Assembly: GCA_002898375.1 (NCBI GenBank)
Contig: BEIN01000022.1
Coordinates: forward strand, 1 to 41,108
Source: a bacterium HR37
GTDB taxonomy: Bacteria > Desulfobacterota_D > UBA1144 > Nemesobacterales > CSP1-2
Length of the DNA: 41,108 nucleotides
Direction: 5' to 3'
The position numbers and the translations under genes were made by a program. Below the pieces are notes generated by a model, which saw only the letters and a program-made list of their open reading frames with translations, was not told the origin of the DNA and searched no databases. Numbering within the stretch: position 1 is the first letter of the stretch; the number at the start of each line of letters is the position of its first letter. Positions 1-41,108 of the stretch are shown one piece after another.

Positions 1-98
1 GCATCCATAACATCTAAATTCTCCTCCCCAGGTAACCCAAATACATACCTAACCCCCTCATTCTCTAAACACTTAACCAATAACTCTCCCGCCCTCAT
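1..98 (-). CDS. TPP-dependent acetolactate-synthase-like enzyme, N-terminus only (partial)
   Basis: Only the first 32 codons are present; the gene continues past the left edge. The translation starts MRAGELLVKCLENEGVRYVF and continues with a GLPGEEN stretch. This is the start of the Pyr domain in acetolactate synthase and related thiamine-pyrophosphate enzymes, whose conserved glutamate (in PGEEN) activates the cofactor. An AGGAG ribosome site lies about seven bases before the ATG, which supports the start. It is the last visible gene of the minus-strand run from 5793. The exact substrate (pyruvate in branched-chain synthesis, or another 2-oxoacid) cannot be told from 32 residues. Confidence 0.85.
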   Translation of the reverse strand, partial: MRAGELLVKCLENEGVRYVFGLPGEENLDVMD

Positions 99-149
99 AT
101 CTATTCTCCTATATATGTATAGTTTCTAATCATATCCCGCACTAATTAT

Positions 150-611
150 TCAATTTAGTGCAGGGAAAAACCTTACCTTCATTCCCACTTCAACCCCGGC
201 CAAAGCCTCAGGATTTACCTCAAGCACGTATTTTGCAGGAGCAACAGGATAGTACACCTTACAATCTTCCATACTGAAAACCCTATTAATGATACACGGT
301 TTTGCATCTCTTACAATGTGGACAATCTTGCCATTCTCGTTAATCCATACTATACCCAATTCTATCAATGTATCCTTCATCCAGAATCCGTAGTATCCCT
401 CTTTATTGTAAATAAATATCATACCACAAACTGAGCAGAGAAACCTCCTTCCCTGTAATCCCTTTTGTTTGTTCTTTGCCACCTCAGCCTCTATCTCTAA
501 ACCATTTGGTAGCCCTATCCTGTAGACTTCCGCAGAAAGACAGGATATGCAGAGAAACACCCATACCGTGAAACTAACTACCAAAGTGTCTTTTGGTAAG
601 CGGGTCTTCAT
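150..611 (-). CDS. DUF192 family protein with signal peptide
   Basis: DUF192 proteins are small, often exported beta-rich proteins of unclear function. The family core is visible as GMIF...GYYGFWMKDTLIELGIVWI, followed by the usual central and C-terminal strands ending near GVEVGMKVRF. The ATG at 611 gives a basic n-region (KTRLPK), a hydrophobic segment and a small-residue cleavage site near LSA. Upstream starts exist (ATG 641, GTG 650) but would add a long polar leader, so 611 is preferred with moderate certainty. It overlaps the upstream gene by 38 bases. Unusually, the segment just before GM carries a CSVC pair, where I expect acidic and polar residues. That could bind metal or form a disulphide. 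Confidence 0.8.
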   Translation of the reverse strand: MKTRLPKDTLVVSFTVWVFLCISCLSAEVYRIGLPNGLEIEAEVAKNKQKGLQGRRFLCSVCGMIFIYNKEGYYGFWMKDTLIELGIVWINENGKIVHIVRDAKPCIINRVFSMEDCKVYYPVAPAKYVLEVNPEALAGVEVGMKVRFFPALN

Positions 612-858
612 CAAGCTCTGAGATAAGATAGCCAACCTCATATTGATCACCCGGGTGCCAGTAAAGTCTTACACCCTGAGGGGTAATAAGGTAGAAACCC
701 TCCCTTCTGGTCTCTTCAGGCAACTCAACCTCGTATACCGGAACCTCTACCGTACCACTTCCAATATTTACAATCCTTCTTTCTTCCCTAAGTCTCCTAA
801 CCCGCCGAGCTATATCCCATACTTTAGGAAATACCTGACCTTTAACCTCAATCTTCAT
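574..858 (-). CDS. Hypothetical protein, 94 aa
   Basis: I do not recognise this protein. It is 94 residues with no signal peptide or membrane segment. The N-terminal third is strongly basic (RRVRRLREERR) and probably helical. The rest is acidic and strand-rich (VEVPVYEVELPEE; GFYLITPQGVRLYWHPGDQY). A GAGGA ribosome site sits about five bases before the ATG, and the gene follows the zinc-ribbon gene by 24 bases, so it is almost certainly translated as part of the sensor-kinase operon. Its 3' end overlaps the start of the DUF192 gene. Conservation with the neighbouring zinc-ribbon genes in other genomes would be the best lead to its role. Confidence 0.7.
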   Translation of the reverse strand: MKIEVKGQVFPKVWDIARRVRRLREERRIVNIGSGTVEVPVYEVELPEETRREGFYLITPQGVRLYWHPGDQYEVGYLISELDEDPLTKRHFGS

Positions 859-882
859 TCTATCCTCTGCAGGGTAAGGGTT

Positions 883-1227
883 TTACTCTAAAACCTCTAT
901 CCTTGAAATCATACCAACACAGGTTAGTATTAGATCCAAGTTTGTGTTCCTTTCGTAAATATACCTGCTGATTAAATCTGCTCTACATACAGGGCATACG
1001 GTGCTATCTTCCTCATACCATACGTTACAGCTTTCACAGTACATACCCCTTTTGTCATACCATGCAAAAAGCGAGTAGACAAGCTCATTAAGCCCCCTTT
1101 TATCCAAGGAACTAGCCCACTCGCTAATAGCCTCTCTTATACCTTCTCTAAACTCCTCAGGGACTTCGGTAAAATCACCCGCATATATAACCGTATCGTT
1201 AACAAAAATCCTACAGAAAAACCCCAT
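883..1227 (-). CDS. Zinc-ribbon protein, 114 aa, function unknown
   Basis: The protein has an acidic N-terminal part (residues 1-60) with a predicted helix around EEFREGIREAISEWASS. A four-cysteine zinc ribbon follows: C64-x2-C67 and C78-x2-C81 (MYCESCNVWY and STVCPVCRADL). The C-terminal tail has no recognised motif. No membrane segment is seen, so it is probably cytoplasmic. It lies 23 bases after a second, even smaller zinc-ribbon gene and downstream of two histidine-kinase genes. That placement suggests, but does not show, a role in the same sensory process. No specific family is assigned. Confidence 0.75.
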   Translation of the reverse strand: MGFFCRIFVNDTVIYAGDFTEVPEEFREGIREAISEWASSLDKRGLNELVYSLFAWYDKRGMYCESCNVWYEEDSTVCPVCRADLISRYIYERNTNLDLILTCVGMISRIEVLE

Positions 1228-1250
1228 ATTTCTTACCCTTCTTTATTTAT

Positions 1251-1373
1251 TTAATCGCCACACCCTTCTTTATATCCACAGTGGCTACACAGGGCATGAG
1301 ATCCCACCCTTATAAGCGGTCTCTTACAGTAAGGGCAAACTTCATAAAATGCTAACAAAATCCCTCCGCTCAT
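1251..1373 (-). CDS. Micro-protein with zinc ribbon, 40 aa
   Basis: This short frame reads from ATG at 1373 to TAA at 1251 and gives 40 residues. Four cysteines are arranged CPYC (residues 13-16) and CSHC (29-32), a classic treble-clef or zinc-ribbon spacing, with one more cysteine near the C-terminus (C38). It starts 12 bases after the stop of the hybrid kinase and ends 23 bases before the next zinc-ribbon gene, so the spacing fits a real operon member. The ribosome site is weak. Function is unknown; such proteins may bind nucleic acid or act as metal-binding partners. Confidence rests on the cysteine pattern and the tight packing. Confidence 0.65.
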   Translation of the reverse strand: MSGGILLAFYEVCPYCKRPLIRVGSHALCSHCGYKEGCGD

Positions 1374-1385
1374 ATACCAGACCTA

Positions 1386-3281
1386 CTAACCTGTACCCAA
1401 AATACGTGCAACCGTATCTTGAATCTGGGGAAGGGTAAAGGGTTTGTTGATAAAAGAGAAGATCCCCTCAGACATTACACGGTCTACAATTCCATCCTCG
1501 CTTCTCCCGCTTAAGATAACCACAGCTGAATCTGGAGATATATTTTTTATTTCCCTTATCACCTCCAGCCAATCCCTTTCCGGTCTTCCCAGATTTAGAA
1601 AAACTATATCGAAATGATTGTTCTTTATAAGCTCTATAGCAGACTCATTGGTACTGGCAATAAGAACGTTATGCCCGGCCTGTGAGAGAAACTCTCTTAT
1701 AACCTCGCATATAACCTGTTCACTATCAACCACAAGTATGTTACCTTTCCTTGTGGTTTGAACCCTTTTACCCACAAGGGAACGCTCTGATCTTTCCCTT
1801 TCAGTGTCTGAAAGGCGTTGAATGTTGGGAAGCATTATCGTAAAGGTAGTTCCCTTTCCAACCTCACTGCTAACACTTATCTTTCCATCATGTCTCTCAA
1901 TTATCGCATAAACCATAGAAAGCCCAAGTCCAACACCTTTTTCCCCACTGTTTCCCTTGGTTGTAAAGAAAGGTTCAAAGATTCTAGGCAGGTTCTCTTT
2001 TGGAATCCCAACTCCGGTATCTGAGAAGTCTATCTTTACATAATCACCTTCCAATTCAACGTTTATTGCTATAACACCACCTTCAGGCATAGCATGCTTT
2101 GAGTTTATAGCCAGGTTTAGTATAACCTGTTGAATCTCTCCAGGGTTCATCCTTATCGGTGGAATCCTTCCATAGTGCCTTACAATTCTTATTCCTTCTT
2201 TCTCAAAGGTATGTTCAACAAGGGCTAAGGCATCCTCAATTACCTCATCTATAAGAGCAAGCTGAAAGTTTTCCTCTCCCCGCTTGGAAAAAGACAATAG
2301 CTTCTTTAATATATCCACAGCCCTATTTGATGCCTTTTCCACAACCTTTAGGTCCTTTTTAATCTGCTCCAAGTCATTTCTTGACATTGCCAGCCCTGTG
2401 TAACCCAGAACAGCAGAGAGTATGTTGCTAAATTCGTGAGCAATTCCAGCTGCAAGCTGACCAACAGCAGACATCTTTGCAGACTGAATAAGCTGTGCCT
2501 CAAGTTTCTTTTTATCTGTTATATCCTCTACAACGGCTACAACACCAAATATCTCATGACTTTCAAAATCAACAAGAGGGGAGAGGTTTACCTCCAGAAA
2601 CTTATCCCCGTATTTAATCTCATGCTTTGAAGTATAGAATGGATCCTTCAGTATATGTGGAACAACAGAAACAAAATTTATGTTCTGTATAATATCACTG
2701 AGTTTCTTTCCTATATGATAGTCTCCAAAAATACTAAGCGTTTTTGAGTTTGCACTTTTTATAACCAAATCCCTATCCGTTGTTATTATGCTTTCATGGG
2801 TACTGTTCATTATATTTTCAAGTTCCCTATTTCTTTCCTTTACCTTCAACTCAAGGTTTGCATTGAGTTCTTTAAGCTCTTGAAGAAGACGTCTGTTTTC
2901 CTCGATAAGCTCGTATCTTTCTACAGCATTCTTTATAACGCTTTTTAGCTTATTATAGTCAAGCGGCTTGGTAAGATAATCAAAAGCCCTCTTCTTAACC
3001 GCCTCTATTGCTGTCTCAATTGAGGCAAACCCGGTCATTAAAATAACTGGCAGATTCGGATTTAATTCACGAACGCTCTCAAGAAGGTCTATACCGTTTT
3101 TCTCGGGCATTCTTATATCGGTAAGAACAGCATGAAAGGGAACTTCCTTTAGAAGTTGAATGGCCTTATCACAGCTAGATGCAGTTCTTACCTCGTATCC
3201 CTCTCCTGAGAGAATGTCAGAGATTATTCTTAGAATTAAAAGCTCATCATCAACCACCAAAATCCTTTTAGGCTCTGCCAT
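1386..3281 (-). CDS. Hybrid sensor kinase: receiver-PAS-histidine kinase-degenerate receiver
   Basis: This 631-residue cytoplasmic signalling protein has no membrane segment. Residues 5-120 form a receiver with acidic pocket DDE, phosphoacceptor D55 (LTDIRMPEK), T83 and K105. A coiled coil (125-160) and a PAS domain (155-260) follow. The HisKA domain carries H282 (AAGIAHEFSN) and the ATPase domain has N393, DTGVGIP and GVGLGL boxes. A second receiver (513-631) is degenerate: N563 stands where aspartate is expected, and S520 breaks the acidic pair, while K613 is kept. Its start overlaps the upstream kinase gene by 14 bases, so the two are probably translationally coupled. A likely route is that the membrane kinase phosphorylates D55; this is inference. 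Confidence 0.93.
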   Translation of the reverse strand: MAEPKRILVVDDELLILRIISDILSGEGYEVRTASSCDKAIQLLKEVPFHAVLTDIRMPEKNGIDLLESVRELNPNLPVILMTGFASIETAIEAVKKRAFDYLTKPLDYNKLKSVIKNAVERYELIEENRRLLQELKELNANLELKVKERNRELENIMNSTHESIITTDRDLVIKSANSKTLSIFGDYHIGKKLSDIIQNINFVSVVPHILKDPFYTSKHEIKYGDKFLEVNLSPLVDFESHEIFGVVAVVEDITDKKKLEAQLIQSAKMSAVGQLAAGIAHEFSNILSAVLGYTGLAMSRNDLEQIKKDLKVVEKASNRAVDILKKLLSFSKRGEENFQLALIDEVIEDALALVEHTFEKEGIRIVRHYGRIPPIRMNPGEIQQVILNLAINSKHAMPEGGVIAINVELEGDYVKIDFSDTGVGIPKENLPRIFEPFFTTKGNSGEKGVGLGLSMVYAIIERHDGKISVSSEVGKGTTFTIMLPNIQRLSDTERERSERSLVGKRVQTTRKGNILVVDSEQVICEVIREFLSQAGHNVLIASTNESAIELIKNNHFDIVFLNLGRPERDWLEVIREIKNISPDSAVVILSGRSEDGIVDRVMSEGIFSFINKPFTLPQIQDTVARILGTG

Positions 3282-5793
3282 ATCCCTTTACTCCCCTTGC
3301 ATTGTCTTGTTGATTAACAGGGAGTTCCACCACGAAGGTGGTAGATTTTCCCTTTTCGCTGCTTACCACTATCTTCCCCTTATGCCCCTCAACTATTTTA
3401 TAGCTTACAGAAAGCCCAAGTCCAGTCCCTTTATCCTTTTTGGTAAAAAACGGGTCAAAGATCCTGGGCAGATCCTCCTCATCTATGCCTATTCCTGAGT
3501 CGGTAAAACTTGCAAAAACGCGATTCTGGTCTCCGTTGCAAATACCCGTTACAACCTTAAGCTCACCACCTAATGGCATTGCCTGAATAGCATTTAACAG
3601 GATGTTTATAAATACCTGCCAGAGCTGATTCGGATCACCCATAATCTGAGGGAGATTAGGATCAAACTCGGTTTTAAGCACTATACGATTATCCTGAAGC
3701 TGTTTTCTTAACAAAACCAGAGCATTCTCAAGAATAGAGTTTATGTTAACAGGCTCAAAGTGTGGAGGTTCCATCTTTGAGAACTTAAGCAAGCTATCAA
3801 TTAACCTGTTTGTTCTATCAATCTCATGCTTTATATACTCAAGATACTCTTTCATAATGCTTGCCTTCTCCCCCTCAACCATCTGGTAAAGGTAGTACCT
3901 TGCCCCCTCTATGATATTTAAGGGATTGCGGATCTCATGAGCAATTCCAGCTGCAAGCTGACCAATTGCAGACATCTTCTCAGCCTGAATAAGCTGTGTC
4001 TGTGTTTCCTGAAGCCTTCTGTTGGTTTCCTCAAGCCTCTTGGCATAGTCTTCAACCAGCTTAAAAGCAAATGAGTTTTCAATAGCAATTGCACTCTGGT
4101 TAGCAAGGGTTCTAAGGAGCTTTATATCACGGCTTGAATACATAAGGCCGGATTTTTTCTCCCCAAGTACAAGTATACCCACTAACTGGGCTCTAAAGAA
4201 AAGTGGAATCATTAAAGAGGCCTTGAGCTGGTTAAACACCCTAGTTAACTCTATCCTTGATTTCACATACCTGCTATCAGATACCAAATCCTCTTTAAAT
4301 ATTTCCTGCTTATAGCTATAAAAGGAGGAGACCAGTTTATCATCCGATTTAATACAAAATTCCCTATCTCTAAGTTCATCAAGTGTTGTAATGTAAATAC
4401 GATAATCACCGGTATTCTGGTCTAGAATAAGAAGAGAGGCTGAAGCTATCTGCATTGTATCCGTTACGGTAGATATTATCTTGCTGGCTATCTCATCGAG
4501 GTTTAAAAGAGAGGTCATTGCAGAGCTTATCTCAGATAAGGTCTTGGTATAATCATAGTTCTTTCTAAAGAAAGCCGTATCAATAAACCCCTGAATCCAT
4601 CCCTTTATGGGATTTAACGCAACTACCAGAAAAACACTAAGTATTAAGAAGAAGAACGGGTTTTCCCATCCTCCATGTTCGGCAAAGAGCATATTAAATA
4701 CGAGCACGGTCAAGGCAAAGAACGCAACAACTATAGATGTTAACACGCTGTAAAGTATGCTCTTTTGAATTATCACATCTATATCAAACAGTTTGTGCTT
4801 TACAATTGCATAAGCAATGGAGAGAGGAAAGAAAATCACAGGAAGAGCTACATATGTAATGCTGTTAAACTCAAAAACCACAATCAGAAACGCAAGCAAA
4901 GCAGGGATGAAAAAACCCAGAAACGAGCCAAGCAAAATAGTTTGAGCCCTTTGCTTCTCCAGCACACCGCTGGGACGATAGTAGCCTATAGCTGCAGAAA
5001 GTGGTATAGATACACCACCCAGTAACAGATATACCCAGACAATTGTATCAATCCTTTTCCATATTGAGGGGGAATCCACATATACTAACTGTAAGGCAAA
5101 AATAACCCCTGAGAAAAATAAAGGAATCCAGAACACATAAGGCTTCATTCTAAAAATGGGTTTCTTATTAGGGAAAACTAGAGATAAACTAATCAGAAAA
5201 GCAGGTGTAAATATCTGAGCAAGGTAAGCAATATTTAAAGAATAAAAAGGGGAATAGGTCGTCTGGTAATTGAAATCCTCTATAAACCAAATCCCTATCG
5301 AGATGCACATTAAGAGGAAAATCTTACTTACCGTTAATTGAGGTTTTAAAACATAGACCACAACACCGCTGATCAGAAAGATTAAGCCTATAGTAAACTC
5401 TATACCAAATATCTGCAGAAGGTCATCGAAGGTAAACTTCATGGTGGGAATACTAAACTCGTACAGCTTACCATCCCTGAGAACCAAATAGCTCCTAGGT
5501 GTGCCAACAGGGGTATCGTCAACCAAATCGTAGAGCTCATACGCACTGGAAACCGGATGTCCATCTACCTTTAGGATCTTATCGTAGGAACGAATACCTA
5601 ACTCCCGGGATAGCGACCATCTAGGCAGGGTAACCTGACTTACAATTAAGGAGTTATAAACCAGAAACCCGGGAAAAGGTCTATTTACCCACTTTGTAGC
5701 TTGGATTAGAGCATTTACTGATAGAGAGAAAGAAAGCAAAATCAGCAGAAAAAAAATCGTTTTTTCAAGAGAGAGGTTATGTAGATACCTCAT
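3268..5793 (-). CDS. Membrane sensor histidine kinase with PDZ-like, multi-TM and GAF domains
   Basis: The 841-residue protein starts with a membrane anchor (10-30) and then a periplasmic PDZ-like segment (about 45-115, with DKILKVDGHPV). Roughly eight transmembrane helices span 130-400, ending in KHKLFDIDVIIQKSILY, the linker typical of this kinase type. A GAF domain (428-575), a coiled coil and HisKA with H619 (AAGIAHEIRNPL) follow. The HATPase domain has DSGIGI and GTGLGL boxes. It should autophosphorylate in response to a membrane or periplasmic signal, probably passing phosphate to the receiver of the next gene, which it overlaps. The 5' leader contains a cyclic-di-GMP-I riboswitch, so expression is expected to follow c-di-GMP levels. 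The ribosome site is weak. Confidence 0.95.
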   Translation of the reverse strand: MRYLHNLSLEKTIFFLLILLSFSLSVNALIQATKWVNRPFPGFLVYNSLIVSQVTLPRWSLSRELGIRSYDKILKVDGHPVSSAYELYDLVDDTPVGTPRSYLVLRDGKLYEFSIPTMKFTFDDLLQIFGIEFTIGLIFLISGVVVYVLKPQLTVSKIFLLMCISIGIWFIEDFNYQTTYSPFYSLNIAYLAQIFTPAFLISLSLVFPNKKPIFRMKPYVFWIPLFFSGVIFALQLVYVDSPSIWKRIDTIVWVYLLLGGVSIPLSAAIGYYRPSGVLEKQRAQTILLGSFLGFFIPALLAFLIVVFEFNSITYVALPVIFFPLSIAYAIVKHKLFDIDVIIQKSILYSVLTSIVVAFFALTVLVFNMLFAEHGGWENPFFFLILSVFLVVALNPIKGWIQGFIDTAFFRKNYDYTKTLSEISSAMTSLLNLDEIASKIISTVTDTMQIASASLLILDQNTGDYRIYITTLDELRDREFCIKSDDKLVSSFYSYKQEIFKEDLVSDSRYVKSRIELTRVFNQLKASLMIPLFFRAQLVGILVLGEKKSGLMYSSRDIKLLRTLANQSAIAIENSFAFKLVEDYAKRLEETNRRLQETQTQLIQAEKMSAIGQLAAGIAHEIRNPLNIIEGARYYLYQMVEGEKASIMKEYLEYIKHEIDRTNRLIDSLLKFSKMEPPHFEPVNINSILENALVLLRKQLQDNRIVLKTEFDPNLPQIMGDPNQLWQVFINILLNAIQAMPLGGELKVVTGICNGDQNRVFASFTDSGIGIDEEDLPRIFDPFFTKKDKGTGLGLSVSYKIVEGHKGKIVVSSEKGKSTTFVVELPVNQQDNARGVKGYGRA

Positions 5794-5863
5794 TTATGAA
5801 ACTCAATTTCTAAACCATTTTCCCATTACAGGATAGCCCCATCTTTTCCCCTTGGTTAATAAA

Positions 5864-5966
5864 GAAGCCTTACTTCGGCAACCTCTTACCATAGGCCACA
5901 CAAACCCTTAGGTAGAAGGCTTTGCTCCCCACCCTTTCGGATGGTTCACCCTTTCGGTAGGACTTC
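5864..5966 (-). ncRNA. Cyclic-di-GMP-I (GEMM-I) riboswitch aptamer
   Basis: Read on the minus strand, P1 forms between GAAGUCCUAC (5957-5966) and GUAAGGCUUC (5864-5873): ten pairs with one C-A mismatch. Inside lies CCAUCC-GAAA-GGGUGG (5929-5944), a six-pair stem with a GAAA tetraloop. The matching 11-base tetraloop receptor CCUAAG (5907-5912) / UAUGG (5889-5893) is in the second helix. The conserved AGCAAAGCC joining segment and GGUUGCCGA 3' segment are present. The AGGG strand aligns G20 of the Vc2 numbering as G, which is the c-di-GMP-binding form; A at this site marks cGAMP binders. It sits 70 bases before the sensor kinase start. No clear terminator follows, so the expression platform is unresolved. 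Confidence 0.92.
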
Positions 5967-5980
5967 GTTTTCGTATAACA

Positions 5981-6009
5981 ATTTTATAATCAATCTCCTT
6001 ATAGTTCAA
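5981..6009 (-). promoter_or_regulatory. Sigma70-type promoter of riboswitch / sensor-kinase operon
   Basis: The minus strand reads TTGAAC (6004-6009), 17 bases, TAAAAT (5981-5986). This puts the transcription start a few bases before the riboswitch P1 helix. It lies just beyond the stop of the PilZ-synthase gene, so the signalling operon can be transcribed on its own. Confidence 0.65.
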
Positions 6010-6025
6010 TCTTATCTTTAAATCT

Positions 6026-7648
6026 TTAAGCAACCCTTTTAGCTCTAGACGCACCTGGGCCTATAAGACCAAACTCCCTCCCAACCTTCTCCAAAATCTC
6101 CAAAGCTGTATCTAAATCCTCTCTGGTATGGGTTGCCATAACTGTGGCCCTAAAGCGAGTCTGGTTACGGGGAACCGCTGGATAAGGAATAGGATTTATA
6201 AAAAGCCCTTCTTCGTGAACCCTCTTACTCATCCTTCTAAGAAGCAGTTCATCACCTATGATTATGGGGATTATAGCTGATTCGGAGTTTTCAACTATAT
6301 TGAAACCCAGATGCTTTAGGTTTTCTTTAAAGTACCTTATGTTTTCCCAGAGCCTCCGAATACGCTCAGGCTCATTCTCCATAACCTCTATTGCAGCCAA
6401 AGCCCCGGCAGCCAGCACAGGTGAAAGGCTGGTTGCAAAGAAATAGGACCTTGCAAAGCATCTCAGGTAGTTAACAACCTCCTTTGAAGAGGCAATAAAA
6501 CCTCCTAACTGCCCTAAGGATTTACTGAGTGTTCCCATTACAATGTCTACCTTTCCCTCCATCTTAAAGTGGCTTGCAGTTCCCCTTCCTCTATCGCCAA
6601 TCACCCCCGTTGCATGAGCGTCATCAACCATAACCCTTGCTCCGTATTCTCTTGCAACCTCCATGATTTCAGGAAGAGGAGCTATATCACCGTCCATGCT
6701 GTATATACCATCAACCACTATGAGTTTCCCTTCACAGGTATCCTTATTCCTTTCTAGCACCTCCCGAAGGCTAACCATGTCAGAGTGCCTAAACGTTCTG
6801 AACTTTCCGCTGCTCATTGTGCATCCGTCTATAATGCTTGCATGGGCCAACCTATCGATTACTGCCAGATCCCCTTCCCTAACCAGAGCAGATAGACAGC
6901 CCACATTCGTTGAATACCCGCTGGAGAATACAACCGCATCCTCGCATCCCTTTAACCTCGCCAGTCTGGCTTCCAATTTTTTATGCACATCAAAAGTGCC
7001 TGCAAGCATGGGAGCAGAAACCGCACCAACACCGTACTTCTCCGCTGCCTCCCTGGCAGCTTTTATAACCTTCGGATGTGTAGCAAGACCAAGATAGTTA
7101 TTGCTTCCCATCATAATCATCTCTCTCTCTTTACCAGCTACATCATCGAAAATGATTGCTCTGTTTCCACTTTCTGAAAGCAGAGGTCTTCTATAGGTGT
7201 AGAACCCTTTCTTCTTCATATCCTCTATCCAAGCCCAAACAGGTTTTGTTTTATCAAATAGGTCTTTTCCAGGAACCTTTAAAAAATCAAATAAGGTATA
7301 ATCATCAGAGTTTATAACCAATTCACAATCCAAACCTTCATAAAACCTCTGAAGTCTCTTCCTGTCCAGATCGTAAAGGTTTATAAATCTAATACCCATT
7401 CCAGTGAATCCAGGCTCCCTCTTGGTCCATACAACCTCACTATAGGCCTTTATTGGAAGTGATTCAGCAGGCAACCTAAATTCAAGCATCACCTTTGTTC
7501 CAGGACTCATCTGGTTTTTTCCTTCTACAAACATCCCTCCAAGTGAGAGGTTTTTGGCAACCCCTATTGGCTCCTGTGAGCTTCTTAAAAACACCTCAAG
7601 ATTTACAGGTTTTCTAACACCACACCTTCGCTCTAAAGCCAAATTCAT
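6026..7648 (-). CDS. PilZ domain fused to PLP-dependent alpha-oxoamine synthase
   Basis: Residues 1-105 are a PilZ domain. The c-di-GMP-binding signature is intact: R8-x3-R12 (RRCGVR) and N33-x-S35-x2-G38 (NLSLGG), and the domain closes with GMGIRF. Residues 150-540 are an alpha-oxoamine synthase, the family of glycine C-acetyltransferase, 8-amino-7-oxononanoate synthase and serine palmitoyltransferase. These condense an amino acid with an acyl-CoA and lose CO2. Visible motifs are GSNNYLGL (181-188), the PLP-ring pocket VDDAHATG (D342, H345) and the Schiff-base lysine K376 (GTLSKSLGQLGG). Which acyl-CoA and amino acid are used cannot be read from sequence. It lies 40 bases after the outer-membrane barrel gene. 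Allosteric control by c-di-GMP is the obvious inference. A GGGGGGA ribosome site supports the start. Confidence 0.93.
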   Translation of the reverse strand: MNLALERRCGVRKPVNLEVFLRSSQEPIGVAKNLSLGGMFVEGKNQMSPGTKVMLEFRLPAESLPIKAYSEVVWTKREPGFTGMGIRFINLYDLDRKRLQRFYEGLDCELVINSDDYTLFDFLKVPGKDLFDKTKPVWAWIEDMKKKGFYTYRRPLLSESGNRAIIFDDVAGKEREMIMMGSNNYLGLATHPKVIKAAREAAEKYGVGAVSAPMLAGTFDVHKKLEARLARLKGCEDAVVFSSGYSTNVGCLSALVREGDLAVIDRLAHASIIDGCTMSSGKFRTFRHSDMVSLREVLERNKDTCEGKLIVVDGIYSMDGDIAPLPEIMEVAREYGARVMVDDAHATGVIGDRGRGTASHFKMEGKVDIVMGTLSKSLGQLGGFIASSKEVVNYLRCFARSYFFATSLSPVLAAGALAAIEVMENEPERIRRLWENIRYFKENLKHLGFNIVENSESAIIPIIIGDELLLRRMSKRVHEEGLFINPIPYPAVPRNQTRFRATVMATHTREDLDTALEILEKVGREFGLIGPGASRAKRVA

Positions 7649-7688
7649 CGTATCCCCCCTTTCTCTAAAATTCCCTTATAACCCATAA

Positions 7689-9488
7689 TCACCAAAACGC
7701 TCTCCTAAGAAGGGTACTTGAACCCGTCCACCTCTTTATAAGAGGGTCGAGAGTAAGTACAAGCCTTCCCTGAAACGCAAAGGGAAAATCCGGTGGATCA
7801 GCAAGGTCTACGGAAGAAACAGTCTCTTCTATAAACGCCCTCTGACTAAGAAGGTCTTTTAGACCCCCACCGGATACAACAAAGCTGCTTATAAAATCGA
7901 ACCACAGGTGATCAAGTACTTTTAAGGTAACAGTACCCTCAAGCTCCGCTCCAAGAAACCTTCTTACCTTGGGAAGAGGTGTAACTACATCCAAGCTCAG
8001 AGCATTCCTCTCATCTACCCAGGCAAAGAGGGCCTGAGGCGTAAAGTAGACCGATTCTGTCAACCTCAATGTGCTCCATAGCCTGAAATACCAGGAGTTT
8101 ATAACACTTCCCTCAAGAGCATAGATATTGGGGATCATGTGCTTAAAAAGCAGGTTATCAACCGTATAAGCATTGTTAAAGAATATGGCATTTCCCTCAA
8201 GCTTATCAGGGGTTGTTGCATCATCACCGCTTGCCCAGCCAAACTCAGCAGCAACCACATCTACAAAAGATGGCGAAAAGCTATACCCTCCCCTTAGAAC
8301 GAAGAGGAAATTCTCGGCTGAGATATCAACATCGCTACTTCCTATAACTAGCGGAAGGGGTTCCTCTAAGTCATTTATCTCTCCAAAGATATTTTGAAGT
8401 TCAAATGTTAAAAAGAAAGAGCCAATGTTATAGTTTCCATAGAGTGACCAGTTAATGTTGTTCTCCAAATCACCGCTTAACCCTCCTCCTATATCGAAGT
8501 CATTTTGGGAAAGCAAAAACACATATCCCCCAAGCTCAAGGCTATCGCCTCTGTAGAGGGTTCCCACCCCCATCTCCCACCCACTTCCAGAGGCCCCTTT
8601 AATCAGGCTTTGCCCTTGACTCAACCTATCTATGGAGAAGGCAAACATCAACTTCTCCCACCTTTCATCGATAAGCGCAAGTGGAGCTGTATCAAACTCA
8701 AACCTATCCACTATGCTTCCCAGATCCTGATCAGGCATACTTCCGGCATTTACCAGCATCCCAAGACCCCAGTCGTACGGTTGTCGTCCAACCCATAGCT
8801 CTCCAACAGGGGTCTTTGCAACCACATACAGCGTTCTTATATCAAAGAAATCGGTATCCTCTTCTACCGGGGAAAGGACATTTCCGGAAACCGTATCTGT
8901 AACCTCTCTTAAAAGGGCACCACGAAAAGAATCAGAGGGACTTGGGGATTCAAAGAACTTTTGAGACACACTGCTGTCACCGAGCCCTCCCCACACGATG
9001 TTCCTTGCAACATCTATCTGGCTACGAAGAGAGAGGTTATCCGTTACCTTAAGCATAGGGGATAGGATAAACCTGGAATCAGCAAAGAAAACCTCATCGT
9101 CTTTGCGTTCCGTAGCCCCTATAAAGGTTGCGTTTTTAAAGAACCTTGCACGAATACGAAAATAACTTGGAAAATCAGGGTTAAAGTCAAAAATCCTTTT
9201 TAACCCACTTTCTTTTTCCTTAAGCTCTTCGGCTAGAAGTTCTTTAGCACTTTTTTGCTCAACTCTATCCCGTGCTTCAAGCTCTTCTATCTTCCTCCTC
9301 AGCTCTTCAATCTGCCTCTGGCTTTCCCTTTGAATCTCAAGAATCTTTTCCTGATTCTGTCTTTTAATTTCCTCTATCTGCCTTTTTAGGCTTTCTATCT
9401 CACTTTGCTCATCAGCACCACTTGGGAAAGCAGCCAGGGCTACAAAAAGGCAAAATGCAAAGGGACTGCATTTGGAGAAAAAACTCAT
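7689..9488 (-). CDS. Outer-membrane beta-barrel protein with N-terminal coiled coil
   Basis: A signal peptide (1-25) precedes a charged coiled coil at about 27-95, rich in EIESLKRQIEEIKRQ-type heptads. The rest alternates amphipathic strands and polar turns and ends in tryptophan (LLRRAFW), the aromatic C-terminal residue recognised by the BAM complex. The layout resembles porin-like or alginate-export-type barrels. The coiled coil may reach into the periplasm or form trimers. The 599-residue length fits a 16-18 strand barrel plus the N-terminal part. It has its own promoter and a GGAGG ribosome site, and it is followed closely by the PilZ-synthase gene. The transported substrate is unknown. 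Confidence 0.85.
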   Translation of the reverse strand: MSFFSKCSPFAFCLFVALAAFPSGADEQSEIESLKRQIEEIKRQNQEKILEIQRESQRQIEELRRKIEELEARDRVEQKSAKELLAEELKEKESGLKRIFDFNPDFPSYFRIRARFFKNATFIGATERKDDEVFFADSRFILSPMLKVTDNLSLRSQIDVARNIVWGGLGDSSVSQKFFESPSPSDSFRGALLREVTDTVSGNVLSPVEEDTDFFDIRTLYVVAKTPVGELWVGRQPYDWGLGMLVNAGSMPDQDLGSIVDRFEFDTAPLALIDERWEKLMFAFSIDRLSQGQSLIKGASGSGWEMGVGTLYRGDSLELGGYVFLLSQNDFDIGGGLSGDLENNINWSLYGNYNIGSFFLTFELQNIFGEINDLEEPLPLVIGSSDVDISAENFLFVLRGGYSFSPSFVDVVAAEFGWASGDDATTPDKLEGNAIFFNNAYTVDNLLFKHMIPNIYALEGSVINSWYFRLWSTLRLTESVYFTPQALFAWVDERNALSLDVVTPLPKVRRFLGAELEGTVTLKVLDHLWFDFISSFVVSGGGLKDLLSQRAFIEETVSSVDLADPPDFPFAFQGRLVLTLDPLIKRWTGSSTLLRRAFW

Positions 9489-9529
9489 CTCACCATCCTC
9501 CCTATGGCAAAATGAACAGCTCCAAACCG

Positions 9530-9558
9530 ATTTTAATACTATTTAAAGATAATTACAA
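9530..9558 (-). promoter_or_regulatory. Sigma70-type promoter of the outer-membrane barrel gene
   Basis: The minus strand shows TTGTAA (9553-9558), a 17-base spacer and TAAAAT (9530-9535), about 42 bases before the ATG at 9488. It fills the 90-base gap after the PfpI gene and explains how the barrel / PilZ-synthase pair could be transcribed separately. Confidence 0.6.
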
Positions 9559-9578
9559 CAGAAAACGTAAAATTTTTG

Positions 9579-10103
9579 CTAATTTCCTCTAAGCGCAGAT
9601 ATAATCTCACGCATAAAAGCAGGAAGGTCATCTGGAGCACGTGAGGTTATAAGGTTTCCATCCCTTACAACCTCAGCATCTATATACTCTGCCCCCGCAT
9701 TTACTATGTCGTCTTTAATAGCGCTGTAACACGTTGCTTTCTTTCCCTTAAGAACCCCTGCAGATACAAGCACCCAGCCAGCATGACATATAGCAGCAAC
9801 AATCTTTCCCTGATTAAATAGCTCTCTAACAAACCTTAGCAAAGCAGGGTATCTACGCATGTAGTCAGGAGCATACCCTCCAGGGATAACCACACCGTCA
9901 AAGTCCTCAGGTTTTATCTTATCCACCGTCGTACTTACCCTTACGGGATATCCAAATTTACTTGTATAGGTATCAGAGCTACCCGTTCCAACAAGAACAA
10001 CCTCTACCCCTTCCTCCTTTAACCTGTAGTATGGATACCAGAGTTCCAATTCCTGATACAGGTTTTCTGCCAAGATAGCAATTCTTTTACCACCTACACT
10101 CAT
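9579..10103 (-). CDS. DJ-1/PfpI family protein (glyoxalase/protease-like)
   Basis: The 174-residue protein has the class I glutamine-amidotransferase-like fold of the DJ-1/PfpI family. The nucleophile elbow AAICHAGW holds C106 and H107. An acidic residue in the LYQELE segment and the GGYAPD loop match the PfpI/YhbO branch. This family is reported as stress-related deglycase, glyoxalase or intracellular protease, and sequence cannot choose between these roles. It is cytoplasmic. A strong AAGGAGG site precedes the ATG, 14 bases after aroC, so the two are probably co-transcribed. Confidence 0.92.
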   Translation of the reverse strand: MSVGGKRIAILAENLYQELELWYPYYRLKEEGVEVVLVGTGSSDTYTSKFGYPVRVSTTVDKIKPEDFDGVVIPGGYAPDYMRRYPALLRFVRELFNQGKIVAAICHAGWVLVSAGVLKGKKATCYSAIKDDIVNAGAEYIDAEVVRDGNLITSRAPDDLPAFMREIISALRGN

Positions 10104-10117
10104 ACCTTCACCTCCTT

Positions 10118-11188
10118 CTATAATCTGGATACCCTTGACATAAGGAGATGATCCACCAGAACCAGATTTACCATGGCCTCAGCTATAGGAACTGCTCTCG
10201 GGCAGAGACAGGGATCATGCCTTCCCTTTACCACAAGCTCAACAGGTCTACCAAACCTATCAACCGTTTGCTGGATTTTGGGAATAGAAGAGGTGGGTTT
10301 TATAGCGATTCTTACAACTATGTTCTCACCATTTGTAATTCCACCAAGTATCCCCCCTGCATTGTTCGTTTTAAATCTTAGTTCCCCCTTATCGTTCATA
10401 TACATTACATCGTTTACCTCTGATCCCCTTCTTCTTCCGACCTCAAATCCCATTCCTATTTCCACACCCCTTACCCCACCTATACTCATAAGGGCTGCAG
10501 CAAGGTCTGCATCGATCTTGTTAAAAACAGGATCCCCAAGTCCTGGAGGAACCCCAATTGAGACAACCTCAACCACCCCCCCTATTGAGTCTCCTTCCCT
10601 TCTTACCTGCTCTATAAGCTCTATCATCTCCTTTGCCTTATGTTTGTCAGGACACCTTACCGGATTTCTTTCAATCTCATCGAAATCCACCTTCTCAGCA
10701 ACTATCTCCCCTATCTGCTTTACATAGCCTATGGTTTTTATTCCGCTTAAACCAAGGACCTTCTTTGCTATAGCAGCTGCAGCAACCCGTCCAACCGTCT
10801 CGCGAGCAGATGCCCTACCCCCACCCCTGTAGTCCCTTATTTCGTACTTAACCTCATAAGTGTAGTCTGCATGCCCCGGACGATACACTTCCCTTATATC
10901 CTCATAGGATTTGGATATAACATCCACATTTCTTACCATAAGTGAAATAGGTGTTCCCAGAGTCTTTCCCTGAAACACCCCAGAAAGTATCTCTACCTTA
11001 TCTGGTTCTTTCCTCTGGGTTGTTATAGCACTTTGACCTGGACGGCGACGGTCAAGCTCAACCTGAATATCTTCTTCAGAGATCTCAAGACCCGCAGGGC
11101 AGCCATCCACAACAACACCAACTGCAGGGCCATGAGATTCACCCCATGTTGTTACCCTAAAAACCCTGCCAAAAGTGTTACCGGGCAT
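10118..11188 (-). CDS. aroC: Chorismate synthase
   Basis: The enzyme converts 5-enolpyruvylshikimate-3-phosphate to chorismate, the last shikimate-pathway step, with reduced FMN. The 356-residue length is normal. Signatures are all present: [18 protein letters not shown] at the N-terminus, RRPGQS, the central [10 protein letters not shown] and the later [11 protein letters not shown]. There is no Shine-Dalgarno before the ATG at 11188. Instead a good promoter ends six bases upstream, so the message may be leaderless (see the promoter entry). It lies in a minus-strand run of biosynthetic genes, 31 bases after an epimerase-like gene. Confidence 0.98.
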
Positions 11189-11194
11189 AGGAGA

Positions 11195-11223
11195 ATTGTA
11201 TACCAGGGAGAACTCAGTTTCAA
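11195..11223 (-). promoter_or_regulatory. aroC promoter, possibly giving a leaderless mRNA
   Basis: The minus strand reads TTGAAA (11218-11223), a 17-base spacer and TACAAT (11195-11200). Each hexamer matches five of six consensus bases. Only TCTCCT separates the -10 from the aroC ATG, so transcription should begin at or very near the start codon. The -35 overlaps the stop codon of the upstream gene. Confidence 0.6.
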
Positions 11224-12203
11224 ATATAACCTTTATCCTTTAACCACTTTACCGTCTTCTCTATGCTCTGCTCCACAGGGGTTTGAGGAAAGCCAAGCTC
11301 ACGTACAGCCTTTGAGCTATCAAAGTACCAGTAAAATCTAGAGGCCCTTACCGAATCCACATCCATAGAGGAGTAGTTAGGAAGAGATATACCCAGTATA
11401 CGCTCCACAAAAAAAGCTGCAGCAAGGGCAACAAAATAGGGTATCTTTATGCGTGGAGCAGGTATGCCAGTAACCTTCTCAAGTATCTCAAAGACCTCTT
11501 TTATGCTAAGGTTTTTGTTTCCAAGAATATACCTTTCCCCGAGCCTGCCCTTTTGTGCAGCCAGGATGTGACCCTCGGCTACATCCTCTACATCGACAAG
11601 GTTTATACCCCCATCCATGTATCCCGGAAACTTCTTCTTACAGTACCAGACAATAAAACCACAACTTGAAAGGTATACATCCCCAGGACCTATTACGACT
11701 GAGGGGTTTACAATAACAAGTGGAAGCCCCTGTCTGTAGAGCCTTAAAGCCTCCTGCTCAGCACGGTATTTTGTATTCAGATACTGTATCCCCATATGCT
11801 CTAAGGTAAATGGAGTATCTTCGTTTGCAATCCCCCCATCAGGATTTACCCCTATTGCTGCAACACTGCTTGTATAAACAACCTTCTTTACACCCGCTTC
11901 CAAGGCAGCAGAAAGGACATTTACAGTTCCCTTTACATTTATATCCTCAAGCCGCTTGTAATCAGATTTTCTAAACGACACAAGTCCAGCTGTATGATAG
12001 ACAGTATCACACCCCTTTAGAGCCTTTCTTATGGAGTCAACATCAAGTATATCGCCATAAACCCTTTCAGCATCTATGTCTTCTATATTCAGGGTTTTGC
12101 TGGTTTTCCTAAGAAGTATCCTTACACTCTCGCCTCTTTGCACCAGCTTTCTTGCCACATGAGAACCTATAAACCCTGTAGCTCCTGTAACCAAGCTTGC
12201 CAT
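11220..12203 (-). CDS. NAD-dependent epimerase/dehydratase, HpnA-like
   Basis: This is an extended short-chain dehydrogenase of 327 residues. The NAD-binding Rossmann motif [11 protein letters not shown] is at the N-terminus. The catalytic YxxxK is visible as YLNTKYRAE, with the upstream TSSVAAIG serine motif. The closest pattern I recognise is the hopanoid-associated sugar epimerase group (HpnA) and dihydroflavonol-reductase-like proteins. The true substrate is not deducible. It starts with a clear AGGAG site and has 45 bases between it and the upstream methyltransferase. A hopanoid link would need other hpn genes; the only other hint in the window is a distant glycosyltransferase. Confidence 0.85.
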
Positions 12204-12248
12204 GATGCCTTTCTCCTAGTTTAAAACAAGTACAGAACTAACTCTATA

Positions 12249-13505
12249 TCAGATTCTTGAAAGTAAGGCAAGAGATTCTATGTGATAGGTTTGAGGAAAC
12301 ATATCAAATGGATAAACCCTTATGGTTCTATACCCCAGATGCAAAAGCATCTTTAGATCCCTTGCCAGGGTGGTTGGATTACAGGAGACATAGATTATGC
12401 CCTGTGCATGTAACTTGGGTATGTATTCCAGAATCTCCTTTGCACCTTCTCTTGGGGGATCCAGTACAATCAGATCAAACCTAATACGATCCCTTGCCGC
12501 TTTTTTTACAAACTCTCCCGCATCCGATACCTCAAAGACTGCATTTTCTATAGAATTGAGCTTGGCGTTCTTTCTTGCAAGCCTTATTGCCTTTGCACTC
12601 ACATCAACCCCAAAGACCTCCCTTGATTGCCTTGCCAGGTGAAGTGAGAAGTTACCGATTCCCGAGAAGAGGTCCAAAACCCTTTTATTCCTATAAGGGG
12701 TTGCCAGATCCATAACGGTTCTTACGAGCTGTTCGTTAACCATACTGTTTACCTGAATAAATACGGATGGAATAGCCCTAAACCTTAGCCCCAGTATATA
12801 AAGCTCAAACTCTCCCTCCCTCTCACCAAGTATATAGGTATTTTTAGTTTCGTTAGACTTCCGCAAATGATTGCGAAGAGAATAGAGGCTGGATAAATCC
12901 CTATTCGATCCGGGAACAAGGGTAATGTATGAATCCACTCCATCTGATGAGATATAGACCTTCTCCAGCGGATAACGCCTGGTCTCTATAGAGGAAAGAG
13001 AGCGGGAAAGACGCTTTATTGCCCTGTTTATCGGCTCAGTTGCTATTGGGCATGTCTCTATCTCAATCCCCTTCCTGCTTCCCTCTTCAAGGTACCCAAC
13101 ACAGTAACGGTTTTTTTGAAACCAGACTGAAAGGGTAACCCTTTGTCTGTATCCGTACTGACTGGGAGAGGGAAATATTGACTCAACCTCTATATCTTTT
13201 AAACCCCCTATTCTCTCCAGAGCCTCCCTCAATATATACTCCTTTGCCTCCAACTGGGCTTTATATCCAACATGCTGCCACTGACACCCCCCACATTTGC
13301 CAAAAACAAAACACTGAGGCTCAATCCTTTGAGAAGATGGCCTTACTACCTTCTCAACCTCTGCTTCCACATAGCTACCTCTATCCCTTATAACCCTTAC
13401 CTGCAGACGTTCCCCTGGTATTCCTCCCTTTACGAATACAACCTTCCCGTCTATCCTCCCAATTCCAAATCCACCAAATACGAGTTTTTCAATTTCAATC
13501 TCCAT
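12249..13505 (-). CDS. 23S rRNA (uracil-C5)-methyltransferase, RlmD/TrmA family
   Basis: The protein has a TRAM RNA-binding domain (about 1-55) and a [4Fe-4S] cluster motif C65-x5-C71-x2-C74 with the fourth ligand C152. A SAM-dependent methyltransferase domain carries LDLFSGIGNFSL, DPPREGAK and the catalytic cysteine in YVSCNPTTLARDL. This combination is that of RlmD/RumA-type enzymes, which methylate uracil C5 in 23S rRNA. TrmA lacks the cluster. The exact site (U1939 or U747) cannot be told. Length (418) is normal. It begins 15 bases after queA and has no obvious Shine-Dalgarno. Confidence 0.92.
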   Translation of the reverse strand: MEIEIEKLVFGGFGIGRIDGKVVFVKGGIPGERLQVRVIRDRGSYVEAEVEKVVRPSSQRIEPQCFVFGKCGGCQWQHVGYKAQLEAKEYILREALERIGGLKDIEVESIFPSPSQYGYRQRVTLSVWFQKNRYCVGYLEEGSRKGIEIETCPIATEPINRAIKRLSRSLSSIETRRYPLEKVYISSDGVDSYITLVPGSNRDLSSLYSLRNHLRKSNETKNTYILGEREGEFELYILGLRFRAIPSVFIQVNSMVNEQLVRTVMDLATPYRNKRVLDLFSGIGNFSLHLARQSREVFGVDVSAKAIRLARKNAKLNSIENAVFEVSDAGEFVKKAARDRIRFDLIVLDPPREGAKEILEYIPKLHAQGIIYVSCNPTTLARDLKMLLHLGYRTIRVYPFDMFPQTYHIESLALLSRI

Positions 13506-13520
13506 AAGAAACCAAGCGGG

Positions 13521-14531
13521 TTATAAAATTAACATCGCATCACCATAGCTAAGAAACCTGTACCTCTCTTTCTTTGCCTCCTCATATGCCCTCATAATCA
13601 ACTCTCTACCAGAAAAGGCTGCAACAAGCATAAGAAGGGTAGAGCGGGGAAGATGAAAATTGGTTATCAAAGCATCTACAACACGAAAATTAAATCCGGG
13701 ATATATAAAAAGGTCGGTATACCCGCTTATCGGTTTTATGCTCCCGTCCTCACAGACAGCAGATTCAAGCGCTCTAACAACAGTAGTTCCTACCGCAATA
13801 ACCCTCCTTCCTTCACTCTTGGCTCTGTTTACACTAAAGGCCACATCCTCGGTAATCTCTCTGTATTCTGGGTGCATTTTGTGACCCTCAACACTTTCAA
13901 CCTTAACCGGCTTGAAACTCCCAATTCCAACGTGAAGCGTAACAAAACGGATCTCAACACCTCTCTTCTTGATCTCCTCCATCAGGGCTTCACTGAAATG
14001 AAGCCCCGCAGTTGGAGCAGCAACAGAGCCTTTTTTGGATGCATATACGGTTTGATAAAACAGCTTATCATCCTCTTCAGGGTCACGCTGAATATAGGGG
14101 GGAAGAGGCATTTTCCCAAAACGTTCTAAGTAGTCATCTACATCCTCACTAAACTCAAATACCCACTCCTCCCTTCCATCTTTAAAAACCCTTCCCTTCA
14201 ATCCACCCTCAAACTCTATTAACATACCGTTCTTTGGTTTTTTCATAAGCCCCTTCCATAGACAAGAACTTATCCTCTCGGTAAGGAGAACCTCACATCT
14301 TCTGTTGCTACTAACCACCCTGCCTGTAAGCCTTGCAGGTATTACCCTGGTATTGTTTAGAACAAGAAGGTCCCCTGCTTTAAGGATATATGGAAGCTCA
14401 AAAAACCTTCTGTGTTCTATTGTTCCGGTCTTTCTATCAACGACCATAAGCCTACACTCTTCCCTTTTAGAAAGGGGATAGAGGGCTATTAGGTCCGGAG
14501 GAAGGTGGTAATCAAAATCGGAGGTCTTCAT
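13521..14531 (-). CDS. queA: S-adenosylmethionine:tRNA ribosyltransferase-isomerase (queuosine synthesis)
   Basis: QueA moves the ribosyl group of SAM onto 7-aminomethyl-7-deazaguanine in tRNA to make epoxyqueuosine. Family motifs are plain: MKTSDFDYHLPPDLIA at the start, LLVLNNTRVIPARL, SVAAPTAGLHF and ALITNFHLPRSTLLML. The ATG at 14531 gives the canonical N-terminus. A GTG at 14573 overlapping the argG stop would add 14 unrelated residues and is less likely. It lies between argG and the RlmD-type gene, consistent with a translation / amino-acid housekeeping run. Confidence 0.97.
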   Translation of the reverse strand: MKTSDFDYHLPPDLIALYPLSKREECRLMVVDRKTGTIEHRRFFELPYILKAGDLLVLNNTRVIPARLTGRVVSSNRRCEVLLTERISSCLWKGLMKKPKNGMLIEFEGGLKGRVFKDGREEWVFEFSEDVDDYLERFGKMPLPPYIQRDPEEDDKLFYQTVYASKKGSVAAPTAGLHFSEALMEEIKKRGVEIRFVTLHVGIGSFKPVKVESVEGHKMHPEYREITEDVAFSVNRAKSEGRRVIAVGTTVVRALESAVCEDGSIKPISGYTDLFIYPGFNFRVVDALITNFHLPRSTLLMLVAAFSGRELIMRAYEEAKKERYRFLSYGDAMLIL

Positions 14532-14569
14532 AAAAACTATTTTACCTACGTCTGGAGAAAGCTTTAAAC

Positions 14570-15769
14570 TCACCCTTCAAGGAGTTTTCTTATGGAGAGT
14601 CTAAGTGCATTTAAACGTATAAAGCCGGTTGCATCCCTTTGATTAAAAACCTTATCCTCTTCAAACGTAGCCAGGCTCTTACTGTAAAGGGAAAATGGAG
14701 AGCGTCTCCCAACCACATATACGTTTCCCTTATATATCTTTAACCTCGCAGTTCCTGTAACATTCTTCTGGGATTCTTCTATAGCCGCCCTAAGCATCTC
14801 CATCTCGGGTGAGTACCAGAATCCGTAGTATATAAGCTCAGCAAACTTAGGGACAAGCATATCCCTTAGGTGCATAACCTCTCTATCCATCGTTATGGAT
14901 TCAACAGCCCTGTGAGCAATATGAAGGATGGTTCCACCGGGGGTTTCGTAAACCCCCCTGGATTTTATCCCAACAAATCTGTTCTCAACCATATCAACCC
15001 TTCCTACCCCGTTTTTACCCCCGATCTCGTTTAGCCTGTAGAGGAGATCAACTGGGGAGAACTCTCTTCCGTCTAACCGCACAGGAACCCCTTTTTCAAA
15101 ATCTATATCCACATATGTGGGAGCATCAGGGGCCTTCTCAGGAGAGACTGTCATTTCAAACATATCGTCTGATGGTTCAACCCAGGGGTCCTCAAGGATT
15201 CCACCCTCATAGCTTGTATGGAATATGTTTCTGTCACAGCTGTAAGGTTTCTCAGGGGTTACGGGAACATCTATACCGTGCTTCTTGGCGTAATCGATAA
15301 GGTCTTTTCTTGACCTTAGATTCCACTCACGCCAGGGAGCTATAACCCTTATATCCGGCTTAAGTGCATAATAGGTAAGCTCGAATCTTACCTGGTCATT
15401 TCCCTTTCCAGTTGCACCATGGGCTACAGCATCCGCACCCTCTCTAAGGGCAATCTCTATCTGCTTCTTTGCTATTAGGGGTCTGGCAAGAGAGGTTCCC
15501 ATAAGGTACATTCCCTCATATAAAGCGTTGGCTTTAAGAGCAGCAAACACAAAATCTCTAACAAACTCCTCCCGCAAGTCCTCAACATACACCTTACTTG
15601 CACCCGTCCTTATTGCCTTTTCCCTTATCACCTCAAGGTTTTCTCCCTGTCCAAGGTCAGCAACAAATGCTACAACCTCTGCCCCATATTCTTCAATAAG
15701 CCACCTTAGAATCACAGACGTATCAAGTCCACCAGAATAGGCAAGCACTATTTTCCTTACGTTCTCCAT
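14570..15769 (-). CDS. argG: Argininosuccinate synthase
   Basis: ArgG joins citrulline and aspartate with ATP to give argininosuccinate in arginine synthesis. The ATP-pyrophosphatase loop [10 protein letters not shown] is at the N-terminus. [31 protein letters not shown] and the synthase multimerisation tail are all recognisable. The ATG at 15769 is chosen because a GGAGG site lies five bases upstream; the TTG at 15787 would fall before that site. About 400 residues is the normal length. No argininosuccinate lyase is in the window. Confidence 0.98.
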
Positions 15770-15835
15770 ATAAACCTCCACCTTCAATGTATTACCTAAT
15801 AAAAACTAAGGAAAACTCTTTATAACCTCGGGTTC

Positions 15836-16273
15836 TTAATTATCGGGGAAATTCCTTGCCCCTCTTAAATCAAATAGATAGAAAGCTACTTTTTTGCTCT
15901 CGTAAAACTTTTCAAGGGAAAAACCTATAAACTCAAGCTTTGCATTGTCATCGCCCCTATACGACGTTCGCTTTACCTCCTTTGAAAGCTTACAGACCAC
16001 CGGTATATCCTCCGTTGGCTTATCCTGGCATATAAAACCGAGCTTAAATTCACCTTCTATTGTCTTGTCCTTAGGAAGGGCAAATCCAACAGCCATGTTG
16101 GCATTAAGAAGCTCAACCACCATAACCCTTACCTTGCTCTCTCCTCCCTCTGACTCACCAGTTCCCTCCACCTCGAACGTATATCCATAGTAGTTTACAG
16201 GTATGTTTTTCTCCTGAAGGGAGTGAAGGTACCAGTAATCTTCAGGATTTACCCAGCACATAATCTGAAGCAT
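15836..16273 (-). CDS. Hypothetical protein, 145 aa
   Basis: No family is recognised with confidence. The protein is predicted to be soluble and strand-rich, with a glycine/glutamate-rich turn (EGTGESEGGES) near residue 40. Its overall size and the closing segment (LEFIGFSLEKFYESKKVAFYLFDLRG) loosely recall PilZ-type barrels, but the RxxxR and NxSxxG c-di-GMP motifs are absent, so that label is not applied. An AGGAGGGC ribosome site supports the ATG at 16273. It sits alone between argG and pgeF with AT-rich flanks. Confidence 0.7.
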   Translation of the reverse strand: MLQIMCWVNPEDYWYLHSLQEKNIPVNYYGYTFEVEGTGESEGGESKVRVMVVELLNANMAVGFALPKDKTIEGEFKLGFICQDKPTEDIPVVCKLSKEVKRTSYRGDDNAKLEFIGFSLEKFYESKKVAFYLFDLRGARNFPDN

Positions 16274-16324
16274 CTTGCCCTCCTAAATAGTAATTAAATA
16301 ATGATAACATGTTTTTATAATACC

Positions 16325-17014
16325 CTAAACAAGCCCGATAAAGCTAAGTTGTCTTCCACTACCTTTTCCATCCCTTCTGTAAGAGTAGAAATCCTTGTTG
16401 CACCTTGTACATACCTCTATTACCTCAACCCTTTCTACCCCCTCACACCTCAGTATAGTACTGTTAGCCTCTTTAATATCCAGTACGTACTTAGAGTTTT
16501 TTCCTTTATACAGAAAAGGCATATCCTTACCGAATTCCTTAATAAACAGGGATGCAACATCACCACCAACCTCATAACAACACCTCCCTATAGATGGTCC
16601 AATAACGGCATAAACACGTGAGGAAGGTATACCAAAAACCTTTCTAAACTCCCAAAGGGCACTCTTTACCACCTTAGAGAGAGTCCCCCTCCACCCAGCA
16701 TGAACCGCAGCAACAACAAGTGAGGATTCATCAACAAACAATATGGGTGCACAGTCGGCGGTAAAAACCCCAATTCCTACCCCCCTTAGGTTAGTTATTA
16801 GTCCATCTCCTTTGTGCCAACCAACGTCTTTTGCAAAGGCATCTTTAACCACCCAAACTCTGTTGCCATGTACCTGTTTTAGGGTAACTATGCTCTCCAG
16901 ACCAAAAGCTCTAGCTATACCCACTATATCCTCTTCTCCAGAACTTCTATCCAAAAAGCCGTATACGACACCACCTACACTGGAGAGGATTTGGGATCTT
17001 ATCTTAAGGCTCAT
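16325..17014 (-). CDS. pgeF: Purine nucleoside phosphorylase/laccase-domain protein (PgeF/YfiH)
   Basis: The 229-residue protein belongs to the DUF152 / multicopper-polyphenol-oxidase-like family. Metal and catalytic residues are visible: H49 in KQVHGNRV, C88 in TADCAPILF and H105 in HAGWRGT. Family members are known as purine nucleoside phosphorylases or adenosine deaminases (human FAMIN/LACC1 relatives). In E. coli, YfiH/PgeF removes misincorporated serine from peptidoglycan precursors. Its ATG overlaps the stop of the rluD-like gene (ATGA), so translation is coupled. The rluD-yfiH pairing is common in bacteria and supports the call. Confidence 0.93.
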   Translation of the reverse strand: MSLKIRSQILSSVGGVVYGFLDRSSGEEDIVGIARAFGLESIVTLKQVHGNRVWVVKDAFAKDVGWHKGDGLITNLRGVGIGVFTADCAPILFVDESSLVVAAVHAGWRGTLSKVVKSALWEFRKVFGIPSSRVYAVIGPSIGRCCYEVGGDVASLFIKEFGKDMPFLYKGKNSKYVLDIKEANSTILRCEGVERVEVIEVCTRCNKDFYSYRRDGKGSGRQLSFIGLV

Positions 17015-17973
17015 ACCGTCTTCTTCCCCTCAAGGATATCAATTACCTCCCTTAAATCCTCCGGAACAGGAGCTTTAAACTCCATGTACTCTCCGGTGTG
17101 CGGGTGTCTAAAGCCAAGTAAAAAGGCATGTAGTGCCTGTCTCCCAAGCCTTTTTGATAGGGCTTCTATCTCCTTCGACCTGTATCTCCTTGGCCCATAC
17201 ACCCTGTCGCCAAGAAGAGGGTATCCGCTCTCGGCAAAGTGAACCCTTATCTGGTGTGTTCTTCCGGTTTTAGGCTCAACCTCAACAAGGGTTATCCCAC
17301 CGTACCTTTTTACAACCCTCCAGAGAGTGAGTGCATCCCTTGTAGCTTTTGCCTTTGAGGACATCTTTTTCCTATCAACCGGATCCCTTCCTATAGGAAG
17401 GGAGAAAGAGCCTGTCTCAGATACCGGCTCCCCAAGAACCAATGCAATATATAGCTTTTTAACCTCACGGGACTTAAACTGGGCTACAAGGGATTGATGT
17501 GAAATATCGTTTTTTGCAACCACCATAACCCCTGAGGTGTCCTTATCCAGCCTATGAACTATACCTGGTCTTAGCCTTCCACCCACTCCAGCTATATCCC
17601 TACACCTGTAGAGAATAGCATTTACAAGGGTTCCATCCTGTGTTCCAGCCCCTGGGTGAACGGTCATTCCCGCAGGTTTGTTAACCACAACAATGTCCTT
17701 ATCTTCAAAGATAATATCTATCGGTAAATCCTGGGGTATAGCTTCAAGAGGTTGTGGAGGAAGGATCGTAACGTATACCTCCTCACCACCACTTAACTTC
17801 TTGGATGGCTTTACAGGTTTACCCTCAACAAGTATGTATCCTTCTTCCATTAACCTCTTTATCTGTGAACGTGTAAGATGGGGAAGAATATGGGAAAAAA
17901 CAACATCAGCCCTCTTACCACCAAATTCTACCGGCACACGAAAGACCTCTCTGGAAACCCCTTCAGTTCTCAT
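17011..17973 (-). CDS. rluD: Large-subunit pseudouridine synthase, RluD type
   Basis: An N-terminal S4 RNA-binding domain (about 15-70) is followed by the pseudouridine synthase domain with the RluA-family motif GIVHRLDKDTSGVMVV. D143 is the catalytic aspartate. KTGRTHQIRVHF and the later GDRVYG and HAFLLGFRHP motifs are also present. It isomerises uridines in helix 69 of 23S rRNA if it is a true RluD; RluA/RluC specificity cannot be fully excluded. Three bases separate it from the upstream helical-repeat gene and it overlaps pgeF, making a three-gene unit. Confidence 0.93.
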   Translation of the reverse strand: MRTEGVSREVFRVPVEFGGKRADVVFSHILPHLTRSQIKRLMEEGYILVEGKPVKPSKKLSGGEEVYVTILPPQPLEAIPQDLPIDIIFEDKDIVVVNKPAGMTVHPGAGTQDGTLVNAILYRCRDIAGVGGRLRPGIVHRLDKDTSGVMVVAKNDISHQSLVAQFKSREVKKLYIALVLGEPVSETGSFSLPIGRDPVDRKKMSSKAKATRDALTLWRVVKRYGGITLVEVEPKTGRTHQIRVHFAESGYPLLGDRVYGPRRYRSKEIEALSKRLGRQALHAFLLGFRHPHTGEYMEFKAPVPEDLREVIDILEGKKTV

Positions 17974-17976
17974 ACT

Positions 17977-19059
17977 TTAAACACCTTGGTCCTGTTTTTC
18001 CTTAAGTATCCTCTTGGCAGTGCTTGTAATTACACCTGGAAGATCCCTATTCCACACAACTGAACGAAGATCCCTATACCTTAGATGCCTTAAGAAGTTT
18101 AGGGCCACATCAGTAGGGGTTTTGGGATTGTTAACCAAAGCTACCTTAACCTGATACAACTTTGCCCACTTGCGGGTTCCTGCAATCTCCCTGAGTAGGT
18201 ATTCATCAACCGTTCTGGACTGGGCAATCTGTATTACCTCGCTGTCTGTAAGACGGGGGTTTTTAAGAACCGCTGTTGCAACAAGCCTGTTAGAGTCACG
18301 AACAAGTATCCTTCTTACCTCCCTGTTACCCATCAGAGCAAGCTTTAGTTTCTCAGGTAGCCTCATGTGTACCACCCTATCTAACGGGCTACCTTGGCTA
18401 CTTCTTCTTATTGCCTCTTCATCTTCTTCCAGAAGTTCTTCTGGGAAACTTATCTCATCCAGAAAAGATTCCCCAATCTCTTCGTTACTTAACGTTGTAA
18501 CACCATCTTTGAGCTGGGATACGGTCTCTATCTCAACCCCATCATCCTTCCCAGTTCCAAGGTAGAGGCTTATGAAAGAAGTTACCCTATCCATAACAGA
18601 CGGGCTAACAGAAGGATTTTGACCAAGCGCCTCTACTATAGCTGATGAACGCAAAATACGAACCTGATTGCTAGCTATAAGCTCTACAAGGGAGCCATTA
18701 TGCAAGGTCTCGGCCAGATAGGCTATGGTACTATCGTCTGTAGCACGGTTGAGTATAATCTTTTCCAGATAAGATTCATTACCTGTGTTTCTGGCGATAA
18801 AATCAAGCAACTCCGGAGGAGAGGATTCATCAACGAGAACCGGCTCAATTACCTCTTCTGGCATGGATTCAAGGGTTTTTCTGGCCTCCTTCTCTACCTC
18901 CTCATCCCCATCCATGGTGAGGGAGAAAACAACCAGCAAAATATCCCTGGGAGAGATTGGGACCAATCCCCTAGCAGCCATAAGGCGCATCTCTTTTGGA
19001 AGGGAAGGGTCAACAAATTTTTTTAAATCCTCAGGAAGCTTATCTGTAAATCCACCCAT
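17977..19059 (-). CDS. Helical-repeat (LRV/HEAT-like) protein of unknown function
   Basis: The 360-residue cytoplasmic protein is built of short helices with recurring units such as NPRLTDSEVIQIAQS and NPKTPTDVALNFL. These resemble leucine-rich-variant or HEAT-like repeats. A more acidic, probably flexible linker lies near 170-230. Such solenoids usually bind protein or RNA partners. The first ATG at 19059 has an AGGGA site; the TTG one codon upstream is ignored. It is the first gene of a tight unit with rluD and pgeF, which hints at a link to ribosome maturation. That link is inference from order only. Confidence 0.8.
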   Translation of the reverse strand: MGGFTDKLPEDLKKFVDPSLPKEMRLMAARGLVPISPRDILLVVFSLTMDGDEEVEKEARKTLESMPEEVIEPVLVDESSPPELLDFIARNTGNESYLEKIILNRATDDSTIAYLAETLHNGSLVELIASNQVRILRSSAIVEALGQNPSVSPSVMDRVTSFISLYLGTGKDDGVEIETVSQLKDGVTTLSNEEIGESFLDEISFPEELLEEDEEAIRRSSQGSPLDRVVHMRLPEKLKLALMGNREVRRILVRDSNRLVATAVLKNPRLTDSEVIQIAQSRTVDEYLLREIAGTRKWAKLYQVKVALVNNPKTPTDVALNFLRHLRYRDLRSVVWNRDLPGVITSTAKRILKEKQDQGV

Positions 19060-19080
19060 CAATTCCCTGCTTATTAAAGT

Positions 19081-19109
19081 ATTCTAAGTGAAATTACATA
19101 CTTCTACAA
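19081..19109 (-). promoter_or_regulatory. Probable sigma70 promoter of the helical-repeat/rluD/pgeF unit
   Basis: On the minus strand TTGTAG (19104-19109) is followed by a 17-base spacer and TAGAAT (19081-19086), giving a short leader of about 15 bases before the ATG at 19059. The -10 is good and the -35 is only fair. Confidence 0.45.
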
Positions 19110-19137
19110 CCCGAGTACACGATTTGCATACGCGGTG

Positions 19138-19189
19138 ACAAAATTTGTTAAGCCACCCAAAAAGCAAACGGCTTTAATAAAAAAAAGCC
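19138..19189. repeat. Two short inverted repeats in a divergent intergenic region
   Basis: The 252-base gap between divergent genes holds ACAAA-A-TTTGT (19138-19148) and GGCTTT-N8-AAAGCC (19170-19189). They lie upstream of the sigma54 promoter and so are candidate enhancer or operator sites. The second could form a hairpin, but it is not placed where a terminator is needed. Neither matches a binding consensus that I know. Confidence 0.4.
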
Positions 19190-19222
19190 AATAATTAGTG
19201 AAGGTTAGTTCTTCATCCGTCG

Positions 19223-19238
19223 TGGCATACTTTTTGCT
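19223..19238 (+). promoter_or_regulatory. Sigma54 (RpoN) -24/-12 promoter
   Basis: The sequence TGGCATACTTTTTGCT has the invariant GG (19224-19225) and GC (19236-19237) exactly 12 bases apart, with TGGCA and TTGCT boxes, so it is a near-perfect -24/-12 element. Transcription would start near 19249, about 60 bases before the ATG at 19312. An NtrC-type activator with a sigma54-contact loop is encoded at 31799-33172. Confidence 0.8.
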
Positions 19239-19311
19239 CTATCAATATACACAAATTTCTCCCGTTTAAAACTCTAGGCAGAGGGAGTAAAGGTTGCTTA
19301 GGAGAGGAAAC

Positions 19312-19734
19312 ATGAAAAATGAGTCTTACAACCTGCTATCGGAAAATCCTTCCGAACCCATCAGAGTTAAACTAAGGTGGAGTGAGGTGCTTGAGAGTGC
19401 CTTTGAGTACTACAAGAGTGAATACACACCTGCTTGGGCTTTAAACGATACTCCCTTTAACAAAGCAGGAGACAAAATATATATCTGGAAAAAAAACGGG
19501 GAGTGGGTAAGTTGGGAGAACGTAGAGCCTTCCGAACGCCCACATATAGTAACCTTATTTGATCTCCTTCCTGATCTCCCAACTGATGAAGAGTTTAGCA
19601 GTATAATAAGAGAGTTCGAACTAATGGGGATTAAAGACCCTGAAAACCATTTTTGGGAAAACGTTTTTTCCTACAGGCGCATAGATGAGGTAATGCTAAA
19701 AGACAAGGTGTACAAAATCCAGTGGGAAGCCTAA
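19312..19734 (+). CDS. Hypothetical protein, 140 aa, under a sigma54 promoter
   Basis: No family is recognised. The protein is soluble and acidic, with many aromatics (WKKNGEWVSWENVEP; HFWENVFSYRRIDE). The N-terminal half contains a predicted helix (WSEVLESAFEYYKSEY), and the second half is a string of short helices and strands. No cysteine motif, signal peptide or membrane helix is seen. The ATG at 19312 follows a GGAGAGGAAA ribosome site; the TTG at 19294 is upstream of that site and is rejected. It is a single-gene unit, facing a converging SAM hydrolase gene 17 bases away. A dedicated sigma54 promoter implies expression only when an enhancer-binding activator is on. Confidence 0.8.
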   Translation: MKNESYNLLSENPSEPIRVKLRWSEVLESAFEYYKSEYTPAWALNDTPFNKAGDKIYIWKKNGEWVSWENVEPSERPHIVTLFDLLPDLPTDEEFSSIIREFELMGIKDPENHFWENVFSYRRIDEVMLKDKVYKIQWEA

Positions 19735-19751
19735 AACCCGTAACGACGGAT

Positions 19752-20528
19752 CTAAGTGGCAGGTAAAATAACCCTGACCTTAAGGCTTTTCCCTCTTAAC
19801 ACCTGAGATGCCTTTCCCTGATTTACCGATATCTCAAGAAACCCCGTACTTCCAACAATTGCAAGCAAACTTCCCCTGGGAACCTCAGCGTATGATGTTG
19901 ATATCTTCTCTATCGTGATACCGTCTACAATAACCACCGCATCCCTTCTTAATAGGGTACCGGGTATATTTGTAATAAGATTACCGAAGTGGTCTTCATA
20001 GATAACCTCTCCCGATATCTCTCCTTCCCTTACTTCAGGCTCCCTGATGCAAAGTTCTACTGGTTTTTTTACCCTTCTTCCCAAATCCTCAACCGCAACC
20101 CCAAGAGATAGGTGTGCTGCAACAGGTGCAAATATATCCCTACCATGAAAGGTAGAGCTTACCTCAGGAAGAAAATACCTGGGATTTGAGATCTTAAAGA
20201 CACCTACCGGGCTTAACTCCTTATAAACGAAGGTAAAAACCCCATTATCAGGCCCTATGAACAAAGCGTAATCAGTTTTTACAACTATGGCCCTTCTCTT
20301 ACTGCCCACCCCGGGATCAACAACCACCACATTTATGCTTCCTCTGGGGAAATAACGGTAGAAATTTCTAACGGTAAAGGCTGCTTTAAAAACATCCTGT
20401 GGAGGGATTTCATGAGTTACATCCACAATTAAGGCTTCGGGATTGATGGAGAGAATAACCCCCTTCATCGCAGCCACATAATGGTCTTTTAAGCCAAAAT
20501 CCGTAGTCAGTGTTATTATCCGTCTCAT
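19752..20528 (-). CDS. SAM hydroxide adenosyltransferase (DUF62)
   Basis: The 258-residue protein belongs to the fluorinase/DUF62 fold. Members hydrolyse S-adenosylmethionine to adenosine and methionine using a hydroxide held by an Asp-Arg-His set. Visible motifs are the N-terminal TLTTDFGLKDHYVAAMKG, the DPGVGSKRRAI loop, FIGPDNGVF and FHGRDIFAPVAAHLS. The chlorinase/fluorinase-specific loop cannot be judged by eye, but length and context fit the common hydrolase. It is cytoplasmic. The start at 20528 has no clear Shine-Dalgarno. It is transcribed divergently from the metallo-hydrolase gene at 20614. Confidence 0.92.
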   Translation of the reverse strand: MRRIITLTTDFGLKDHYVAAMKGVILSINPEALIVDVTHEIPPQDVFKAAFTVRNFYRYFPRGSINVVVVDPGVGSKRRAIVVKTDYALFIGPDNGVFTFVYKELSPVGVFKISNPRYFLPEVSSTFHGRDIFAPVAAHLSLGVAVEDLGRRVKKPVELCIREPEVREGEISGEVIYEDHFGNLITNIPGTLLRRDAVVIVDGITIEKISTSYAEVPRGSLLAIVGSTGFLEISVNQGKASQVLRGKSLKVRVILPAT

Positions 20529-20571
20529 AAGAGGCTTGCTCTTTCTACACAGGGTGATAAATTAATGAGGA

Positions 20572-20600
20572 TTGAATTAAAATTACCATTTAAATACTAT
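20572..20600 (+). promoter_or_regulatory. Putative promoter of the metallo-hydrolase gene
   Basis: TTGAAT (20572-20577), a 17-base spacer and TACTAT (20595-20600) lie 13 bases before the ATG at 20614, so any leader is only a few bases long. No Shine-Dalgarno is seen. Both hexamers match four of six consensus positions. Confidence 0.4.
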
Positions 20601-20613
20601 AAAAAAAAGCTCC

Positions 20614-21381
20614 ATGAAAAAAAACGATATAAGGCTTTTTATACTTGGTTCAGGGACCTGCATTCCCTACGAGAGAAGAGGCTCTTCAGGATATGCACTA
20701 AAACTCCCATCTTCTACCGTTCTACTCGATTGTGGGAACGGAACCACCTGGAAGCTATCAAAGGTGGGCATAAACTACCTAGAGGTAGACCACATTTTCC
20801 TATCACACTTTCACCCTGATCACACATCAGATCTCATACCGTTTCTATTTGCCACAAGGTACTCCTATAGAGAGAGAAGGGGAAAGCCTCTGTTTATCTG
20901 GGGAGCAAAGGGTTTTAGAAGCTTTTTCTCAGCCCTTGAGAAAGCCTATAACGGTTGGATAGTGCCTGATTGTCTAAACATCCTAGAGATAGAAGAAGGC
21001 ACACTAAAACTCGATGACTTTACCATAACCGCTAGAAAGACACCCCACATAGAAAGCAGTCTTGCCTACAGAATAGAATCGGAAGGGAAATCGCTTGTAT
21101 ACACAGGGGATACGGATTTCTCAGAATCCCTAATTGAACTTGCCAAAGATGCAGATGTCCTGATTATAGAGTGCTCCTCAACCGATGATTTAAAAGTAAA
21201 GGGCCACCTTACCCCAAGTGAGGTAGTAAAGATAGCAAGAGAGTCTAAAGCAAAAAGGGTAGTTGTATCCCACCTGTATCCAATCTGTGATGAGAGAAAC
21301 ATTATAGAGAAAATAAAGCAAGAGCTGGATGTAGATGTAGTAGTGGCAGAGGATCTGCTGGAAATAAGAATACCAATTTAG
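20614..21381 (+). CDS. Metallo-beta-lactamase-fold hydrolase, RNase Z-like
   Basis: The 255-residue protein has the MBL zinc-site motif H65-x-H67-x-D69-H70 (SHFHPDHTSD), a later TPHIESS histidine, the bridging aspartate in VYTGDTDF and a final VVSHLYP histidine. The opening LGSGTCIPYERRGSSGY and overall order match the RNase Z / arylsulfatase-like branch. The flexible exosite arm of true tRNA 3'-endonucleases is not obvious, so a general phosphodiesterase or hydrolase role is safer. The leader is short and lacks a Shine-Dalgarno. Confidence 0.88.
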   Translation: MKKNDIRLFILGSGTCIPYERRGSSGYALKLPSSTVLLDCGNGTTWKLSKVGINYLEVDHIFLSHFHPDHTSDLIPFLFATRYSYRERRGKPLFIWGAKGFRSFFSALEKAYNGWIVPDCLNILEIEEGTLKLDDFTITARKTPHIESSLAYRIESEGKSLVYTGDTDFSESLIELAKDADVLIIECSSTDDLKVKGHLTPSEVVKIARESKAKRVVVSHLYPICDERNIIEKIKQELDVDVVVAEDLLEIRIPI

Positions 21382-21453
21382 GTTAAGAGTTGCATTTTTG
21401 TCTCCAGCTTTGTTAAGCTATCGTATGAAAATTTAAGGTGTGGAGAAAAATAC

Positions 21454-22170
21454 ATGAAAGAACCCGATGTGTTTCCAAGCCAGATCAACCAATCCAAGGA
21501 AAAAGCCATAAAGAAAATCATAAAGATAGTTCGAGAAGAGGGCTGGGATTATGAGGATTTTAAATACGCTTATCGACGGGTAAGGGAAATACTTAATCTA
21601 AGGCCTCTAAAGAGGGCAAAGAAACTACCCCGTATTCTTTCAGAAGATGAGTTTAAAAGATTCTATCGTCAAATTGAGAACTCCGACAACGTTAAGCACG
21701 AGCTTATTTTAAAGCTCCTCTTTTACACAGGTGTAAGGGTTAAAGAGCTTGTAAACATTAAGATGAGCGATGTTTATCTGGATGAGAACAAAATATTTAT
21801 TGAGCATGGAAAGGGTGGAAAGGACAGATACGTACTGTTTAACCAGGATTTTAAACTTGCACTTAAAAGCTACATGCAGAACAACCGCAAAAATAAGTAT
21901 CTCTTTCAGACAAGATTGAACAACAAATATACCCCAAGAAGAATACAGCAGATAGTAAAACACTATGCTAAAAAGGCAGGTGTTTTTGCAACCCCACACA
22001 CATTTCGCCATCAAGCTATAACCTGGTTATCAAAAAACGGATTTACCGATGCAGAACTCATGCTAATCTCGGGTCACAGCTCAAAAGAGAGCCTTAAAAT
22101 CTACCAACACCTTACCCTAAAGGATATTGAAGAGAAATACCAGCTTGCGATGAAGAAGGTAGAGTTTTAG
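21454..22170 (+). CDS. Tyrosine recombinase, XerA/XerC-like
   Basis: All catalytic residues are visible: R95 (YTGVRVKEL), K120 in the beta-hairpin HGKGGKDR, H182-x2-R185 (PHTFRHQA), H208 (SGHSSKES) and nucleophile Y217 (KIYQHL). At 238 residues it is short, with a reduced N-terminal core-binding domain (about 1-55). No phage or transposon genes surround it, so a chromosomal housekeeping role such as dimer resolution is more likely than an element integrase. A GGAG site lies upstream of the ATG. The region just upstream has two GTTAAG copies but no clear dif site. Confidence 0.9.
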   Translation: MKEPDVFPSQINQSKEKAIKKIIKIVREEGWDYEDFKYAYRRVREILNLRPLKRAKKLPRILSEDEFKRFYRQIENSDNVKHELILKLLFYTGVRVKELVNIKMSDVYLDENKIFIEHGKGGKDRYVLFNQDFKLALKSYMQNNRKNKYLFQTRLNNKYTPRRIQQIVKHYAKKAGVFATPHTFRHQAITWLSKNGFTDAELMLISGHSSKESLKIYQHLTLKDIEEKYQLAMKKVEF

Positions 22171-22185
22171 ATAAGCCCAAAACCT

Positions 22186-22214
22186 TTGACAAAATACCGC
22201 CTCCAATTTATCGT
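22186..22214 (+). promoter_or_regulatory. meaB promoter, short or absent leader
   Basis: A perfect TTGACA (22186-22191), a 17-base spacer and TATCGT (22209-22214) precede the meaB ATG at 22224 by nine bases. No Shine-Dalgarno lies between, so the transcript would begin within about three bases of the ATG. Confidence 0.6.
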
Positions 22215-22223
22215 ATTTGTGTT

Positions 22224-23177
22224 ATGCAGCTCTCCAGCAGAGAGATGGAACTTGTAGAGCGAATGCTTAAAGGAGACAGGGTTGCACTCTCTAGGTTAAT
22301 TACCCTAGTAGAAAGCCGTCATCCATCCGTTCCCGAAGTACTTAAGAAAGTAAACCCCAAAACCGGAAATGCCTATATAATAGGGGTTACAGGTCCTCCT
22401 GGAGCAGGTAAAAGCACACTTGTAAACGAGCTTCTAGGTTTCTTTCGAAAAAAGAAAAAAAAACTTGGGGTAATAGCAGTTGACCCATCCAGCCCGTTTA
22501 CCGGAGGAGCAGTACTTGGAGACAGAATAAGGATGCAAAGCCATACCCTTGATGAAAACATATTTATAAGGAGCTTGGGAAGCAGAGGTAGCCATGGAGG
22601 GCTTTCACGTGCCACAAAAGAGATTATAAAACTCTACGATGCCTTTGGAATAGATTACATATTTATCGAAACTGTTGGGGTAGGACAAACCGAACTGGAT
22701 ATAATCAGGGTCGCAGATACGGTTGTTGTTGTACTAGTTCCCGAGGCAGGGGATATAATTCAGACCATGAAAGCGGGACTTACAGAGATAGCCGATATCT
22801 TTATAATAAATAAAGCAGATAGAGAGGGAGCAGAGAGACTCTCTAGGGAATTAAAATTCATGATATCCTTAAAAACATCAGAGGATAATTGGGAGACACC
22901 CGTTATTCTTACATCAGCACATGAAGGCCGTGGTATAGAAAAGGTAGTAGAGGAGATAGAAAGACACAAAACATTTCAAACGGAAAAAAACCTGTTAAAA
23001 GAGAAGAGGGAGAAAAAAAGAGAAGAAGAGTTTTCCCAGATACTCTCAGAAACCATAGAGCAGAGGATATCTGAGAAACTGAAAGGAGAGGAGATAAGAA
23101 GAATTGTTGATATGGTTAGAAAAGGAGAATTGGACCCATACGAAGGAGTGCAATTAGTTGCTTCAAAACTGTTTTAA
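22224..23177 (+). CDS. meaB: Methylmalonyl-CoA mutase-associated G-protein chaperone MeaB/ArgK
   Basis: MeaB is a P-loop GTPase that loads and protects the B12 cofactor of methylmalonyl-CoA mutase or related acyl-CoA mutases. The Walker A GPPGAGKST (residues 57-65), AVDPSSPFTGGA, GSRGSHGGLSRAT, ETVGVGQTELD and the guanine-specificity NKAD motif are intact. Length (317) is normal. The mutase itself is not adjacent, but methylmalonyl-CoA epimerase is at 31029 in the same window. The start lacks a Shine-Dalgarno and follows a strong promoter directly. Confidence 0.96.
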   Translation: MQLSSREMELVERMLKGDRVALSRLITLVESRHPSVPEVLKKVNPKTGNAYIIGVTGPPGAGKSTLVNELLGFFRKKKKKLGVIAVDPSSPFTGGAVLGDRIRMQSHTLDENIFIRSLGSRGSHGGLSRATKEIIKLYDAFGIDYIFIETVGVGQTELDIIRVADTVVVVLVPEAGDIIQTMKAGLTEIADIFIINKADREGAERLSRELKFMISLKTSEDNWETPVILTSAHEGRGIEKVVEEIERHKTFQTEKNLLKEKREKKREEEFSQILSETIEQRISEKLKGEEIRRIVDMVRKGELDPYEGVQLVASKLF

Positions 23178-23218
23178 CCAGTCAACGGTTTTATTCAGGG
23201 GCTTTGGTAGAGTTGGGC

Positions 23219-23235
23219 CTGTGTACAGCACACAG
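23219..23235. repeat. Inverted repeat upstream of pcm
   Basis: CTGTGT-ACAGC-ACACAG forms a six-pair perfect stem about 40 bases before the pcm ATG. No U-run follows, so it is more likely an operator or a leader hairpin than a terminator. Confidence 0.4.
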
Positions 23236-23272
23236 TGCAATAGCTTAATACAAAAATAAAAAGCGGATAATT

Positions 23273-23995
23273 ATGGACTTCTTTTTTCTAAACTTAATTT
23301 TTTTTCCGGTTTTCCTCCTTGCTAACGGTTCAAGCGCGGACAGGAACAACGGCGAATACACAAAAAAACGCTGGGAAATGGTTGAAAACCAAATCCTGTC
23401 ACGGGGTATAAGAGACTCGAGGGTAATTCAGGCCATGTTAAAAGTTCCAAGACACAAGTTCGTCCCTGAAGACCTTGCTCATCTTGCCTACAGTGATAGC
23501 CCAATTCCAATAGGGAAAGGACAGACAATATCCCAACCCTACATAGTAGCTCTCATGACAGAGCTCTTACAGTTAAAAGAGGGAGATAAGGTTCTTGAGG
23601 TTGGAACAGGCTCTGGATACCAAACAGCAATACTTGCGGAATTGGGATGTGAGGTTTACACAATAGAGATCATAGATTCGCTCCTTGAAAGAGCCAAGCA
23701 ACTTTTAGATTCCCTAGGATACCAAAACATACACTACAAGGTTGGGGATGGATACAGAGGCTGGCCAGAGCATGCACCTTTTGATGCCATAATAGTTACC
23801 GCTGCTCCAGACCATATACCACAACCTCTTATAGAGCAACTAAAAATAGGGGGAAGGATGGTCATACCGGTTGGTGATCTCTATCAAGACCTTATACTTA
23901 TCACAAAGACTCAAAGGGGAATTGAGATGAAAACGGTAACCCCTGTTCGCTTTGTACCAATGATAGGAGAGGCTCAAAAAACAAAGGGCCACTAG
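23273..23995 (+). CDS. pcm: Protein-L-isoaspartate O-methyltransferase, apparently exported
   Basis: The enzyme methylates isoaspartyl residues in damaged proteins using SAM. Motifs are clear: VPRHKFVPEDLAHLAYSD, IGKGQTISQPYIVALMTELL and the SAM-binding VLEVGTGSGYQTAIL. The first 22 residues (FFFLNLIFFPVFLLANGSSA) form a hydrophobic leader like a signal peptide, though the n-region lacks positive charge. If translation began at M36 (23378) the protein would be cytoplasmic but would lack the residues that usually precede the MVE start. Export of a SAM-dependent enzyme is odd, since SAM is not known in the periplasm, yet such leaders recur in this family. No Shine-Dalgarno is seen. Confidence 0.93.
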   Translation: MDFFFLNLIFFPVFLLANGSSADRNNGEYTKKRWEMVENQILSRGIRDSRVIQAMLKVPRHKFVPEDLAHLAYSDSPIPIGKGQTISQPYIVALMTELLQLKEGDKVLEVGTGSGYQTAILAELGCEVYTIEIIDSLLERAKQLLDSLGYQNIHYKVGDGYRGWPEHAPFDAIIVTAAPDHIPQPLIEQLKIGGRMVIPVGDLYQDLILITKTQRGIEMKTVTPVRFVPMIGEAQKTKGH

Positions 23996-24024
23996 AGAAA
24001 ACTCCTCCAGAGCCTCAAAACAAT

Positions 24025-24085
24025 ACTAAGGTTTATAAAAACCATCTTTAAGAGTAAAAAAAACAGGCTAAAATAAAACCTTAGT
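24025..24085. repeat. Long-range inverted repeat between pcm and the receiver-SWIM gene
   Basis: ACTAAGGTTTAT (24025-24036) pairs with ATAAAACCTTAGT (24073-24085), leaving one bulged base and a 36-base AT-rich loop. A short T-run occurs about seven bases further on. It could be a weak terminator of pcm or a leader structure for the next gene. Confidence 0.4.
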
Positions 24086-24145
24086 CCAGTTGATTTTTGC
24101 TTTAAGAAAACCTATGATGATTAATCAATCCCAGAGGAACCTAAA

Positions 24146-24868
24146 ATGAAAAAGAAACGGGTATTGATAGTAGAGGATGAAGAGGTAGTAGCAGAGCTAA
24201 TAAAGGCAGTTTTAGAGAGAGAAGGCTTTGATGTTGTTTCCGTACACAGTGGAAAAGACGGATTGGCAAAGATAAAGGAAAACAACTTTGATGTCATACT
24301 CTCTGATTTCAACATGCCACAAATGAGAGGAGATGAGTTCTACCTAGAAGTAAAAAGGCTAGGTAAGGACCTGGAGAAAAAGATCATCTTTGTCTCAGGA
24401 ACGCTAAATGAGTTTATAGCCTCAACAGGAAACAAATTTATAGAAAAGCCCTTTTCAAACAGAGAGCTTGTAGAAGCAGTTAAAGACCTAATAAGCACGT
24501 TTGAGGAACAAAGAGCTGAGAACCAGGATAAGGGTAACTTAAACTTAAAAGACTTGATTCTTAAAGCGGAAGAGAAAAACCTCTCGGAAGCAATAAAAGA
24601 GCTCTTCTACAGACCACCTTCTATAGAGATAGTTGAAAAGAGAGAAGACCTTATAAAGGCGTATATATCCACAACCGAGAGAGAAGAAAACGCAGTTAGT
24701 ATATCTAAGCAGGAGATGATATGTAGTTGTAGAGAGAGCTTTCAATATGGAAATATCTGCAAGCACATATTGCTGGTCATATTTCACATACTGTCTCAGG
24801 TTGGTGAAGGTGGTAGTGAAACTAAAAAACGTCCAGACTTACAGTATCTCCCCTCTCTATCTGCCTAG
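24146..24868 (+). CDS. Response regulator with C-terminal SWIM zinc finger
   Basis: Residues 1-120 are a complete receiver: E10/D11, phosphoacceptor D54 (ILSDFNMPQM), S84 and K101 (IEKPF). A helical linker follows (120-185). The C-terminal part has a SWIM zinc finger C193-x-C195-x9-C205-x-H207 (ICSCRESFQYGNICKHILL), a fold known to bind DNA or proteins. No DNA-binding helix-turn-helix or enzymatic output domain is present, so the SWIM segment is the probable output. This pairing is one that I do not know as a standard class. No kinase is adjacent. An AGAGGA site supports the start. The 3' end overlaps the converging LysM gene by 47 bases. Confidence 0.88.
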   Translation: MKKKRVLIVEDEEVVAELIKAVLEREGFDVVSVHSGKDGLAKIKENNFDVILSDFNMPQMRGDEFYLEVKRLGKDLEKKIIFVSGTLNEFIASTGNKFIEKPFSNRELVEAVKDLISTFEEQRAENQDKGNLNLKDLILKAEEKNLSEAIKELFYRPPSIEIVEKREDLIKAYISTTEREENAVSISKQEMICSCRESFQYGNICKHILLVIFHILSQVGEGGSETKKRPDLQYLPSLSA

Positions 24869-25838
24869 AGCTCTCAAGGACAATTGCAGTTGAAGTCTCT
24901 CTTTGAACGTTAAGCACAACAACCCTTCCAACAAAGGCTCCTGGAATGGTAATCCCTCCACCTCTATCCGGGTCAAAGGCCATTCGCGGGAGTTTATACA
25001 CAGAGAACGTATTTCCAGGAACCACATTATCCTCTTCACCAACGTCGATATATACAATGTCACCCCTTCCACTTAACTCAACGTTATTTAGCGTTTCTAT
25101 AATGCTACCATATAGCCTCTGCTTGCCCTTCTTAAGAACAACCTCTTTTATAAAAGGTTCAGATGGCCTAATCCTTGCACCACGCGTTATTTCCCTAAAA
25201 GCGCTTATGATCCTGGCAGAGGACAGGTGTTTTCCCTTAACCTCAACTATCTCAATCTCACCAAGTATAGCAACCTTATACCCTACCCTTCTTCCACTTA
25301 GCGGATGAAGAACGGCCTTTGATGTACGAAAAACCGTAAACCTATCACCTGTTCCCACCCCGTCTTCATAACCGATATTAACATAAACCGTATCTCCTTC
25401 ACCAAGCAGAATCTTTGGAGGTTCTGAGCTTATAATAGTGCCCATATGTTCCCACTCATCAGGAGATATAAATCCCTCATGTCCTCCTCGAGAATAAAAA
25501 AATACAGGAGGAGGAGGCTCTACAACCTCCTTAATTGATACCTCTTCTACCCCTGGTTTAATCTTTACAACCGGGAGCTTGGGCACCCTGGGCTTTAGAG
25601 AGAGAACCTCACCTGGATATATAAGATTGGGATCATCAATAAAGGGATTAAAACTCCAGAGTCGCGGCCAGAGAAGGGGGTTTTTAAAAAACCTTTTTGA
25701 TATATTCCAGAGTGAATCCCCAGGACGAACAACGTATACCGTTACACCGTTCTTTGGCTCTGGGGTTTCGCTCTTGGCCAGGACCACTATACCACTTACT
25801 ATAAAGAGAAAACATGCAACAAAAAGCCTAAAACCCAT
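24822..25838 (-). CDS. Secreted LysM-domain protein
   Basis: A signal peptide (1-21) is followed by one LysM domain at about 33-80 (YVVRPGDSLWNISKRFF ... NLIYPGEVLSL), which binds peptidoglycan. The rest consists of proline-rich linkers and beta-rich repeats with VYVNIGYEDGVGTGDRFTVFR and VYIDVGEEDNVVPGNTFSVY; two such units are seen. The layout matches LysM proteins common in deltaproteobacteria whose role is not settled. It is predicted to be periplasmic. A GGAGGATGGAGGA site precedes the ATG. Its last 47 bases overlap, tail to tail, with the receiver-SWIM gene. Confidence 0.88.
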   Translation of the reverse strand: MGFRLFVACFLFIVSGIVVLAKSETPEPKNGVTVYVVRPGDSLWNISKRFFKNPLLWPRLWSFNPFIDDPNLIYPGEVLSLKPRVPKLPVVKIKPGVEEVSIKEVVEPPPPVFFYSRGGHEGFISPDEWEHMGTIISSEPPKILLGEGDTVYVNIGYEDGVGTGDRFTVFRTSKAVLHPLSGRRVGYKVAILGEIEIVEVKGKHLSSARIISAFREITRGARIRPSEPFIKEVVLKKGKQRLYGSIIETLNNVELSGRGDIVYIDVGEEDNVVPGNTFSVYKLPRMAFDPDRGGGITIPGAFVGRVVVLNVQRETSTAIVLESSRQIERGDTVSLDVF

Positions 25839-25920
25839 TCCTCCATCCTCCCGTTAATGTTTTTGTTAAAGCCTCTGGTAAAATTTAACACCTTTTCCAA
25901 GTTGTTAAAAGAGCATAAAC

Positions 25921-25949
25921 TTTTATATGTACAATTTATAGTCTATAAT
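25921..25949 (+). promoter_or_regulatory. Promoter region of the RNase G gene
   Basis: A perfect -10, TATAAT (25944-25949), lies 43 bases before the ATG at 25993. The paired -35 (TTTTAT, 17-base spacing) is poor. The resulting leader of about 35 bases has no Shine-Dalgarno. Confidence 0.4.
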
Positions 25950-25992
25950 AAAACGGTCATGTAACTTAAATTTCTCAATATGCTCTTTTATT

Positions 25993-27480
25993 ATGGAAAG
26001 CCTTATTCTGATAAACGTAACATTTAACGAAACCAGAGCCGCAGTTATTGAAAAGGGGGTTCTTTCAGAGCTTTACGTAGAGAGGAAATCAAAGCCACGC
26101 ATAGTGGGAAACATATACAAGGGTAGAGTTGGAAAGATCATACCGGGTATGCAAGCTGCTTTTATAGATATAGGCTTAGAGAAATCTGGATTTATATCTG
26201 TTGAGGATATACATGAAGATGTCTTTTCGGATTTTTTTCTGGAAGAAGATGAACCCCAGACAAGCAAGAAAAAATCACGCCACCCTATTCAGGACATACT
26301 AAGAGAAGGACAGGAGGTTCTGGTTCAGGTTTTAAAAGAATCCACAGGAGGAAAAGGAGCAAAGCTCTCTTCTTATATAGCAATTCCGGGCAAGTATCTT
26401 GTTCTCTTTGGTACGGTAGATATAGTGGGGATATCAAGGCGCATAGAAGACAAAGAGGAAAGAAAGAGGCTTATTAGCATAATAGAGAAGTACAAACCAA
26501 AGGGAATAGGATTTATTGCAAGAACAGCTAGCATGGGAAGGGAAGAAGAGGAGATAAAGCAGGATATGGAGTATCTTATCCGAACCTGGGAAGATATAAA
26601 GCGAAGGGCAGAAGAGCACAGAGCCCCTGTTCTCCTATACGAAGAACCAAATCTGTATATAAGGGCAGCAAGAGACCTTGTTTCAAAAGAGATCAGAACC
26701 ATTATAGTGGACTCAAGGGAGGCTTATGAAGAGATATCAAACTATATATCATCACGCTTTCCAGATTCTGATATAAAACTGGAGCTATATACCGACACCA
26801 TCCCGCTTTTTGTCAGCTTTGGTATAGAGCCTGAGATAAAGAAGATATTTGAGAAGAAGGTATGGTTAAAATCCGGAGGGTATCTCATAATAGAAGAGAC
26901 AGAAGCACTTACCGTAATAGATATAAACACCGGAAAGTACCTAAGCGGAAGCAACCATGAAGAGACCATATTTAACATAAACATTGAAGCAGCATCCGAG
27001 ATAGCAAGGCAGATACGCCTTAGAAACCTTGTAGGCATAATCGTTATAGACTTTATAGATATGAAAAGCAAGCAGAAAAGAGAAGAAGTCTTTAAGACGT
27101 TTCTGGGAGCCCTTAAGAGAGATAAGGCCCGTTCGGTAATACTTGATATGTCCCCTTTTGGGGTGGTTCAGATGACACGCCAAAGAACCAGGGAAAGCCT
27201 ACTGAAGACCCTTGCAGAACCATGTGACCACTGTGGGGGCATGGGCTATGTAAAATCAAGGGAAACCGTATGTTATGAGATAATAAGGGAAATAAAAAGC
27301 CTTATGGATAGGCCCAATGTAGGGAGAATTACCCTATACGCAAACCCAAGTGTAGTAGAGACCATAAAAGAACTCGAGGGGGAAAACCTTAAAAAACTTG
27401 AAGAAACATACGGGACCAAGATACTTTTTAGCCCCTCGGAACGGGAAGTTACAGATTTTGAGATAAGAGTAGAGCAATAG
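25993..27480 (+). CDS. rng: Ribonuclease G/E family endoribonuclease
   Basis: The 495-residue enzyme has the usual N-terminus (MESLILINVTFNETRAAVIE), an S1 RNA-binding domain (about 36-125), and the 5'-sensor and DNase I-like catalytic regions. The metal-binding aspartates are D310 (TVIDINTG) and D353 (IVIDFIDM). The Zn-link C411-x2-C414 (CDHCGG) joins subunits. It lacks the long disordered C-terminal scaffold of RNase E, so RNase G is the closer label. It cleaves AU-rich single-stranded RNA, processing 16S rRNA and mRNA decay substrates. It is transcribed divergently from the LysM gene. Confidence 0.95.
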   Translation: MESLILINVTFNETRAAVIEKGVLSELYVERKSKPRIVGNIYKGRVGKIIPGMQAAFIDIGLEKSGFISVEDIHEDVFSDFFLEEDEPQTSKKKSRHPIQDILREGQEVLVQVLKESTGGKGAKLSSYIAIPGKYLVLFGTVDIVGISRRIEDKEERKRLISIIEKYKPKGIGFIARTASMGREEEEIKQDMEYLIRTWEDIKRRAEEHRAPVLLYEEPNLYIRAARDLVSKEIRTIIVDSREAYEEISNYISSRFPDSDIKLELYTDTIPLFVSFGIEPEIKKIFEKKVWLKSGGYLIIEETEALTVIDINTGKYLSGSNHEETIFNINIEAASEIARQIRLRNLVGIIVIDFIDMKSKQKREEVFKTFLGALKRDKARSVILDMSPFGVVQMTRQRTRESLLKTLAEPCDHCGGMGYVKSRETVCYEIIREIKSLMDRPNVGRITLYANPSVVETIKELEGENLKKLEETYGTKILFSPSEREVTDFEIRVEQ

Positions 27481-27506
27481 CCATTATAGCAAATAAGCAC
27501 TATAAT
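27478..27506 (+). promoter_or_regulatory. Promoter directly upstream of the lipoprotein gene
   Basis: TAGCCA (27478-27483), a 17-base spacer and a perfect TATAAT (27501-27506) end nine bases before the ATG at 27516. The -35 begins in the rng stop codon. Little or no leader would be made. Confidence 0.5.
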
Positions 27507-27515
27507 TAATGGGTA

Positions 27516-28265
27516 ATGGTTAAATATCACCTTCCTTTTTTGGTGTTTTTATTCTTTATAATGTTACTTGGATGCAATAAGGAAGAAAACCCAGCTGGTT
27601 CAGGATCAGAAGAGGTTCAAGCTACATTAAAAGGGGATACAGACACCTCAATTGACCCCTTAGAAGAAAACAAACCAGAGCCATCTAGAGAGAGTTTAGA
27701 AAAGAACCATCCCCCCCAGGTTACCTCTATAAAGATAGTAAGCATCTCAGAAGATACCCCCAGAAAAGGGTTTCGGGCACTTGTGGAAGCAAGGGATATA
27801 GATGGGGATGAGATAAGCTTTAGGTACCAGTGGAAGAGAAACGGTGAAATCATACCAGGAGCCATAGGCGAGGTGCTTGAGTGGCAAAGCGACTTTAAAA
27901 AAGGAGACACAATCTCAATAGAGGTTATTCCATTTGATGGCAAGGAAGAAGGTATATGGGTAGCTGAAGGAAGTTTTGTTATCCCAAACTCACCGCCGAA
28001 AATAGTTTCAATCCCTCCCACAGAGATAAGGGGAGGAAAGCTAATCTACAAAGTGGAGGTTGAAGACCCTGATGGTGATCCGGTTGAGGTTAAAGTTAAC
28101 AATGCACCCCCTGGGCTTGTTATAGAACCAGCTACCAGGACAATAAAATGGGAAATAGATAAAAGCAAAGCTGGAGAATACGTAATTGAAATAGTTGCAG
28201 AAGACAAAGAGGGAGCCAGAGCAATACAGTCAATCACATTAAAGGTCTCTTCGGAAAACCACTAA
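27516..28265 (+). CDS. Lipoprotein with two cadherin/Ig-like domains
   Basis: The N-terminus is a type II signal with lipobox LLGC (C20). A flexible acidic stretch (22-65) leads into two tandem beta-sandwich units, about 66-155 and 156-247. Each carries a calcium-type loop, RDIDGDEISF and EDPDGDPVEV, as in cadherin-like or He_PIG domains. It is expected to sit on a membrane facing the periplasm or surface and bind a partner or polysaccharide. No catalytic motif is visible. It follows rng by 35 bases but has its own promoter. Confidence 0.85.
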   Translation: MVKYHLPFLVFLFFIMLLGCNKEENPAGSGSEEVQATLKGDTDTSIDPLEENKPEPSRESLEKNHPPQVTSIKIVSISEDTPRKGFRALVEARDIDGDEISFRYQWKRNGEIIPGAIGEVLEWQSDFKKGDTISIEVIPFDGKEEGIWVAEGSFVIPNSPPKIVSIPPTEIRGGKLIYKVEVEDPDGDPVEVKVNNAPPGLVIEPATRTIKWEIDKSKAGEYVIEIVAEDKEGARAIQSITLKVSSENH

Positions 28266-28285
28266 AACCCGCTTCACCAGTTAAA

Positions 28286-29353
28286 CTAAAACCTTTCTTT
28301 CTTTCTGACCCTGTATACCCTTCCCTTCCATCTAACCCCTTTTATCAACACCCTGTATATAGAAACACAGAACAAAACCACAGAGACCCCAGCACCAAAC
28401 GGATACAGAAAGGCACAGGCCCCCGGGTATCCTCGTTTCTTAAACCTATTCCACTTTCCAATATAAAAAAACCCCAGGACAGAACAAGTAAGAAAAAGCA
28501 AAAAAGCTGTTAAAAACTCAGGATTTATAAAGAATAGAAATAACATACATACACACAGAAGGGGTAAAGAGAACCAGAAACAAGATCCCAAGATCGTTTT
28601 TAAAACAAGTCCCCACCTGTAATCAGCCAGTATAAAAAGGTTTTTTGTCCACCCCTCAAATATCTCCTTCAGGGATTTATACATCCTGCATCGTACAATA
28701 CCCTTTCCATATAAGAAAGTGATTCTAAACCCAGCCAGCTTTAACCTCTTTGCCAGGGCTACATCTTCAAGCACCTCATCCCTTATGGCAACGTGTTTAC
28801 CGACCACCTCATAGGCGGTTCTTTCAACAAGAATAAACTGACCGTTTGCTGCTGCCTCCTCTGTGTTCGGGTCATTAACCACCTCATATACGTAAACAGA
28901 CTCGAGAAAATCAAAGATGACCGGCTGAATAGCCTTCTCCCAGAAACCCACAAGAACCTGCTCAGGACTAAAAGAAACCATATCCAACCCATTAGAGATA
29001 CATAGGTTAACCGCTTTTGATATAGCATTAGGGTAGAGTTCTGTATCTGCATCGAGAAACAAAAGCCAATTACCCCTGGCACTTTTGGTACCCGTATAAA
29101 TGGCATAGTTCTTGCCGGTCCACCCGCACTCAGGAGATTCAACCCTTAACAAACTAACCTCCTTATTGCTCCCTTCTTGCACCTTCTTTACCTGCTCTAA
29201 AGTGCCATCGGTTGATCCATCATCAACCACTATAACCTCAAAGTGCTCATAATCTTGATTTAAAACAGATTCCAAGCATCTTTTAATATTCCCTACCTCA
29301 TTTCTTACGGGAATAACAACGGATACAAAAGGCTTTTCTCCAAACCTATTCAT
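28286..29353 (-). CDS. Membrane-bound family 2 glycosyltransferase (HpnB/CrtQ-like)
   Basis: The GT-A domain starts VSVVIPVRNEVGNIKRCLES with the nucleotide-binding VVDDGSTDGT, the DxD motif D101-A-D103 (LFLDADTEL) and an acceptor-region EDVALAKRLKLAG. Two or three transmembrane helices lie at the C-terminus (about 250-340), followed by a basic tail. The layout resembles hopene-associated HpnB and carotenoid CrtQ-type transferases acting on lipid-linked acceptors at the inner membrane. Donor and acceptor are unknown. It stands alone, converging on the lipoprotein gene and diverging from the thioesterase. Confidence 0.88.
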   Translation of the reverse strand: MNRFGEKPFVSVVIPVRNEVGNIKRCLESVLNQDYEHFEVIVVDDGSTDGTLEQVKKVQEGSNKEVSLLRVESPECGWTGKNYAIYTGTKSARGNWLLFLDADTELYPNAISKAVNLCISNGLDMVSFSPEQVLVGFWEKAIQPVIFDFLESVYVYEVVNDPNTEEAAANGQFILVERTAYEVVGKHVAIRDEVLEDVALAKRLKLAGFRITFLYGKGIVRCRMYKSLKEIFEGWTKNLFILADYRWGLVLKTILGSCFWFSLPLLCVCMLFLFFINPEFLTAFLLFLTCSVLGFFYIGKWNRFKKRGYPGACAFLYPFGAGVSVVLFCVSIYRVLIKGVRWKGRVYRVRKKERF

Positions 29354-29437
29354 TTTATAGATACAGAATCCACCCGGATAAATGTTAACAACAACAAAAG
29401 ATTAGATATAATTATCTTAACTGATCAAGGAGGGGCT

Positions 29438-29860
29438 ATGAAAAACAAACTCCAAGAAGGAATGTTTGTAGAGAAAAGGATTCAAACCACACAAGAGATG
29501 GCGGCTTCTAGATTCCATGAAAGCTCACCTCGTGTTCTTTCAACCCCTTCACTCATTACATTTGTGCAAACCACCTGTGCAGACCTGATGGCCCCATTTC
29601 TTGAGAAGGGGGAAATGGCAGTAAGTACAAGGATCGAGATGAACCATCTAGCCTCAACCCCTATAGGTATGACGGTTACCATAAAGGCAGAAATAATAAA
29701 GATAGAGGACAAAAGGATCTACTTTAAGGTAGAGGCCTTTGATGAGGTAGAAAAGATAGCCTCCGGTTACAATGATATGTACATAATAGATGAGGAGAGG
29801 TTTGAAAGGGGTATAAAAAGGAAGCTAACTGGTGTAAAGAAGAACCACTCTGGTTATTAA
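29438..29860 (+). CDS. Hotdog-fold thioesterase, FlK-like
   Basis: The 140-residue protein matches the small hotdog thioesterases related to fluoroacetyl-CoA thioesterase FlK. It has a STPSLITFVQTT helix, RIEMNHLASTPIGMTVTIKAEI with a probable catalytic histidine, and a closing strand set. In FlK the catalytic set is Thr-Glu-His. Threonine (STP) and histidine are kept here, but glutamine appears to stand at the glutamate position, so activity or specificity may differ. It probably removes or buffers unwanted acyl-CoAs. A strong AAGGAGGGG site precedes the ATG. It converges on the icd gene with five bases between the ends. Confidence 0.8.
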   Translation: MKNKLQEGMFVEKRIQTTQEMAASRFHESSPRVLSTPSLITFVQTTCADLMAPFLEKGEMAVSTRIEMNHLASTPIGMTVTIKAEIIKIEDKRIYFKVEAFDEVEKIASGYNDMYIIDEERFERGIKRKLTGVKKNHSGY

Positions 29861-29864
29861 AGGA

Positions 29865-30893
29865 CTACTTAATAAGCCTCCTTATCTCCTCTATTATAGC
29901 ATCTCTCATTTCCGTTGTGGTTGCACTGCCACCCATATCCCTTGTAAGCACCTCTCCCTTTTCCAGAACCCTTGTTATGGCCTTCTCTATTATACGTCCA
30001 GCCTTGCCCTCTCCTATGTAGTTAAGTAGAAGGACCCCCGAAAGGGTTATGGCAATTGGGTTTGCCAGGTTTTTCCCGGCTATATCGGGAGCGCTACCGT
30101 GTACCGCTTCGAAAACTGCACATTTATCCCCTATGTTTGCACCTGGGGCAAATCCCAACCCACCTACAAGCCCTGCACATATCTCAGACACTATGTCCCC
30201 ATAGAGATTCTCAGTAAGTATCACATCAAACCTGTTAGGGTCTAAAACAAGCTGCATGCATGCATTATCAACTATCATCTCCTCATACTCTATTTGAGGA
30301 AACTCCCTCGCCACCCTTCTTACGCAATTAAGGAAAAGACCATCGCTTAGTTTCATTATATTTGCCTTATGAAGTACGGTTACCTTTTTTCTTCCCCGCT
30401 TCTTTGCAAACTTAAAGGCAAAGTTTGCAATCCTTAAAGATGCCCTTTCTGTAATAACCTTTAAGGTCTCAACAACACCAGGGGCAATTTCGTATTCCAG
30501 CCCAGAATAGAGATCCTCTGTGTTTTCTCTCACAACAACTATATCTATATTCTCATATCTAGATTTAGTTCTGGGGAAGCTTTTTACCGGTCTTAGGTTG
30601 GCATACAGATCCAGGGTCTTTCTTATGGTTACATTAACGCTTTTAAACCCCTCACCTATAGGGGTACCAATGGGTCCCTTAAGGGCAACTCCGTTTCTCT
30701 TAATGGATTCAAACGTTATCTCAGGTAAGATGGCCTGGTATTTTTCCAGAGCCTCTATTCCAGCAGGGACGACCTCCCATTCTATCCTTACACCTGTAGA
30801 ATCTATGATCCTTCTTGCAGCATCTGTAACCTCAGGACCTATGCCGTCCCCGGGGATAAGAGTTACTCTGTGCGTATTTCCAATACGTGACAT
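29865..30893 (-). CDS. NAD-type isocitrate dehydrogenase
   Basis: The protein belongs to the isocitrate/3-isopropylmalate dehydrogenase family. VTLIPGDGIGPEV opens the fold. LRPVKSFPRTKSRYENIDIVVVRENTEDLYSGLEYE is the form found in NAD-dependent isocitrate dehydrogenases of the IDH3/thermophile type, rather than in LeuB. GDIVSEICAGLVGGLGFAPG and FEAVHGSAPDIAGK complete the active site. It oxidises isocitrate to 2-oxoglutarate in the TCA cycle. The ATG at 30893 (MSRIGNTH) is preferred; a TTG at 30926 would add 11 residues. Homoisocitrate dehydrogenase is the alternative that sequence alone leaves open. Confidence 0.88.
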   Translation of the reverse strand: MSRIGNTHRVTLIPGDGIGPEVTDAARRIIDSTGVRIEWEVVPAGIEALEKYQAILPEITFESIKRNGVALKGPIGTPIGEGFKSVNVTIRKTLDLYANLRPVKSFPRTKSRYENIDIVVVRENTEDLYSGLEYEIAPGVVETLKVITERASLRIANFAFKFAKKRGRKKVTVLHKANIMKLSDGLFLNCVRRVAREFPQIEYEEMIVDNACMQLVLDPNRFDVILTENLYGDIVSEICAGLVGGLGFAPGANIGDKCAVFEAVHGSAPDIAGKNLANPIAITLSGVLLLNYIGEGKAGRIIEKAITRVLEKGEVLTRDMGGSATTTEMRDAIIEEIRRLIK

Positions 30894-30932
30894 TATCCTA
30901 TAACCCCTAGCTAAGATAAGACTCAAATGGGT

Positions 30933-30960
30933 ATTTTAACCAATATTATTGTAAATCCAA
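30933..30960 (-). promoter_or_regulatory. Putative promoter of the isocitrate dehydrogenase gene
   Basis: On the minus strand TTGGAT (30955-30960), a 16-base spacer and TAAAAT (30933-30938) lie 39 bases before the preferred ATG at 30893. The -10 matches five of six bases. Confidence 0.4.
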
Positions 30961-31028
30961 GTTTTTTATGGACACTACCAATCCAGACTACTTTACGATA
31001 AAATAGAGTTAACCTTAGGGAGGTAGAG

Positions 31029-31466
31029 ATGCAAACCAAGATAAACAGTCTTTACCACATAGCCATTGCCGTAAGGGATATCGATAAAGCAGAGAAACTC
31101 TTTACACAAGCATTTGGTCTTGAGGTTGTACACAGGGAAGTTGTAGAGGAACAGGGGGTTAAAACCTCAATGCTTAAAGCCAAAGAGGGCAAAACTGCAA
31201 TAGAGCTTATCGAACCACTTAACGAAAGCTCACCAATATCAAAATTTCTGGAAAAAAGAGGGGAGGGAATCCACCATATATGCTTCAGGGTAGAGGATAT
31301 TGAATCCATACTGAGACACCTTAAGGAGATGGGTATACAGTTAATTGATGAATCACCTCGCCCAGGAGCATATGGAGCAAAGGTAGCCTTTATTCACCCA
31401 AAGGCAGTAAATGGAGTGCTAATTGAGCTTGCAGAGTTATCGGAATCCCATAATGAGACAAGCTAA
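31029..31466 (+). CDS. mce: Methylmalonyl-CoA epimerase
   Basis: This is a vicinal-oxygen-chelate protein of 145 residues that interconverts (R)- and (S)-methylmalonyl-CoA. The metal ligands are visible: LYHIAIAVRD (H10), the GIHHICFRVED histidine in the second module and the final GVLIELAEL glutamate. It links propionyl-CoA carboxylation or branched-chain degradation to succinyl-CoA through the B12-dependent mutase. Its chaperone MeaB is encoded at 22224. A strong GGGAGG site precedes the ATG, with a GATAAAAT -10-like element 24 bases further upstream. Confidence 0.94.
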   Translation: MQTKINSLYHIAIAVRDIDKAEKLFTQAFGLEVVHREVVEEQGVKTSMLKAKEGKTAIELIEPLNESSPISKFLEKRGEGIHHICFRVEDIESILRHLKEMGIQLIDESPRPGAYGAKVAFIHPKAVNGVLIELAELSESHNETS

Positions 31467-31512
31467 CCGTTAAAGTCTGAAAGTACCCACCCGAAAAAGC
31501 AAAGCCAAGGAG

Positions 31513-31755
31513 CTAACCCGTTTCTTCTTTTTTAGCGGTCTTTTCAGATGCCTTGGGTTCTGGGGAATCAATCTGCTTGTTCTCTTCCTTAGGAGGGGTA
31601 ACATCTATCTCATCCGGCTCCTTTAGGGACTTTTTAAAGCCCTTTATTCCCTTACCCAAAGCGGAACCAAGATCACCAAGCCTGCTTGGTCCAAATATAA
31701 GCAGCAGTATTACAAGTATTATAATAAGTTCTCCCCAGCCTATTCCGCCGAACAT
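31513..31755 (-). CDS. tatA: Sec-independent translocase subunit TatA
   Basis: The 80-residue protein has one N-terminal transmembrane helix ([14 protein letters not shown]), the FGPSRL hinge and an amphipathic helix ([18 protein letters not shown]), then an acidic-basic hydrophilic tail. TatA polymers form the pore that moves folded proteins across the inner membrane. The ATG at 31755 follows a GAGGAG site; the TTG at 31773 lies upstream of it and is rejected. No tatC is visible nearby. It is 43 bases downstream of the NtrC-type regulator and may be in the same transcript. Confidence 0.93.
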
Positions 31756-31798
31756 ATTATTCTCCTCTGCCAAAAGCTTACCGAATAGAGTGGCAATG

Positions 31799-33172
31799 TC
31801 AACCTTTTATTTTTTCGCCCGTATATCCGTAACGCTTTAATTTATAGAGCAAAGAACGACGGCTAATACCAAGAAGCTCTGCAGCCTTTGTCCTGTTCCC
31901 TCTTGCTTTAAGAAGAGCCTTCTCTATCAATACCCTTTCGAGTCTGTGCCATGCATCTTCAAGGGAGAATGAGTCCAAAACAGGGTCTTCCACTTTAGAG
32001 TAGCCTTCCTTTGGTGTTCCAAGGTCAACCGTATCTATTATGTCCGAGTCACTTAGGATCACAGCCCTTTCTATAACGTTTTGAAGCTCTCTTACGTTTC
32101 CATGCCAAGGATACGAAAAGAGCTTATCCATAACCTCTACGCTTACACCCCTTATATGACGATTTAGCTTTTCATTGTACTTCTTTATAAAGTACTCAAC
32201 CAAACAGGGTATATCCTCTTTTCTTTCCCTTAAAGGAGGTATATGAATTGGAAATGCATTTAAACGGTAAAACAAGTCAGCTCTAAATCGTCCGCACTCA
32301 ATGTCCTTTTTAAGATCTCTAGAGGTTGCTGCAATTATCCTAACGTCTACTTTTATCGGTTTTGTGTTACCTAAACGACGGATCTCCTCTTCCTGAATGG
32401 CTCTAAGCAGTTTTGTCTGGAGACCAGGAGAAATCTCTCCCACCTCATCTAAAAAAAGCGTTCCCCCATGGGCCTCCTCAAACAAACCCCTCTTTGTATA
32501 GGTGGCACCACTGAACGCTCCCTTTACGTACCCAAAAAGCTCACTCTCAATTAAAGACCCGGGAATAGCTGCACAGTTTACAGCTACAAATGCTCCATCT
32601 CTCCTTGGGCTGTTTGAGTGGATGGCACGCGCAATGAGTTCTTTTCCGGTACCACTTTCCCCGGTTAAAAGGACTGTGGTTTTATACTGGGATATTTTCT
32701 TTGCCATATCTACAACCCTTCCCATTGCCTCACTCACAAACACTATTTCTTCGAAACCCTCTGCTTTTCCAATCTTCTTACGCAGATAGAGATTCTCTCT
32801 TTTAAGCCTCCTCCTTTCCTCAGCCATTCGCATACGGAGAATAAGCTCATCTGGGTTTATGGGTTTGTTTATATAATCATCAGCACCATACTTTACAGCC
32901 TTAACCGATGTTTCGACACTTCCATAAGCCGATATCATAATCACTATCGAACTTAGGTCACGGTTTCTAACTTCCCTTAGGAACTCCATACCATCAAGTC
33001 CAGGTAACCTTATATCACATATGATAAAATCATAGTTGTTTCCATCATCAATAAGACTTAGTCCCTCATAAGCATTCTCTGCACATTCCACGGAAAACCC
33101 TTCGTTTTTAAGGATCAAAGATAAAGTCTCTCTTATTCCCCTCTCATCATCAAGCAGTAACACCTTGCTCAT
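31799..33172 (-). CDS. NtrC-family sigma54-dependent response regulator
   Basis: The order is receiver (1-120, phosphoacceptor D53 in [11 protein letters not shown]), AAA+ domain with Walker [14 protein letters not shown], the sigma54-contact loop GAFSGA, a threonine-to-serine variant of GAFTGA, and Walker [12 protein letters not shown]. The C-terminal Fis-type helix-turn-helix reads [19 protein letters not shown]. It should open promoters held by RpoN once phosphorylated. The start is the ATG at 33172; a further 57 bases upstream are open but lie inside the kinase gene. It overlaps the kinase by 23 bases, so the two form a cognate pair. The sigma54 promoter at 19223 is a possible target. Confidence 0.96.
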
Positions 33173-34652
33173 TGCAGTACCCACCAAAAGGAAGAAGGAC
33201 TTTAAAAGTTGTTCCCTTACCAGATTCACTTTCTACAAGTATCCTTCCACCAAATGACTCAACTATCCTCTGGGAAACAAAAAGACCTAGTCCCGTTCCC
33301 TTACCGGGTTCCTTTGTTGTAAAAAACGGGTCAAATATCTTATCCATAATCCCTTCCGGAATACCAGGACCATTATCTTGAACCCTAATTTCGATATCAC
33401 CGTTAGAAGCAATCCCTGTGGATAACGAAATAACCCCACCGCTACCTACTGCATCCCTTGCATTAAGCATAAGGTTTATTACAACCTGAACGAGTTGATT
33501 CGAATCAACCCTTACCCACAGGGGCTCCTTAGAGAGGCAAAAACTTAAACGTATGTTTTTAAAAACACCTTGGTTGCTTAATATCTCCAAGGCACTCTTT
33601 ACAACCTCATTTACATCTACGTTGCAAAGCTCAAAGCCGCTAGGGCGAGCGTAGTTAAGAAGCATACGAATTATTTTATCAATTCTCTCAATTTCTTTTT
33701 GTATGTTAACAAGGAATTCTTTCTTTTTGTCTTCATCCAAAGCGTATCCTCTTCCAAGTACATCTACGTATCCCTTTATAGCGCTAAGAGGGTTTCCTAT
33801 TTCGTGTGCAATACCTGCAGCTAGCCTTCCTATAGAGGCCAATTTCTCCGAGACAACAAGCTCCTTTTGCGTACGTAGAAGCAACCTGTTTGTCTTCTCA
33901 AGCATAAAAAGGCTCTCTTTAATATCTGCTTTGCTCTTTTCAATCTCCTCATACATCCTTCTTAAAGCCATATGTAGCTCCCTTATCTCCCTTACCTCAC
34001 CCAGATTTAAGTTCTCAGGGAACCTACCCTTACTTATCTCTTCCGTAACCTTTACTAAACCGAGAACCGGTCTTACTATCCTTCGTGAAAGCAGATAGTA
34101 ACCAAAAAGGGCAATTATCAACAGATCAAGAACAATCCAAGCCGCTATTAACCTCTGGCTCCAGACCACACTTTCCTTTAAAGAAAGAAGTGGCTGGTAA
34201 ATAAGAATTGCCCCCTTTCGCTCCCCATTCCTTTGAAGAACTGAAGCAACCTTAAATCCCCTGTAAAAGTATAAAGGTGGAAGATTAATTCCCTCCAGAC
34301 GAACCAAAGTTTTTCCCGTTTTTAAGGCTTCAAGAATTAAGGGATCGTTGATACTTCTATCCCCGTATTCGGAATCAAAACCAAATACCACTTTCCCCTT
34401 AGAATCAGCAATAACCCCCCAGGCTCCTTCCTCTAGAGCACCCTGTAGAAAACCTATCCCCTCTTTAATACTAAAACCCCTTACATACATCCCCTCAAAG
34501 GCAGCTATTACGGCTTTTACCCCTTCAATCTTTCCCTGGATAGCAAACCTCTCTGTAACCTGAAAGGCAATTACACCTATAAGAAGCATGGAAACAGCTA
34601 TTAAAAAGATTATGGTAACAAGTATTTCAAACCTGAGCCCTACCTGTCTCAA
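33150..34652 (-). CDS. Sensor histidine kinase paired with the NtrC-type regulator
   Basis: An N-terminal transmembrane helix (EILVTIIFLIAVSMLLIGVI), a periplasmic sensing segment of about 130 residues, a second membrane helix (LIAAWIVLDLLIIALFGYYLL), a HAMP linker and a coiled coil precede the HisKA H-box (AAGIAHEIGNPLSA). The ATPase domain follows with DNGPGIP and GTGLGL. It should phosphorylate the adjacent regulator. The start is uncertain: no ATG fits. A TTG at 34652 with AGAGGG three bases upstream gives MRQVGLRFEIL, typical of this kinase type, while another TTG at 34709 is possible. The signal is unknown. Confidence 0.93.
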   Translation of the reverse strand: MRQVGLRFEILVTIIFLIAVSMLLIGVIAFQVTERFAIQGKIEGVKAVIAAFEGMYVRGFSIKEGIGFLQGALEEGAWGVIADSKGKVVFGFDSEYGDRSINDPLILEALKTGKTLVRLEGINLPPLYFYRGFKVASVLQRNGERKGAILIYQPLLSLKESVVWSQRLIAAWIVLDLLIIALFGYYLLSRRIVRPVLGLVKVTEEISKGRFPENLNLGEVREIRELHMALRRMYEEIEKSKADIKESLFMLEKTNRLLLRTQKELVVSEKLASIGRLAAGIAHEIGNPLSAIKGYVDVLGRGYALDEDKKKEFLVNIQKEIERIDKIIRMLLNYARPSGFELCNVDVNEVVKSALEILSNQGVFKNIRLSFCLSKEPLWVRVDSNQLVQVVINLMLNARDAVGSGGVISLSTGIASNGDIEIRVQDNGPGIPEGIMDKIFDPFFTTKEPGKGTGLGLFVSQRIVESFGGRILVESESGKGTTFKVLLPFGGYCNEQGVTA

Positions 34653-34749
34653 ATTCCCTCTTGTAGTGGTTTTTTCAGAAATTTTATATCCAAAAGAAAA
34701 ACAAACCAATAGCCCTATAACTATCTAAACAAAAAGGGGTTAAAGTCTA

Positions 34750-34758
34750 TGATAAAAT
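34750..34758 (+). promoter_or_regulatory. Extended -10 promoter of the thiolase-fusion gene
   Basis: TG-A-TAAAAT lies seven bases before the ATG at 34766, with no -35 match and no Shine-Dalgarno. Extended -10 promoters can work without a -35 box. The message would be leaderless. Confidence 0.5.
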
Positions 34759-34765
34759 ACTTTTA

Positions 34766-36271
34766 ATGCATGTATACATTGATGGAACGGGTTTAACAAA
34801 GTTTGGCAAATCAAACCTGGATTTAAAATCTCTCCTTGTTGAAGCAGGAAAGAAAGCGTTAAACCAATCAAGGTATCCTGAACCCGATGCGGTATTTGTG
34901 GGAGCAATGAATCCAGAAGAGTTTACAGAAACGGGAAATATATCTACCCTCACCGTAGATGCCCTTGGACTTTCTGGTATCCCATCCATAAGAGTTGAAA
35001 CAGCCTCTTCTTCAGGGGCGGCTGTGTTTTCAGTTGCCTTTACGGCAGTTGCCTCTGGTATATTCCGAAACGTCCTTGTCATAGCAGGGGAGAAAATGAC
35101 ACATCTTCCAACATCAAGGGTAACAAAGATACTTGCTGAAGTTATAGAAACCCAAGAAAGAGAATCAGGTGCAACCATGCCGGCCCTTGCAGCAATGATA
35201 ACAAAAGCGTATATGAACAGATATAAAATCTCTAGCGATAAAATGGAGTACATACTTTCATCAATAGCTCTAAAGAACCACTTCAATGGCTCACTAAATC
35301 CATACGCACAGTTTCAGAAAAGGATAACCTTAAAGGAGTATAAAGAAAGCAAGATGATTGCGGAACCACTAAGACTCTATGATTGCTCCCCTATAACAGA
35401 TGGTGCAGCAGCCCTGGTTCTAACAAGGGAAAGAACAGATATACGCGTTGCAGGAATAGGACAGGGAACTGATACCCTTGCTCTAAGACACAGAGACTCT
35501 ATCACCCACTTTATGGCAACCCGTATTGCAGCAAAGACCGCTTATGAGATGGGAGGACTTAAACCACGGGACATAAACTTTGCTGAAGTACACGATGCGT
35601 TTACAAGCTTTGAAATCATAAACTCAGAAGACCTTGGGTTCTTTGAGGAAGGAAGAGGGTGGGAGGCTGTTGTGGATGGGGTAACCCATATTGACGGACC
35701 ATTTCCTATAAACCCATCGGGTGGACTAAAATCAAGGGGACATCCGGTAGGGGCAAGTGGACTTGCTCAGATCGTTGAAACCATAAGACAGATGAGAGGA
35801 GAAGTTGATTCCAAATGTCAGGTGGGGAAAACAGATATAGCACTTACACACTCAATCGGCGGAATTGGAAACAACAATTTTGTGGTAATTCTGGAAAGGG
35901 TTAGAGAAAGAATAAAACCCACAAGAAAGACCGCTGGCTATAACCTTCCAATTCATATAACGAGAATAAAAGGGCCCCACGATCAGGAGATCAAAGTGAA
36001 TGAAACAGAGGGTTTTATAGAGACATTTACCACCTTACATGTTACCCCGGAGGGTTTTCCTTCCCCATTAATCCTTGGTCTTGTAAAACTTAAAGAGCAG
36101 AATACAAGGATTATTGCCAGAGCCATGTTTCTTGGTAAGTACAAGATAGGAGAAAGGGTTAAGGTAGAGAGAGAAGACAACCTCTACCTGTTTCGAAAAG
36201 AAAATATAACAGAGAAGGTAAAATACTATTTTCGCTCCATTACCAGGAAACTGCTTAAACACATACGCTAA
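34766..36271 (+). CDS. Thiolase-fold enzyme fused to a DUF35 OB domain, catalytic Cys replaced by Ser
   Basis: Residues 1-380 have the SCP-x/archaeal-type thiolase fold. At the nucleophile position of RVExACASG the sequence is RVETASSSG, so S81 stands where cysteine is expected. H276 (EVHDAFT) and H326 (RGHPVGAS) are kept. Residues 395-480 are a DUF35 OB domain (GFIETFTTLHVTPEGFPSPLI) without the four-cysteine zinc ribbon that usually precedes it. DUF35 proteins normally partner thiolases as separate subunits, as in archaeal HMG-CoA synthesis, or thiolase-fold aldolases such as Ltp2-ChsH2. Loss of cysteine argues against a normal thiolase and favours an aldolase/lyase or binding role, which is inference. 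It is followed closely by a converging lipoprotein gene. Confidence 0.87.
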   Translation: MHVYIDGTGLTKFGKSNLDLKSLLVEAGKKALNQSRYPEPDAVFVGAMNPEEFTETGNISTLTVDALGLSGIPSIRVETASSSGAAVFSVAFTAVASGIFRNVLVIAGEKMTHLPTSRVTKILAEVIETQERESGATMPALAAMITKAYMNRYKISSDKMEYILSSIALKNHFNGSLNPYAQFQKRITLKEYKESKMIAEPLRLYDCSPITDGAAALVLTRERTDIRVAGIGQGTDTLALRHRDSITHFMATRIAAKTAYEMGGLKPRDINFAEVHDAFTSFEIINSEDLGFFEEGRGWEAVVDGVTHIDGPFPINPSGGLKSRGHPVGASGLAQIVETIRQMRGEVDSKCQVGKTDIALTHSIGGIGNNNFVVILERVRERIKPTRKTAGYNLPIHITRIKGPHDQEIKVNETEGFIETFTTLHVTPEGFPSPLILGLVKLKEQNTRIIARAMFLGKYKIGERVKVEREDNLYLFRKENITEKVKYYFRSITRKLLKHIR

Positions 36272-36273
36272 CA

Positions 36274-36831
36274 TCAAAAACAATCAGGAGGATCAATACA
36301 GGGTTCAAACTCTTCCTGATTGCTGTGGTCTAAAGCCATACCGTATCTATGACCAAGCTCATGCTTCCAAAAGGACAGATCCCCACAGCTTCCTATTCCC
36401 CTTTCAGCAATTATTATCAAATCACTTGAGGGGTAAAAGATACCAGAACATACATCCCTATCCACAGCATCACACTCAAAGTTTCTGGGGACAACAAAGA
36501 CTCTGAGTTCTGAGAGAGGTGGTACTAAAGTCCCATCATCTAACCTAAATTCCTCAAAACCTATGGCTGCACCCCTCTCGAACTGACAATCTAAAAAATC
36601 CACAGCATCTTCATCAAGCAAATTAACTATTGTGTCTGCATCCAAACCCACGTCCTCTCTAATGGCAACCTTTATGCCATAGAAAGGTGTTTGTAGATTA
36701 TAGTTCTGGGTTAGGGCATCCTCAAGTGTAATTTTGGAGTCAGGACCCTCTATAATGGACTCAAGCTCACCATCACAACCCAAACCAGAAACAATTAAAA
36801 CACAGAAGACAAGGTATCCCAAGGCCTTCAT
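36274..36831 (-). CDS. Small lipoprotein with HELGH zinc-protease-like motif
   Basis: The 185-residue protein has a short signal ending at SGLGC (C19), a probable though imperfect lipobox. Near the C-terminus it carries H157-E158-x2-H161-x2-G164-x4-H169 (FWKHELGHRYGMALDH). The first part is a classic zinc metalloprotease site. In metzincins the third histidine is normally two residues closer, so the ligand geometry is unusual. Five further cysteines after C19 (82, 120, 128, 149, 178) plus C184 suggest disulphides in the periplasm. No clear family fits. A GAGGAGG site supports the start. It converges on the thiolase-fusion gene with two bases between the ends. Confidence 0.75.
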   Translation of the reverse strand: MKALGYLVFCVLIVSGLGCDGELESIIEGPDSKITLEDALTQNYNLQTPFYGIKVAIREDVGLDADTIVNLLDEDAVDFLDCQFERGAAIGFEEFRLDDGTLVPPLSELRVFVVPRNFECDAVDRDVCSGIFYPSSDLIIIAERGIGSCGDLSFWKHELGHRYGMALDHSNQEEFEPCIDPPDCF

Positions 36832-36894
36832 TAAACTCCTCCTCGGTTAAAATAGCTCTATATTTTACATTCACAAACTTCCAAAAAAAAGTTA

Positions 36895-36903
36895 TGGTAA
36901 AAT
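36895..36903 (+). promoter_or_regulatory. Extended -10 promoter of the BtrH-like gene
   Basis: TG-G-TAAAAT lies nine bases before the ATG at 36913, with no Shine-Dalgarno and no matching -35. It mirrors the element in front of the thiolase-fusion gene. Confidence 0.5.
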
Positions 36904-36912
36904 AAAGACGGT

Positions 36913-37917
36913 ATGAAGCACATAATAAGAAACTGGGTTCATATTCCAGGACTACACTGTGGCTCTACCGCTCTAAGGGACACGGTAACCTACTATGGAT
37001 ACAGGTTCTCAGAGGCACTTTGCTTTGGTCTGGGTGCAGGTTTGGGCTTCTTTTATATGAAAGCAAAGAATCTAAACCCTACAAGGATTATACATCTTAG
37101 AGGACACGGAATGGAACCCAACTTTTTTAGCCTGATAAATAAACCGACCCAATGGAAATACGAAGAGAACGAAAACATCGCCCTTGATATACTGAAGGAA
37201 TACATAGCAAATGACATCCCTCTTTTAATACAAACAGATATCTATTACCTAGATTACTATAGATCCTCTACCCACTTTCCCGGACACGTTGTATCCGTAT
37301 GGGGTTATGATGATGAAACCCAAACGGTTTTTCTAGCTGATACCGGCTTTGAAGGACTCCAACCCATATCCTACGAGAGCCTTAAAAGGGCAAGAACCTC
37401 AAAAGCACAGCCCTTTCCTCTGGAAAACAACTGGTTTGAGGTAATACTAGACAAGCCAATCCCCCCTCTAAAAGATATAATTCCAGAAGCCATACGTAAA
37501 AACGCAAAATCAATGCTTGAAGGGGTAAGAAGCCCCAGAGGTGAGTCAAGTGTAAGAATGATAAAGGTATGGTCAGATGAGCTTCCTGAATGGGAAGAGG
37601 CCAGCGATTGGAAATGGTGTGCCAGATTTGCGTATCAGGTAATAGAGAAAAGAGGAACGGGTGGTGGTGGCTTCAGATGGATTTATAGAGACTTTCTTCG
37701 GGAAGCAGAGGAGATAATTCCAAATCTAAAGGAACTCGGGCTCTCAGAAAAAATGGATACACTTGGGCACATATGGAGTGAGTTGTCTAGGGTGCTTAAA
37801 CAGATTAGCGAGAGCGAAACACCGAGGAGCTTGTTTAAGAAGGCATCATCAATGGCAAGGGAAATCTGGGAGCTGGAAGGAGAATTCTACTTAAACGTCC
37901 TCTCCAAACTACAGTAG
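36913..37917 (+). CDS. BtrH N-terminal-domain-like protein (papain-like fold)
   Basis: The first 160 residues match the BtrH_N family. Features are H15-C16 (GLHCGSTALRDTVTYYGYRFSEA), the FGLGAGLGFFY segment, H125 in GHVVSVWGYDD and D143 in LADTGFEG. Together they make a cysteine-histidine-acid set as in C39/papain-like enzymes. In butirosin biosynthesis BtrH transfers an acyl group from a carrier protein to an aminoglycoside. The C-terminal half (about 190-334) is helical and fits the DUF4872-type extension. No carrier protein or aminoglycoside genes are near, so the substrate is open. It is followed after seven bases by a HAD phosphatase gene, implying one transcript. Confidence 0.85.
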   Translation: MKHIIRNWVHIPGLHCGSTALRDTVTYYGYRFSEALCFGLGAGLGFFYMKAKNLNPTRIIHLRGHGMEPNFFSLINKPTQWKYEENENIALDILKEYIANDIPLLIQTDIYYLDYYRSSTHFPGHVVSVWGYDDETQTVFLADTGFEGLQPISYESLKRARTSKAQPFPLENNWFEVILDKPIPPLKDIIPEAIRKNAKSMLEGVRSPRGESSVRMIKVWSDELPEWEEASDWKWCARFAYQVIEKRGTGGGGFRWIYRDFLREAEEIIPNLKELGLSEKMDTLGHIWSELSRVLKQISESETPRSLFKKASSMAREIWELEGEFYLNVLSKLQ

Positions 37918-37924
37918 GCAGGAA

Positions 37925-38611
37925 ATGCAAGAGATAAAACTCATCCTCTTTGATATAGATGGAACCCTGCTTGTATCAGGCGGCGCCTCTATAAGGGCTA
38001 TAAATCGCGTTTTTAAAAATATGTTCGGTATTGAGAATGCCATGGAGGGAATAAAACCCGACGGGAAAACCGATCCTCTGATTCTTAGGGAACTTTTTAT
38101 GAAAAACCTAAAAAGGGATTTCTCAAAAGAGGAGGCAAATAGGGTATTTAAAGAATACCTATCTTTTCTTGAGAAGGAAATAGTAACATCTAAAAGCCTT
38201 AGGATAATGCCTGGAATTACACAACTAATAAAGACCCTCTCACAAAAACAAGATACAGCAATTGGCATTGCCACAGGCAATATAGAAGAAGGAGCCAGAA
38301 TAAAGCTTAGGCACTCTGGGTTAGAACATTTCTTCAGGTTTGGAGGTTTTGGTTCCGATTCCGAAAGCAGAGAGAAGCTTATCCGGATAGCTATAGAAAG
38401 GGGAAGGAAACTATTTAACCACACAAGAAGGGAGAGGGTATTTGTAGTTGGTGATACACCCTTTGACATAATCAGTGCAAAAGCAGTAGGAGCAGAGGTC
38501 ATTGCTGTTGCAACTGGCTCCTATACGGTTGAGGACCTAAAAAGATACAAACCCCACTTCGTGTTTAAAAACCTCTCCCAGATAGAAGAAGTTATAAGAG
38601 TATTTGGATAA
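37925..38611 (+). CDS. HAD-superfamily phosphatase, phosphoglycolate-phosphatase-like
   Basis: The 228-residue protein has motif I D10-x-D12 (LFDIDGTLL), a helical cap domain (about 17-85), motif II in ATGNIEEGARIKL, the lysine in ESREKLIRIA and motif IV VVGDTPFDIISAKAVG. It is a subfamily IA hydrolase, like Gph or beta-phosphoglucomutase. The exact substrate is not readable. It follows the BtrH-like gene by seven bases and probably shares its transcript, which suggests a common pathway. Confidence 0.9.
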   Translation: MQEIKLILFDIDGTLLVSGGASIRAINRVFKNMFGIENAMEGIKPDGKTDPLILRELFMKNLKRDFSKEEANRVFKEYLSFLEKEIVTSKSLRIMPGITQLIKTLSQKQDTAIGIATGNIEEGARIKLRHSGLEHFFRFGGFGSDSESREKLIRIAIERGRKLFNHTRRERVFVVGDTPFDIISAKAVGAEVIAVATGSYTVEDLKRYKPHFVFKNLSQIEEVIRVFG

Positions 38612-38612
38612 G

Positions 38613-39182
38613 CTATATAACACGCCTTAATACAGAACTCAATCTCTCATAATCGTCTTTAAAGAGCCTTGCAAGGCTTTTCCCTACCCTTATAACGTAG
38701 TCTGTATCGTTTCCCCTTGCTTCCTGAGAGTAGCGAATAGCTGAAATTATAAGCTCATCAACGGGTATGTTGGGAGAAGAGATAATTATTCTCAAGAAGA
38801 AATCCTCTGATGTAAGCTCCTTTACCTCTTCCCTTGTACATTCGTAAACAAAGGAATGTATAGTAGGCGGAATAGGAGGAAGTGAAAAAACAACTCTTTC
38901 TTTTTCCAGATAAGCTATGGTAAGCACATGAAACTCTGTCTTTAAAAGCTCAAATATCTGGGGTTGTGCCTGTTTTAACTCCTTTAAGCTCATTCCATAG
39001 GTTTCAGGCCTTCTTCCTGGCTCCTTGCTTTCTGTAATTATCTCGTAAACCACTCCATAGACAACCGGATTGGAATCGGTTTTCACAAAACAACCAAAGC
39101 AGGGAGACTCCCCTATGTTTTTAGAACGTGCAATAAACCTTCTTGTGCTTGACTCTACAACCTCACCAACGTAGTTTGTCAA
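38613..39182 (-). CDS. HAS-barrel protein linked to NurA, no ATPase domain
   Basis: Residues 1-50 (YVGEVVESSTRRFIARSKNIG ... VYGVVYEI) match the HAS barrel found at the N-terminus of HerA-type DNA-translocating ATPases and ATP synthase subunits. The remaining 140 residues have no Walker A or B motif, so the protein is not a HerA ATPase. It begins with TTG overlapping the TGA stop of the nurA gene (TTGA), so translation is coupled and no ATG alternative exists. The pairing implies a NurA partner or adaptor role in DNA end processing. Whether a full HerA exists elsewhere in the genome cannot be told here. Confidence 0.75.
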   Translation of the reverse strand: MTNYVGEVVESSTRRFIARSKNIGESPCFGCFVKTDSNPVVYGVVYEIITESKEPGRRPETYGMSLKELKQAQPQIFELLKTEFHVLTIAYLEKERVVFSLPPIPPTIHSFVYECTREEVKELTSEDFFLRIIISSPNIPVDELIISAIRYSQEARGNDTDYVIRVGKSLARLFKDDYERLSSVLRRVI

Positions 39183-40351
39183 ATCCTTGGTCCCCTTTTA
39201 GACATTCCTTTTCTAGAGACGGTTACCTTAAATCCAGACCTTACCAGAGCCTCTCTTATTAGCTCAAAGAAAAACTCTCTGTCCTTTGCCCTTACAACTG
39301 CCTGCTCATGGGCTTCACTAAGAGATACTGGATATCCTCCTCCCTTCTTTGCCTGATCAAAAACAACGGAGTGAACAAGTTCCAAGAGACCTCTATCCTC
39401 CACAACCCACCTTGGAACCTCAATCCTTACAATCTCTTCCCCAACGTTTAAATAAAAGAAATGCACGCAGTGCTCACCATAGTAATCCAGTATCTTTGAA
39501 GAGCTCTTAAAAACCACAGACCTCTCACCAGGATTTAAGACTCTAGAGAATAAAACCCTATCCGTTACCTCCTCAATGGAAGCACATGGTAGCTCCGGAA
39601 GATCAGTATAAGGGCATTGATTACAGTAACTTACCCTATCAGGACACAGACCAACGCGCAAGGCATTTATAACATCTGTGCCACCTGGAAAACTGATATA
39701 ACCTGCTACAGGAACCCTAAATGTCCTTAGCCTCTCCAACACATTGATAAACGGTTTGATAATCTCATTCTTAAAATCTTCAGGTGTTCCCTCAAGCCTC
39801 CACAATATAAGGGTACCATCGAAAAGGGCAACAGAGTTCTCTCTGTTTTTACACTCCTCCACCAGTCTTAAAACCTCTTTAAACTCCATCAACGTTCTCT
39901 TCTCCGAGATTACTGTAGCATCCGCAGGAACCTTTCTGCCATCCCATGGGATAAACCTATCCTCATCTTTGTAAAAGAAACTCGGAAAGGAACTGAGCCT
40001 AGCTCCAGCATCGGCTCCGTACTGCAAAAACACAGAGCCTATGTTTATCAGATAACACGGAAGAGCTTCGTTTCTATCAGGGAAAATCTGTGAGCCGTCT
40101 GATGCAAAGACCTTATAATCTGGAGGACACGGGGGAAGAGGATAGCTTCTGTTAAGAGGTTCAAAAAAATCGGCTACAAGCCAAGAGGTTTTGCTAAGGT
40201 TTACCTTCCGAGAGAGCTCATCCCAGGATTCAGCTTTAAGATTAAGCTCTTTTAGGGCAACTCCTAACTTCTTTAAGAACCTCTCCTCGTGCTCTTTCTT
40301 TTCCCTGATCATGCTGTTTATTTGGGATTTTAGAAGGGAGAAGTTAAGCAT
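39179..40351 (-). CDS. nurA: NurA-domain 5'-3' nuclease
   Basis: The 390-residue protein has the NurA pattern: an N-terminal catalytic aspartate in VFASDGSQI (D85), a second in VALFDGTLILWRLEG, and the downstream VAGYISFPGGTDVINALR and QCPYTDLPELP segments. NurA degrades DNA 5' ends together with the HerA translocase during homologous-recombination end resection, mainly in archaea and some bacteria, often thermophiles. A cysteine-rich stretch (LCPDRVSYCNQCPY) may bind metal. A TACTAT -10-like element seven bases before the ATG, with no Shine-Dalgarno, hints at a leaderless start. The next gene encodes a HAS-barrel protein. Confidence 0.85.
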   Translation of the reverse strand: MLNFSLLKSQINSMIREKKEHEERFLKKLGVALKELNLKAESWDELSRKVNLSKTSWLVADFFEPLNRSYPLPPCPPDYKVFASDGSQIFPDRNEALPCYLINIGSVFLQYGADAGARLSSFPSFFYKDEDRFIPWDGRKVPADATVISEKRTLMEFKEVLRLVEECKNRENSVALFDGTLILWRLEGTPEDFKNEIIKPFINVLERLRTFRVPVAGYISFPGGTDVINALRVGLCPDRVSYCNQCPYTDLPELPCASIEEVTDRVLFSRVLNPGERSVVFKSSSKILDYYGEHCVHFFYLNVGEEIVRIEVPRWVVEDRGLLELVHSVVFDQAKKGGGYPVSLSEAHEQAVVRAKDREFFFELIREALVRSGFKVTVSRKGMSKRGPRI

Positions 40352-40380
40352 ATCAAAAATAGTATGGCTTTAATAAAGAA

Positions 40381-40416
40381 AAAAGGCAAGCTTCCCTTAC
40401 GGGGAGCTTGCCTTTT
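40381..40416 (-). terminator. Intrinsic terminator of groEL
   Basis: A 16-pair stem with one G-U pair (AAAAGGCAAGCT... TTAC loop ...AGCTTGCCTTTT) lies 32 bases after the groEL stop. On the minus strand it runs into TTTTTTCTTTATT, a strong U-tract. It also separates groEL from the nurA transcript. Confidence 0.9.
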
Positions 40417-40448
40417 AGAGTAGCAGTTAGCCTAGCCAACCCTGTTTG

Positions 40449-41108
40449 CTAAAACTCTCCCATTCCAGGAGGCATTGCTCCCGGACCAATGTCCTCTTTC
40501 TTCTTGGGTTTTTCTGCAACCAGAGCCTCTGTTGTTAACAGGAGTCCTGCAACACTTGATGCATTCTGTAGTGCTGTTCTTGCAACCTTGGCAGGGTCAA
40601 CTATACCAGCCTCAACAAGATCACAGAACTCAAGCCTTGCAGCATCAAAACCAAAAGCACCCTTCCCCTCCTTAACCTTCTCAACCACTATCGAACCATC
40701 CCAACCAGCATTGTTTGCTATCTCCCTTAAGGGCTCCTCAAGTGCCCTCTTAACTATATTAACCCCTGCCCTCTCTTCATCGTCCGCACCTTCAAACTCA
40801 TCAAGTGCCTTTATGGCTCTAATAAACGTAACACCTCCACCGGGAACTATCCCCTCCTCAACCGCAGCCCTTGTTGCATTAAGCGCATCCTCTACCCTTG
40901 CCTTCTTCTCCTTCATCTCCGCCTCAGTGGCAGCACCAACCCTTATTACAGCAACACCACCTGCAAGCTTTGCCAGCCTCTCCTGCAACTTCTCCCTGTC
41001 ATACTCACCAGTTGTCTCCTCAATCTGAACCTTTATCTGCTTTATCCTGGCCTCTATATCACTCTTCTTACCAGCACCACCCACTATCGTTGTATTATCC
41101 CTGTCTAT
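40449..41108 (-). CDS. groEL: Chaperonin GroEL, C-terminal part (partial)
   Basis: The open frame runs to the right edge, so 219 residues of the C-terminal half are present. [51 protein letters not shown], the [20 protein letters not shown] hinge and the ATP-domain end are all typical of Hsp60 chaperonins, which refold proteins in a GroES-capped double ring. The tail ends [10 protein letters not shown] rather than in the longer GGM repeat of many bacteria. The strong terminator at 40381-40416 ends the transcript. groES is presumably upstream, outside the window. Confidence 0.98.

Follow-up and report, generated by a model that had tools for sequence, protein, structure and literature searches.

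Does c-di-GMP act directly on an enzyme that condenses acyl thioesters, and if so, on which branch of metabolism? This question is raised by a gene of bacterium HR37 that joins a PilZ domain, a receptor module for c-di-GMP, to a PLP-dependent alpha-oxoamine synthase (AOS). The gene lies in a stretch of 41,108 nucleotides, here called the window, which was analysed together with the rest of the genome and with related genomes.

The PilZ-AOS fusion and its conservation

The original prediction had placed an intact PilZ domain, with its RxxxR and NxSxxG motifs, at the head of a PLP enzyme with all catalytic motifs, and this description was borne out. The gene corresponds exactly to an open reading frame of the minus strand, and its product carries both Pfam domains (Table 1): PF07238 spans aa 6-104, with 49 bits (E 8e-13) where 22.5 are required, and Aminotran_1_2 spans aa 176-518, with 209.5 bits (E 1e-61). 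The ligand motifs of the PilZ domain read RCGVR at aa 8-12 (RxxxR) and NLSLGG at aa 33-38 ([D/N]xSxxG), and the active-site set H269, D342, H345, K376 (the PLP lysine) and R500 is in place. The AlphaFold model (mean pLDDT 79.8) consists of a six-stranded barrel plus helix at aa 13-105 followed by the AOS fold, for which the top PDB match was the SPT of Sphingobacterium multivorum (TM 0.94 on the target).

Table 1 Features of the PilZ-AOS locus in the window
Feature	Coordinates	Strand	Basis
Hybrid REC-HisKA-HATPase-REC protein, 14-bp overlap with the kinase gene	1386..3281	-	Same order in all relatives
Membrane sensor histidine kinase (N-terminal TM, PDZ, multi-TM, GAF, HisKA, HATPase_c)	3268..5793	-	Domain search; orthologue co-occurrence
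c-di-GMP-I (GEMM-I) riboswitch aptamer	5874..5960	-	RF01051, 59 bits against gathering 35, E 3.5e-9
PilZ-AOS fusion protein, 540 aa	6026..7648	-	ORF; Pfam; full-length in at least 14 relatives
AOS domain, aa 173-529, SPT-sister clade, PLP Lys K376	6062..7132	-	Pfam, tree, fold
Linker, aa 105-172, signature NSDxYxLxDF...DLFxK...KGxxxYRRPL	7133..7336	-	Alignment with relatives
PilZ domain, aa 6-104	7337..7633	-	PF07238, 49 bits; motif invariance; fold
TIGR04551-like/Alginate_exp-like outer-membrane barrel with coiled coil	7689..9488	-	Both matches below curated cut-off
HpnA/3beta-HSD-like SDR reductase	11220..12203	-	Domain search; syntenic in relatives

Relatives were gathered by an alignment-based scan of genome contigs; a scan with the single protein gave no matches. 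They are metagenome-assembled genomes of Candidatus Dadabacteria, a few of them filed under an older name, e.g., Deltaproteobacteria or Desulfobacterota. The PilZ-AOS fusion is encoded by at least 15 of the 58 Dadabacteria genomes analysed, in one of which it is cut at a contig end, and three more (G023, G035 and G041) hold fragments of the operon at contig ends. Because the same full-length fusion recurs in relatives, an origin by chance or through a chimeric contig is excluded. Across 14 homologues the PilZ motifs are constant, with no substitution at R7, R8, R12, S35 or G38 and with only N or D at position 33. In the catalytic domain H269, D342, H345 and R500 are likewise invariant, and K376 is kept in 13 of the 14. 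Mean pairwise identity rises from 40% in the PilZ domain to 52% in the linker and 63% in the AOS domain. A fast-changing PilZ domain that keeps exactly its ligand residues is the pattern that would be expected under selection for binding.

The PilZ domain might instead be a localisation or protein-interaction module deaf to c-di-GMP, attached to a constitutively active enzyme. There is precedent for this, as some PilZ domains do not bind c-di-GMP (e.g., the non-functional variants in PMC12943098), and one relative (G006) retains its PilZ motifs though its catalytic lysine is lost. However, the invariance of the three arginines, the serine and the glycine within an otherwise divergent domain speaks against this possibility, as do the c-di-GMP riboswitches of the same operon described below, and we regard it as very unlikely.

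In G006 (L037:8899-10551) the PLP lysine is replaced by histidine (TLSHALG, codon CAT) while the PilZ motifs are intact. As the lysine is lost and the riboswitch is degenerate, the G006 protein is probably a pseudoenzyme and the enzyme inactive in that lineage. The AOS-fused PilZ domain is the sole one found in each of three genomes, namely the window genome, G004 and G006. In a Spirochaetes genome (L075:5563-7167), an AOS belonging to the wider clade described below has a PilZ-like N-terminus of its own, which is very divergent, carries RKAPR and NISLKG motifs and was not recognised by Pfam PilZ.

Affinities of the catalytic domain and a probable link to ceramide-type synthesis

In a tree of 44 AOS sequences, the Dadabacteria fusion proteins formed one clade (support 99/96). 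This clade is nested in a larger one (99/97) having the linker signature NSDxYTLADF, whose members come from Desantisbacteria, Omnitrophota, Neomarinimicrobiota, Spirochaetes, Verrucomicrobia and others, so that the linker of PilZ-AOS is common to PilZ-less relatives from other phyla. The larger clade is sister to the known SPTs (99/97 and 100/99) and stands apart from BioF/Kbl/ALAS (96/97); PilZ-AOS did not fall inside the clade of known SPTs in this tree. The best sequence and fold matches of the domain were the SPT structures 3a2b and 8guh. Tree, sequence and fold agree in placing the AOS domain as sister to SPT, and not with BioF, Kbl or ALAS.

The window protein reached none of the curated AOS equivalog cut-offs. 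It scored 421.3 bits against the 640 required by the SPT model NF047600, was likewise below NF047599 and NF047603, and obtained 400.9 against 426.45 for bioF and 216.8 against 428 for the CqsA/LqsA model NF005526. For this reason we do not class it as an SPT, yet it appears to work most like one. Among the chemistries originally proposed for the enzyme, the sphingoid-like one gained support from a YghO-family domain that is fused to it in relatives (see below). The biotin-type one is unlikely and was set aside: the genome has a separate bioF as its second AOS gene (477.3 bits, above the 426.45 cut-off), and the tree places PilZ-AOS beside SPT.

The closest characterised enzyme, the SPT of S. 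multivorum, shares with PilZ-AOS the PLP fold type I, all catalytic residues and about 42% identity across the AOS domain in the structure alignment. It lacks a PilZ domain, a riboswitch and a fused acyltransferase, and differs in a loop on the substrate side, where nearly all reference AOS enzymes keep an arginine that is replaced by Pro213 in the window protein. In the same loop, Ala212 stands where reference enzymes have Ser, Thr or Val. Because Pro213 replaces a near-universal arginine, the amino-acid partner may differ from serine. The enzyme could then use glycine, alanine, cysteate or another acid and yield a non-sphingoid aminoketone, for which the two loop substitutions and the missed SPT cut-offs would argue. 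Against it stand the sister position to SPT and the ceramide-synthase-family domain linked to the enzyme in relatives, and we consider such a product rather unlikely. A different amino-acid substrate would in any case be compatible with regulation by c-di-GMP.

The linked domain is a C-terminal extension of about 385 aa found in at least nine relatives (G001, G003, G005, G008, G013, G019, G027, G037 and G043), with fragments in G035 and G023; the L041 protein reaches 923 aa. The extension spans two Dadabacteria lineages, and a fold search identified it as a tandem GNAT. A profile built from the nine sequences matched YghO of Escherichia coli BL21 over its full length (146 bits, E 1e-45) and did not match FemAB-like acyltransferases. 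In E. coli BL21, the neighbours of yghO are spt, acp and genes for a fatty acyl-AMP ligase and for a reductase of the epimerase type. The yghO gene is listed with CC_1154 as the N-acyltransferase needed for dihydroceramide, as part of the rhodobacterial ceramide gene set (PMC9386255), and the Caulobacter acyltransferase has been named bCerS (PMC11087976). In a distant genome (G058) an SPT-like and a YghO-like gene are adjacent but separate. The fusion and the adjacency of the same two families provide strong evidence of a functional linkage to ceramide-type synthesis. Sphingoid-type chemistry is favoured because this ceramide-synthase-family domain is fused to the enzyme in relatives.

The window protein ends at aa 540 and lacks the third domain, as do the proteins of G004, G006, G012, G016 and G020; in the 44-sequence tree, the domain was either gained twice or lost several times. 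Searches of the window genome found neither a YghO-like domain nor a stand-alone FemAB-like acyltransferase. In G004, an OleD-like keto-reductase SDR that resembles E. coli CerR (27% over 325 aa) lies between PilZ-AOS and the kinase gene. The rhodobacterial spt/cerR/bcerS set (the acyltransferase being yghO or CC_1154) is similar in linking an SPT-like enzyme to a YghO-family N-acyltransferase, with a CerR-like SDR in G004. The Dadabacteria differ from it in having a single polypeptide, a c-di-GMP sensor domain and a riboswitch, and the window genome in being without the acyltransferase domain.

The c-di-GMP-I riboswitch and candidate sources of c-di-GMP

A second predicted c-di-GMP sensor, a c-di-GMP-I riboswitch that the original prediction did not include, is present in the operon. 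PilZ-AOS and the histidine kinase gene are 232 bp apart, and the riboswitch lies in this gap, with 80 nt separating it from the start of the kinase gene; it is the only Rfam gathering match within the window. On the minus strand, these 80 nt contain no terminator-like site. Nine of the 14 loci with complete context (the window and 8 of 13 others) have c-di-GMP-I riboswitches in the operon, in at least two positions, front and middle: in seven loci (L040 to L046) the riboswitch stands in front of PilZ-AOS, and in L037, the locus of G006, just after it. None reached the gathering score in L036, and none was detected in L038, L039, L047 and L049 even at E values up to 1. The loci of PilZ-less relatives yielded no riboswitch either. 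As the window genome has three c-di-GMP-I riboswitches in 2.42 Mb, one would land by chance in a given same-strand operon of 8 kb with P ~0.005; in the other genomes this chance is 0.2-1.5% per genome, the relatives not being independent of one another.

The genome also encodes candidate sources of the ligand. It has four GGDEF matches, at least three of them uninterrupted, and all carry Asp and none the Hypr serine at what we take to be the guanine-recognition site. The base at the equivalent of GEMM-I position 20 is G in eight of the nine riboswitches and U in that of G006; in the window riboswitch it is the G at model position 11, which we take as the equivalent by mapping the Vc2 structure onto the Rfam model. 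The known switch to cGAMP is G20A (PMC6274999). With G at this position and GGDEF domains that lack the Hypr serine, cGAMP is disfavoured as the ligand.

The invariant PilZ ligand residues, the riboswitches of the operon and the intact GGDEF proteins strengthen the idea that c-di-GMP controls an acyl-thioester condensing enzyme, in which the protein would bind c-di-GMP and respond in its catalysis. The operon appears to be controlled at the RNA level and probably at the protein level.

Of the four GGDEF matches, one (L002, G000:C7:70456-70935) is interrupted inside the domain by an in-frame TAG. The other two c-di-GMP-I riboswitches (L103, G000:C1:1431-1521; L130, G000:C3:102452-102553) precede genes of apparently secreted or surface proteins of ~447 and ~237 aa.

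Operon neighbours and the proposed role of the system

The kinase gene followed by the hybrid kinase gene is found after PilZ-AOS in every locus with downstream sequence, either directly or past one or two genes; the intervening genes include a methyltransferase in G006 and G016 and the OleD/CerR-like SDR in G004. A full-length or nearly full-length orthologue of the kinase occurs in 18 genomes, and all 18 have PilZ-AOS or a fragment of it at a contig end. Among the remaining 40 Dadabacteria genomes, only G002 has such a kinase, and a distant one (30%).

On the other side, the barrel gene lies 40 bp upstream of PilZ-AOS and is likely part of the same operon. It is also upstream in L036, L038 and L039; the loci with this gene are only those without the fused GNAT domain. 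The SDR encoded further upstream is a possible keto-reductase whose membership in the system is uncertain.

Parallel arrangements were found around PilZ-less AOS genes with the NSDxYTLADF signature. In L065, L066, L068, L069, L070 and L074, from several phyla, a FemAB-like (PF04339) acyltransferase follows the AOS, and histidine kinase and receiver genes follow as well except in L070, which reaches a contig end. We know of no earlier description of this cluster of PilZ-less AOS, acyltransferase and two-component genes. Because PilZ-less relatives in other phyla show the parallel arrangement, the association of an AOS with an N-acyltransferase and a two-component system appears to be the older theme, to which the PilZ domain and the riboswitch would have been added later. 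In L066, from Neomarinimicrobiota, a REC-HD-GYP protein, likely a c-di-GMP phosphodiesterase, is encoded just upstream of the AOS (L066:7685-8782), a further link to c-di-GMP.

An AOS gene beside a multi-TM histidine kinase is also the arrangement of the CqsA/CqsS and LqsA/LqsS loci. The main rival explanation is thus that the AOS, like CqsA and LqsA, makes a diffusible amino- or hydroxy-ketone autoinducer sensed by the neighbouring membrane kinase, with c-di-GMP gating its production. The sensor and hybrid kinase that follow the enzyme in every locus, with perfect co-occurrence, agree with such a role, as do the acyltransferase, kinase and receiver proteins preceded by PilZ-less relatives in other phyla. 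However, PilZ-AOS scores ~217 bits against the CqsA/LqsA model, no better than the BioF of the same genome (221); it is sister to SPT; and a fused ceramide-synthase-family acyltransferase is more in keeping with a membrane lipid than with a small signal that diffuses. The locus differs further in its SPT-like enzyme, in a hybrid kinase without DNA-binding output, and in the presence of PilZ and the riboswitch. Taken together, we judge an autoinducer unlikely.

Based on these findings, we postulate with moderate confidence that the locus is a c-di-GMP-gated operon for a sphingoid or ceramide-type lipid, in which PilZ-AOS acts as a c-di-GMP-gated, SPT-like AOS. Its substrates would most likely be a long-chain acyl thioester and a small amino acid such as serine or alanine, and condensation would give a 2-amino-3-ketone, the precursor of a sphingoid base. 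In relatives with the third domain, the same polypeptide would go on to N-acylate the amine, yielding a ceramide-like lipid. Through the riboswitch, c-di-GMP would act on the expression of the whole operon in most relatives and of the kinase pair in the window; through the PilZ domain, it would act on the enzyme itself, altering either its conformation or its position at the membrane. The kinase and the hybrid kinase would form a linked signalling pair, probably reporting the state of the envelope or of the lipid. Against this reading we counted the missed SPT cut-offs, Pro213, the lack of a YghO- or FemAB-like domain in the window genome, the loss of the PLP lysine together with U20 in G006, and the five complete loci without a riboswitch at gathering score. 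More tentatively, and with slightly less than even confidence, we propose that the whole ceramide-type branch is under dual control, by the riboswitch on the mRNA and by the PilZ domain of an enzyme that both condenses and N-acylates on a single chain, and is coupled to the two-component pair, which would be dedicated to it.

All parts of this system belong to known families, and it is the combination that appears to be new. We found no description, in the open-licence literature, of a PilZ domain fused to a PLP enzyme or of c-di-GMP control of sphingolipid synthesis. We saw no PLP or lipid-backbone enzyme among the c-di-GMP effectors that we found listed in a recent review, whose outputs are motility, pili, exopolysaccharide, transcription and the like (PMC12564702). 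The nearest parallel is with BcsA cellulose synthase and other PilZ-regulated enzymes, which also have PilZ on the same chain as a biosynthetic enzyme, and c-di-GMP relieves the autoinhibition of BcsA (PMC12564702). The product of BcsA is a polysaccharide, whereas the catalytic part of PilZ-AOS is a lipid-type PLP enzyme.

If our proposal is correct, c-di-GMP would also set the synthesis of a sphingolipid-type membrane component, tying the biofilm messenger to envelope chemistry, and bacterial sphingolipid synthesis would gain a direct regulator. Under dual control, membrane composition would, like exopolysaccharide, be switched directly by c-di-GMP. The riboswitch and the PilZ domain on one operon, together with the single-chain fusion to a ceramide-synthase-family domain, make the idea open to in vitro assay without culture of the host.

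Elsewhere in the window, we observed a second two-component pair, consisting of a HAMP histidine kinase and a sigma-54 NtrC-type regulator (31799-34709), and a protein with BtrH_N and DUF4872 domains (36913-37917).
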